The notes under the pieces are model-generated. The model made no database searches, had not been told where the DNA came from, and worked only from the letters and a program-made list of their open reading frames with translations. Below are positions 1 to 64,000 of a stretch of DNA of 64,000 nt, in pieces (the stretch's first letter is position 1; each line of letters begins with the position of its first letter). The DNA lies in the NCBI GenBank assembly GCA_002189035.1, contig CM007989.1:7731501-7795500 (forward strand), written 5' to 3'. Origin of the DNA: Utricularia gibba (lineage: Eukaryota; Streptophyta; Magnoliopsida; Lamiales; Lentibulariaceae). Made by a program: the position numbers and the translations under genes.

Positions 1-546
1 CACCTAAAATGGAAATCTCTGATTGGAAATAGCAACTCTAAACAACTAGATTCAAGTAATAACTAAAAATGCCATAAACTGCGGTTGAGAAGCTCTGAAA
101 ATATGGATTCAGATAGCTCATTTAGGCAACACAAAACATGAAGTACCACTACCCAGTTCCTCAAGTTTTGGAAAGGGGGATTGTACTCAAACCCGCTTCA
201 AAAAAGTCCACTATGACGTTATCAAACTCGAACACAGAAATGATGACACATCGTGGAAAACAATCGGATGTAGATGATTCATCCGGGAAAGGAAACCAGC
301 CAAACAATTCATGAATGTGCAAAAAAGAAAACAAATATTTAGATGCGAACATTAGATGCACCAGTATCTCCCAATATTATAAAAAAGATAAGAAAACTCA
401 AGATCTTAATTTACTAAATTTACTAACAGGGTGTATAAGGTGCGTCTTAAACCAGTAGTTTCCGTTTCAACTCATGGAACTGTGAATTTCGTTTATGCCT
501 TTGTATTTGTCACTCCAAAAGGCAGAATCATTTTTTCCTCACTAAC
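1..546 (-). other. Intron 1 of the DUF810 gene (partial)
   Basis: Starts with a good donor (CAG|GTTAGT, donor G at 546 on the minus strand) straight after exon 1 and runs off the left edge. I found no continuation of the DUF810 protein in any frame here, so exon 2 must lie outside the window. The open frames seen here on either strand look random. Confidence 0.6.
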
Positions 547-1119
547 CTGGCTAGCAGAGATTCTCAACAAGCCCCTTCGAATTCTTAAATCTTCAGCCTC
601 CGAAATCCCCATGTGCATTCTCATAAGCTCACCGACACTAACCGGCTTCTTCACCTTCCCTTTGGATGTTGAATTACTCAAATCCGTGCTCCACCTGGAA
701 CTGCTGGATCTCATCCCTAACGCTTTCTTCATCTTAGATGCTGCTGCAGACGTCAACGACCGCTGCAGAGTTGCTGAAGAATTACCATTGGGAGAAGAAG
801 CAGCAGTTGGCGAATTACCATGACTACTGCTAGAAATGTAGCTGAGGGGCCTAGACGATGACGAACGGTTAGCAGAGAGAAAGATCTCGTAAGCGGACGC
901 TCGAATCTCTGAATCGGATAGAGTGGACGTGAGGTCACCAAACGGAGACGGTAGCGCCGACAGCGAGGCGGTGGAGGCAGCAGGATTAAAGCGAGAAGTC
1001 GCGGAGGATGCAGAAACCGACGATGCCGCCGCCGCCGCCGCTGTTGATGAGGAAGACGACAAGGAATCTCGCCGGGAATGGCCCAGCCCCAGCGTTCGGT
1101 CTCGGAAGAGAGACGCCAT
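547..1119 (-). CDS. DUF810/MHD-domain (UNC13-like, PATROL1 family) protein, first exon only
   Basis: Exon 1 gives 191 residues from the ATG at 1119 and ends in phase 0 at a CAG|GTTAGT donor. The start MASLFRDRTLG, a serine/alanine-rich stretch, then SPFGDL, the block LQRSLTSAAASKMKKALG and the end of the exon (VGELMRMHMGISE, RRGLLRISASQ) match the N-terminus I know from plant DUF810 proteins (Arabidopsis At2g25800/At2g33420 type). The family includes PATROL1, a Munc13-like protein that moves the plasma-membrane H+-ATPase AHA1 to the membrane in guard cells. The Munc13 homology domains themselves lie beyond the window. The family assignment is strong; the trafficking role is inferred from relatives. 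If exon 1 is read past the donor, a stop follows after 17 codons, so the splice is needed. Confidence 0.85.
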
Positions 1120-1561
1120 TCGCTCTGTCGGTGTCCCCGAAGCCCGAAGCAGTAAAAAAGAAGAAACAAAAACAGGAAGCAGTCGTTATAACCCAATATT
1201 TAAAAATATTAATTACAATCTCACCCTCTAACTTCCAAATATTACAAAATAATTTCCTTGATAATTACATTTTTTAATTCAGTTTAATGCTAATGGTTTT
1301 TATATTTTATATTTTATATTTTTGATAGCGACAATTGCGCAGGTGATGCATGCGTGGAAGTTCTACCCGATTCAGGAAACCATCCTCTACGGACGGTTCA
1401 CATGGACCCGGCCTGCAATCTGTTTATGAAGGTACAGTCTTTACACAGTCCCGGAAAACTAAGTATAAAAAGCTTGATCCAGTTCAAGTAGCGGCTCACG
1501 TTAGCAAGAAGCCTGAGTAAGAATTCTAAGTAGTCATGATTGTTGTACAAATAGAGAGGGC
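1120..1561. other. Intergenic, DUF810 promoter side
   Basis: Holds the upstream region of the leftward DUF810 gene and the 3' flank of the next leftward gene. AT-rich around 1195-1325; no recognisable element or coding sequence. Confidence 0.5.
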
Positions 1562-2591
1562 TTACAGTTTCCTTCGTCTGAAGCTAAGTGGGGTATCATC
1601 ATCACTGTCACTTGGGGCACGCTTTTTCCCCATTACCTCGCCATTTTTGGGCATCGCCTGAGGCTTCTTTGAGCTCTCAGGCTTAGGCTTCGGTGGCGCT
1701 GGTGGGGGTGATTTCACCGGAGTGCTTGTCCTGAGCTCCTTCTGCTTCCTCTGCTTTCTCTCGTATGCCTTCTTTGCCCTTTCGGGTGACAGCAACCCAT
1801 GCTCCATCAACCTGAGGGATGCGAGGTTGGAGGTGAAGACATTGGTGTGGAGATCTACCATGAACTTGGAAGAAAGAACTAACCAGAAAGCAGCCATTTC
1901 GCTTGAAGGTATCTGTTTGGACAATGATTCGTAGAATATCCGCATTGGTTCTCGCTGTTGTGATGAAGAAGAAGAAGAAGGTTACCCACTCACAAAACAG
2001 TTACAAAACCATGGGAAAACCAGCTCGAAATAGCAAGAAATGATCATAATGAGGAGGTTGAGATGTATAAAGAACCTCTTCAGGGACATCAAATTTCTGT
2101 CCTGGCAAAGAATAGACCTTCTTCTGCCGGGTTTTTGTTACAACTTTAGATTGAACCACAGTGCTTTGTGTTTTCATCTGATAACAACACAGTGGATTTC
2201 AATTCATAAGAGGCAGAGGAATGAATCGCAATCCTTTTCTATGGCGAAAACCACTCAGATTACGTATCTGTTGCGTGAATTAAACTCAGGAGACCGAAAA
2301 TTGAAATACCAAGAACCCTAAATCCAAGTTTTCGGAACAGGAGAACAAACAACGAAATGGGTATCCGAAAATCACATCAAAATCGAATCATTTCCGATAA
2401 TTAGCTACCTTTTTAGAGGCGGAAATGGAGGAAGATGTGGCCTTGGAGTCTGCAGCCGAAGTCCCAACAGATCCTTCAACGGCTTTCTTCTTCGGGGCAG
2501 AAGAATCAACGGCGGATCTTGACGATGAGACTCCAGTTTTAGCACCCGGTTGGGATCTCATCGAGTTACCCGATTTCGCATCGCTCGCCAT
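1562..2591 (-). CDS. Small conserved plant protein of unknown function
   Basis: Three-exon model: 2591-2409, 1954-1884 and 1811-1562, giving 167 residues. Exon 1 encodes a Ser/Ala/Lys-rich disordered start. Exons 2-3 encode the conserved part: MRIFYESLSKQIPSSEMAAF, then W-LMEHGLLSPERAKKAYERK, a proline-rich linker and a basic tail (GKKRAP, FRRRKL) that could be a nuclear signal. I know the pattern RIFYESL..Q.P.SEMA.FW..E.GLLS from uncharacterised plant proteins, but no function is attached. The last intron (1812-1883, GTTAGT...CTCAG) is only 72 nt and in frame without stops. If retained, the protein is 191 residues with 24 extra. I favour splicing because it joins FW directly to LMEHGLL. Neighbours give no functional hint. 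Confidence 0.7.
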
Positions 2592-4092
2592 GGGATTTCC
2601 GCTTCAGAATTCAGCTCCGCTTTGTCCAGAGCCACACCATCCAATTTTAACCTGCTAAATCATCCCTCTTCTGTAGGTTGAAGATGGGTCAAGGTAAAGC
2701 GTGAATTGAAGAAGGTAAGAGAACGCCAACACAGCGGACAAAGCAGGTTTTAACCGTTACCTACCACCAACGGTCACTGTAAACGACCTGGACCAGTGTT
2801 CAAGGGGAGTGGTCAAGTTGTCCAATCCGCTATTAGATTTCATTAATTAAATATTAATTAGTTTAATAACACGGTTATTAATTTAATATAAATTTATAGG
2901 CAAAAACTAATATATTTTACTATTTAATGGAATAATTCATAATCTAATTAATATAATTTTATAAATATTTCGATTTAAACTAATTAATATGCACTTACTT
3001 TATTTTATTAATTTTTTTGAAATAAATACTAGTTTTAATGATTCTATAGTAAAATGAGAAATTTCAGATTCTATAATTAACTTTAGTAATTATTAAATTG
3101 CATACATCTATGTTTTAAAGATTAAATAAGAGATTAATTAAAAAAATTATACTATTTATTTTTTATTTATTCTAAAAATAAAAGTTATGTCATATTAAAT
3201 TTTACAATCTAATTATCTATCATTTCATAAAACAATTTTACTATTTAAAACTGATTCTATTCACATAATCTTTAACCTAAGTCTATTTTACATAATCTGA
3301 AACATTTAAATTACAGAACAGACATTATAATTTGATATAAAATTATAAATTAAAAAATAATTTACAACACTTTCAAATCCATGGGCCAATCCAACCCATC
3401 GATTTGTGGGTCGACCCATAGAGCCTGACCCGCAACCGGCCGGACCCAAATTGTACCCACCACAATGACCAAGACGAAGGTGTAGAAGCAGTAACAGGTA
3501 ACAGTAGAGCAAAGTTTCTGCCTTTAGAAGACAAAGGAGGTTTATGGGTTGGAGAGTTTCTGGACATGATTAAAAACATATTCAGGACAGGACTGGAATC
3601 CTAGAAATTTGTGTTGCCTTTCTGCTTTATAAAAGCAACTTGATTCTATATGCTCAACCCAACTTTTCAAGCATTGAGGAGGAGGCTAATGAATGAGTGG
3701 TGGCAGTGAAGGAAGGAAGAGGAGGAGGATGATTGGGTTGATCAATCAGAGGAGTTAGTGTTGTCCCCAGCAAATCATTCTCAAGCACCCTATCTATCTA
3801 TAGCACATGGTTTGTCTTTAACTTTTTTTTCCCTCTCCTTTTTCATTAAGCTTTGGGGACCTCTTGCCACCCTTTCTTTCTATCTAATCCCCTCTGTCAA
3901 CACACAAGGCATGTTTTTCAGAAATTGGGGAACAATCATCCCTTCCAAACAGAAAGCGACACCAAGAGGAGGGGGAGGAGAAGAAGAAGAAGTTGTGAGC
4001 GCACCTTCTCATTGGGGCAATTAAGCAAACACCTCGTACGCAAATATTCCTCCTCTGAATTGGGAAGATCCAAGGGTCTGCAAGTCGGAGTC
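2592..4092. other. Divergent intergenic region and ABHD17 5' leader
   Basis: Lies between two divergent genes. 2830-3370 is very AT-rich without genes. From about 3660 to 4092 is the likely 5' untranslated leader of the hydrolase gene, with GA-rich stretches (3676-3740, 3964-4000). An open frame continues upstream of the hydrolase start to 3853, but it is not conserved-looking. Confidence 0.5.
3628..3635 (+). promoter_or_regulatory. TATA box (TATAAAAG) of the ABHD17-like gene
   Basis: TATAAAAG in a C/T-rich setting about 465 nt upstream of the ATG. Initiation would fall near 3660, giving a long leader. Inferred from sequence only. Confidence 0.45.
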
Positions 4093-6001
4093 ATGGGTGG
4101 TGTTACGTCATCCATGGCGGCGAAGCTCGCCTTCTTTCCACCCAATCCGCCGTCGTACGAACTCACCCATGATCCCGTCACTGGGCTATTGCTTTTGAGC
4201 CCCTTCCCGCACCGTGAAAACGTAGAGATTATGCAGTTACCGACGCGGCGGGGGACGCAGATTGTCGCCTTGTACGTTCGATACCCGATGGCGAGCTCAA
4301 CTCTCCTCTACTCCCACGGAAACGCCGCTGATTTGGGCCAGATGTATCAGTTCTTCATCGAGCTATGTATACACTTGCGCGTCAATCTCCTCGGGTAAAT
4401 ACCATAATCTTTCTTCCAGTAAAAAGTTAAAAAAAAAAAAAAAACGCCCAGTTGAACACTCCGGATTTTTACTGCTGTGGTGAAAACTATTATCACATTA
4501 TTGTATAATTAATTTAACCATTCCGAAATGTTTTCACCGACTGTTCCCGGTACCATTCCATCTTTTCAGGTATGATTATTCCGGGTACGGCCGGTCAACC
4601 GGGAAGGTATGCTTCTAATGTTATTATTACCTCGAAAAATAAAAAATAGACATTATTAAATACTAAATTCGGAATTTAAATTGCCCACTAATATCAATTA
4701 CTATGTTATTGTTTGACTATCTTTTTCAAAAAATATTCTTTGGAAAATATTTTTGATAAAATAAAATGTGAATTTACATATTGAAAAAAAAATTCTATGA
4801 ATTACTTGTATTCTGAACGATTCGATTGTAATTTAAATTATAATTGAACCATCATTTTTCAAAAAATTTAATATTTTATTTACAAAAAATATTAAATCAT
4901 GATTGAATCATAGTTGAATCCCTTTGAATTTAATCCAACTTCTAGCATGAACGATAATGCATCCAAAACGGTTGAATCATAGTATTTTTAAAAACATTTT
5001 CTAAATTTCAATTGAAATATAATATTTTGTGTTGAGAAATATTTTTTAAAATAAAAAGAGTATGATTCTGGTTTTGAAGTAGAGAATTACCAACAATTTT
5101 AAAAATAATATAAAATCATTTATCAATTTTAGAAATTTGTAATTTTTGGAATAAATTCTCGAAAATTATGTCATGGTTGGGCTCCATTGCTGCAGCCGAG
5201 TGAGCAGAACACCTACGCAGACATTGATGCTGCATTGGCGTGTCTTGAGGAGAACTTCGGGTGCAAGCCGGAGGATGTCATCCTGTACGGCCAGTCTGTG
5301 GGGAGCGGACCGAGTGTGGAACTCGCCGCCCGGCTGAACCGGTTCCGGGGAGTCATCCTTCACAGCCCGATAATGTCCGGCGTCAGAGTCATGTACGCGG
5401 TGAAGCATACCTACTGGTTCGACATCTACAAGGTGAAGCATGAGTTCCCATGGCTTCTGTTCTCTGTATATGGAGTTTCTCCATGGTTTGTGTTTCTGTG
5501 TGGTGATGCAGAACATTGATAAAATCCCTCTGGTGGACTGCCCTGTCCTCGTCATCCATGTAAGATCGCACTTTCCATTCCTGCTTGCTGCGCAGAATCA
5601 TTGGAATTGCTTATTGGCTCCGGTGGACTCAGGGAAGTGCAGACGAGGTTGTGGATTGGTCTCACGGGAAGCAGCTCTGGGAAGCCTGCAAGCAGAAATA
5701 CGAGCCATTGTGGATCGAGGGAGGAACGCACAGCAACCTGGAGTCGTACCCGGAGTACATCAAGCATCTCAAGAAATTCATCGCCACCCTCGAGCGGCAT
5801 CAGGCTACGGCAGTCAACGATGCTCGGAACCTCCAGGAAGGTGTAGCGGATAAGCATACCCGGAAGCTGAGGGCCTACTTCTTGGATCACAAGGAGAGGA
5901 GACAGAGGAGAAGCGTCGACTGGTCATCGGAGAAATCACGGAAGCCCACCGCCGATAGCAATATTCACCCCGGAAAAGCTCGCAAAAGCATCCAATTGTG
6001 A
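4093..6001 (+). CDS. ABHD17-type alpha/beta hydrolase
   Basis: Five exons: 4093-4394, 4570-4606, 5196-5432, 5512-5559, 5633-6001; 330 residues, all junctions in phase. The start [20 protein letters not shown] is the typical plant ABHD17 start, so I reject the longer upstream frame. Gly2 followed by Ser6 suggests N-myristoylation. The fold shows the oxyanion block [14 protein letters not shown], nucleophile elbow GQSVGSG (Ser147), acid loop GSADEVVD (Asp212) and catalytic His241 in GGTHSNLE. Animal ABHD17 enzymes are protein depalmitoylases; plant members are annotated as serine hydrolases of unknown substrate, so a depalmitoylase role is inference. The C-terminus is a basic tail (KERRQRR) typical of the plant clade. 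Intron 2 (4607-5195) is 589 nt and very AT-rich. Confidence 0.92.
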
Positions 6002-6174
6002 ACCCATTCAACCGATTTGATTGTGTAACCCTGTTGAGACTGAGTGAAGCCCTTTTGCCAGTGCAATACATACACAGCAGCGAGCAGCCGTGAAGCAAGG
6101 TTTTGACGGGGAGTGGAAGACTGACTGTTTCTGATAGGGTTACAATAAGTTGTCTGATTAAAATAAATTTTAGA

Positions 6175-6182
6175 TATAAATA
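6175..6182 (+). promoter_or_regulatory. TATA box upstream of the RGLG gene
   Basis: TATAAATA, 65 nt before a short upstream open frame (6247) and 517 nt before the RGLG start. Consistent with a transcript beginning near 6210 with a spliced leader. Confidence 0.45.
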
Positions 6183-6246
6183 AAGGAAGTTGCGCGTCTC
6201 TAACAGGAGAGAGAGAGGTTGCATCTTCCTCGAAGGTTTCTGGAAC

Positions 6247-6365
6247 ATGGAAGACTGTTCTGGTAGAGTTGACTTCAACGGTAATCGCCGCATATTGCTT
6301 TGCGTATCCGCGTCTCTCTTCGGCTTCATCGCTTTATTCAACCGGATTTGTTCTTCTTCTTCAAG
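6247..6365 (+). other. Possible RGLG 5' leader exon with an upstream reading frame
   Basis: An ATG at 6247 opens a frame for 39 codons up to a strong GC-type donor, AG|GCAAGT at 6366; unspliced, it continues to 6399. If this is a GC-AG intron ending at the TTTCAAG before 6676, the upstream frame would run to a TGA that overlaps the RGLG ATG (TGATG at 6697-6701). The peptide has a short hydrophobic run (ILLCVSASLFGFIALF) but I recognise no family. Splicing and translation are inference. Confidence 0.3.
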
Positions 6366-6698
6366 GCAAGTAGGCGGTATACGTGTTGTTTTGGATTAAG
6401 TTCGATTGTTTCTCACATCAGAATAGTCTTCTTCACACCAGAGAAATCCCTGTTTAAACCCACAATATTACAATAAAAATCAAATTTTGTTTTCTGGGAT
6501 ACTCGATTCAGTGCATCCATCTCGGCTCAGTTCATTCTTTTTAGCTTTTGGCTGGGTTTTTTGTTTTTGAGTTTCCGTCTGTTTTTCGCGGTTTTTTTAC
6601 CCATTTCCGCTTCTGCTGTGGTAGAGGAATCATTCATCTCATTGTTCTCGCTTCTCTGACCATTTGATTTCAAGGATTGTATTGATTAAATTTGCTTG

Positions 6699-9157
6699 AT
6701 GGGAAACGAGCCTTCAAGCCCTGTTGACCAGGGAAGGCGTGAGGGATCCCCACCAAGGCGTTCTGGTTCTGCCCCCGGATGGCAGCATGATTATGCGCAA
6801 TCTTCATTTTCACAGTATGCCCGGCATTATCCAGTGCAGTATCCATATAATGTTGCACCCAACGACCCAACTCAATCTAGACCTCCCTCTGGATGGCAGC
6901 AACAGGCTTATGATCAATCTTCATATTCACAGCCTGCCCAAAATTATCCAGTGCAGAATCCTTACCCACCGGGATATCCATATCCACCGGATTACCCACA
7001 ATATCCTGCTCATGCTGCTGGGAAACCATCATCAGAATCGAAGATGTCTACTCCATATGATGCGCCACCCCCCAGAGTTCAGGCACCAAAGAAGAAAATT
7101 GAAAGGAGGTACTCAAGGATTGCAGACAACTACAGTTCATTAGAGGAGGTATGCGCATGGTTATAGACTGATGGGGATGGAGTAAAAGGAAAAATATTGT
7201 GCTGTGGTTTATAAGCAATGGTCCCTCTTGGGAAAATGATGGCTTTTACTGTGCTTGATGAGAGCTCTGTCATGCCAACGCACTATGTTGATTTGCAATA
7301 AATAAACTGAACTCTTAGTTGTTGTTCTTTGAGGTAGTTCTTCCTTTACAGAGGATTTGAAACAAAAGCTTTTTTCTATAGGTAACAGAAGCTCTTGCTC
7401 GTGCTGGCCTTGAGTCTTCCAACCTGATTATCGGGATTGATTTCACCAAGAGCAACGAATGGACAGGTTAGTTTTTAAGAATCCAGAGTCTGCTGCAGTG
7501 TGTATGATTGAAATGCTAATGCAGATTTTCTATCTTTAAGGCAAGCATTCAAATAATGGTCGAAGCTTGCATCATCTTGGGCCTGATCTCAACCCCTATG
7601 AGCAAGCAATAAGTATTATTGGGAAAACCATGGCTGCATTTGACGAGGACAACCTGATCCCATGCTTTGGATTTGGGGATGGTACATATTAAACCATTGA
7701 ACTTCTCCATTTCATTACATGCTATAAATTTCTGATCTTTTTCATACTGACCTCTGCAGCATCGACTCATGATCAGGATGTATTCAGCTTCTATCCTGAT
7801 ATGAGATTCTGTAATGGCTTTCAAGATGTTCTAATGCAGTATAGAAAACTTGTGCCAAATCTTAAACTGGCAGGTTGGTAGCCATTCTACATGCCTGTTG
7901 CTACTGGTTTTGAATTTGTAAGCTTGACTCCCTTTGCTGCAGGTCCAACTTCGTTTGCTCCCATAATCGAAATGGCCATGTCGGTTGTTCAGCAGAGTGG
8001 AGGCCAATACCATGTCCTATTGATCCTTGCAGATGGACAGGTATCTGGAATATGCTGCCATGCTCTCATATTCCTGTGAATACAAACGAGATCTGGAAAA
8101 GAAATACTCATTGCTTCCTCATTTTCGTTTCACCTCCACAGGTTACCAGAAGTGTTGACACAGAAAACGGTAGATTGAGTCCTCAGGAGCAGAAAACCGT
8201 TCAAGCAATTGTTGAAGCAAGGTAATGAATGATATTCAAGTGACATCTTTTCTCCTTGTGAGAAAATCAATGTTAATGTGCTTTGTTGTTTGCAGCAAGC
8301 TGCCGTTATCGATTGTTTTGGTTGGAGTCGGAGATGGGCCATGGGACACGATGAAGGAATTCGATGACAACATTCCTGCTAGAGAGTTTGACAATTTCCA
8401 GGTACGGTGCTGCTGCTGCTACCATCTTCTTCTCCAAGACAACCAACTGAACTCCTTGGGTTCCAGTTTGTGAACTTCACAGGAATCATGTACAAAAATG
8501 CGAGCCAAGTACGGAAAGAGACCGAGTTTGCTCTTGCTGCGTTGATGGAGATCCCATCTCAATACAAAGCCACGATAGAGCTTAATCTGCTGGGGTAAGC
8601 GAAAGTGAACTAGTTTTGCTCCCTGTCTACTTGATTGCATTGCTGTGCTGACGCCTTATCCTTCGTGATCCAGCCAACGGAATCATAAAGTACCCCAGAG
8701 AACTGCCCTTCCACCGCCACGACACGGCGGAGCATCGGCCGGCACGCCAGGCCACACAGCCCCTTTCGCTTCAGGCCTTTATTACGAGCACAAGTTACCC
8801 GCAGAGGCAGCAGCTCCTTCAGCACCTTCTGCACCAACTCCTGCTTACGAGCAACAGGTATGTAGACGATGCTTGTTTCAGTGGCTGTCGAAGTGTTGCA
8901 TTCTTACGCGAGGAACCATTAATTTCTTGCTTTCCCAGACATGCCCCATCTGCTTCGTTAATCCAAAGGACATGGCGTTTGGCTGCGGTCACCTGGTAAG
9001 GCTTTCTCCTTCTTCAACTGTCCGTCACTCCGGCGGGTAGAGGCGAACTTGTAACCGTTCCGTTGGGGTTTTTCAGGCATGCCGCGAATGTGGAGGAGGT
9101 CTTGAGCTATGCCCGATATGCCGGAGACGAATCGAGACCAGACTAAGGCTCTACTGA
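6699..9157 (+). CDS. RGLG: Copine/vWA-RING E3 ubiquitin ligase, RGLG1/2-like
   Basis: Eleven exons: 6699-7148, 7382-7466, 7541-7681, 7760-7873, 7943-8040, 8142-8221, 8296-8401, 8467-8594, 8674-8857, 8939-8995, 9077-9157; 507 residues, all phases agree. Order: MGNEPSS start (Gly2, myristoylation-like), a Pro/Tyr/Gln-rich disordered region to about residue 135, then the copine/vWA domain from YSRIADNYSSLEEVTEAL through GIDFTKSNEWTG, IADGQ-type LILADGQVTRSVD and LVGVGDGPWD, a Pro/Ala linker, and a C-terminal C3HC4 RING (TCPIC, GCGHLAC, RECGG, LCPIC). Arabidopsis RGLG1/2 are membrane-attached ligases that build K63 chains and act in auxin, drought and apical dominance signalling. Function by homology. 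The real ATG is 6699; TTG at 6696 is not a start. Confidence 0.95.
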
Positions 9158-10053
9158 TGATCTCTTCCATGGCAGCAACCTTGTGATTTGCTTGCTGGTC
9201 TCTGTACAGCAGTTGTCTCTCTCGTCTTATTGGTGTAAGTAACGTACGGATACGTCTCTGTTCTGTAATATACATTTTTTTAATATGTTCGATTAAAAAT
9301 TATTTAAATAGTATGAAATTTGATTATTTTATTATAAATGTGAAAAAAATATTATTTAGGATTTCTAAATTTTATATTTATGATAATTCAAATTGCTAAT
9401 AAAAAAAAATGACCTCAATCCCACTATTGCAACATAGGCAAAATCGTCCATAAGATTATTGCATGAAGGTTGAAAAAGAAAGCTAAACTTCAATGAGAAT
9501 AAATAGAAGTTTTTTAAAAAAATAAAACAAAAAGATTGTTTTGAACATGATAATTTTTGTTGTTTATTAAAAAATGTTTAAATATTTTTTTAATTTTAAA
9601 ATGACTAAAATAGTATTTTAAATATAAATATTTAAATAAGAACAATACTTTATAGTTTTTAATTATAGGAGTAAATAAATCTATTTAATAGATAACTTTT
9701 TGTTTCATTGTATATTAAAAACTAATTAATTAATTAATTATCTTCAAAAGTAATAATCCATAACATTAAACATGTGTTAACCCATGGCGGTCCGGTGCGA
9801 GTTCAAGTATGTGCATTGATTTGAACATGCGGTTCTGTCAACACTTCTGCTTTGCAAAGCGCATCCCTTTTGAGTGCGAGGACTGGACTGGAGTGGAGTG
9901 AAGGATCTTGGATGGACCTTATTTTACACACTCTAAGATACATCACACCAACCCAAACTCCATTGCAATTAAGTCAAAACATGCGGAGGAGCACCTGCCG
10001 GCTCCTTCAACCTCTCCTAACAACACTTTTTTTTTCTCGAACCTCCCTGTGGG
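9158..10053. other. Convergent intergenic region
   Basis: The 3' flanks of RGLG (+) and the kinase gene (-) meet here. 9280-9750 is strongly AT-rich with poly-A/T runs; no gene seen. Confidence 0.5.
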
Positions 10054-12264
10054 TTAGTAGCACTGGTTAAAGCAGGAAAAGAATCCATGGGACTTACCTT
10101 CCACCGGCGTTTTCGGCGTGTCCCCATTATCGTTGTCGCCCCTGGTTGCCATCAGGGAGCTGGTGCCTGGGGATTCCGGTGGGAACATGGTGTTCTCGGA
10201 GGTGAAAATCCTGGGAGGGATGGCGGCGTGCTGAGGGGGCGAGACTGTGGAAAGGTATTGCAGGAGCATGTGGATGATCTGTGTGAAGTTGGGGCGAGCT
10301 TGGGGGTCCTCCTTCCAACAGGAGGTCACGATTAGAGCCAAATCTGCTGGAAGATCGTCTGCGTTGGGCCTTACGTTCTGCGCAAAGCTCTTGATTTAGG
10401 TGGTTGGAAGTAAGTTATCTGAAAAAGGGGCGAAGAGAAAGGATGCTTACTTTGAAAGCTGCGGCGTAGGCTGCCTGCAGGTTCGACATCCCCTCGAAGG
10501 GCAGCTTGTTGTGTATGAGTTCCCACAGCACGATGGCGAAGCTGTAGGCGTCGACCTTGTGATTGTAGTGCTTCTTTTCTCCTTGTCTTAGAGTTACTGT
10601 GCTGTAGAGCTGGGAATCAGTGAGCACCAGAAAACAGAGTCTTCAATCCGACGGAGGAGAACAGATCGTGCTGATCAGTGAAATGAAAGCACAGATAAGA
10701 TGAACAACCTCGGGCGCCATCCAGCGATATGTTCCGGTTTCAGCGGTCATCATCTCTGTCAACGACTCCTCTCTTGCTAAACCAAAATCTGCTAGCTTCA
10801 CGGTTCTATGGTCTTCTGTCAAGAGCAAGTTCTCTGTTGGAAGAAAACATTGTATCATTATAAATTGTTCTGCATATACACGCAAATATTGTAATTGCCT
10901 TTGAATGATCAAAGGAAGTTAGCATGCTATTCAAACTGTCCCCAAAGAGGCATTATGTAGTTAACTTGCAGAATATCTCAAGAAGCAATCACCGAAAACA
11001 GACATTACATGCACATTCACTTGGATTATAACACATGCTTCAATAAAGGAATCTTCTAACAAACAAAAGATGATGGAGTGATCAGTACCAGGTTTTAGGT
11101 CCCGGTGTATTATTCCATGTGAATGCAAACACTCCATAGCACGAGCAATGTCAAGAGCGAATCCGATGGCAACATGCATCTCCAGGCATCTTGGGCGAAG
11201 ATTCAGCAAGTACTTCCGCAATGTCCCTCCTAGTAGAAGCTCCGTCACTATGACCATGACAGGCTCTTTGCAAGCTCCAATAAACTGTTGCAGAAATCAA
11301 ATCTCAAAATAAATAGAGACCTTTACATCAGGAAATGAAAAATGAGAGCACTTTCACTTGCTGCTAAACCAAGACAACACCCACAAAACCAAGAGGAGCC
11401 ACGGGAAGACGGAAAACAGATTAAGTGGTGCAACATGATCATGCTTTATATGACTGCAAGAATTTCTCAAATACGACAGGGAATCACTAAAAGTTAAGGA
11501 GAACTCCTAAAAAGAAGGATCATCACCAGAACTCGGGTTCAATATGATCAAAGAAACCTGATGATTCAACATGATCAAGAAAGCGCACACAGTTGGTATT
11601 CACACATTTAACGTAACCTACGGCCGTAATCTCATCAGAAACAAACATAACACGTGACCAGGCTTGCAGTTACACACTGTTGAATAACAAATGGAAAACC
11701 TTGACTAGATTTTTGTGTTGGACCCGGGAAAGCATCGCAACTTCTCTTCCAAATCTAGCCTCCCTCTTGGCTATATCTTCAGGTGCCTCGCCTCTTTGAA
11801 TAATTTTTACTGCCACATTCTGGTTTTTGTATCTACAAGATGTTCAGTAGAGAACAATTGAATGGCGACATCAACGAAATATATGGACAGCAACTGTACT
11901 GTTCAAATGAAATATTTATGAAACCTAGCAACATCTAGTCTATTAGGTAACCAAGCATGAAAATTGAGGACAATCAAGACGAAAGTACTAAAGAAATAAG
12001 GAAGCTTCTCTGATGGATCCCATAAAGGCAAAAACTTGGATCAAAGCTTTTTGAAGTTAGGGTCTCAGACAACAATCATTTCAGTTAGAGAAATCAGGAC
12101 GGGATAGAAGAGCAAAAAGGGCCAACTTACTTTCCCTCATACACTTTAGCATGGGCTCCTTCTCCAATCTTTGGCCCTACAAAAAGAAGCTTTGGATCTA
12201 CTAACCATTTGGGATCTAAACTGAACTCTGCTTCTTCTTCAAAAAACCCATTCCTAGATCCCAT
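10054..12264 (-). CDS. Raf-like serine/threonine/tyrosine kinase, ATN1-like
   Basis: Six exons on the minus strand: 12264-12131, 11832-11700, 11284-11089, 10833-10709, 10609-10451, 10377-10054; 356 residues. The kinase domain fills nearly all of it: glycine loop GEGAHAKV (34-41), catalytic lysine VAVK (Lys54), HRDLKPEN (Asp151), DFGLARE (Asp170), TYRWMAPE, then the large lobe with SFAIVLWELIHNKLPFEGM and CWKEDPQARPNF. The C-terminus ends in GFFSCFNQCY, with clustered cysteines. It is nearly colinear with Arabidopsis ATN1 (At3g27560) and relatives in the Raf-like MAPKKK C group. The substrate and pathway are unknown to me. Read without the introns, the frames break, so the model is well constrained. 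Confidence 0.94.
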
Positions 12265-13401
12265 ATCTCTATTTCCCTCTCTCACGCTCTCCCTTTCCAG
12301 GCAAAAGTCTCTCTCTATAAAGATACTGACATCTATTTAGGCAGCACAAGAATCATCTCAACACGGGCTTACCACGCATTTCAAGCATATACCCACAACT
12401 CAAAACGAAGTCCACGTACCCCCCTGTGCTACTCACAGAACTCAAATCCTAACTCCCCAACACAAAACCCAGAAATCAAAAGTTCTCAAAAGCCATCTTT
12501 CTGCCGACAAGCAAAAGGAAAGTTGCCCATACGCTAGGAATCAGCAAATGCAGCTTCTGAAGAAGAAAAACCAGAGGCGTTTGTTGACGACCAACTACGG
12601 AAGAAAAAAATTGAAAATCTTCTACCCACCGCCTACTTCTCTGATCCTTTCCCTCCCCATTTCCCGGTCACAAGCAGTTGGGTCTTCTTAATCTCACTTG
12701 TCTTAAAAAGTAATTGAAAATTATTACTATGAACAGCAACGTCGCGTCAAGCAGACAGCGGGGGTGAAACGGGAATTCCACACAGAGCTGCCCTGGATCT
12801 CTGCAAATATTTTATCCGTTTCGTGTGTTATGTCATGGTATCATAATCATGGTATTAATAATTCAATCCACTACCCCCACCCCCCCTACGCTACTGTCCA
12901 AGTACACCCACATCAATCAATTAACTCTGTTATACAGCTCCGGGTGAGCTGACTACCCTTCCTATGTCGCTAGTCAAATATACACGAGATCGCGTAAAGG
13001 CAACCTACGAGGATCGATCAGGGACCCAACAGGCCCGATGGGCTTTTCATGTTACACGGAAACTAGAAAAGCAGAACATAAAAAAACATGGAGCAAACGT
13101 AATGGGGAGGCATGAGGGTTTCAAATTCAATGCGGAAGATATAAGATTTCAGAGATGGAAAAGTGTTGGTTTACAGTACCTCACATGAATCATTTATTAA
13201 AGTAGTTCTGAGGGTGGCTTCCACACTCCTCATTTCAAGAATCTCTTCTAGCAAAAATAACGCAATGGTTTCAAGTTAAATAAAATGGAGCAGCTAATGA
13301 GCTTATAGGGCTAAAAAAGTGGCTACGTTGCGAACCAGATGGCGACTATTCCGAATCTTTATTGCCCCATCGGGTGGGTAGAGCGTCAAAGAATTGGACC
13401 A
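12265..13401. other. Kinase promoter and phosphate carrier 3' flank
   Basis: 12265-12720 looks like the kinase leader and promoter (CT-rich when read on the minus strand, no clear TATA). 12720-13400 is 3' flank of the leftward carrier gene. Short open frames on the plus strand here look random. Confidence 0.45.
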
Positions 13402-15403
13402 TTACGCTTTGGCAAGCTCGGTGCCTGCTGCAGCGGAAGCAGGAGCGGGGGCAACACCACCTGTTGTGGGTCTGGAAACATGGATAGATTGAGGAAAAAT
13501 GGGCAGTCAGTACTGAAAGAAGGTAATGCTGAAAACGACGCAAGAACAATGGAGATATGGAAGAGGGATGGTAACTTACAGCCCAACAAAAACTTTGAAT
13601 GCATCATAGATACCCCACTGAGCACCAGTGAGGGTTCCAATCATGACGATGCGAAGAGGAAGCCCGCGAGTGAATAAACCCCACAAGCCGAGTTTCTTGA
13701 CAGCCTGATTGAGGGAAAAAGCAAAAGAAAAGCTTATAGGAATTAAGATCCAAAGGCATTGGTAAATCATGACGGCAAACCGGATGAACATAATAACACT
13801 TACATCACCAACAGAAGCATCCTTGGCATTGTTGAGGAAAGACACAAGGTTGTCAGCTGGGTGTGATACGATGGCACAGAAAACACCAGCTACATAGCCA
13901 CCAGCAAAACTGATACCAAGCTGCAGAGGCTTGCTGCATTCGTTTTTAGGTTTGGGAACGGCGTGCTTATAAATGAGCTCCACAATAGTCTCAAACGAGG
14001 CAAATTTCATCATCGTATCTAAGACAAGAATATCAGGATATATAATCTAATGATGAAACACAGCCACACAAAAACATATGGCACCGTTTCAACATGAAAG
14101 CAATACAAAATTTGTGCTACGGTGCATATATATACTAGTACGACCATCACACTAGCGACACAACATAAATGATCAACTTACATGGAATTTGACGCCCCCA
14201 CAAAGGAACCAAACCCTTGTACAGCCTGCACCCACCATGAAATATAAGCCCAACACACCATCCAATGGACAGCATAAGCTGAAAGAGACAAAGAAAACAT
14301 ACCCTAGAGCACCTTCAGACTTCACGAACTTAGGGAATCCATCGGATAGCCCTCTGGCAAAACCAGGTTGGGTCTGAACACGGACCTTAACTGCCTCAAA
14401 GGGGCAAAGAGCAACATCTGCAATCACCTCAGCAGATGCGGAACCAGCAAGATAGATGAGGGTCTTGTATTTTGAAAAATTTTCTGGCCCAGCAAGGTCT
14501 CCGTAGTATTTCTTAAAAAATTCATAGAATCCAAACTTGCAGGCACCCTGAGCGCTGTATCCAAGCAGGGTTGGAACCCATCCCCTGAAGAAACCTTTGA
14601 ATCCCTGCTCTTTCAGTAGCACGCCAAACCCTGAAGATATGCTCTTGTACTTTGCAGGATCAATCTGATTAGTCAGAAAAAATACTGATTTTCAGTATAG
14701 TGATAAACAGCACCTTAAACCCCAAACAAAGCATCCACATTCATGTACTTGACCCTCCTTAAAACGTATATATGCGAACGTATTTCATTCAAGGAAAAGG
14801 TATATGAATAAACCATATACATACATACAAGAAAATCAGCATGATTGACAGGTTGCAGAAATCTTTGGAAATAAAGATTGATATGGAGTAGTAAGATAAC
14901 AATATACAAAGCCACCAAAGGTCCACAAAAGAAATCACAAATCTAAACAGGAACGAAATTAACCAAACCGACACTAAGCCTTCACACGATCACAAAATAA
15001 AAATCAGGGATACGAAAATCAATGGGGAGATCAATGACCACAACAAACGAACAAACGATATTACCGTAAAAACTCATTATAAGAGTAAAAACTCGTAGAT
15101 CTGGACCTGCATGTTACACTTGACGAGATCCAGAGGAGTAACCGCCATATGAGTCAGGCCACAACTCAGGATTCCACCAGCAGTACACGCCGCGTAGAAC
15201 TGGGGAGAATACATTTCAATCTTCTTATGCTCTGCGGGAGCTGGAATCATGAATTTCTGTCCGATTTCACAAACCGATGATGGCTCCGCGAAGCTCGGAT
15301 TGGAATTGCTGGTCGTTTGATCCAGAATCCGACTCCTGGAAACGAATGAAGTGGAGTACAGGAAACTAGGAATGAGAGATTGACGATCGGACGGGTAAGC
15401 CAT
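13402..15403 (-). CDS. PHT3: Mitochondrial phosphate carrier (PHT3/MPT family)
   Basis: Six exons: 15403-15107, 14664-14303, 14225-14182, 14018-13804, 13704-13580, 13471-13402; 370 residues. A serine-rich N-terminal presequence (about 65 residues) precedes three mitochondrial carrier repeats, each with its signature: [20 protein letters not shown] and the divergent [10 protein letters not shown] seen in all phosphate carriers. Conserved blocks include [37 protein letters not shown] and [21 protein letters not shown]. It exchanges phosphate with protons across the mitochondrial inner membrane, feeding ATP synthase. The Ala/Pro-rich tail after PTTGG is usual for plant PHT3;1. The gene is divergent from the EXO70 gene across 756 bp. 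Confidence 0.95.
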
Positions 15404-16159
15404 GCCCGGAGATTTTGGAATCGTTGAACACGTTAATATCCGAAGCTCCGCGTATCTTATGAAGCAGACTGCGGCGCCGGCGAGAGGCGGCCACAGGAGG
15501 TCAGAATCTACTCCTCAAAGACCAATTGAATGGAATGAGCGTGAAAAGGGCAACCCGAGCCCTTTATACCTGGGCTAACCGAGGAAGACTCACTCCCGAG
15601 TCCCGATGAACGCACGAAGGTCGATTTACATAAACACCCCTAGAACCTATTCTATTTGCCTATTCCCGCATGACAAATCTTGCACACAATGATGAAGGCG
15701 AAGATATTTGATAATTCAAAGGGAAAATAGAATTATATTATAAAGTAATTAATATAATAAAAATAAAAAAAATACTTTGACTTGGAAAATTTTAAATTTA
15801 AATTATATAATTTAAAATAAAACGAAGTTTTTGAATTTTAAAAAACATTTTTATTTCTAAAAAAATAAAAATGCGACGGTTGGTCAGCTAGTGGCAAAAG
15901 AGTAAATAACACATGAAAGATTCGAAAGTGCAGACATGGAATATTCCGTCCACCGGAAAAGGTGTCAATGTTGATGCCGTGCAGAGAAGTGTCCGCAGAG
16001 CGGTGTTCAAAAATAGCTTAGGATTTCGTTTAGGAAGAGAAAGGTTTCCCGTCCGCACAATTCCTCCGGTTTTCCCTCCGAAAAAGTTTCCTCCAACGAC
16101 CGTTTCGATGCCGTTTCTTTGAATGGGGCTTGGAACAATTTCCCTCATTCCACAACTCC
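15404..16159. other. Divergent intergenic region, PHT3 / EXO70C-like
   Basis: Shared upstream region. 15404-15640 is GC-richer and probably the PHT3 leader/promoter; 15700-15880 is AT-rich. No clear TATA on either side. Short frames near 15900-16130 are not convincing. Confidence 0.45.
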
Positions 16160-18174
16160 ATGAATTCCGATAGGGACGACGGCAGACCCACCGAGGACGC
16201 TCCTGTTTCCCTCGATGCCGCCAACGCCGAGGGCGTTAACGCTCCGTCGGAGCAGCTGCAGCAGCACGACGACGCCAGGGAACCGGAGGAAAAGGAGGAA
16301 GAGATCAAGGAGGAAGGGGCGGAACAGGCTGTGGGAGGAGAGGCGCCGCCGCCACCGCGGCTTGATCTCGAGAAAATCTCTCAAGAGTTCGATGGATACA
16401 TCGCGGCCTTGGCGAATTTGAAGAGCGACGCCGAAACGGGGCCGCCGGATGTGCCTATTGCCGTGGAGCAATACGCGGTTCTGATTGAAGCCAAGATTGG
16501 AGAGTGTGAATCCGGCCGGAATCATGCCCCATGGATCAGTCTCACAGCGGACGATGCCTCGTCGTTTATTCAGGCGATCACGCGGTTTTCTTCGCTGGAA
16601 AATCTGCTGTCGAATTTCTCCTCCGAGTTCAAATTCGCTTACACTTTGAACCGAACCGGAGCAGTTATCGAACGCGTCATGTCGTATATGGAGGAGGAGT
16701 TCAGAACTCTCTGCGAAGATTTCAGGATCCATGATTCAGATTCCGGCAACGAAATCAAATTGAAGCAGCAGTCGCCTGAATCCGAGGAAAACGCGCCGCC
16801 GGAAGAACCGGAAGCGTCGGGGAAGAGGTGAACGCCTTTCCGGGATACTCCGACGAGATCTTATCGGAACTTGTTCGGTTATCGACGGCGATGATGACTG
16901 CAGGGTACGAAACAGAGTGCACTCAGGCGTACTTCATCGCGCGAAGAAATGCATTAGAAGAGAGCATGAAGAAGATTGGATTCGAGAAGTGCAGCATTGA
17001 TGAAGTGCAGAAAATGCAGTGGGATTCTCTGGAGAGGGAGATCGTCACCTGGATCAGAACTTTCAAAGTATTCGCTGAAGTGCATTTTCCAATGGAGAAG
17101 AAGCTCGCCGTACACGTGTTCTCCGGCCATCCATCTACGGCGGAGAGCCTGTTTCACTCTTTATCCAGCGGCATTATGATTCAGCTGCTTAATTTTTCCG
17201 AAGCCGTAGCAATGACGAAGCGGGCGGCGGAGAAGCTGTTCAAGTTTCTCGACATCTACGAAGCACTGCGAGACGTTCTTCCGACGACGGAGAGTTTATT
17301 CCCAGAAGAATGGAGAAACGAGGTTAAAACAGAGGCTTCCATAATCAAAACCCGCCTCGGGGAAGCCATGATTCTCATCTTCCTCGAGCTTGAGAGCTCA
17401 ATCAAGGCTGATTCCGGGAAAACTCCAGTCCCAGGCGGCGCAATCCACCCCTTAACACGCTACACAATGAACTACCTGAAATACACCTGCGAGTACAGGG
17501 CAACTCTGGACCTAGTCTTCAAGGAGCACCAGAAAATCGAAATGTCTGAAACAGGATCCAGGTCCGAAGAGAATTCGTCTCACCAGAGCCCATTCCACGA
17601 CCAGATGGTGAACGCCATGGATCTGCTAGACGCCAATCTGGAAGCAAAATCGAAGCTTTACAAAGACCCATCACTGAGCTCCATCTTCATGATGAACAAC
17701 GGGCGCTACATTCTACAGAAGGCTAGAGGGTCAAGCGAAATCAGCAGCCTGATGGGCGATTCATGGATAAGGAAAAGATCATCGGACCTGAGACAATACC
17801 ACAAAGGGTACCAGAGAGAAACATGGGGGAAATTGCTGAACTGCTTGAATCCAGAGGGGCTTACCTCTCACGGGAAAGTGGTGAAGCCAGTGCTCAAGGA
17901 GAGGTTCAAGAGCTTCAACACAATGTTCGACGAGATACACATGGCGCAGAGCAGTTGGGTTGTGAGCGACGAACAGCTTCAATCGGAGCTGAGGGTTTCG
18001 ATTTCGAATATGGTGATTCCGGCGTACAGGTCGTTCCTGGGAAGGTACAGTCAGACCTTTACGCCGGGGAGGCAGACCGAGAAGTACGTGAAGTTTCAGC
18101 CGGAGGATATAGAGACGTGCATCGACGAGCTCTTCGACGGCAGCGCGGCGGCCCAGGGAAAGAAGAAACCGTGA
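16160..18174 (+). CDS. Exocyst subunit EXO70, EXO70C-like, with a one-base frameshift
   Basis: Intronless, as is common for plant EXO70 genes. The first part (ATG 16160) reads about 220 residues and hits a TGA at 16829. The rest continues in another frame to 18174; together about 671 residues. The joint lies at the GGGG run 16818-16821: one more G there would link the parts into ASGEEVNAFPGYSDE. The acidic Glu-rich start, LDLEKISQEFDGYIAAL, then AFPGYSDEILSEL, IDEVQKMQWDSLEREI, IQLLNFSEAVAMTKRAAEKLF, KTPVPGGAIHPLTRYTMNYL and SWVVSDEQLQSELRVSIS fit the EXO70C1/C2 clade, which in Arabidopsis acts in pollen tube tip growth. EXO70 helps tether secretory vesicles to the plasma membrane. Probably an assembly error rather than a pseudogene. 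Confidence 0.85.
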
Positions 18175-18573
18175 ATCCAAAACAAGGCTAGAAAGGAGTA
18201 CGTAGGCTCGCTTCGCTTCTCTTTTATTTTTTTTTCCATTTTTTTGTTTATTGGACTATTTGTTTTTATTAAATATTTAGGTTCCTATATTTCTTTTTTT
18301 ATATGAGGTCAACTCCAATCGAAATCATAATAATAATAATAAATAAATAAATAGAAAAATAATGGAATTTGTAATCGGATTTTTTGTTTATTAAGATGAC
18401 TGCCCGCTTTTCTGTCGGAATTATGAAAAGAACCCCTGGAGACTTCGTATTTGCATTTGCGCCCCCGGGAAAGAGACGACTACTCTGGTGGCATCCTTCC
18501 GTATACGGAGATTCCATTACCTAACGAAATCTCTTCCCAGAGTTGCGTCATCGCGTCTTCTTCGTCGGGCTCG
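18175..18573. other. Intergenic, EXO70 3' flank and F-box promoter
   Basis: T-rich 3' flank (18220-18300), a short AAT/AAAT repeat near 18326-18355, and the F-box gene leader. An open frame continues upstream of the F-box ATG to 18451 but contains no other ATG. Confidence 0.45.
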
Positions 18574-19638
18574 ATGAGCGGCTTCTTCCCAGACGAAGTG
18601 ATATTGGGGATTTTGGCGCGATTGCCGATCAAATCCCTGATTAGGGCAAAATGCGTGTGCAGGGTTTGGCGTCAGCTGATATCCGACGGATATTTCACCA
18701 GTTTGTATAACGAGATGTCCGTCCGGAATCCCATGGTGCTGCTGGAGATCTCGGAGCCCTACCTGGAATCAAAACCCAACCTGATTCTCATCGACACTTC
18801 CAGGGGCGCCTCCGAACTTTCCCTGGATTTCATCAAGGACAGGGTCAAGGTTAGAGCCTCTTGCAATGGCTTACTCTGCTGCTCAAGCATCCCTGATAGA
18901 GGCGTTTACTACGTCTGCAATCCCATCACCAAGGAGTACAGATTGCTTCCAAGAACTCGGGAGAGGCCCATCACCAGATTCTATCCCGACGGGGAGCCTA
19001 CGCTTGTGGCCTTGGCCTGCAACTTGGCTTCGATGGAGTACAAGGCTGTGCTTGCTGGGTACCATCGGTCTTTCGGGCGGAGGCCGGAGAGGGACTTCAT
19101 GTGCTTGGTGTTCCATTCGGAGTCGAACAAATGGAGGAGGTTTGTGACAGAGCAGGATGATCATTTCAGTCATATGAACAGGAACCAGGTTGTGTTTGTC
19201 AGGGGGGCTCTGCATTGGCTCACTGCAAGTTACTCCTTTGTTCTTGTCCTTGATTTGGACTGCGAGGCTTGGAGAAAGATCCCCCTGCCTGAAGAGATTG
19301 TCACCTCCGGGAGCCGGATTTACTTGCTGGAATGGGAGGGACGATTGTCCGTGATCCAGATTTCAGATCCTTGGATGAGTGTCTGGGTGATGGAGGACTA
19401 TGAGAAGGAAGAGTGGCAGAGGGTGGATAGAGTGAGCCTCCGGTGCATCAGAGGATTAGTTCCGGGCGTCTTTCCGATCAGCCAGACGCAGGAGTTTGTC
19501 TTCCTTGCTTCACATAGGCAGGTATTGGTGTACCAGAGAAGAACCAATGTTTGGAGGGAGGTGTATTCAGTGAGTGCCACCCTGCCCTTGTGGTCTTCTG
19601 CTTATGCTTTCAGGAGCACACTTGTTTCTTCCCTGTAA
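18574..19638 (+). CDS. F-box protein with F-box-associated domain
   Basis: Single exon, 354 residues from the only in-frame ATG. Residues 3-45 are an F-box (FPDEVILGILARLPIKSL, then CVCRVWRQLISDGYF). An F-box-associated domain follows: VRASCNGLLCCSS, VYYVCNPITKEYRLLPR, a middle with FHSESNKWRRF, GALHWLTAS and VLDLDCEAWRKIPLPEE, ending in a beta-rich C-terminus. Such proteins bind SKP1 in an SCF ubiquitin ligase and pick targets through the C-terminal domain. The target here is unknown; the general type resembles At5g49610-like F-box proteins, which is as far as I can place it. It converges with the prefoldin gene 367 bp downstream. Confidence 0.9.
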   Translation: MSGFFPDEVILGILARLPIKSLIRAKCVCRVWRQLISDGYFTSLYNEMSVRNPMVLLEISEPYLESKPNLILIDTSRGASELSLDFIKDRVKVRASCNGLLCCSSIPDRGVYYVCNPITKEYRLLPRTRERPITRFYPDGEPTLVALACNLASMEYKAVLAGYHRSFGRRPERDFMCLVFHSESNKWRRFVTEQDDHFSHMNRNQVVFVRGALHWLTASYSFVLVLDLDCEAWRKIPLPEEIVTSGSRIYLLEWEGRLSVIQISDPWMSVWVMEDYEKEEWQRVDRVSLRCIRGLVPGVFPISQTQEFVFLASHRQVLVYQRRTNVWREVYSVSATLPLWSSAYAFRSTLVSSL

Positions 19639-20005
19639 GCATGTTGCGGGATGCTGGATAGTTTCTACTAATCTCAGTGATATGATTCAAGTGTTTCCCT
19701 TGCTGTAGATAGTATGGAAGCTGTTGTTCTGGTCATTCAATTGTCTTTGTTGTGTTTCCAGAAAAAAACATCACTTGAATCGATTCCGTCCGCAATTGCG
19801 GCAACCATTAGAATCTGGGGGAACCTTGCACAATATCCATAGGAGCATAACATCAAAACTACCAAACAGAAAATGCTTCAAAGATAAAATAGGGACACCT
19901 GATCTGGCCATTTCATTTGGAGCCTACAAACAATATTTGAAAGGGTAAACCTCCATCCAGAGGGCTGGGGATATTTGAGAAGTGCATTCAGCTCCATCAC
20001 AAATC
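19639..20005. other. Convergent 3' flanks, F-box and prefoldin genes
   Basis: 367 bp between two stop codons on opposite strands. No gene seen; holds the 3' ends of both transcripts. Confidence 0.5.
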
Positions 20006-21311
20006 TCATGAATCTGAGGCAGAGGGTGAACTGCTTTCCCGGAGGAGTCGACGCTGGTGTACGTCCCAGTTATAGACCCGCGCAATGGTGACCTATCCAC
20101 ACATGATCGCCAATGGTAAACCACAAATTGCCCTCATTTCTTTGAGCAGTAATGTCTTCTTAGATTAGATATGTGAGCTACTGTTTGAACTTCACCTCTG
20201 ATAGAAAAATTTGCTGAAAAGAACAAGGCTCTAGAATCCCCATGAATTACCTGCGTTACAGTCACTTGATCTCTAAGAAATTGTAGATCAGCAATAAGAA
20301 CTTGCAGGCTAGCTTTTGCATTCTCTAAATTCTTCTTTAGAAGGTCAATCGCCTGCACGATCAAGGTCAATGCACCCCAATTTGTAAGGCCTCAGAGAAG
20401 GCAGGCAAGTTACCTCGTCACATGAATATTCCAGCATCACATTCGCTCCAAGCCAGAGACACACAGAATCAGTATCTTCTACACGAGCACGAGAGTAAAT
20501 GCCTTCAGATATTTCAAAGTCGGCTATTAATGCCTGCAAAAATAATCAGCGCCAAAACCATAAACAACCGGGTGCAAAAGATTCAACTAAAAAATGCCTT
20601 AGAAACGTTATGAAGGCAGGCAAAGGAAATACAATGGTAGAAACAGACCTCCCCACTACTCTTCTTAGCTTGCAAAGTCGCAACAATGTCCAAGCATTTC
20701 TCCGTGTCGGGAATTTTCGCCTGGAAAAATGGCAACTCAATCTCCATCTAGTGCACCATGATCAATGTAGCGCAAATGAAATACCTGAAGATCTCTTTGC
20801 TGTGCAAGAAGCTTCATCTCCACGACTCTATACTGCTGAAGCCTTCATACGTTTGTAGAAAAAAGAAATCAGAAGCAGAACCAATTTTTTTTTTTGAATT
20901 AAAAGCAGAATGGAGCCATAAAATGGCTACATTCCACAAGTTACAGAAAACGGGGAAAAAGCCAACTATCAGCAACTACTCCACCGCGCAAAATAGTCAA
21001 CGATTCAACAAACTCTATTGGAAGATCCAGAAACAACCAACCGCAAGAATCGAAAGACGGATACAGATTTCGGTCACGAGATCCAACGGAAAATGAACAA
21101 AGCGGAAAAACTAAAAAAAAGTCAAAAGAGTGAAAAGCATAAGCAGGATTCAAGGTAGATGCAAAACTTCGCAATCGGCATACCTCTCTTGCAGAACCCC
21201 GAGGGCAGAGTTGACATCGAGATTCGACTGCGTAAGGTAAGCTTGGACGTCTTCCACAAACTCCGCAGCCGGAATCCCTCTCCGTTCCGTTGGGCTCGTT
21301 GAAGTCGACAT
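20006..21311 (-). CDS. PFD3: Prefoldin subunit 3
   Basis: Six exons: 21311-21184, 20842-20785, 20720-20649, 20533-20414, 20352-20251, 20092-20006; 188 residues. Shows [87 protein letters not shown] and [20 protein letters not shown], the alpha-prefoldin pattern of two coiled-coil helices around a beta hairpin. Prefoldin is the six-subunit cytosolic chaperone that hands unfolded actin and tubulin to the chaperonin CCT; this subunit is the VBP1 orthologue. The exon 2 acceptor is an AAG (20843-20845); the nearby CAG sites give the wrong frame. A TTG-started extension upstream (to 21398) is not used. Confidence 0.94.
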
Positions 21312-22879
21312 TCCGATATACCTAGAAGCTCTCCAGGACAATCTCCCTAAGCCACCGCACTTGAGATTCAGACGAGGTTTCGCTTCCTTCCCTCCCAAGA
21401 GTATCGCAAGCTTCTGCTAGAAACAGAATCGGGCCAGGCCACCTTCCAGGCCGAATTTAACCGGCCCAGTTCACCTAAAATGATACTGGGCGTCTTTGTT
21501 TCACCCGAAATTGCAAAGTTACCCACAAAAGTTGGGAAACTACAGAAATGCCCACAATGTGTTGATATTGTGGAATGTGTTTGATATATGATATTAAATG
21601 TAAAATATCAATAAATATATCAAAATCTCACGTTTTCTATTATCATGATTAATAATAATATAAATAATTTAATTTAATTTAATTTTTAAACTATAATTTT
21701 AATATAAATATATTAATTAATAATATAAATTATAATTCAAAAATCATATAATATTTTTATCATACAAATGACATATAAACATACTTTTCAAAATTTATAA
21801 ATTTATAAAATATAATTATTAATAAATATGGATAAATATGTTAATTATTATTAAAATGAATTCTCATCTTTTACACCCCAAAAATGAATTTAATATTTTT
21901 TAAAAATAATTTCAAACATTTATCAATTCTCATTCAATTCAAATTTTCAATTCTGTTAAAATCAGATATGTAGTGATTTTTCAATATAAATACAGTTCAC
22001 TTTTCCATATTCTACAACAGTTGATATTTTCATCTTCAATTTCTTATTTTTATTTAAAATAAAAAAAATTGTAAATTTAAAATTACATTGTTATACAAGC
22101 GAAATATTTCAGATCCTAACTATAAAAAATATCTCATCTCGCACATGATAAACTATAAGGGGGCCAAAGACAGAAATCCCAATAGTGGATGGATTGATGT
22201 ACATGATAAGGACCAACCCAACATTTATCGATTGTTAAGAGAAAGAAAAATCCAACAGATTTGTACGTATTATTCATTATGGAGGGGGAGGAAGGGAAAG
22301 GTGGCCGGTGGGACTCCCCGGGGGCTGTACTCTCTGCTGTTCTTGTGAAATTTCATGTGCGGTGTTGTGTGATGAGCACACAGCTGAATGTGCGGATTGA
22401 AAGGGAGAAAGCAGAAACACACACACACAGCAAAATGTGCATCATGTGCCCGACTTTTGTAGCCCCCCAGACACGTGAAACTGTGGTCCTTGACTGAATC
22501 CCACGCACTCACCTGACTCCCACTTTGAATGCATGGAATGGCAAGTGGCGCATCTGTCAAGGACCTTGGGAATGAGTGAAGGAATTCAAAAGAAAGCAAA
22601 GAGGGGATGAGAGCATCAAACTTGGTGTTTTTTTGGAGACCTCTAGAAGAGGAACTTCTTCGGAGACACCAGCTTCAGTTGATCCCTATTGCTACAACAT
22701 ATCATGGGTGGGAGGTGCAGAGATAATGTAGTAACCATTTCACTTTTTCCAAACACTGAAGTCTCCATCTTTTTCAACTTCATCGTTTGCAGGCACAAAT
22801 TGCAGAGATAGGGAGGAGGATAATGAAAGATGAAATCTAATTCATAAATTTACCGAGGAGAATCATGGGGACTTTGAGA
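21312..22879. other. Intergenic, PFD3 promoter and bHLH 3' flank
   Basis: 21540-22130 is extremely AT-rich with repeated TTTAA/AATAT words. 22150-22880 is GC-richer and carries a CA repeat (around 22417) but no convincing coding sequence; part is likely the long 3' UTR of the leftward bHLH gene. Confidence 0.4.
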
Positions 22880-23700
22880 TCACGGGTTTGAATCTGGATG
22901 AAAGAGGGCATCTCTGGAAGCCATTGTAGGGCCGGGTGAAGAGGAAGATCCAGTTGTTGAAAGCAGCTGCACTAACGCACTCATGGCCCGAACCTACGCG
23001 AAATTTCAGCAGTCATCATAAATGTAGGATGATAAAAGGGGCATGATGAATGGAGAATATACAAATGATGATTCCTTTTTATGCGTGTGAAGTACATCAT
23101 GAGAGTATAATATACCTGCATTTCCAGAGCCGGTATATAATCCATAGTTTCTTCCAGGGTCACGTGAAAAGGCTGTTTCCGGCAACCGGGTATCAACCTG
23201 CTCAGGAGCCTGGCTCTCCGCTGGAAGGCCGGTAGATCCTTTGGTTTCAGGCAGGGGACAGTAGCCTTGGATTTTTTGGTTAACCGGCTGTTCCCGGTGA
23301 CCACAGCCCTCGTCAGTTTCCGCTGTTGTGTCACCACGCTATTTTTCTTCAACAACTTCGGCTTCACACTGCTGGCGAAAATAGCCCTGCTCCACCGCGA
23401 GCGGCCTTTCGCCGTCGCCGCCAATGCTCTGTTTGCGGCGTCGCGCACGCGCTTCGGAAGATACGTAGGTTGTTTCCCTGACGCAACCCCTCTCATCCTC
23501 AGATGCCGCAGCGCTTGCGACAGTTTAGATGAATAAATTTGCAGCTGAGCATGCGAATTCCACTGAATCGAAGATTTGTCGTGGAGAAATTCCGGCTGAT
23601 TTCCAGTTTTCTTATCGATCACACTCTTCCTCCTCCGTCCGGCCGATGATGAAGCTTCGGAGTTCACCAATTGATTTGGCGACAACAGCGACAACGTCAT
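22880..23700 (-). CDS. Atypical bHLH protein, bHLH147/148-like (AIF family)
   Basis: Two exons: 23700-23116 and 22993-22880; 232 residues. A serine-rich start leads to IYSSKLSQALRHLR, then RVRDAANRALAATAKGRSRWSRAIF, a basic spacer, and an HLH: KDLPAFQRRARLLSRLIPGC, then LEETMDYIPALEMQVRAMSALVQLLS. The basic region lacks the His-Glu-Arg contacts needed for E-box binding, as in Arabidopsis bHLH147-150 (AIF proteins), which dimerise with other HLH proteins and repress growth downstream of brassinosteroids. Function inferred from the family. I start at the in-frame ATG 23700; the open frame extends further without ATG. The promoter side carries a G-box (24279). Confidence 0.88.
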
Positions 23701-24881
23701 ATTGAAACACGAATCGATGGAATAGGATCTGAACCAAATCAAGAAACCAATTGACTAGATCCAGACAGAAACGAAGCAAAACCACAGCCTAAAACTACTC
23801 GATCGGCATTCCAAATCATATTCAAGATCCACACACCTCGAACGAAAACAAAAAAAAAACACGAAGCTCAACGAAGAACGCAACCACTCCAACCACACCA
23901 CGGATTCAAATCAAATCCTCAAAATCGATCATCACCTGAAAACGCAGAGCAGAATCCCCACCGTCGCCTCAAAACGCTCCACTCCGCATCCACGCTCCCA
24001 CAGAAAAACGGTGCGGATTCAAGTTGGTGCCCAAAGCGTGAAAGGCGAGGGGGCCTTTAAAAGGAGATGGTGGATCAGCAGGCGAAACCGCGAAACGCAA
24101 GTCACATGAGCGGTCTGATGACCATGCGGGTCTGCTAAATTTTTCAATTATTATTATTACTCGCAATTTCCCGATATATTCCACTAATCATGTCATTAGC
24201 TGAACTTAATCACGCAGGATTACTTCGGAATAATATTTAATTTTAATGCATTATTTGCCAAGCTGTTGCCCTTTGGGCCACGTGCCATGTGGTGGATATG
24301 GCCCAAAAGCATCACACGTCCCATTCTCATGTGCGTTTCGGGTATCCGCTGCTCCCTTGTCTTGTCAACCTTTTCCCAAGTCGAGTCATTGTTATTTATT
24401 GCAGTAATTATGTTTATAAATTGGTGTTATTGGCATTATTTGTCCCCTGTCCTATCCATGAGTGACACGTGGATGAAAAAGACAGATGGACTTGATAAGC
24501 TATATTTGAACTATGTTTACATAAATAGGAGTATGTAATAATTATTGAAATTGTGTTTTTTATATAAATTTTGAAAATATTACAAGGTTGAGGAATATTT
24601 TAATGTTTTTTAGTGATTTTATTTAATATTAAATAAACTTGATAATTCAAAAGAATAATAAAAAATTGGAAGATGATGACATGCATATCTAGAGAAATAT
24701 ATATTTAAAATATTATTGTATTTTATATATATGTTTAAAATAGTTGAACAAAAACTATTTTTACAAAAATAAAAATTGATTTTTTTCTTTTTAAAAATAA
24801 AAATATTTTTAAATCATTTGTATTTAATAATAAATTGTTTTTAAAATATATATTATGAGTAATTTGGTTCTACGACCATTC
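23701..24881. other. bHLH promoter region and AT-rich spacer
   Basis: 23701-24130 is probably leader and proximal promoter of the leftward bHLH gene. 24540-24860 is AT-rich with repeated AAAATAAAAAT words. No gene seen. Confidence 0.45.
24279..24284. promoter_or_regulatory. G-box CACGTG
   Basis: Perfect palindromic CACGTG inside GGGCCACGTGCCATG, about 580 bp upstream of the bHLH start. It is a binding site for bZIP and bHLH factors such as PIFs. A single site; function is inference. Confidence 0.4.
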
Positions 24882-24965
24882 GGCCCAATCAAATAACCGC
24901 TTTTCAAAGCCCAGCCTAGTTGTATGGCGTACTTATTGGTCCGGCCCACGCATCTCAAACCCTAA
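24882..24965 (+). promoter_or_regulatory. Site II elements and telo-box, promoter of the snoRNA unit
   Basis: Three site II motifs in GCCCA orientation (GGCCCA 24882-24887, AGCCCA 24908-24913, GGCCCA 24943-24948) followed by a perfect telo-box AAACCCTAA (24957-24965). In Arabidopsis this combination marks ribosomal protein, other translation-related and snoRNA gene promoters. No ribosomal protein frame follows downstream; two box C/D sequences do, so I read this as a snoRNA promoter. Confidence 0.6.
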
Positions 24966-25232
24966 AACTCAAATTCAACCACAGTTTGCGGGCACTTGAA
25001 CCATTTCTCTTGTCGTCCACCGCACTTCGCAAAACTTCGGGTTTTCTGTTGTCTAGATTTGCTAGCTGCCTCTCCGTCGATTCGGCACGTACGTTGCCTC
25101 CATCGTTCGTGCTTGAGATTGAGGCAGGGAGATTTACGCGGGACAGTTGAGTCGCTCCGCCTGCGTTGTGAAACGGCGAAGTGAATAATGCGCCTGCTAT
25201 AAACCTGATCTAATTCTTTGTCCTTTTTTTTT

Positions 25233-25311
25233 CTCCCGATGATGGCATGGAATCTTTGAGACCTGATTGTGTATCGTTTGATGACAGCTATAAGCGATTT
25301 TGCTGAGGGAG
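25233..25311 (+). ncRNA. Box C/D snoRNA, predicted 18S rRNA 2'-O-methylation guide
   Basis: 79 nt with all parts in order: terminal stem CTCCC (25233-25237) pairing perfectly with GGGAG (25307-25311); box C ATGATGG (25239-25245, one mismatch to RTGATGA); box D' CTGA (25263-25266); box C' TTGATGA (25278-25284); box D CTGA (25303-25306). The 12 nt just before D', AATCTTTGAGAC, are the exact complement of GTCTCAAAGATT near the 5' end of plant 18S rRNA as I recall it. By the fifth-base rule the target is C38 in my own count of that end. I believe a plant snoRNA for this site is known (snoR66), but I cannot check. Structure is seen directly; target is recollection plus inference. Confidence 0.72.
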
Positions 25312-25366
25312 TTTGAATTAAAATATCTGATTTTTGAGAACTTCCTCTTTTCTGTGTTCCTTTGGT

Positions 25367-25450
25367 AGAAGTGATGATTGCACTGGGCTCTGAGCAGTTC
25401 CTACTGCACATTTTGATGCACAACGCAGCCTAGAAAGCTTAATCTGATCT
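25367..25450 (+). ncRNA. Second box C/D snoRNA candidate, possible 25S rRNA guide
   Basis: About 84 nt: perfect box C GTGATGA (25371-25377), D' CTGA (25390-25393), C' TTGATGC (25413-25419, one mismatch), D CTGA (25444-25447). The terminal stem is weak (AGA/TCT, with one unpaired A before box C). The D' guide GCACTGGGC is complementary over 9 nt to GCCCAGTGC, which I recall from the conserved LSU rRNA stretch ending CTCTGAATGTC. The base next to D' does not pair. Weaker than its neighbour, but the shared unit and spacing support it. Confidence 0.5.
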
Positions 25451-25888
25451 CTTTTGTTTTTTCGTGTTCTCTGGAATCTGCTTCTGATCTTTCAAGTACC
25501 CTTGCAATCAGAAAAGGTTTTTTGCTAGCAAATGATGAAGACTCAAGTTAATGTTTTGCCCGGATAGAACGGGTCAACAAACTGGAGTTTAGAAGAGCAA
25601 AATAGACTAGAAAACCAGACACCAGGATGCCTCTGTATATGTGGTCTTGAGATGATCGTGCTGCGGTTTTCATTATGGGAATTCTGTAACCTCGCCATGT
25701 TCATCATCATTTCACAGGGCTTATTACGACAAGCCTCGATGTGAAGGAATTCAACATACAATGGCGAATTGACATCAACATAGAAACTGTTCTTTTCATG
25801 TCACATGGCAATCAGAAAAGCATCTTCTTTATACTTATCCCCCATGCTTATTGAACCAAAGAGGTGCCAGAGAGGTGTAGAGCAGGAG

Positions 25889-26968
25889 TCACAGTTTCGA
25901 TGGAGTATTCTTCGAGCTTCGACGTGCTATAAACTCTTGCATTTTCTTGAACTGGTCCTTGGTCATTCCATTGTAATATTCATGAGCTCTTTTCTGCAAG
26001 ATAAAGCCTTTAGAAGCTCAATCCACTTCCACACCTGATATGATCAAGCTAGCTGTGGGTTACCTTCTCAAGGGCAAGGGCAGTGCCCAGATCCAGTTTA
26101 AGTCCATCGTTCAAGATGGCTTTGTACCGCACCACCAAATCCTGGTTGTTCTTGATTATGGCGTCTGCGATTTCCCGAGCTTTCCTAACAACCCCGCCTT
26201 CCTGCTCAACGACATGGTTGACCAAGCCCCATCTCTCAGCTTGTTCCGCCGTGATTGGTGCCGCCGTCAGAGACGCTTCACGAGCACGGCCTGGCCCGAT
26301 TATTCGTTGGAGCTTCTGGGAAAGTCCCCACGATGGAAATATCCCAAATCTGCAAAATGCTTGCTTATGATGGAGATATCCATAAGGCGAGGACGATAAA
26401 GTGAATCAGGACAGTAAACTGAATCTGCGTCGCCTCGATGGAGATATCCATAAGGCGAGGACGATAAAGTGAATCAGGACAGTAAGCTGAATCTGCGTCG
26501 CCTCTGAAGGTGGATGAAACAGAAAAACCAGGTGAGTTTTCAAGAACCGTACTTGGAATGAGTGTCCATGAACTTGGCATCCTTTGAGGCAACCAGAATG
26601 TCACAAGCCAACGCAATCTCGAATCCGGCGGTGACAGCGAATCCGTTTATGGCTCCGATTATAGGCTTCTTACACCGCTCCATTTGAACAACCGGATCGG
26701 CTTCCACATCCTTGACGTCGCCCTTGAACACGTCTTCCGCCGCCGTCAAGTCGACGCCCGAGCAGAACGCTCGTCCCGATCCTGTGAGAATTATAACCCT
26801 AACAGATTCATCCGCCGCCAGGACCTTGATCTCCTGACCCAAATCCGCCATCATCGACCTCGTCAAGGAGTTGAGCGACCCCGGCCGGTTTATAACCACG
26901 TAAGCTACACCCCCGCCGTCCCGGTGAACGAAGATGAGTTTCTCCGGCGGTGGTCTAGGAATTTCCAT
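25889..26968 (-). CDS. ECHIA: Enoyl-CoA hydratase/isomerase, ECHIA-like
   Basis: Three exons: 26968-26553, 26349-26064, 25993-25889; 268 residues. Crotonase fold markers: VAYVVINRPGSLNSLTRSMM, VRVIILTGSGRAFCSGVDL (oxyanion hole), PIIGAINGFAVTAGFEIALA, DILVASKDAKFMDTHSKFGI, SWGLSQKLQRIIG, then LNDGLKLDLGTALALEK and AHEYYNGMTKDQFKKM. Closest to Arabidopsis At4g16210 (ECHIA), a monofunctional enoyl-CoA hydratase in the peroxisomal beta-oxidation set. The C-terminus ends SKL, the classic peroxisomal targeting signal PTS1, which fits well. Catalysis: hydration of trans-2-enoyl-CoA. Intron 1 holds a 68-bp tandem duplication. Confidence 0.95.
26369..26504. repeat. 68-bp tandem duplication in ECH intron 1
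   Basis: Two head-to-tail copies, 26369-26436 and 26437-26504, 67 of 68 bases identical (A at 26418, G at 26486). Both start GATGGAGATATCC and end GCGTCGCCTC. It lies within the intron 26350-26552 and leaves the splice sites alone, so it should not alter the protein. Confidence 0.9.
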
Positions 26969-27394
26969 TTCTGAACCTCCCTCCAAACCCAAGAAACACG
27001 CCTACGACTAAGAAACGTTTCGCAGAAGTGCGTGCCTCAAAATCTTATCGGCAGACCAATTGCACACGTTTTATATGATCATAAAAATCAATTTTGAACT
27101 GAACTGTTCGTTTTTTCAATTTTTCTTTGTATTCTACTTATAAAAAACAATTATAATGATATTAAAACATGATTTGTTTTTTGTAAATATAAAATTTAAA
27201 TTTCGAAAAAAAATCGAATTTTCTTAAAAATAAAAGAAATATTTTATTTTGGAAAAAAATTCCAAATTATTGCTAAAATAAGCAAATCTTTCCTTTGGTA
27301 AACCTTGTTTCATTCATAGCTTCAAAGCATGGCCAACTATTCCCTTCATTTTAAGCTCCTCTCCAATTCTCCTCGCCAACACACAGAAACAAAC
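26969..27394. other. Divergent intergenic region, ECH / PMEI
   Basis: 426 bp between two divergent start codons. 27080-27290 is AT-rich. An earlier in-frame ATG for PMEI lies at 27329 but would bury the signal peptide. No clear TATA. Confidence 0.45.
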
Positions 27395-28033
27395 ATGGCT
27401 TCATCTCCTCCCAATCTCATCACCCTTCTTCTCTTCCTCTCCTTGTCCACACTCCGTTTCACGGCATCGGATCTCTCTCCGAACTCCGCCCCTTCACCGT
27501 CTCCGTCATCGACGCCGTCTCCAACCCCTGAATCTAATGAAAACTTCGACATTGCATTGCCTGTTGATCCATCCATTGTCATCGATCCACAACTATCTCA
27601 AATATGTGACTCCACTGATTATCCAGCTCTCTGTCTCGCCTCCACGGCTCCCTTTCTCAAGGGCAAAGTTAACGTGGATTCAGTTCTTGAAGTATCCATG
27701 GAAACCGGTGAGAAGCTATCGGAATCAGCGCTGTCGAAGGTGCAAAAAATGGCCACTGATGCAGGGGCATCCCCTGAACTGTCCACAATCCTCAAAGACT
27801 GCGAGGATAGTTATGATGCTACTCTGTACAACTACCAAACTGCGCTCAGCGCATTCCCACAACGTGATATTGGGACCATCAACGCAATGCTGAGTGCAGT
27901 GATAACGGACCTTGCTGACTGCGATGATGCGTTCAAACGGTACGGGGAGAAGTTCCCTCTTTCGGGTATTGCTGAGAAGCTGGCGAATATAACTAGCAAT
28001 TGTCTTGCTACGGTCTCGCTCTTGAAGCTGTGA
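27395..28033 (+). CDS. Pectin methylesterase inhibitor (PMEI) domain protein
   Basis: Single exon, 212 residues from the ATG at 27395. Signal peptide (hydrophobic LITLLLFLSLSTLRF, likely cut near residue 24), a Ser/Pro-rich wall-protein-like linker (about 28-48), then the PMEI four-helix bundle with its five cysteines: Cys71 and Cys80 (QICDSTDYPALC), Cys136 (LKDCEDSY), Cys176 (DLADCDDAF) and Cys203 (SNCLA). The family inhibits cell-wall pectin methylesterases, or in some members invertases; with D-x-T/S-x-Y-P-x-L-C the exact target cannot be decided from sequence alone. The in-frame ATG at 27329 would add 22 residues in front of the signal peptide and is less likely. Confidence 0.9.
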   Translation: MASSPPNLITLLLFLSLSTLRFTASDLSPNSAPSPSPSSTPSPTPESNENFDIALPVDPSIVIDPQLSQICDSTDYPALCLASTAPFLKGKVNVDSVLEVSMETGEKLSESALSKVQKMATDAGASPELSTILKDCEDSYDATLYNYQTALSAFPQRDIGTINAMLSAVITDLADCDDAFKRYGEKFPLSGIAEKLANITSNCLATVSLLKL

Positions 28034-28348
28034 ATGAAACAGGGTTTACCATTGTGCTTACTGGAAAGTAGAGCAGGATACTTGAATTGGAACCATGGCT
28101 GTGATCCAATAAGGAAGACAATCAAGCACACAGTGAAGTATCACAAAAGAACAATGGGAAGAAACACATACGCCAAGGATAAGATACTACATCAAACAGA
28201 AAGCCAAACCTACAACAAAATGAGATGGGGGATCCTCGATGCTCCATCATTAATGATGGTGGACTGGTCCTTGCAAGAGGCTCGTCCAGATTCTGTTTGA
28301 TGATAGAACAGAAGAAGAAAGGTCATTAGTTGGCCTCAATAAAACTTG
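28034..28348. other. Convergent 3' flanks, PMEI and BOD1/SHG1-like genes
   Basis: 315 bp between two opposite stop codons; 3' UTR material only. Confidence 0.5.
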
Positions 28349-29483
28349 CTATTTTTTCCTAAATTTTGGTATGGACTCCGTAGGATTATGCTCAGATAAT
28401 GCTGACCGATCGGTTGATTCATCGCCAGTATCATCTGCTTCTTCTTTTCTAACGTCATCAAAAGTTCTTTTCTTGGATGAACTTGGAGGAGGAGAAACTT
28501 CCTTGTCTTTTGTGCATTGATTTTCGATGTGTAGATTAGGAAAAAGAGGGGTTCACGACCGCTTAGCTGACAAAAGACTCTCTCAACTGTGTCACTTATT
28601 TCTTTCCCCAATCCTCTCTGGTCCAAGATTAGTTCCCACACTGATCTAGATGCCTTCTCCAGTACAGGAGCCCTGCATTAACGGTGGCGCTTGCAGTTAA
28701 AACCGTACCGCAATCGGAAAACAAGGGCAACATTGGGGAGCTATAGTTTCATAACCTACAGTTCGCATGAAAACCATGCTTTCACTAGAAATCAATGAGC
28801 AGTATCCATAAAGTTGCTTAGAGTGAAGTAACCAGAGGATAACATACTCAAGCTCTTGTCGAAGTGCATCGAACAACTCTCGCTTTGTCTGCTTTTCTGC
28901 ACCAGGTGTATTAAGCACCTTGCTCTGCTCCACCATCTTTATCGTGTTGTTTTTTAGCTCCTCCTGCGAAGCCCAACAATATATTTACTCAAAATAATCA
29001 GGAGCTGTCAACGACAACCACAGTAGCTGCATTATCCCCCATTTTCAAACAAAATACTTGATAATCTACATAACCAAAGAAGAAACATGGGTTATGCATG
29101 CCTAGCATTCCCATCATCCCTACTTACAGTTACAAAATCCATTCTGCAAATTATCAATCAAAATCTGGATTCCTATCCAAACTCATTCAGACAGCAGTTC
29201 CTCAAGTTGAAGCATGGTAACAAGATAAATAGCCTCACTTAACCAAAAACATCTCATCATTCATCACCAACCCAAAACTAAAAACGGGCATCAAATTGAT
29301 GAAAAATCAAACAGAAATCTGAAAACCAAAACACAGAACCCACAGCAAAACGGAACTAAAAAGGTAAGAAAAAACCCCCACATTCGCCTTAAGCTGATTG
29401 ATTATCTTGAGCCGGATGGCATCAACTGTACCATCATTCATAAGAGTTTCCAGCACGTCCTCCGGACTTATTGGAGATCCCAT
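28349..29483 (-). CDS. BOD1/SHG1-like protein, with a one-base frameshift
   Basis: Three exons: 29483-29382, 28963-28848, 28672-28349; 180 residues if one base is restored. Exons 1-2 and the start of exon 3 give MGSPISPEDVLETLMNDGTV, DAIRLKIINQLKANEELKNN, a helical middle (MVEQSKVLNTPGAEK, RELFDALRQELEAPVLEKAS) and WELILDQRGLGKEISDTVER, then VFCQLSGREP. This resembles the SHG1/BOD1 domain found in a COMPASS (Set1) subunit and in the animal chromosome biorientation protein; plant members are uncharacterised. After GREP the frame breaks near GGGG 28548-28551 (or AAAAA 28541-28545): the next frame reads an acidic, Ser/Pro-rich tail with KKRTFDDV to TAG at 28349. Without correction a different tail ends at 28336. 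The exon 1 donor (AAT|GTGGGG) is weak. Confidence 0.7.
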
Positions 29484-29843
29484 ATCTCAATCACCTCCCC
29501 TCCCAGTGGCGTCTACTCTAGATCCAGAAACTCATGAATATCATCGCCATATCGCCTTCTGACTTCTCGCCGTCACCTCGCTAGCGGATCTGAAGCGATT
29601 TTCAATTTCTACAGCAATTGAACGTCGACTGGCGCATCCCATTTTCTCTGAACACCGGTTTTGGAAACCCGACCCGCTTTTCGTTTTTATAATGGAGCCA
29701 ATTCAGCGGCCCACTCCCTGTGTGATCCATCACACGAACTGTATTTTAAACAATTTTTGGAAAATAAATTTATATTTATTTAACACGTTTTTTTTCATTG
29801 AAAATTATAAAAATTATCTTATTTTTTTGTAATATATAATTGA

Positions 29844-29865
29844 ATATATATATATATATATATAT
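29844..29865. repeat. (AT)11 microsatellite
   Basis: Perfect dinucleotide run in AT-rich spacer DNA; likely length-polymorphic. Confidence 0.9.
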
Positions 29866-30326
29866 TTATTTTGTATATAAATGTTTGATATATGAATATA
29901 AAATTTCAAGCATATGAATAATATAAATATAATTAATCACTTTTTCCATTTATTTATATCACTCACATACTTAAAAAATAAACGCATAAATAACATAATC
30001 ATACGATATCGATATAGATATATCAATTAATCAAATAACAATATGTAAACTTAATTACAAATCTTATATACTATACTAACAAATAATTTCAAAGAATTAT
30101 AGAAGAATAGACTTAAGTCAATATTAAAACACTTATATTAAAATATTAGACTGTTGATGAACATATGAATGTTGGCCTCTGTCACGTTAGAATTATAAAT
30201 TCAAGGAGAGCACACAGCAGGGGAACAAGTTCACTGGAAGAATGCAACAGTTAACATTCAACAGTGGGAACTCAAAATTTAGGGCAACCCAAGAGAGGGG
30301 AACACCATGCGCCATGAGATGGATAC

Positions 30327-30350
30327 CTGCACTGCACTGCACTGCACTGC
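30327..30350. repeat. CTGCA pentanucleotide repeat
   Basis: Four perfect CTGCA units plus CTGC, in the presumed 3' UTR of the PP4R3 gene. Confidence 0.9.
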
Positions 30351-30607
30351 TAAGTTACAACAGGAAGGAAATCTTAAAAGAGCCATCTAGACATGATGCA
30401 TAGATCTCATCTCTGTAGCAGATGAAATAGTGAAAAGCTGTTTGTTTGCTGATTGTGCTTGAGCAGGCCACCTACTTACTGTTGTATTCATCTTCTCTGT
30501 GGTGGCTTTTATCCTTCTGATGCCATGTAGGTTATGCTCACCTTCTGCGGTGGGAAAGCAGGTTGATCAGACAGGTGGTGGCCAAGAATTCCAATGCATA
30601 CCTTTAA

Positions 30608-33600
30608 CTACCGTAAAAGTAGACAAGAGCTGCTGCTGCTGCTGACAGCCATTTCAGGTGAGGAGTTTGGCGGCAGCAAGGAGCGGTCATCCCCCGCTTT
30701 AGTATCATCAGCAGACTCATTTATTTGGTCAATAAAGCTACGGGGTGACAAGGGATGCTCAGCTTCAAGCACTCTCGGGTCACCAGAATCAGTGGGCTGA
30801 CAAGTGAAGCTTGTTGGAGAAACAGCTTCCTTGTCTGGTTGGTTATCTACTTCTAAGCATCGCCTTTTGGTGGATCGGTTGTCTGTTTCTCCTGTTTTGC
30901 TCTCGCCATAACGGACACTGGAGCTTGTCTCTTCGATGGGAGGCGAGTTGGGTTCTGTGGTTTCTGCTTTTTTGCTGGGTAGCACTGCCTCACCAAGAGT
31001 TGAGCACAGGGCTGCAAAAACACCTTCTCGGGGCCTTGCAGACTTGGGAGCGCATTTTAACCTTTTTTGTTCCGGCTCCTCTGAAACTAATTTGCGTTTC
31101 AAAGGGAACTCTAGAAGTCCATCATCCTCTTGTGCGGCATTTGATTTTTTTGGAGGGGGTTTGTAGTCCTCATCGTCTTCATCGTCATCATAATCAACAA
31201 GACCACTGGACCTTCAGTTGCAATCGCCAATTCCCGTTAGGATTGTTCTCACTGAAGAAAATGTTAGAACTTAGAGCACCTCAGATACCTCAGTGGTGGG
31301 TTCGGTCCATTTACTCTCACAGATGACTCAGATGCACCAGAATTGGCATTGGATACATGTGCAGATGCTGAATCCTCCTCATCGCTGGACAAGAAAATGT
31401 GTACGCCCAGAATGACTGAATTGATTGACAAGAGATTTTCGAAAATGCATAAAAAAAATGCAAAGAAAATCAAAACAGGAACCTGTCTTCATTGAAATAG
31501 TCCTCCTCCTCTTTCTCCATAGCCCGCTCATCATGCCGCTTCCTCTGTTCTACAAAAGTAGTTGTTCTTGTACCAGCAACCTCTAACAACTGAGAATGCA
31601 TGATGTGTCAAAGAAAAAAAAAGCAAGGATCATGTAAGCATGATGAATCTTACCTGTTCGTGTTTAACTTTTAATGCATAAATTGAAGGTAATTTTTCAA
31701 ATTTGGAAAGCTGATCCCAGAAAGTATCGACTAGGTAGCGGAGCAACACTTTCAAATTGTCCTGCAGAACAATTTTCAGATGAGACATTAAGGGGGAGCC
31801 AGTAAAGATAAATATGTGAAACAATGAAGTCATTGAAGGATTCTAAAAATGGAGCACCTTTCTCACGTACTCAAAGAGCTCAAGGATAGCAGAATTCAGA
31901 AGGTTATACCGATCACCATTTGCAACAAATGTTTCTACAATTGGCTTAAATATATTGTTTCTGGCAATGTGATTCATTAAGTGCTCATCCTGCAGATGCC
32001 CATCCAGAAATAATGATGAAATCGCAAAACGATACTTATTTTCATTGGACACAGGCGTACAAAAACTTACACTGCGAGAAACAAGAGCCCTCACAAATCG
32101 AATGGCAGCAAGTACGAGATACTTTTCTCTTCTTCTCGTCAAATACAAAACTTTTTCAATAGCATTGTTAAGGAGAAAACCACACCTGCATTTACGAAAA
32201 ATACATATATTGTCAAAATATGACTAAGAGTTGTTTCACCAGATGTACCAGTTAACAGGTTGAATTAAATTACTTTATCCAGTAAGGGTGCTGTAAAACG
32301 CAAAAGCATAGCAGATCACAGACGTTCAACAGTATTTCAGGCTTTACACCCCCTCTTCTCCTTGATCCCTCACCCAAAGACATAGGTGTACACTCATTGT
32401 CACCTTCGCTTTTTCGAAGGCATGATGACGTTATCGCATCAATTAGTTGGCCTAAGTGCTTATCATAAAAAATCTCCACCACATTTTCCTTCTGAAAGAG
32501 AATTGAAGTAATGAAGATCTCATTAAAGCAGCAAAATATAATCAAACAAGTGCCACATAACTACCAATGCCTAAAAACATGAAAAAATAAGAGAAGACAA
32601 AAAAAAAAATGCAGAGACTACACGTGTGCTTTCAAGTGGACATTGTAAACATTTTCAACCTAAGTTTTGCAAGATTAACATACTAGTGGTCCTTGTGTCA
32701 TTGGATCCAAAAGACTGCGAAGAATTTCAACATATTGGCAATGCATATCATCCCCAAAATCTCTGAGCATATTTGTCACCTGAAGAACAAGTTTGAATGT
32801 TACATTTCGTATTTGAACACAGCCCGAAGAAAAAGTCACCAACATTGTCACAATACTTGCAGAAGCACATAAAACTCAATTTTCTATATGACTGTGAAAG
32901 AAACGTTTTCTCCTTCAAGAAATTCAATTTCAACAATATTCACTAGAAGAAAGCACATGTACCAGTAACGGGTCATGTGTTCTTGAAAATGTGATGATCA
33001 ATATCAGAACAGGGTCGACACTTTGTGTTTACCCATAAATAACATCCAACTTCGCTAACGATTTTCCCATACAAACATCAATCAAATGCATTGTCTCCAC
33101 AAAAAATTCAAACAGTGACAGAAATCTCATAATACAGGAAAAATTCATTCTAAGCTGATAAAGCTAAAGATTTGATTCACTCACCAGCAACCCAAAAAGC
33201 CCAACTTCCTGCCTAGTTACATAAGAACGCAAGATATTGGGATCCAGACTTTGGTAAAGAATGAGAATGTCTGTTCTGAAACCATTAAAAATTAAATTAC
33301 GTTGATTAGCGATAGATTAACCATAGCATCATTAACAAAAGTATCATTGGAAATATTAATTAATTTCCTTACCCTTTCAAAACAAGATTATGGTCATCAC
33401 TTTGCAAAATGTCCGATATGATGTCAAAAATGCCTTCAGTAACGAGATCCCTGCATAAACATTATCACACCTCCCATTAAATGAGATGATTTGGGTCAAA
33501 CACCTGACTGGTAAACGCAAGGAAGCTGGTACACAAAAAGCACCTGAAAAGGCGGTGTTGGCTCGTCATCTGCAGGCTCTTACTTAGGGTGCAGAACTCG

Positions 33601-36600
33601 TGCAAAAAAAACACCTGTTTCACATCAAAAGAACTACCATTTTGATGAAAAAAGATATACAACACACTTTGTTAACTTTTCCATGCAAATATTCACAACT
33701 TTTGCATTGTAAATATCAATTGTATAGATAATCGCATTGTAACACCAACATTAAAAGCACTAAAATATACATGAAAATTCAAACAATACAACTTACCAAA
33801 TTCTTCTTGGACTCCTCAGTGATGGACAGAGACTTAAGCCTAGCAAACAATTCCTTAATAAAAGTGCTGTCATCTTTTAGCAAAGAAACAACCTTCAACA
33901 AATAGAGCATCAGAACAAGGATCATTCAAAGAGGAACACAGAGAAACAAAGGTGAATCTTACAACAACATTATTTGAGTGTATAATGGAATTGATATTTG
34001 CAATTGTGCCTTCATCCAATGCATTTGGCAAAATAACATCCTGACAATATAAAAGCATTGATTTCATTATGCCCAAGAACTATCACTAGAAAAACGTGAA
34101 TTTCAGTTAGGAATTAGAATTTTTACCTTCAGATAACCAAGCCTGTAATTTTGATGGATCTTTGAGAGAGCAAGAGGATTTTTAATAGGTATTGCCTGAG
34201 GATACAAAAATATCATGTTTAGAAAGAAGTGCAATCAATCAGAATTCCAGAAAAATACAACCCTATAGGTCAGCATGGGGCTGCAACACAATGTTCCCAA
34301 TAATTTGACATAAGCAGAGATAGCATGGAAAGTAAGTTTAACCTCCTTAAAAACCACATGCTCTTTCAAAAAGTTACGATGACGGGTTTGGGTTGACTCT
34401 GGATCATCTGTATAAAGCCAAAAAGCATCCAAAATTATTAACGAAAAAGAAGCACAAAATTAAAAAGTTTGCACTAGCATACATATAACTGAATAGTAAG
34501 CAACAAGGTATATCCATAACAGATCAAACATAGAATGAAGCAAATTAAGAACAGCAATGATCAGAGGAAAGAAAAATAGAGACAAGCATGAACTACTTCC
34601 AGATTAGGCCTATAGTTTCTTTACAAGTAAGTAAGAGCAACATTTACAAGCCAATGCATGTTAACAAATGAATGACTACCAAAGCGACCAAGAAAACCCA
34701 TTTAGAATTCAGGAAGTAATGAGAAAAAAAAAATCCACATGAAATAAACGAATAAAAGACTAGAAAAACAACATGATATAAATAAAGAATCCTTAAGAGA
34801 GAGCGCGAAAGAGGGGAAAAGTGTAAGAGTCATACACTCTAGGCATCCAATTATATCAATCATCAAATCATCCCCAAATATTTTCTCGAAGACAGGAGAG
34901 CTGTTTAATAAGACTGCAAATCCGGGAAGAAAAAAGATGCATTAATTCGAAAAAATTGACCAAAATTCCTTAACATCGACTAAGACTGTGATGCTACTCA
35001 CTGATTCCTTTGACAATTTTGAAAATTAAGTGCAGCCCATCTATGTCTTTCAGATCTTCACATATTCTAAACAGTTCCATCAGCTTCTTGAAAAAATCCT
35101 GCTGCATTAGAAGTGCAAACCTATAATTCCAAGCATAACACAATCTTTCTTCTTTAAAAGATAAAAGGTCTATGGCTCCAAAAAAAAAAAATATAAAAAT
35201 ATAAGCAATAGACATTGAAAAATATTAAACTCCTAAGAGCCATCTGAAATGAACGCTATTTCAGGATCAACATAATGTGCTCGAAACTACACAAAATTAC
35301 CTCCACGATTCTTGTTATTGTAGGACAGTCACTTGCAACACATGCATATAAGGAATAAAATACATTATCAAGATGTGAAGTATAAGGAGTTCTTACATCC
35401 TTCAATATAAGTTCAGTTACTCGTGATGGATCAGCACTGCCATTTTCAACAATCTGCATATGAATAGAGGTACGAAGGGAATAAAAAAAGTATGAAATGA
35501 AAATCAGGTCTTGACGAAGTGTGCAGTAAGAGATAAAAGGAGAATCAGAAAATATTATATGAAGAGGGGTCAGATCAACAGAAATTAGAATCATTTAGAT
35601 TCTCAAAAAGAATGAGGGAGGTAGCTAATCAGCTTTTACCTTCAGAATGAGGGAGAGAGTTGGAAGTTCAACGGGAGGTAACTCAATCAGCTCATTACTG
35701 ACATTGTTAAACGTTTCATCTGAAGAATTTAAATAATGGAAACGTCAGCAACTATAATATCATGGAGAGATGAACCAGGATAAATGCGCAATCCTGAGGC
35801 ATCCACACTGACATGTTTACAAACAACAATAGTAATCGGGAAGACTCACATTGGCTACGTTGGTTTCATGTTTGAAACGCGCAAAAAATTTAAAATCCAG
35901 CATGAAAGTAATATTTCATTATGAAAGATTGAAAAACTCCAAAACAGGAGCGAGATCCAACAAATTGGATTCACTGAGGAGAGAGAAAATCGGAAAGAGC
36001 ATGAAGGACAGATGCTGCATCAGTGACAAAAATGGAGGAACTTACTGGAAAGAGAGTTAAAATGCATGTTCCTCTGCAGATTACAAATGTGGTCCCTGTA
36101 CAAAATCAGAGAAAAAGGCAGGATTGAGCAAAAACTCCAAAGCAACATCACGCAGATTCCCCATAAACACTAAAGGAAAGAAAAACACTAGATACTTGCC
36201 ATATATATGCGCAACCAGTTGTCTCTTGGAAACTAAGGGCCAATTCTGTTGCGTATTCTGGATCATTCCATGAAATAATTGTGTCTGATGACACAAAACG
36301 AATAAGGTATATACACAACTGCAAATAATAATAAATACATATAACATATATATCAGACTAAAACCATATACCTTCTTGCTTGTGATATATATCATCTGAG
36401 CTGATGCGGTGCAAAAGTAGTGTTTCCTTATCCTCTTCGTCAATAACAAACAAAGCCAGGTCTTCTGATCTCTGCTTCACGTCACATTGAATTAAATGTA
36501 TACACAAAAAAAGTAGCAATTGTATCAACATGTGTGTGGGATACTGAAAATGAACACGGAGTTTAAACCTCTAAATAATCGACTGTGACATGGCCAGTTC

Positions 36601-37022
36601 CTTGATCATCCCATTTCCCATCCTCATTCAGGCGGTATACATTCACGCGCTGAAGGTGTGATTAACACATATCCATTAAAAAACAAAACATGAATCATAA
36701 TCCGCTTGATTCATTGGGTGCACAGAGACAGAATTGAGAAAAGACACCCCGGCCATAGTATGTTTCACGGCTTTACTTGTAGATTAAAAGGTTATAAAAA
36801 ACAACTTCAAGACTTGAAATACCCTTCGGCCTAGTATGATAAAAGACAGCACATTCAAACAAATAATTGACTTAGCACGACACAGAAAACAATTGAATGA
36901 ACATTCGAAACCAAAAAGTCACAAAATTAATGAACTCAATCACAGACTTCTCTTCTGCTCATATAAAATACACTCACCCGCATGGAATTGCTGGAATTCG
37001 GAAACTTATCGTGCAGACCCAT
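30608..37022 (-). CDS. PP4 regulatory subunit 3 (SMEK/PSY2-like)
   Basis: Twenty-four exons, 37022-36978 to 31211-30608, giving 931 residues with every phase consistent. Order: an N-terminal PH-like (Ran-binding/EVH1 type) domain ([58 protein letters not shown]), then the helical SMEK repeat region ([96 protein letters not shown]), and a disordered acidic then Lys/Arg-rich tail ([23 protein letters not shown]) with likely nuclear signals. It directs the PP4 catalytic subunit to substrates in DNA repair and, in plants, microRNA biogenesis (HYL1 dephosphorylation). Intron 4 has a GC donor (36199-36198). Divergent from the LPD gene over 487 bp. Confidence 0.95.
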
Positions 37023-37509
37023 GCACAATGAGCCACAGAAAGAGCCAAGTCTCGGGATTCTCTACTCTCACCGCAGATTACTAAACACTAAAGTTGAATC
37101 ATCAAGCCTCTGAAACCATAATTAGGGTTTTCAAAGACCACTAGACGAATTTCCAAGGAGGATAATCAAAATCGAACACGCGTTCCTTCCTCCCGAACCG
37201 CAGAAACCCTAAGCCCAACTACACGGTAGCGAGCTCATTCATCCCTCTCCTTCGCCCACCTGTTGCTTCTTGCGCTGCTCTATCGCCGATTTTTTTTTAT
37301 TCTTTTTCTTTTTCCAGTATGATTAATAGGCCAGCGCCAAGATGGAAATTACGGAATTGCCACTAACGCCCTCACGCGCTTCCCATCCACGTAGTCAAAG
37401 TCGTTGCCTTTTCCAGTCAAGTCACACCATTTCCGCCACGTCAGCTTGTAGTTTTCATAAGCCAAATCGAGTACCCTTTCACACACTTTTTTCACTTTGA
37501 GATTCTGCG
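37023..37509. other. Divergent promoter, PP4R3 / plastidial LPD
   Basis: 487 bp between two divergent start codons, including both leaders. T-rich tract near 37290-37315. Short open frames on the minus strand here are not convincing. Confidence 0.5.
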
Positions 37510-40500
37510 ATGCTTGCCTCGGTATCATCGATCCCCACACTGCATTCCTCGCGATTCTCTGTTATCTCGCCGGATTCGAGTCTCCGGTCGGGCGGCTTTT
37601 GTAAGGCTGCAGTAGGACGTCTCCCGGGGTCGCTCTTTTGGAATCGAGAGTGTCCATGGATCAGAATTGCTTCGAGGAAGTATGAATACCGGCGGCGGTC
37701 ATCTTCCGTTGCTGTTTTTTCAATCGCCGGAAACGGAAATGGAAGCCCCGCTGCCGCCGTTCCCAGTGTGGGTGATTATGATTATGATCTTATCATCATT
37801 GGAGCTGGAGTCGGAGGTCATGGAGCTGCTCTGCACGCCGTTGAGAAGGTAAGATCTTTGATTTGGTTTATTAGGTACATTCTTTGAGCTGAAATCGCGC
37901 TGAATGTACTTTTACTATTTGGTTTATTCGGTACATTATGATCTTGAGGGTATCAATGATATCCACTGATGCGCTTTTTACTATTTTCTGGTTCGCTGTC
38001 GACTTCGTGTTGACTTGATTGTTTTAGAATTTAGAACTAAGATAAATCAATGTTAATCCAAAGATGTGTCCATTCTTTAGCTGAAATCGCGCTGAATTGT
38101 GTTGGAATATTGTACGATCTATGTCAAATTTGCTTTCTCTGAGGGGCAAGGATATTAACTGAACCTGTACGTTTAGCCTGGATTTTGAGCTTGATATTTT
38201 TCTAATCAAACTTTTAAGAGTTTTCGAATACCTTTGGACCTTTAATCTTGATATTTTAAGTTGAGAAACAGAGATTCCAACACTTCATTGAGTGTTTCAT
38301 AGTTCTTCTTGTACCATGCCTACTAAAAAATAACCTTCATTTATACCTAAATGCTGCGAGATTTGATCCCTGTAAAGCGGCAAAATGTTTTTTATTCAGG
38401 GTCTTAAAACAGCCATTATTGAAGGTGATGTTATGGGTGGAACCTGTGTAAATAGGGGATGTGTTCCATCTAAAGCCCTACTAGCAGTAAGTGGAAGGAT
38501 GCGCGAACTTCAGAATGAGCATCACCTGAAAACATTTGGTTTGCAGGTGCACACGCCACTCTAGTTTCGTTTGATCGTGAGTTTTTGTATGCAAAGTGTT
38601 ATATTCATTTGTTGCTATAATGGTAGGTTGAAGCTGCTGGTTACGACCGACAAGCAGTAGCCAACCACGCTAGTAATCTTGCTTCAAAAATACGATCAAA
38701 TCTGACTAATTCCCTGAAAGCCCTTGGTGTAGATATTTTGACTGGATTTGGCACTATTTTGGTAATCTCTCTTTTTCCTTTTTTCATATGCAAGTCATCT
38801 CCAATACATTTCACGAGAATCTTGTATGGTGGTTACTATGTTCGTTGAAGTATTTAATTTCATGCCGTTGCTCATTCTGTAGTAAATTCTGTCAAATTAT
38901 ATCAGGGTCCTCAAAAGGTCAAGTACGGGAAGAGTTCCGAGAATGTGGTTACTGCAAAAGACATAATTATTGCTACTGGCTCAGTTCCTTTTGTCCCCAG
39001 GGGGATTGAAGTCGATGGTATATCAGTAGATAGTCCTATTTATTGATTCTCCCTAGGAGTAGAAACGAACATATGCAGTTGTCTCATTGGCATTCAGTTT
39101 TCCTTACAAGATGTTGACTTCTAGTTGTTTCTTTACTCAAATCTGCAGGGAAGACAGTAATTACGAGTGATCATGCTCTTAAGTTGGAGTCTGTTCCAGA
39201 TTGGATAGCAATTGTTGGAAGTGGTTATATTGGGCTTGAGTTCAGTGACGTGTACACTGCTCTTGGCAGTGAGGTCTGCATCTGACTATTTATTCCTTCA
39301 ACCTTTTCAAACATGATTCCGTGTTTCATGAAACTAGTATAAATGTCTCAGTAGGAAAAACAGTGATGCACCTTTGTCACCGAATTTGTAGTCTATATGG
39401 CGCTTTTGATTTCATTTACCGTGTATCATGTATGATCTTTCAGTCCATGCCCCCCTGACACCATTGCTGTATGCACATGATTCAACTAATCACTGGATAT
39501 TTTTTCAATAGGTTACATTTATTGAAGCTCTTGATCAACTAATGCCTGGATTTGATCCTGAGATAGGCAAGTTAGCACAAAGAGTTCTGATAAATCCACG
39601 GAAGATTGACTATCATACAGGAGTGTTTGCCAGCAAGGTATTCAATTAGTTTCCGTTGTAATTGCGAAAATTCATGATAAACATAAGTTCTTGGATCCTA
39701 TTAAAGGTTACCCCTGCAAAAGATGGGAAGCCTGTTACCATTGAGCTTATTGACGCCAAGACGAAAGAACCAAAAGATATATTGGAGGTATCAGTGTTCT
39801 TTCAAATTTACATTATTCGTCCCTGTTACCTCCAGCATGAGTAAATATTTTACTTGTTCGGGCTGTAACTCCTGCAGGTTGATGCAGCACTAATTGCAAC
39901 AGGAAGGGCTCCGTTCACCGAAGGCCTGGGATTAGAGAATGTAAGTATATTATGTAAACATGGGTTAGATTGTGCACTTTATCTGGTTTGCTCCACCATG
40001 TCTGATAGTTACATGAAAACAGAGAAGGGTTTATGTTTATTCTTAGACACTGATCTTAAATGCTACCAATATGATAGAAATAACCCTGCCTACTAATGGT
40101 TGGTCTCCGCCTGTTTCACTAAATACATGGAAACGTTTTTTATCGTCTTGCAGATCAATGTAATCACACAGAGAGGTTTCGTCCCTGTTGATGAGAAAAT
40201 GCGAGTCATAGATGCAGATGGAAACATGGTTCAAAGATACTCTTTTGCATCTCTTGATTTATGATGACATCTTATAGCTCTTAATACGGCAATTCCAACA
40301 TCAGGTTCCTCACTTATATTGCATTGGTGATGCAAATGGAAAAATGATGCTTGCACATGCAGCAAGTGCTCAAGGCATTTCTGGTAGGCTCGTCTTTTTG
40401 CAGTCAGCTAATGAACGTTATTCCCCTCTTTAGGCAACTAAGCTTCCTTGTATTTGCATCTTACAAGCAATTTATCATTCTTTCTCTTCTTACAGTTGTA

Positions 40501-41422
40501 GAACAGCTTACAGGAAAAGATCATATTCTTAATCATTTAAGCATTCCAGCAGCATGTTTCACTCACCCAGAGATCAGTATGGTTGGGTTAACTGAGGTTT
40601 GCACATTTACATCACCAGGAGTTAACTGAGGTTTTCTAAGTAACCTCTTTTCATGATCGAAGAATTATTCCCTCTTGTTTGTTTCGCTTTCCAGCCGCAG
40701 GCAAGAGAGAAGGCTGAAAAAGAAGGCTTCGAGATCAGCATTGCTAAAACAAGTTTTAAGGCCAACACCAAAGCCCTGGCTGAAAATGAAGGGGAAGGAC
40801 TTGCAAAGGTTTCATCTCTCGATTCATCTACTTGCTTCCTCGTCTAAAATTCCATTGGAAAGTATCTCACTCACAGGAACATCCAAAATCATTCGGTAAA
40901 CTGACAACGATTCCCCACCTCTCGCAGTTGATATATCGACCTGACACCGGCGAGATACTTGGAGTCCATATATTAGGATTGCACGCTGCAGACCTCATAC
41001 ATGAAGCATCAAACGCCATAGCATTAGGCACTCCCATTCAGGTATTCAGAATGTTATCTGCTGTTCTATTTCTCCTCTTCCTGTACAACATCAAGCAAAC
41101 GAATATGATCCTGTCGTTAACCCACAGGACATCAAATTTGCTGTTCATGCGCATCCCACCTTGTCCGAAGTTCTCGACGAGCTATACAAACTAGCCAAGG
41201 TAAGCTGTTAGGGCCTCACCTTCAAAAAGAAGTTATTACCATTCGTATAAGTTGTTTCACTACCGTTGTGATCTGCAATGCACGCAGTCCGAGATGATGA
41301 GTAGTTTCAAACAAGCTCATTACTTGCTACACCTGGTATCAGATTTGGAATTGTGTTCCCTGCAGGTGAATGTTAACACCAGAACTGCAGATGCACCAGT
41401 CAGGGAAGCGGTAGCAGCTTAG
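37510..41422 (+). CDS. LPD: Dihydrolipoyl dehydrogenase, plastidial (E3 of plastid PDH)
   Basis: Fifteen exons: 37510-37848, 38400-38546, 38627-38761, 38906-39017, 39149-39273, 39512-39637, 39707-39787, 39878-39940, 40154-40228, 40305-40383, 40496-40596, 40695-40808, 40928-41041, 41128-41199, 41366-41422; 579 residues. A Ser/Arg-rich transit peptide of about 85 residues is followed by the FAD site [18 protein letters not shown], redox disulfide [13 protein letters not shown] (Cys129, Cys134), NAD site [14 protein letters not shown], second FAD block [19 protein letters not shown] and the dimer-interface His-Glu HAHPTLSE. The GGTCVNRGC form (rather than GGTCLNVGC) and [11 protein letters not shown] mark the plastid isoform (ptLPD1/2). 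It reoxidises dihydrolipoyl groups of plastid pyruvate dehydrogenase, feeding acetyl-CoA to fatty-acid synthesis. Confidence 0.96.
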
Positions 41423-44400
41423 GACATGATGATGTCTCCAGCGAGACCCTAGAGGAAAGATGAGATTCACTCTGTAATAATATTGCGGATGCTTTGACTA
41501 CGCACACAGGTTCCTTCATTTTTGAAAGACGGCCAGAGTAAACACAGGGAATACTATTTTAATATCTTTTACTATTTTATTTTACTTTAATTAGGTAATG
41601 GACTCTAAAATACATATAGATTTTATTTGATTCTATTTTTACTAAGTTATTTCTCAAACAAAAGTTATATCTCTGTAATTTTTCAAAAAAAAAAGTGTTT
41701 TTAAATTTATATTTTTTTAAAAAACAAAAATCATTAATGTTTTTAAAAAAATAGATTTGATTTGACAATGTTTTTTCAAGGGTGTAAATTATTACAAACA
41801 TAATCTTGTTTATTATACTCCAACCTTATAATTGTATGGCAAAAATGTTAAACAAAGAACAGAATGAATGATTTATTATTGTTTTGTGAGGTGAAAAATA
41901 TGTGGTTACATATTTATTACATGGATATCATTTGGGCGAAGCCACCTTGCGCCCTTGCCTTCCTCCAGGCTCAGATACAACTTGAGCATCCAAATCTATA
42001 AACCTAACGGCCACCAGCAATTTCATTCACCTCAATGTTCACCCCCGCGACAAGCACAACTCAAAACCAATGTTCTCAAAAGTAGAAAGAAATCGAAAAA
42101 TAATCTATTTTGAAATTAAAAATCCATATCATTAAAAAATATCATTAATAAAACTCGAAATCTTGAAAACTTGCTAAAAAAGAACTACAGTTGAGGGAGC
42201 ACACATCAAAGATCCGCATAAGCAAGTAACAAGAGAAAGAAATGTGTCGTCAATGATCAATATCGATAATTTGTCCCATAAAAACAAATCATTTGCACCA
42301 AGCTCCAGGTACTTCATTTTTCGTCTTCAATCAAGGAATATGGAAAAGAAGAAAAAAAACCGCTGCTGCTGTTTGGAACTGATCATTTCCGTATGCCAAG
42401 AAGTCTTACGAAAACGCACAGAAAAAGCATGATTTCACATAAAGCAATGGATAACTAAAACGGCAGAGAGCTACGTAACAACAAAAACAGGGCAGAGGGT
42501 CCGGATGCTATGAATCTCCGATCTAGGGTTATGTTCCATCACTACTGCAATCAGAATCTACAACACTCCTCTATTATTGAGGATCATAAAACGGCCATTA
42601 CAAGAAAACGCACCGCTCTCTCTACTCAGAGCGGCAGCCGTGGAGCCTGCAAATCAGAGTCTCCAGCATCGCACTATTTTGTTTTCAATCCCTAAAACAC
42701 GGCGGAAAACGTTGAAACCGCCGTCAAATCGGATTCAAATCACCTGTTCCTTCCCTCCACACAACGAGGCATCAACCGTAGACCTCCGCAAGTCCTTACT
42801 CGATTCTTGGAAGCTGATCAATACGCATTCGCGCACCTGTCCCCGAGATCTGGCACCGAAAGCCCCCTTTCATCATAACCGTCATGTTGCACCGACTACG
42901 ACCTACACAACCCACATTCAAAGCCAATTCAGCAATCCTAATTTTCAATTAATTTTTTATTAACGCATTTAATTTTAAATACAAATACTTTTAATAAAAA
43001 GAAATGTTGAATTTATGTAGTTTCTTAACTCTTATTTCATTATATTCGTCGAAAACTGATTCTAATAAAATATAAATTAGATTTTCACGATTTATTAAAA
43101 ATAATGATTATTTCTAAATTTTTATTTGTTGAAATAAAAATTACTTGTATTCAATAATAAAACTATTTCTCATATCTAATTTTTGAGAAACAAAAACTAT
43201 AAAATAAAAATCGATTATATTTGATAATAAAACTAATTTTGTACTACTCCCAATCTACAAAATGCAAAGAAGATGAGACCACTTTCCCTCTTCATGGATA
43301 TGTTTGATTGTTGAAGGCACAAACACATTCAATTCTTGCATTAACACCCACTCCTTGAATCCCTAGAGGGCCCTTGTACTAACCTATGCATATTTCCTAG
43401 GGTGCCTTTTTTTAGCAAAACAAAACAAACAAAATGTACTCCATATTTATTATTAATCCATTTTATATTTATTATTATTATTATTATTATTATTTTAAAA
43501 TATAAAAAAATATGTTCTTCATATACCACAATTTATTTATTATTTATTTGAATTTACACCAGATACTATTTGTATCAGAAATATTTTTGAAAGTAAATTG
43601 AATGCAAATTAAAATAATTTACTTTTTTAATTTGTAGTATATTGTTATTTGTGAAGACTGTGCCAAAAATACTTTTGGAGAACATTCATAATTCTACTTT
43701 TACTTTTTAATTTTTATTTTTGAAAAATAAAATAATTTTGAAATTATTTATTTTCAATTAAATAATTAGAGGGGCATAGCATGGACATCATGACTTGCAT
43801 GCAAATGCTCATAAGATGGTAGTTGGGATAAGGTGTTCATCCCCACACAAAGTTAAGACACTTCACCAAATGTGGAGTATGCTGCATCATGTCCATGCAC
43901 ATTTTTGAGCTTGGAAGCTCTCTAGTTAATCTCCCACCTGAATCTGAGTCGAATTCAAGGAGATTTCGAACACGAAAACATCGTTTGTTTCATCTAACAA
44001 AGAAATGTACTTCGAAAAAATCGAATATTTTTTGGTAGGGTAAGCATTTTACTACGGCATCCAATGGATTCAATCACTATTTGATATATTTAGAATAATA
44101 TTACTATTGATAGTCTTTTTAATTTTACTCTTGGGATTGATATGGGATCAATATTTAGATATTTTTTATTCAGATAATTTATTTTTTTTATTGTTTTAAA
44201 CATCAATATTTGAATTATTATCTGTGTATGCTAATGATCTATGATTAATATTGTTGTGTTAGATGGCAAAATGGTGTCTTGGGATTAAAAAATGGATTAT
44301 TACTTGAAGAAAAGTTGCTTAATTTGATAAAGATTTTTTATACGGAAATTTGTAGAGATCGGTATTTCTAATCGATATAGGATAATAAGATTTTACATTT

Positions 44401-44676
44401 TGATTTGGATAATCGACCTAATTGCTCACCCCTATTATGAAAAAAGATTGATTTTTTTTTTGTTTATAATACTCGTAATTTGCTTCATTTTCTATTTGGT
44501 ATAATTTTTCGATAGTGTTTTTAATTTTTTAGAAATATAAATCTTGTATAACAAAATTGATTTAGAGGAGATTTTAATTTGTTCCAAACACACGCTTAGC
44601 TGGGTTGTGATAACTATGGCAAATATAAAACTGAAAAACCGGTCACTCCACGCTGGTTTCCCATACGGCCTGCTGC
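41423..44676. other. Long intergenic region, LPD to MYB
   Basis: Mostly AT-rich. 41540-41900 and 42960-43740 carry poly-A/T words; 44000-44600 is AT-rich MYB upstream DNA. A GC-richer island (41935-42060 and 42490-42900) could be a leftward transcript: the minus strand offers a short frame ending VVSEPGGRQGRKVASPK with its stop at 41933-41931, but I could not join it to a start with good splice sites and recognise no family. No transposon coding sequence. Confidence 0.4.
43779..43898. repeat. Short inverted repeat around a non-AT-rich segment
   Basis: Arms GCATGGACATCATG (43779-43792) and CATCATGTCCATGC (43885-43898) pair at 13 of 14 positions around a 92-nt loop. Surrounding DNA is AT-rich, this segment is not. 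Pairing does not extend far enough for a confident microRNA hairpin. Confidence 0.4.
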
Positions 44677-44685
44677 TATATATAG
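44677..44685 (+). promoter_or_regulatory. TATA box of the MYB gene
   Basis: TATATATAG, 47-55 nt upstream of the ATG at 44732, in a locally GC-richer stretch. The leader would be only about 20-25 nt. Confidence 0.7.
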
Positions 44686-44731
44686 AGGCAAGGACAAGTT
44701 TGGAGGCAGGAGAGGCAAGTATCTCGGTTCC

Positions 44732-45792
44732 ATGGGGAAGACGCCTTGCTGCAGCAACAAGGCGGGGCTGAAGAGAGGGAAATGGAGCGAGGAGGAGGAC
44801 AAGAAGCTGATCGATTACATCAGGGTTCACGGCGAAGGGCGCTGGAGATTGCTGCCGAGCGGTGCAGGTAGATGAAAGAAAGCATGGCTGTGTATCTGGT
44901 TGTTGTTTTCCATTGAATTGCAGCAGTAAAAGGGAGGGTTTTTTTGCTGGTTGTGGGTTAGGTTTGATGAGGTGTGGGAAGAGCTGCAGACTGAGATGGC
45001 TGAATTACTTGAGATCGGATAAGAAAAGGGGAAAGTTCACTGAGGAAGAAGATGACATCATTTCGCAACTGCATAAATTCATGGGCAGCAAGTGAGTCCT
45101 TGTTACTTGCTTTGTCGAGTCATTCACTTTCCCCCTTTTTCCTTTGAAAACGTTTATTACACGATTACGTGAATAGTGAAAAGGAAAAAAGGGGTCTCTT
45201 TACTGTCAAGACTGAGTTCTGCTGATGCATTTGCATCAGATGGTCGGTAATCGCAAAGCATCTACCTGGGAGAACAGATAACGACATTAAGAATTACTGG
45301 AACTCCCATCTCAGTCGGAAGCAGTGGCGCTACCTGCCGAGGAGAATGCCTAGCCATACTCATCATCATCATCAAGAAGAAGAAGAAGAAGAAGAAGGGA
45401 TTCTGGCCATCGAAGGGACCAGTTTTGAGGACTTTCTATCTGGTCTTGATTCGCCATTGCAGCCTGTAGAAGGGAATGAAGCTCCGCTTATGTCTGCGCA
45501 GACTGATCGGGACAGGTTGTTCCCGGAGAATGCAGCAGCAGGAGGCGGCGAACAAAACGTGAAGGACGACGCGAGCAGTTCCAGCAACTTGGAAAGTATC
45601 ACAGTTTCACAGAACGAGGATTTGGAGTTCGTTTGCAAGTTCGGATTTTTATCTCCGTTTCAGACATTTTTTGATGGTGAAGGAGTTGCTGGTGAAGAAG
45701 ACGACGACGAAGAGGAGCTCCTGGAGCTATGGAGCAACGAGGACACGCAGACTCGCAGCGACTCTCCCAAGATCCCGAAAAGGGAGTTTTAG
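44732..45792 (+). CDS. R2R3-MYB transcription factor
   Basis: Three exons: 44732-44867, 44962-45091, 45240-45792; 272 residues. R2 has Trp18, Trp38, Trp58 ([40 protein letters not shown]); R3 has Phe71 in place of the first Trp, then Trp90 and Trp109 ([48 protein letters not shown]). Intron positions match the standard plant pattern. [10 protein letters not shown] followed by [18 protein letters not shown] recalls the flavonol-type MYB11/12/111 (subgroup 7) and neighbouring groups. The R3 bHLH-binding motif ([DE]Lx2[RK]x3L) is absent, so it should act without a bHLH partner. The C-terminus has a His-run, a Glu-run and a strongly acidic end ([13 protein letters not shown]), likely an activation domain. 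Confidence 0.92.
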
Positions 45793-46342
45793 TAAGTGCA
45801 TCTGGGTATCCATGCACATCAAATGGTTGTTGCTGCTAGAATAATACTATAATAGATTTTATGTATTTTATTAAAAATAAATAATAATATTATTAAAAAC
45901 TATTTTTTTTATAAATTATGATACATTATGAATGATTAAATTTCTTATACATATAAGATTGAATGATCAGATTTTTAGATGACTCGCTCGACACTACGTT
46001 CTACCATTAGTTTGATACTTTGTTTAGGTAAATATATGAGTTTTTCTAAATTTAGTTGATAATGTTTACACATTATCACATATTAAATTTTTTAATGCGA
46101 TACTACAAATGTGTGCATAATATATTATTGTGAATAAAAATATAAAATGATAATTAATTAAATAAAAAATTCAAAGACGGGAATAGTGTGATGTTGCTAC
46201 AAGCAGGAAAAAGGATCACGTGTTGCACATGCGCTCTACGTCTTCCTAAAAGACATGATGTTGAGATTGGGAAGCAAGCGTTCTGTGACTGTAGAGAAAT
46301 GAACAGAGAAGGGCGCTTTTTTACGCAGTTATTTGGATGCAC
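45793..46342. other. Convergent 3' flanks, MYB and DUF3511 genes
   Basis: AT-rich to about 46170, then less so toward the leftward gene. No gene seen. Confidence 0.5.
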
Positions 46343-46543
46343 TCAGTAGCCGCCATGAATGATGATGGAGAATCTTCGCTTTACCCATTGGAAAGTGTTG
46401 CGGATTGAGGCCTTCATCTTCCCTGGAATCCCATAAGCTTTGTATCGCAGAATTCTTTGTTTTCTTCTGACCTCAGCTGTTGCAGATTTGTTTCGACGAA
46501 CTGGGTTTCGATTCGCGCCCACCTTCGTGTCTGTTCCTCTCAT
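46343..46543 (-). CDS. Small DUF3511 protein
   Basis: Single exon, 66 residues from the ATG at 46543 (a GTG two codons earlier is not a start). The end carries the DUF3511 pattern: RRKQRILRYKAYGIPGKMKA, then SIRNTFQWVKRRFSIIIHGGY. The family consists of short, very basic, plant-only proteins without known function, usually with a C-terminal GY/GW end as here. At 66 residues it is near the short end of the family. Confidence 0.78.
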   Translation of the reverse strand: MRGTDTKVGANRNPVRRNKSATAEVRRKQRILRYKAYGIPGKMKASIRNTFQWVKRRFSIIIHGGY

Positions 46544-46776
46544 CTTCACCGTCGGATGAGCGAGAGGAACAGAGAAAAGAGGGGAAGGGGAAACGAGGTT
46601 GGTTTCCTGAGTGAAAATGTGTTTGGTCCTTGGGTCATTTTGTCGAACGGTTGGTATGCAAATGCACTATTTTTCTCCATGCTAAAATAATCAGAGGACC
46701 GGCTTCAATTTCTCTGATTTATCCGGATCGAAGGAGGATTAGACTCCAAGACAAGTAAAAATAAGTTGCTTTCATG

Positions 46777-47352
46777 TTACAGATGGAGATCAACATCCAG
46801 TGGTTCTTTAACTTCTATCATTTCGGTGGATTTATGGCCTTCTCCCCTGCTGCAGTTGGCGACCTGCCGGGGCGGGGCAGCTAGGAATCCGGCAGGGTAA
46901 CTCAACGGCACGCCTGATAGAACTTGAGGAGCACACACAAAAGTATGATTAATTTGATGGGGAGACCTTGCACCAAAGGTGTTGTTATCAGGTGGCCCTG
47001 TTCCAATTGTTACCCCTGATCGAGTTCTGAGGAAGCTGGTCATGTTGACAGTGGTTCCAAGCCGCTGGTGATCGAGCACGTATTGAGCTCTCCGTGTCCT
47101 CATGCGCTCCTTCTTGTGTGCATTTTGATGGCCACCCAATGCTTGGGAGTTGGCAAATTTTTTGTCACAATGTTGGCATTCAAACCTCTTGCTTTCCTCC
47201 CCGTGATCCCTCTCGACATTGGTGACTTCTGCGGCTTTTCCAACTGCAAAACCGAATAGCTTCACTACAGATGATGGTGATGATGAAGATGAATGATCTG
47301 AAGAACCAGGCTCTGGTGCACCTCTTCCTGGTAATGAATTTTCCTTCTCCAT
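46777..47352 (-). CDS. Single C2H2 zinc finger protein (GIS/ZFP type)
   Basis: Single exon, 191 residues from ATG 47352. Serine-rich start, a KLFGFAVG motif (about 31-38), one finger with Cys59, Cys62, His75, His79 containing the plant QALGGH core ([20 protein letters not shown]), and a C-terminus DVDLHL resembling an EAR repression motif. LFGF plus one QALGGH finger plus EAR-like end is the layout of the GIS, GIS2, ZFP5/6/8 group, which controls trichome and root-hair initiation through gibberellin and cytokinin. Function is by family only. Confidence 0.88.
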
Positions 47353-47423
47353 AGTTTTTTTTTTCAGTTTCTAACAGTAGAAACAAACCCAATACACGGC
47401 GAATTATAATCATGTGTATGCGG

Positions 47424-47431
47424 TATATATA
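47424..47431 (-). promoter_or_regulatory. TATA box of the C2H2 gene
   Basis: TATATATA on the minus strand, 72 nt upstream of the ATG at 47352, followed downstream by a short leader. Confidence 0.6.
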
Positions 47432-47488
47432 GAGAGAGTAATCAGAAACAAAAAGCTATCATTATAGGAACATCGAAGGACAGACAAA

Positions 47489-47867
47489 ATGAGCCCTATA
47501 TGGAAAAGCATCCACAACTTTCCAAAACTGTACTTCCAACTCTTGGTAAGTTCAAAGAGCTATCATATTCTGCTTTAAAAATAGATCTAAAGTGAGATTT
47601 CATGCCTTTGTGTTTCACTCTCATGTCTTGCATTGAAACCCAGACTAGATTATTGAATGTGTTAACGTTTCTTGCTTACAGAACCAAGGCATAGATGTCT
47701 TCCTTCCATGGTTGCAGCTCCCTTTTCCACAGTACTTCCGTTCCCTTGGGGTGCTCTGTTATACAAGGGTATGGCTTCACTTACAGTTGATTGCGTTTTT
47801 ACTTCATGATCTAGGCATTGAGTGGTTATCAACTTGTTATTCCCTCGGAATCCTTCCAGTCAGTTAA
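47489..47867 (+). CDS. Candidate small two-exon gene, unknown
   Basis: ATG 47489 opens 19 codons to a good donor (TTG|GTAAGT, 47546). An acceptor (TTGCTTACAG) starts a second exon at 47682 in phase, reading 61 codons to TAA (47865-47867); 80 residues such as IWKSIHNFPKLYFQLL and LPWLQLPFPQYFRSLG. A second possible intron (47769-47814) would be only 46 nt, too short for plants. I recognise no family. It may be a real short protein, a non-coding transcript or chance. Confidence 0.25.
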
Positions 47868-49321
47868 GGCAGCAGCGTTTGCTTGTGAGCATTTATCTGT
47901 GGCTCCTGTTCTGGGGGGTTAGCAAATTTTCAGCACTAGGTGACTTAATCATGAACTTTGAATCCATCTTCTCTCCTCCCCCATAATGCACCTAGGGTAC
48001 GCTGTTACAGTGCAAAATGTCTTTGAATTATTATAAAGCAATGGCAATGCTCATTTTGTGTAGCCTTTTGGTACAGGACGTTTGTGTGCACTTTCACGAG
48101 CGTGGCCGCTCATTTCGGAATTCGGTGGTAGTCTTTAGCAGGCTTTTTTCTTTGTTTGTGCTACTCCTGAAGCGTGAAAGATGGGGTGGAAAACGCTATG
48201 CCCTCTCGTGAAATGGACAATGCAACGAACTGGTGGACTCATACCAGGAATCAATCAAGCTTTGCTCCACGACATGACCCAGAGTTGACCACTCACACAC
48301 TCCCCCCCTCCTTGTTCATATCATGATGACCCGCCCTTTTTGCTTTCCAGTAATTGATCCTAAACTCCTGCCTGCCTGCTTGCACTTCATATCTTATTAG
48401 AGAACCAGAGGTTAGTACTCTCTTCCTCTTCCTTTTTTTTCTTTTTTTTTTTTATCCCCTGAGTCCCCCATTGTTCGTTCCTGGGATGGAAGGGCGTAAC
48501 ATCAGGAGATTTGAGGATCAAGGGAATGGTCCACGTAAAGTGTGTGGTGGCTTTTTGGTGTACCAGCTTTATCACAGCATCAAAAGCCCACCTGGGTGCT
48601 GGTTTGCCGACCGCGCTAGTCTTCTTTGGGGGTGTGTGTTTGGGTAAGCAAACAAAGCAGCGTATGGTGGGATTTTTCTATTCCATCATTTCAAATATTA
48701 AGGTCGTTCTATTATTTGAAACTGTGATCCATATTATGTAAAATAATTTAATAAAATAAAAATATATATTATAAAGTTTAATATATTATTATGATATAAA
48801 TACGTTTTTATTTAATCCTTGAAATAAAGATTCAAGAAATTTCAATAATTTTTAGAATTAATCATAGAATCTGAATTTTTTATTTTAATATATAATGATT
48901 GAAGATTAGAATTTTTAAAAATTAAACAGAATCAGTAAAAGAAATTAATAAAACAGAAAAGACTTTTATTATTTAGTAAATCAAATAGAAGTGGAAAGGT
49001 GGGATTAATTTTGAAATGTTAATATATTAAGTTAATATTCATTAATATTATTAATTTTTACCTTTAAATAGATTACAGCATTGTTTTGGAAAATTTTTGG
49101 AATCTATTTTTTATTTTTTAAAATTATTTTAGAAAAATAAAAATAAAAAGTAAAAGTAACATACTTTTTACTTTTTCAAAAATAATTTTTGTAATACAAT
49201 TTTAAAAATATTTTTTAATAGAATTATTTTTACAATTGATATTATTTTAAAAAAATTATTTTTATTATTCTTGGATTCAATTCGAAATGTGAAATTTTTC
49301 CGAGAAACAAGAAGCAAAGAT

Positions 49322-49417
49322 TGGGCCAGAGAATTTTTGGGCTGGTGATGAAACTGGTGAAGTGGGGTGGGTATATATACAGCGGCTCATTCTTGTTGGG
49401 CCTTCCCTACTGGCCCA
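49322..49417 (+). promoter_or_regulatory. Site II cluster and TATA box, eIF2-gamma promoter
   Basis: TGGGCC (49322-49327), TGGGCT (49338-49343), TGGGCC (49397-49402) and the inverse GGCCCA (49412-49417), with TATATATA at 49372-49379. Site II clusters are typical of plant translation-apparatus genes, which fits the eIF2 subunit downstream. Confidence 0.65.
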
Positions 49418-49788
49418 GAACACACAACATAATCGAAGGCCGTAGGCGATTCCGCGGCTACGCCCTGTCGCCGATTTCAGTCCGCCCTTTGTTACGCCGC
49501 ATTGCGCTCTGTCCTTATCTTCCGAGAAGTTTGCTCCGCCGTCGCCGCCTAATCGGAGGTGTAGTTCTGCTTGGGTACATAATGAATGCTTTTCTAGAAA
49601 TCCGAATCGCGGGTTTTGAGTAGCAATTGAGTGCTTTATTTTGTGGTTTATGCATTTTTGTAGTTTGGAGTTTTAGGTTATGGTTTTCTGGTTTCGGAGA
49701 CGTTTTTTATTTGATAGGTTGGGGTTTATGTGGTTTAGGGTTTCAGGTCATTGAGCTCTTGGTGTGAAGAGCTGCTGTACCTGTCAAA

Positions 49789-51964
49789 ATGTCGAAGAAA
49801 GGGTTGATGGAGCAAGATCTAAGCAAGCTGGATGTAACTACACTACATCCTTTATCACCGGAGGTGATTTCTCGTCAAGCTACTATCAACATAGGTATCA
49901 GTTATTTATTTGGTTTGGTGGGAATCACTTGAATAATTTCTCAATCTTGCGTTTTTGTTTTCTTCCCGCTGATGCTTAGTGAAATAACTGTTTTCTAACC
50001 TACTTTTTTGTTCTTCTACTGCATCAGGCACCATTGGTCATGTGGCTCATGGGAAATCAACTGTGGTGAAAGCAATTTCCGGAGTTCAGGTATTCTTAGA
50101 ATGTTTTTTTGGGATGTGATTACAGTTTTTGAGGTTAAATTGTTTGACTTTTTGTCAATTTTTGCTACACCGTAAATTAGGCTCTTTGGTTTTTATTAGT
50201 TTGTTTAAACAGTTAAACCTGTGTTTGGGATTCTCTGAAATAGACTGTTCGATTTAAAAACGAGCTGGAACGGAATATTACAATCAAGCTTGGCTATGCC
50301 AATGCAAAAATATACAAGTGTGAAGATGAGAAGTGTCCACGCCCGATGTGTTACAAGTAATGGCTACTATAAGATTTTGTGTTGTCATTGTTCTGTTCTG
50401 GTCCTGCTTCTTAGTCTGTATGTTATCTTTCAGGGCATATGGAAGCGGCAAGGAAGATAGCCCTGCATGTGATGTTCCTGGGTTTGAGAACTCTAAGATG
50501 AAGCTACTCCGACATGTCTCTTTTGTAGATTGCCCAGTAAGGAAACTCCTTGTCATTATTCTATTATGCTATAGTTGATGACAAGCACTTAATCCCGAAC
50601 GAATGCGGTGGTGTTTTTAAAGTCCACATTGTTGCCGTATATTTTTGTTTTAATAGTTCACAGCTCAGTGCTGATTTTGAAAGAAAATAGCTTGATGATC
50701 TCCTACAATGCCCTTCTAGGGACATGATATTCTCATGGCAACCATGCTTAATGGTGCGGCTATCATGGATGGAGCTATGCTACTCATAGCTGCCAATGAG
50801 AGCTGCCCCCAACCTCAGACTTCAGAGCATTTAGCTGCAGTTGAAATCATGCGCCTCCAGCATATTATCATACTACAAAACAAAGTTGATCTTGTCCAGG
50901 AAAATGTTGCAATCAATCAGCATGAAGACATTCAGAGGTTCATTCAGGTTCATTACTGCATTCTATGCTACTGAAAATTTGATATCGTGTCCTTCTCAAT
51001 ATGTCTGATTCAAATTTCCCCACAGGGAACTATTGCCGAAGGAGCACGGGTTGTTCCAATTTCAGCTCAGCTGAAGTATAACATAGATGTTGTATGTGAA
51101 TATCTCGTGAAGAAGATCCCCATCCCAGTAAGGGACTTTGTCTCACCTCCAAACATGATAGTCATCCGATCTTTCGATGTCAATAAGCCAGGCTCCGAAG
51201 TTGATGAAATCAGGGGTGGTGTCGCTGGTGGAAGCATTCTGAAGGTACTTCCACACATTAATAGAGTTGAAGCTATTCCTCCATACTCTTCCAGCGTCTA
51301 AGTGCATGTTCTCCTTCCTCGGTGCAGGGTGTTCTGAGGGTAAATCAAAATATAGAAGTCCGCCCTGGTATCGTGGTCAAAGACAACGATGTCATAAAAT
51401 GCACCCCGATATACTCCCGGATCGTGTCGTTGTACGCCGAGCAAAACGAGTTGCAGTTCGCTGTTCCTGGAGGGCTCATCGGAGTTGGGACAACCATGGA
51501 CCCAACTCTCACCCGTGCTGACAGGCTGGTTGGCCAAGTTCTGGGAGAGATTGGATCACTCCCAGATGTGTATGTCGAACTCGAGGTACGTCTAACTAAA
51601 CCAGACCCCGCCCTGTCTCGACTCGATCCCGGTTCACGGATCATGTGCTCGCCATCCTTCAGGTCAATTTCTTTCTGCTGAGGCGGCTCATCGGCGTTAG
51701 AACGAAGGACACGGAGAGGCAGGGCCGCGTCACGAAGCTGGCCAAGGGAGAGATCCTGATGCTGAACATCGGGTCCATGTCAACTGGGGCGCGTGTCATC
51801 GCAGTCAAAAATGTGTTCGCAAAGTTGCAGCTGACGTCCCCCGTATGCACCAGCAAGGGGGAGAAGATCGCCTTGAGCCGGAGGATTGATCGCCACTGGC
51901 GTCTCATCGGTTGGGGCAGATTCAGGCCGGCATCACACTGGATATTCCGCCTTGCACCATCTGA
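49789..51964 (+). CDS. Translation initiation factor eIF2 subunit gamma, with a one-base frameshift at the end
   Basis: Eight exons: 49789-49894, 50028-50089, 50244-50356, 50434-50536, 50720-50947, 51026-51244, 51328-51585, 51663-51964; 463 residues when one base is restored. GTPase motifs: GHVAHGKST (39-47), DCPGHD, NKVD; a zinc knuckle ([11 protein letters not shown] plus a later Cys); beta-barrel domains with [20 protein letters not shown] and [14 protein letters not shown]. eIF2-gamma binds GTP and Met-tRNAi and brings them to the 40S subunit. Near the end, after HWRLIGWG, the frame breaks at GGGG 51913-51916: one more G gives [15 protein letters not shown] and the stop at 51962-51964, the normal family ending. 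As printed, the frame would run on to 52106 with an unrelated tail. Probably an assembly error. Confidence 0.93.
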
Positions 51965-52557
51965 GTCACCAGCCCAGCCCAGCCCAGCCCTCTCATGCCC
52001 AGGAGACGTACGAATTTTGTCCATTTCAGAAGAACGTGTTTGTTTGCGTACTGTCGTCGCTCATGGAGTTGCGTCTGACCTTTCTTTTATATTGGTTAAT
52101 CGGTAAAATTTAAATTATTTGTGTTATAACGTGAAGAGGTACTTTTAATGACATGAAATTTGGACATAGCATACGCATTTGTTCGAAAATTTAAGGTTTT
52201 TTTGTGCACAGTTTTATTATCAAATATGATTAATTTTTATTTCAAAGGAATATAAATTTATAATTATCTAATTTTTATTTTATCAAAAATATTTCTCGAA
52301 AAAATGTGTTTTTAAAAAATTAAAATCAAATAGTGTTAAAACAGAAAACTCAAATGAATTCTCAAGAACTTTTTGCTGCCATCTATTTGGGAAAAAAAGT
52401 CACTTATGTTATAATCGTTTTACAACACCAATAAATATTCCTTCCTACCTTTAAGCTTTTTTTTTTTTTTTCTTTTGGTATGTATATACATTTAAGAGAA
52501 AAGGACTGTACAACATAAAGAGTAGTCCGTGCAGGCTGGTCCTCTTCTCATCTTCTT
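51965..52557. other. Convergent 3' flanks, eIF2-gamma and LIN-like genes
   Basis: Starts with the AGCCC repeat, then AT-rich 3' flank with a poly-T/TC tract near 52458-52474. No gene. Confidence 0.5.
51971..51990. repeat. (AGCCC)4 repeat
   Basis: Four perfect units, 6 nt after the corrected eIF2-gamma stop codon. Confidence 0.9.
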
Positions 52558-55500
52558 CTAAAGAGGAATCCATCCCTGGGTAGTTCAAGAGTAAGAATGA
52601 AGCATCTTAGCAAAAAGGGAGCGAGGAAGACGAAATGGAGAATGATGATGATACCTTGATGACACCCTTTTCGTTGCCGCAGAGAATCATGTCGTTCGCA
52701 GTGAGCAGGCTGGTGATCTTGCTTCCTGCTGATAGTCTCCCTACTTTGTGCTGTGTTCCTCTCAGCCAAATCTGTGAGGAAGACAAACAAGAGATTATGC
52801 AAGTTGTGGAGATCTCAGAGAAAGCTTGGGAAGGTTTTGTTGGACGACCTGAATGCTGCTAACTGATGTGCTGCAGTTCAAGTATACAAAGTCCTCGACT
52901 ACCTCCATTGCAAGAATGTTGCCTCCCTTGTCTGGAACTGTTGATATCTGAGGGGTGGTGCTTCTTCTCCAGTCCTGTGGTGATCGAATCAATAGTGTAA
53001 TCGGATGGTAGCTTCAAATACACTTGTTACCTTTATGCTTGAGCCTTCAAAGGATGAGCTTGAGCAGTATAACCAATTCTTGTATATGGAAACTGAGGTT
53101 ATAGGTTTGGTTTGCACCCAACTCTTTGAGGGGCGCTTGATCTCCTGCTGTCGATTGTTTATGATCATCAGTTCTTGGATGCTAGAATCCACACAGCCCA
53201 CGTAAACCTTTCCTTGCACTGCTCGAATGCACTTCACCTTCTTGTTCTTGAAAACGTCTCTGATTTTCCTTGATGTGTCGATAACCTGCAGACCAAAGGC
53301 TTTTGAGAGTTTGAGTTTGAGTTTGAGCAGTACAAACTTGGCTGGCTACCTTGAGTTTATGGCCTTGAGTTGCTGCAAAAATGAGGTCTCCTGAGGATTC
53401 GATAAGCTTAACAGATTCCTTCATAGGTATTACCTCAATGCATTCAAGATTTAGGTGGCGCATTTGCCACATCTGCAAAGGAACGATGCATCAGCTTGTG
53501 AGAACATCTACAGCTTTCCCTTGGTTGTCTAAATAAATAGTCGTATCTGAAATGAAGTTTGATAAAAAGTTCTCGGGAAATGTTCTGACCTTGATAGTTT
53601 TGTCAGCAGAAGCACTGAGGAGACAGTTTCCAGGTTCATGAAGGGCAAAACATGTTACAGATTTCCTGTGCTCTTGCATCTCCTGCACAAGTGTAGCTGC
53701 CTGTCCCTTGATTTCCCAAGCCTGAGATGAACCCAACATTAGTATGCCATGGCAGAAGAATCAAGAGAACATCAATTCATTAGCAGACAAAATGTCAGGT
53801 CAAAAATAGGAATAGGTACCTTAATGGATCCATCGGCATAACCACTGTACAACAGTCCCTTGTAGAAGATGAGTGCAGTCACAGCTCCACAGCTTTTGTT
53901 TCCCATCTCGAGGATTTGGCTATGAACACAAGATATGCGCTGCATTTGTTGGTAAAACGTTAAGCACGGAAAATACATCTGGGTCATAATGCAAACCCTT
54001 CACTCACCCCTTTGTTTGGCTGAAAATAATCAGCTACACTAAGCAGTTCTTCAGCCATCCATGTGGCATTTGATAGCCGTCTCAATGACTCCCGCACTCC
54101 ATCTGAAAGTGTGGCTAATTTCTTTATTCCTGCAATAAAAAAGTTTCCTTAGTATTTGGAGCACATGCCCCAAAGGCAACGCTTTGCTTTCTATTTACCT
54201 CTTCCTGATGAATAATTATAGATGCATAAGCAAGCTAAGAGGCGCTCTTCGAGCTCGAAACCAGGATGCAGAAACTGTTCAATGGAATGTAGTATGATTT
54301 CACTTGCATCTTCTCTCTGCTCATCTTGACATTTCACTAACTCACAACTGATCCAGGCAGCAGCAACGAGGCAATCCCTCGAAAGCCTTCTTGACCTGCT
54401 CCTTAGGCCCTTGTCCAATGCATGGAAGACAGTTGCCCCTGAAAGCAGTAGCCTTTGAGCGATTTTACTGCACCATGAATCTATTCCACCGTCCTGTAAG
54501 TTTATTGTAAGAGTATCATTACAAGCAGTGCTGAGACTAGCATAGCGACAGACCATGGCACTATGCTTGAACAGACTAGCTTCACCTGTAAGCACTCATC
54601 GAGGAAGTCATATTTTTTAATCAGATTCCAATGACGAGCTGAGGTTAAACCAGTTTTCCTTAAAAGCCATGCTGTCGTGTATGGCTCTCCGGACCAAGAG
54701 TATGTTCCTCCGAGGTTTGAAATAATGAATGCAGACATAATCTCAGTAGCACAGCCTTCTTCACATGTTAGAGAATTGAAGAGAACGTCTGCAGCTTCTT
54801 CCCTGTATATGGATTTCATGGGTGCCTCTTCCTGAAAAGCATATGGATTTTTTTCTTTTAAAAAAAAGAAAAGAGCTTCAATTCTGAAAGTAGTATGTGT
54901 GGACTCACTAGAGCTTCTAACTGAAGCAGCAAATTAGCTGACAGAAGTCGAATCTCAGGCTCGGCATCATGCATCAACATGAATAGTGAACTCATATTGT
55001 TGGTGCTTCCTTGTCTTTGTATCTGCTGCAGTAAAGTAATTGCTGATGACCTGACGCAAAAAAAAAAACATCAATAAATACCAGATTAATTTTTAACAGT
55101 GATATATAAATTTACCAATGGCGGGCTTTGACGTACCTTGGTATTTTATGAAGTTCACTGAAATATTCCAGTGCAACTGATGATGCCCTGCGTTGGTTAC
55201 TCCACAGAAGTCCAACAAAAGGGGCAACAGGGGATATCTCTGATATACATTTTCTGCTTTTTTCATCGAACCTCATACACTTGACCAATATGGAAGCCAA
55301 CGAAATAAACTCTTCGAGGTTATCTTTTCTTGGAACTTGCAACAGCCTTGAGAGCACTCTCGGAGAGCTTATTGCTGCCAAGTGCATGCTATTTGTTTCG
55401 TAGTCGAAAGCTGTCACTAAACTATCCATGATCATCAAAGATGCAGCAGGCGGGGTCAGCAGGAGAGACTTCAAGTCTAACTTGTTATACTTTGAGGCAC

Positions 55501-57409
55501 AGACCACCTCAACCAAACAAGGTAGAAGTTCAAGAGTCTTGATCTCTGCAGGAGAGGGATTTATCAAGTATATCAGAACGACTGCCTCATGAACATTGCG
55601 CTTGAGAGCTGTTGCTAGGTCATACAGCTGTAGCCCTTTTCTCTTGATATCTTCAACAACGGATTTATTAGCTGTGGCAATAGTTGAGAGAATTGAAACC
55701 GAAGTTCTAACAGTTCTCTCTTCTTTGGAAGTTGTAATAGATATCAGCAACTGATCCAATATAATATCCTTCAGGATTGAGTATTTTAGCCCCTTCTTAC
55801 TGTTTAGTATCTCATATATTGTCTTCATCTCCACACCACTTTCCTCTACTCCATCTCCGATTTCTTCAGTGTAGCAAAGCTTTGAGACAATTCTCTGCAG
55901 GACATCATTTTGATCCATGACAAAGTTTTCTTCACGATGCAAATGGACATCATGGAAACCATTTCCGCAACTTGAGCTATTCTTGGTTGTTTCTAAGCTG
56001 TCGTCTTTTTTCATGGAAATGGAACCGCTGTGATCCTCATATCCATCGTCATCAAAATAAGAAAGTTTCTCCATGTGCCTCAAGCCGAATTTAGGAACAT
56101 CATTCATACAGAATGTAGAAGAAAAACTCTGAGGAATGCAGCCTTTGACATTTTTTTCACGGGTTACTAGTTGATGATGTGTTGGACTCATCCTTCTTGA
56201 AGTGTTCGGGTCCTCAACATCATCCTAGTGTTGAAGCATCATCATAGTTAAATAACACAAACACGCCAAACTTAGCATCTCACTCTAATCCAGAAAACAT
56301 ACCTGAGGAAAAAGATCATCCCAGACAGAAGGGATGCCAGAAACTGGAGAATCTGACTCGGATTCTGTCAAAATATCTCTCAGGAACTTGCTACTTGAGC
56401 TTCGCTCACTAGCTATACAGCAGCTGTTATCTTCAACAACCTCCTTTTCTTTGGGGCAAATCTTATCAAGCTGCATTCAGTGGAAATTTTATTATGTATG
56501 CGCAGAACCATCGGAAATTTCCAGATTTTAACATGGAACTGACACCGAACTTACATCATGGTCAGGACTTAAACTATCTTCATTTCCCCCTAAATGCTGA
56601 AACTCAATACCTGTTGCTATGTTCCTATACAATTCGGTACAAGACAAGCAACAATCTCAGCTAAATCGATTGATCATTAACTAGGAAACACTCAACAAGA
56701 CTACTTACTCCTGAGTGGAATCACCAATAGCCATAATACGGTAATACATCAACCATGGCTTAAACCTTTTTGCTATCCATTTCAAGACTTGATCAACAAT
56801 TCCAGCATTATCACTGAGCACTCCATTTATCAGACATCCACTAGATGATAAATTATCGCCGTCGTGCTCAATAAACAACGGAAACAGACTCCGGCAGACC
56901 CCCGGCGCAAGTTTAGAGTAAACGAGCCTCGGTGAAACCAAAACCGCCTGAAGAAAATGCACCGCCGACTGCCAATCGTTCTTCCTCAAAAACTCAACCA
57001 CTGAGAGGTAAAAGTACGAGCAGCAGACCAAAGAATTGTTAGGAATCCCCAATGTACACCCATCTTCATCCAACGACGCCGGAATTTGAAGCATTTTCTC
57101 GGAGTTCGCGAGCTTAATAGCCCTCTCCCCCGCGCACTCCGCGACAGCAGCAGCTTCGCTCGCCTCTATTCCCCAGTAAAGATTCGAGAGCACGGAATGC
57201 TCCGAAAACTCGAAAAACTCCTGCGGCTGAAGATTCCTGAGTTTGTAAGTCGCTGCCAATTTCAAAGCCCTCCGCGACTCCGCATTCTGAAGAAGCGAAT
57301 GCATTTGTCGGTTGATGACGGAGACAAGCTCTCGTACGACGGAGAGCTCCATTTTCTGGTCTCCATCGAAGAACTCCGGCGGCGGCGGAGCTGAGGAAGG
57401 CGACGACAT
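52558..57409 (-). CDS. LIN-like WD40 repeat protein without U-box
   Basis: Fifteen exons: 57409-56709, 56624-56555, 56470-56303, 56224-55137, 55050-54909, 54831-54586, 54493-54199, 54129-54008, 53939-53820, 53721-53590, 53472-53350, 53285-53031, 52974-52849, 52771-52655, 52575-52558; 1240 residues, all phases consistent. Order: an N-terminal helical region, an acidic linker, ARM-like helical repeats (the 1088-nt exon 4 onward), then C-terminal WD40 repeats (VTALIFYKGLLYSGYADGSI, SVTCFALHEPGNCLLSASAD, LIFAATQGHKL, MILCGNEKGVIKGWIPL). The last exon is only 18 nt (GWIPL and stop), typical of the family. Legume LIN/CERBERUS, needed for nodule infection, has this layout plus a U-box; I see no U-box cysteines or CPI core here, so this is the At3g06880-like paralogue and should not be called an E3 ligase. 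Confidence 0.9.
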
Positions 57410-59328
57410 TCGACGTTCACCCTGTCACGAGCGAGACAGTGTCTAGTCTAGACTCTAGAGCTCCCTCAGCGAATGACTTCCACCTAATCATTTTAAAACT
57501 AAATATATCATAATCAATTAATATCATTATATTGAAAACAATTTATTATTATTTCCACAATTTACCAAAAAGGTAACTTTTTCAGTGACAACCAGAGATA
57601 ATTTATTATATTTAAAACACCTCAAATTTTAATATTTTGACAAAATTAATCCACACTTTTTAATATAAATTATATAATTGGTCCTAATTGATAAAATGAT
57701 TCCTCAACAGTTTCATTTATCCATATTATTAGTTTTCAAAATTTTATATTTTGAATGTTATTTATCACTGTTTGAACACTAAGCACAATTAATCTCTAAT
57801 TATTTAAAAACTAGATAATATTATTTGTAGATTAATTTTTCAAAAGTTTAAATAATTTAGAAATTAATAATACCAATCATGAAAATTATTTATGTCAAAT
57901 TGATGAATACTAAAATATTCAAAAAACATTAGGAACCAATTTTAACCATTGTATTCAAAGAGTAAAAATCAATTTTCTCACTATTTTAGAATGATATTTA
58001 CTTATGTATTATCAAAACAAGGTACACCATTATAATGATTATAATGATTATTGAGTAATATTGTTTTAGAATAATATTTTAATAATTTTTGAAAACAATA
58101 CAAATTTTTTATATTTACATGGATACACATGATATGATAAATCCAAAAACAATCAATTTTCGTATTTTTGGTTCGAATCATTTTTAATAAAATCTAAAAA
58201 AATTAATTCTACATAGAGACTATCTTATTTATTTTTTTACATAGACGATCAATTGCAATTGCAATCGGAAGTGTAGGGTTACCTCGCGGGTTTCAAAGAT
58301 TGACCTGTCAGACGACAATTATTGACGTGGAGGGGGCCCCCAGAGCTTTCGTTTTTGCATTAAAAGCCCCTCAACTCTCCATATTCCCCTCTGCGGTGGT
58401 CACCCATTTGTCATTAATTGCAGGCGCAGCCCCGCCCCGCCCCGCCATCTGCTCTGCTCTGCTTCTTCCTTCCTTCCCTTTCTTTATTATTATTATTTAT
58501 TTATTTCTTGGGTGCATCAGGTTGACAAAGTAACAGTTTTTTTTTTCCTTGTTCATTTTGTAAGTTTGCGTTTTGTCTATTGGGTGGGAATGGGAACAAA
58601 ATAGAAGCACAAGGTCAGCCTGTAAAGATAGGAGCTTTGTCCCCAAAAGCTTCTTTCTTTTCTGCATCATCACCTCACCTCTTGTCCACTATTCCTTTGC
58701 ATACCCTACTACCAACCCCCTTTTTTATGGGCCATTTAAAAAATCATTTTTATTAATTTTTTTGTTTATTTTTCAAATTCATCATCTTTTTCATTAACAA
58801 CCTTTATGTTTACAACTGATTTTTGTTGTACAAAATAGCTTTATAATCCGTTTTTTTATCCAACATGAATATTAACTGGGTGTTTGATAGTTGACTTAAG
58901 ATAAAACGTATTTTATGATTTTATATTTAAAAATATATTTGATGGATGCAGATAGATATGTTATATTTTATAATTAAAATTGTAATTTTAAATAATTGGT
59001 TTCATATTTATAGTTGGGAATAAATATGCTTTTAATATAAAATATATTATTTTAAAAATAAACTTCTTATCAAAAGTACATATTAAATAAAACACGCTTC
59101 AAAAACTAGCATTAAATCATCTATCAAACATCATTTAACAACTCATGTTCTAAAGGGAGTAGAAATTTACAATTCTATTCTGTTTTTAAGAAGATGCACA
59201 AATAACTCGATATTATATTTTTTCTCTCTTTTTTTTAAATTTGATTATATGTAATATTTTTTTCCTATTAGAATTTAATATACACATTTTCCAAAATACA
59301 CTACCATAGTTGAGGGGGTGGTGGTTGG

Positions 59329-59348
59329 CTCTCTCTCTCTCTCTCTCT
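59329..59348. repeat. (CT)10 microsatellite
   Basis: Perfect CT run in otherwise unannotated spacer. Confidence 0.9.
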
Positions 59349-59497
59349 ACCTTGGTTTGACGTGTAAAAGGAGAGCGAAAGGGTTGGCAACACAAGACGA
59401 AAGTGGGGACTGATTGAGGAGCCGGGGAGACAACAACAACACAAGGGGTTATTGTCATTCACGGGATGAAGATAAGTGTGCTATGTTAATGTGGTCA

Positions 59498-59516
59498 CCC
59501 CCCCCCCCCCCCCCCC
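59498..59516. repeat. 19-base poly-C tract
   Basis: Nineteen C in a row (19 G on the other strand), preceded by GTGGTCA. Hard to sequence, so the length is uncertain. Confidence 0.85.
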
Positions 59517-62500
59517 TTACCATTTGGAATTTACACGTACACACGATCCAATCCGATCCAATTTGCCCCGTATTCCGGTTCGGAAAATCGACCGGCGGTT
59601 CATCGGTTCAGTTCGATTCGATTCAATCGTTTTTTTTTTGTTGTTGTAGAGGATAAGTTAGGGGTTGGGGTGTATGGTATTGAATTTGAATGGAATATTA
59701 AAAGGGAAGAGAAATGGAATATTTATGTGGTTAGAATGAATTAGTTTAATGGATGATGCCTCCATCATTCATGATCATTTTATGAGGCATGCATGCATGT
59801 GACTGAATAATGGACTGACACCATTTCCTCTTTTGTCCTGGCAACCCCCACCTGGCCTCACCAAACACCTATTAATTAATTTCTAATCCTAGAATCTAAT
59901 AATATTTCAATTTTATAAATTAAGATTATATTTTATGTGTTTATGGAATCACAAGTACCACATGATTCATTGTGAATCAGATATTCACGATTTTTTTTTC
60001 AAAATTATATTTATGGTAAAACACAAATTTCTATATTAAGTAAATTTAGATGGTAAAATATAGTATTAATTTATTATATCAAAAAGTTTTTTATTCAATT
60101 ATCTATTAAAATAAATGATATTATACTTTAAATTTTCTATCAAATACATTATAGTTTATTATACGTGTTTTTTACATTATTATTTTTATGCAATTTAATT
60201 ATACTTTTATTTAACATCGAACAAATTAAAATATCATGATAAAGAAGCACTGAGTTCCCGTATTGACACGAGTGGGGAAGCCGAAGCTCGTCTTGCCGAT
60301 GGGCCTTGAGGTGTAGGCTTTTACGGGCTCACAATGGGCCCAATATCGCCAGAGCCCGTCCGTAGCTAATGGTCTGCTGGAAGCCCACAGAGCCCATGGC
60401 ACAATATTTTAATATTTATTAAATATTAAATAATATTACATAAGGATAGATAAATATTTAATAAACATATGGATAGATGATAAATAATGGAAAATTTAAG
60501 TATAGATATTTCATTTCGAATATAGAAACTTATATATCGTTCAATATTATTCTCGTATAGTTTTACATTCAAATACCATTTCTAATTATGAATATGGAAT
60601 ACGGAAATAAATCAGTATGGTATTTGACATTCCAAATCGAATGCTCACCCCTGCGTATAACGAAAGCGCAAAAACTTACCTTTGAATTTTTGTGATATTT
60701 AATGTTATTTTATTTTGTTATGGCTTTTCCCCAAAAGGGGAATAATAAAAGAATTGAAAGTGTCCAGGAAAGGACGCGGACACGGCACCATGTGGTGCCC
60801 GTACGTCAACAGTGTCGATTTGGGATGGCATTCATTGATTGCTTCCTGTGGGGTAAATTTGGAAGTTAAAAGTTGTTATTACCGGTTGGCAAAAATGAAA
60901 AATACAGCTACGGTCATAATCCAACCTTATTAATTTAGAGTATATATGATATATTGTTTCGAAGCTCGTTTCAAATACATTGCATTCAACTATTAAAGTC
61001 ATATATTAAAATTTGAAAAAAACATGTGAACTAATTACCATTCAAGATAGTTCAATAAAATGGTAATTAAACCGTTCGTTTTTTTTTTAAAAAAAAATTT
61101 AACGATTAGATTATGATTTAAATAAAATTCAATGGATAACTATTTATTTTTTTATATCTTTTAAAACGATTCAACTTTAATCAAACAATTATTATCAATT
61201 CGAAACAGTTTCAATTGTGATTTTTCAAATATTAGTAGACTAAGTATTAATTTAAAAAAAGAAAACTAGGATGAAAAATTACAGGTTAATTAAGCTTTAA
61301 TCATGACTAAAGTATTACTTATTTTTATATTTTAAAACGATTTAAATTGAATTAAAAGATGTTATAAATGAGCGATTAAACAGTGATTTTTCAAACATGA
61401 GTCAAACTCGCAGAGACTAATTATTAATTTTATTGAATAAATAATATGGAAAAAGTTGGCGGTTGCTCTCACGAATAATGGAGAATGGTATTGGGTGTGG
61501 GCCCGGCAACACAACTTCCAGCCCACTTCAATTTATTTTTATTTTATTTTATTCGTTGTGTCCAGCTCCGCATTTATTTCCAATAATTTACAATTTCTGT
61601 TCCCCATCGAATCTTGACTTTTGATCCCAATTCAGTAATTTTTTTAATAATTATCCTTTAAAATTAATTAATCGAATATTATATGCTAATATTAATATTT
61701 TATGGAAGATTGAGAGAGCGTTTTAAAAATGTGTTAAACTATTTTCTATAAATTCTTTTTAGAATGGAAAATATTTAAATACTTAAAAATGATTATTTAA
61801 TAATAAATTTAAATTGGGTGGGATATAGTTCAAAATTGGGGCACCCCTCATAAAGGATTTAAGGCGACTTGGGGCACCAAACTTGGCCACGTTGAAGACT
61901 TTTTTAAGCATCGCGATCATGCTTGATTTGCAATAAAAAAAACGGATGCTCAACTTAATAACTCTAAATAAGAGAAATTAATGCAATAAAAATTGAGTTT
62001 ATCTATTTTTTTAAAATAAATAAGAAATATTTTAAAATTTCAACTTATTTTATAATAAAAATTGGTCATATTTGCTAATAAAACAAATTTTGAAATGGTT
62101 TTTAAAGATAGAAACTATTCCAAACACAAAATAAATTATATTTGGTGGTTCGTTTAAAGATTATGCAATATGATTTCAACTTTGTTTAGTAGATGGATTT
62201 TAGTTATATTAGATTTAATTGTGTTAAAGAGTGTTTAATTTGATATTTAAAATTAATTAAAATTTATTTTAAGTTTAAATAAGGATTATTAGGAAACACT
62301 CACTTTAAATAAAATTTAAACTATGTGGGAATCAACAATGTTAGCTGATTTGTGTGATAAAGGATGATAAGGTACATCTTATTCGTATTTTTTTGCTACA
62401 AAATTAATATATTTAATAGTACAATTAAGTATTTTATTTATAATTATTAATATTTTAGTAATTTTAGAATTATTTGTATTTTTGGACTAAATCAATAATT

Positions 62501-63846
62501 TAATATACGTTATGTTTTCTAATATTTTCCTTAGTATAACAATACTTCTTGGATAAATCTAACCTAGTTTATATGAATAAAAATCATAGGACACAATGTA
62601 CAAAGAAGAGATATGATAAATTATTTTAACAACACCTACTCTATAAGTCACTCAAGGTTCCAATCAAAGGTAGAATATAGTGCAAGAAATTAAAGATATT
62701 TTTGTTTATTTAAAGAATAAAAAGAGAACATATTTTTCAAACATTCTATATAAAATATAAAGTAAAGAGAATTTGACTAGGGGAATGAAGAAGATGAGTC
62801 AAGAGGGGACTTTGACTGAAAATTCTTTTAGCACTAAACTCAATTCTCAGTGTGATGTTTTAAGAATAGAAGGGATATATGTTGGTTTAGGGTAGGCACC
62901 TAAGATTGAATATGTTCAGATGACTTTTTTCAATATTTTAGAATATATATAGGATGAGAAAAAAAGAGAATACCTAATTTAAGAAAATTCAAAAGATTGA
63001 TATATAGATATATGAGTAGATTTTCTTGAATAAAAACCAATAAGATCAAGTATACTAAATCTTGTCTGGAATACTAATAGCATACCCCCAGTGTAAGATA
63101 GAATAAAAAATTATAATTAAAGAAGTTATAGAAATTGGTTGGGATAAATTTACATTATCTCAGGTTAGGAAAACACACTATAGTTTTGAAACTAAAAACT
63201 AAATCAACACATCCTTCTGAAACCATGAGATATTTACATTTTTAGTTTTGTAAAGTTAAATAGTTTATTGTACCATTACTTTAAATTAGGTATCTTATTA
63301 TTTACGTCCAATTAATTTTAGTTAAGATCTAAAATCAATCGTGACAACTAGAATGTATCGACTTTTATATCATTACCAACACTTCCTTGTATTTGATCTA
63401 AAAACCCACTTTGCATCTTATGTTTAGATTATATTACACGTATATTAAAACTTTTATAAATTTATTTAGTACGAAAAATATTTATTTACAATAATTAGAG
63501 AAAATTTTCATTTATCAAAAGGTAACATTGTCAATTTCAGAAGTACCCCTCCTTGGGTTTTGGGATACTCGAATTTAGGAAAAAAGTCACATTGAATCCA
63601 AAAGAAAATTTTATATAAATTTCGCGAATATTTAATTTCGAAGACCCCACCCTCTTTTATCATACAGTGCACCGGGGTCGGTCGCAGGGGCGAAAACGTA
63701 ATTACGGGCATGGGCGATTCTGAGAGGTTCAGGGTTTGGTCTGCCCGGGCCCGGGTTATACCGGAAAATATAACGAAGCCCCAGGGACGATATTGTCCGA
63801 ACAGGTATTTTCGGTTGAAGAGAAAAAAGAATTCTGGTTTGGAAAA

Positions 63847-64000
63847 ATGACACCCATTAAATTACATGTTTTGGATTCCTTGTTTCTCCAGAGCTTAAGC
63901 AAAAGCGATGCAGGATACGCAGAAGTACGTATAATCATCGCCTCTGGCGTTGCATCTCAAAGAAATCTCGACGACAGGTTCTCGCGAAGGTTGTGTTTCG
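63847..64000 (+). CDS. Possible start of a further gene, cut by the window edge
   Basis: ATG at 63847 opens 51 codons with no stop up to the end of the window (MTPIKLHVLDSLFLQSLSKS, then DAGYAEVRIIIASGVASQ, RNLDDRFSRRLCF). The upstream 63650-63800 region is GC-rich compared with the desert before it, as expected for a promoter. No family recognised; a leader with an intron is equally possible. Confidence 0.3.
   Translation, partial: MTPIKLHVLDSLFLQSLSKSDAGYAEVRIIIASGVASQRNLDDRFSRRLCF

Follow-up and report, generated by a model that had tools for sequence, protein, structure and literature searches.

The region at 24882–25450 of the window, by which we mean the whole 64,000-nucleotide stretch of Utricularia gibba DNA that was analysed, is almost certainly (probability about 0.95) a dicistronic plant snoRNA gene of the RNA polymerase II type, which encodes snoR66 and snoR118 and is present in the genome as two paralogous copies. 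Its products are very probably this pair of snoRNAs, each guiding one rRNA methylation. What is observed directly is the sequence of both snoRNAs, the motifs of the promoter, the paralogous copy and the pairing of the guides with their targets. The original prediction had read the region as a snoRNA gene, and the Rfam matches, the paralogue and the guide-target pairing support that reading. The features of the locus are as follows:

24882–24887 (−), site II motif (TGGGCC), exact match
24908–24913 (−), site II motif (TGGGCT), exact match
24943–24948 (−), site II motif (TGGGCC), exact match
24957–24964 (+), telo-box AAACCCTA, which runs on as AAACCCTAAAA, exact match
25105–25212 (+), leader at the 5′ end of the presumed precursor; two blocks within it are conserved in the paralogue
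25235–25310 (+), snoR66 box C/D snoRNA (RF00202, 57.9 bits against a gathering threshold of 43, model positions 1–76 of 76)
25239–25245 (+), snoR66 box C (ATGATGG), from the sequence, aligned to the Rfam model
25251–25262 (+), snoR66 D′ guide AATCTTTGAGAC, 12 Watson-Crick pairs to 18S rRNA, D′+5 at C38
25263–25266 (+), snoR66 box D′ (CTGA)
25278–25284 (+), snoR66 box C′ (TTGATGA), from the sequence
25303–25306 (+), snoR66 box D (CTGA)
25367–25450 (+), snoR118 box C/D snoRNA (RF01424, 68.6 bits against a gathering threshold of 44, model positions 1–92 of 92)
25371–25377 (+), snoR118 box C (GTGATGA), from the sequence, aligned to the Rfam model
25380–25388 (+), snoR118 D′ guide GCACTGGGC, nine Watson-Crick pairs (D′+2 to D′+10) to 25S rRNA, D′+5 at a C fitting C2198
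25390–25393 (+), snoR118 box D′ (CTGA)
25414–25420 (+), snoR118 box C′ (TGATGCA), from the sequence
25444–25447 (+), snoR118 box D (CTGA)

Searching the whole 64 kb against Rfam at curated thresholds returned only two RNAs, snoR66 and snoR118, with E values for the whole window of 2.8e-10 and 9.9e-10 for the two C/D families. The two box C/D elements that had been predicted to follow the promoter are thus these two snoRNAs, and the Infernal/Rfam search that had been suggested as a check places both families above threshold. A model-free scan of 1 kb for C/D grammar also detected snoR66, and picked up snoR118 with its C box displaced. Both snoRNAs have boxes C, D′, C′ and D. The terminal stem of snoR66 is clear, with five base pairs (CTCCC/GGGAG) immediately outside the boxes, and snoR118 is likewise enclosed by a stem. 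Neither RNA folds better than shuffled sequence, which for C/D RNAs says little. No third snoRNA emerged from the C/D grammar scan of 24961–25960 and of the paralogue, nor from Rfam at E values up to 10.

Compared with their Rfam families, both snoRNAs in the window match the model over its full length and share the D′ guide and the predicted target nucleotide (18S C38 for snoR66, 25S C2198 for snoR118). In snoR66 nothing notable differs, and its box C ends in G (ATGATGG) like the family consensus. In snoR118 the loop that separates boxes D′ and C′ is shorter than in the family. Bases specific to the window copy, for example TTCCTACTGCACA, lie in the snoR118 loop. The stretch adjoining box D of snoR118 (25423–25443, GCCTAGAAAGCT) is shared by the two copies and the Rfam consensus and may be a second guide; no convincing second target for it was found in the rRNA sequences searched, and the accessible part of the Arabidopsis RiboMeth-seq study assigns SnoR118 one site only (PMC8053127).

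The guide of snoR66 was paired with the 18S rRNA of the same genome, the 5′ end of which (L008) was located by pattern search and confirmed as SSU. All 12 positions pair, with no mismatch and no wobble, and D′+5 faces C38. For snoR118, the 25S rRNA of U. gibba itself is present in the assembly as a degraded fragment only, and the target pairing was therefore made on the LSU of eukaryotic contaminants in public contigs, located by means of a 25S query segment; on one such contig (L011), Rfam identifies both the SSU and the LSU of a eukaryote in full. The first guide position of snoR118 is unpaired (U opposite U). The target C fits C2198 because the LSU bases at offsets +17, +23 and +39 from it are A, A and G, which match A2215, A2221 and G2237. 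In the Arabidopsis RiboMeth-seq study, 18S C38 is listed under SnoR66 and 25S C2198 under SnoR118 (PMC8053127). As judged from sequence, the predicted guides of both RNAs match the rRNA sites reported for their Arabidopsis namesakes.

In the genome (100.1 Mb, 516 contigs searched), each Rfam model matches two places, the window and contig C496. On C496, snoR66 lies at 286867–286939 (56.4 bits) and snoR118 at 287018–287095 (72.9 bits), both full-length model matches, and the cluster (286867–287095) has the snoRNAs in the same order, strand and spacing as the window, such that the pair is conserved as a same-strand unit. The conservation of boxes proposed as a check on the prediction is found here, in a paralogous cluster of the same genome rather than in a second species. 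Between the two copies, the segment from box C to box D′, which bears the guide, is 100% identical in both snoRNAs, and the whole snoRNAs are 85% and 93% identical. Outside the RNAs, identity drops to 54% for the promoter, 46% for the distal part of the leader and 41% for the DNA downstream. Identical guides amid drifted flanks form the pattern that would be expected from selection on the guides. The same minus-strand protein gene lies upstream of both copies (1 kb at 73% identity), and the two loci are therefore a segmental or whole-genome duplicate.

The surroundings of the two copies hold further observations. A non-coding block at 24261–24445 is 80% identical to its counterpart at the paralogue along roughly 190 bp, which makes it more conserved than the snoRNA promoter. 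It contains an ACGTG core as well as two site II motifs, and probably belongs to the promoter of a gene on the minus strand at about 22981–23754. Downstream, a conserved block at 25596–25663 was considered as a further snoRNA and rejected, as it reads as what is left of a minus-strand coding exon. Its counterpart beside the paralogue (L005:4905–5102, minus strand) has an open frame that ends in the membrane-helix-like PSQNYIYAGILVAGFLVYFAVIFFSTPAR, while the version in the window seems shifted and broken; the remnant likely marks a gene lost on the window side after the duplication. Further along, at 26369–26504, a 68-bp unit occurs as a tandem duplicate, 98% alike, apparently within an intron of a minus-strand enoyl-CoA hydratase gene.

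The promoter lies about 280 bp ahead of snoR66, as measured from the telo-box. The original prediction had described three site II motifs and a perfect telo-box, and all four were recovered as exact matches where it had placed them. Taken singly, these motifs are no commoner in the window than chance and mean little: four telo-boxes were observed against 2.4 expected from shuffled sequence, and 50 site II motifs (searched as TGGGCY) against 47. Unlike the single motifs, the combination at 24882–24964 is rare. The window has a single place where at least three site II motifs lie within 100 bp of a telo-box, and of 400 simulated windows (first-order Markov, 64 kb each, a telo-box of any register being counted) two contained such a cluster. 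No TATA box (TATAWA) was found near the telo-box, the sole match in 24861–25240 being at 25198, inside the leader. The paralogue has a telo-box (AACCCTAAAA, L005:4090) in the same aligned columns as that of the window, and one exact site II motif near it (L005:4056) compared with three in the window. Elsewhere in the window, at 49322–49743, four site II motifs are followed by telo-box repeats; the frames downstream, recognised by eye, look like a gene for translation initiation factor eIF2 gamma, in line with site II/telo-box promoters marking translation genes.

The layout corresponds to that of plant intergenic polycistronic snoRNA genes, in which the same motifs stand ahead of the first snoRNA, and two same-strand snoRNAs lie at a site between protein genes (Gaspin et al., 2010, PMC3022908; PMC4660826). 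In Arabidopsis, 34 of 40 non-intronic snoRNA loci (85%) have telo-boxes with site II or TEF1 boxes, and non-intronic plant clusters are transcribed by Pol II into pre-snoRNAs that are cut and trimmed to mature snoRNAs (PMC4660826; PMC3022908). From this literature we infer Pol II transcription, a common precursor, its processing and rRNA methylation in U. gibba. RNA polymerase II would be recruited through the site II and telo-box elements to make a single precursor, starting at roughly 24980–25050 and ending beyond 25450. Endonucleases would then cut around snoR66 and snoR118, and proteins bound to the C/D boxes would shield each snoRNA while exonucleases trim it to its mature ends. The mature snoR66 is predicted to direct fibrillarin to 2′-O-methylate 18S C38, and snoR118 to direct it to methylate 25S C2198. 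A tRNA-snoRNA dicistron transcribed by Pol III is disfavoured because ARAGORN found no tRNA gene in the window.

Two blocks of the leader are conserved in the C496 copy, 25105–25137 at 76% and 25174–25212 at 84%, compared with 46% in the DNA just upstream. Neither block has an Rfam match, a C/D pair or an H/ACA pair. The leader was rejected as an H/ACA RNA, as the window copy has a single ACA, the leader of the paralogue has none and both lack an H box. It was also rejected as a stable hairpin, since its folds are not better than those of shuffled sequence (z of −0.4 and −0.5). A genome search with the leader recovered only the window's own copy. It is improbable that the blocks make up another functional element at the RNA level, for example a small RNA not yet described or a signal for processing of the snoRNA precursor.

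These blocks, conserved outside the snoRNAs, also bear on whether the transcript is mainly a source of mature snoRNAs or is instead retained as a longer sno-lncRNA. Arabidopsis lncCOBRA1 resembles the locus in its two snoRNA domains, its telo-box and site II promoter and its intergenic position (PMC9175010), but both snoRNAs in the window have retained complete guides for known sites of methylation, and we consider retention as a sno-lncRNA improbable. The existence of a second copy, along with a neighbouring gene of which only a remnant appears to survive in the window (25596–25663), could suggest that the window copy is itself a decaying duplicate, with the C496 copy as the working one. Against this, every box and each D′ guide is intact and the same as in the C496 copy, within surroundings of about 45% identity, and the promoter in the window is the fuller one, having three exact site II motifs near the telo-box against one; decay of the window copy is thus very improbable.

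The prediction had also stated that there is no protein frame here. A 155-codon frame on the minus strand is in fact open from stop to stop at 24962–25429, so this does not hold for open frames as such, while it stands for conserved coding sequence: the frame has no Pfam match and, judged by eye, breaks into other frames in the paralogue. Since similarity between the copies also tracks the snoRNAs and not codons, it is extremely unlikely that the locus encodes a small protein.

The dicistronic snoRNA gene is thus a real gene of an ordinary and already known kind, and no new principle follows from it. Two well-supported non-coding genes are gained that an annotation based on proteins would overlook, and the promoter signature correctly foretold a snoRNA gene from sequence alone. 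In the small (100 Mb) genome of this plant, the snoR66-snoR118 pair has stayed linked through duplication.
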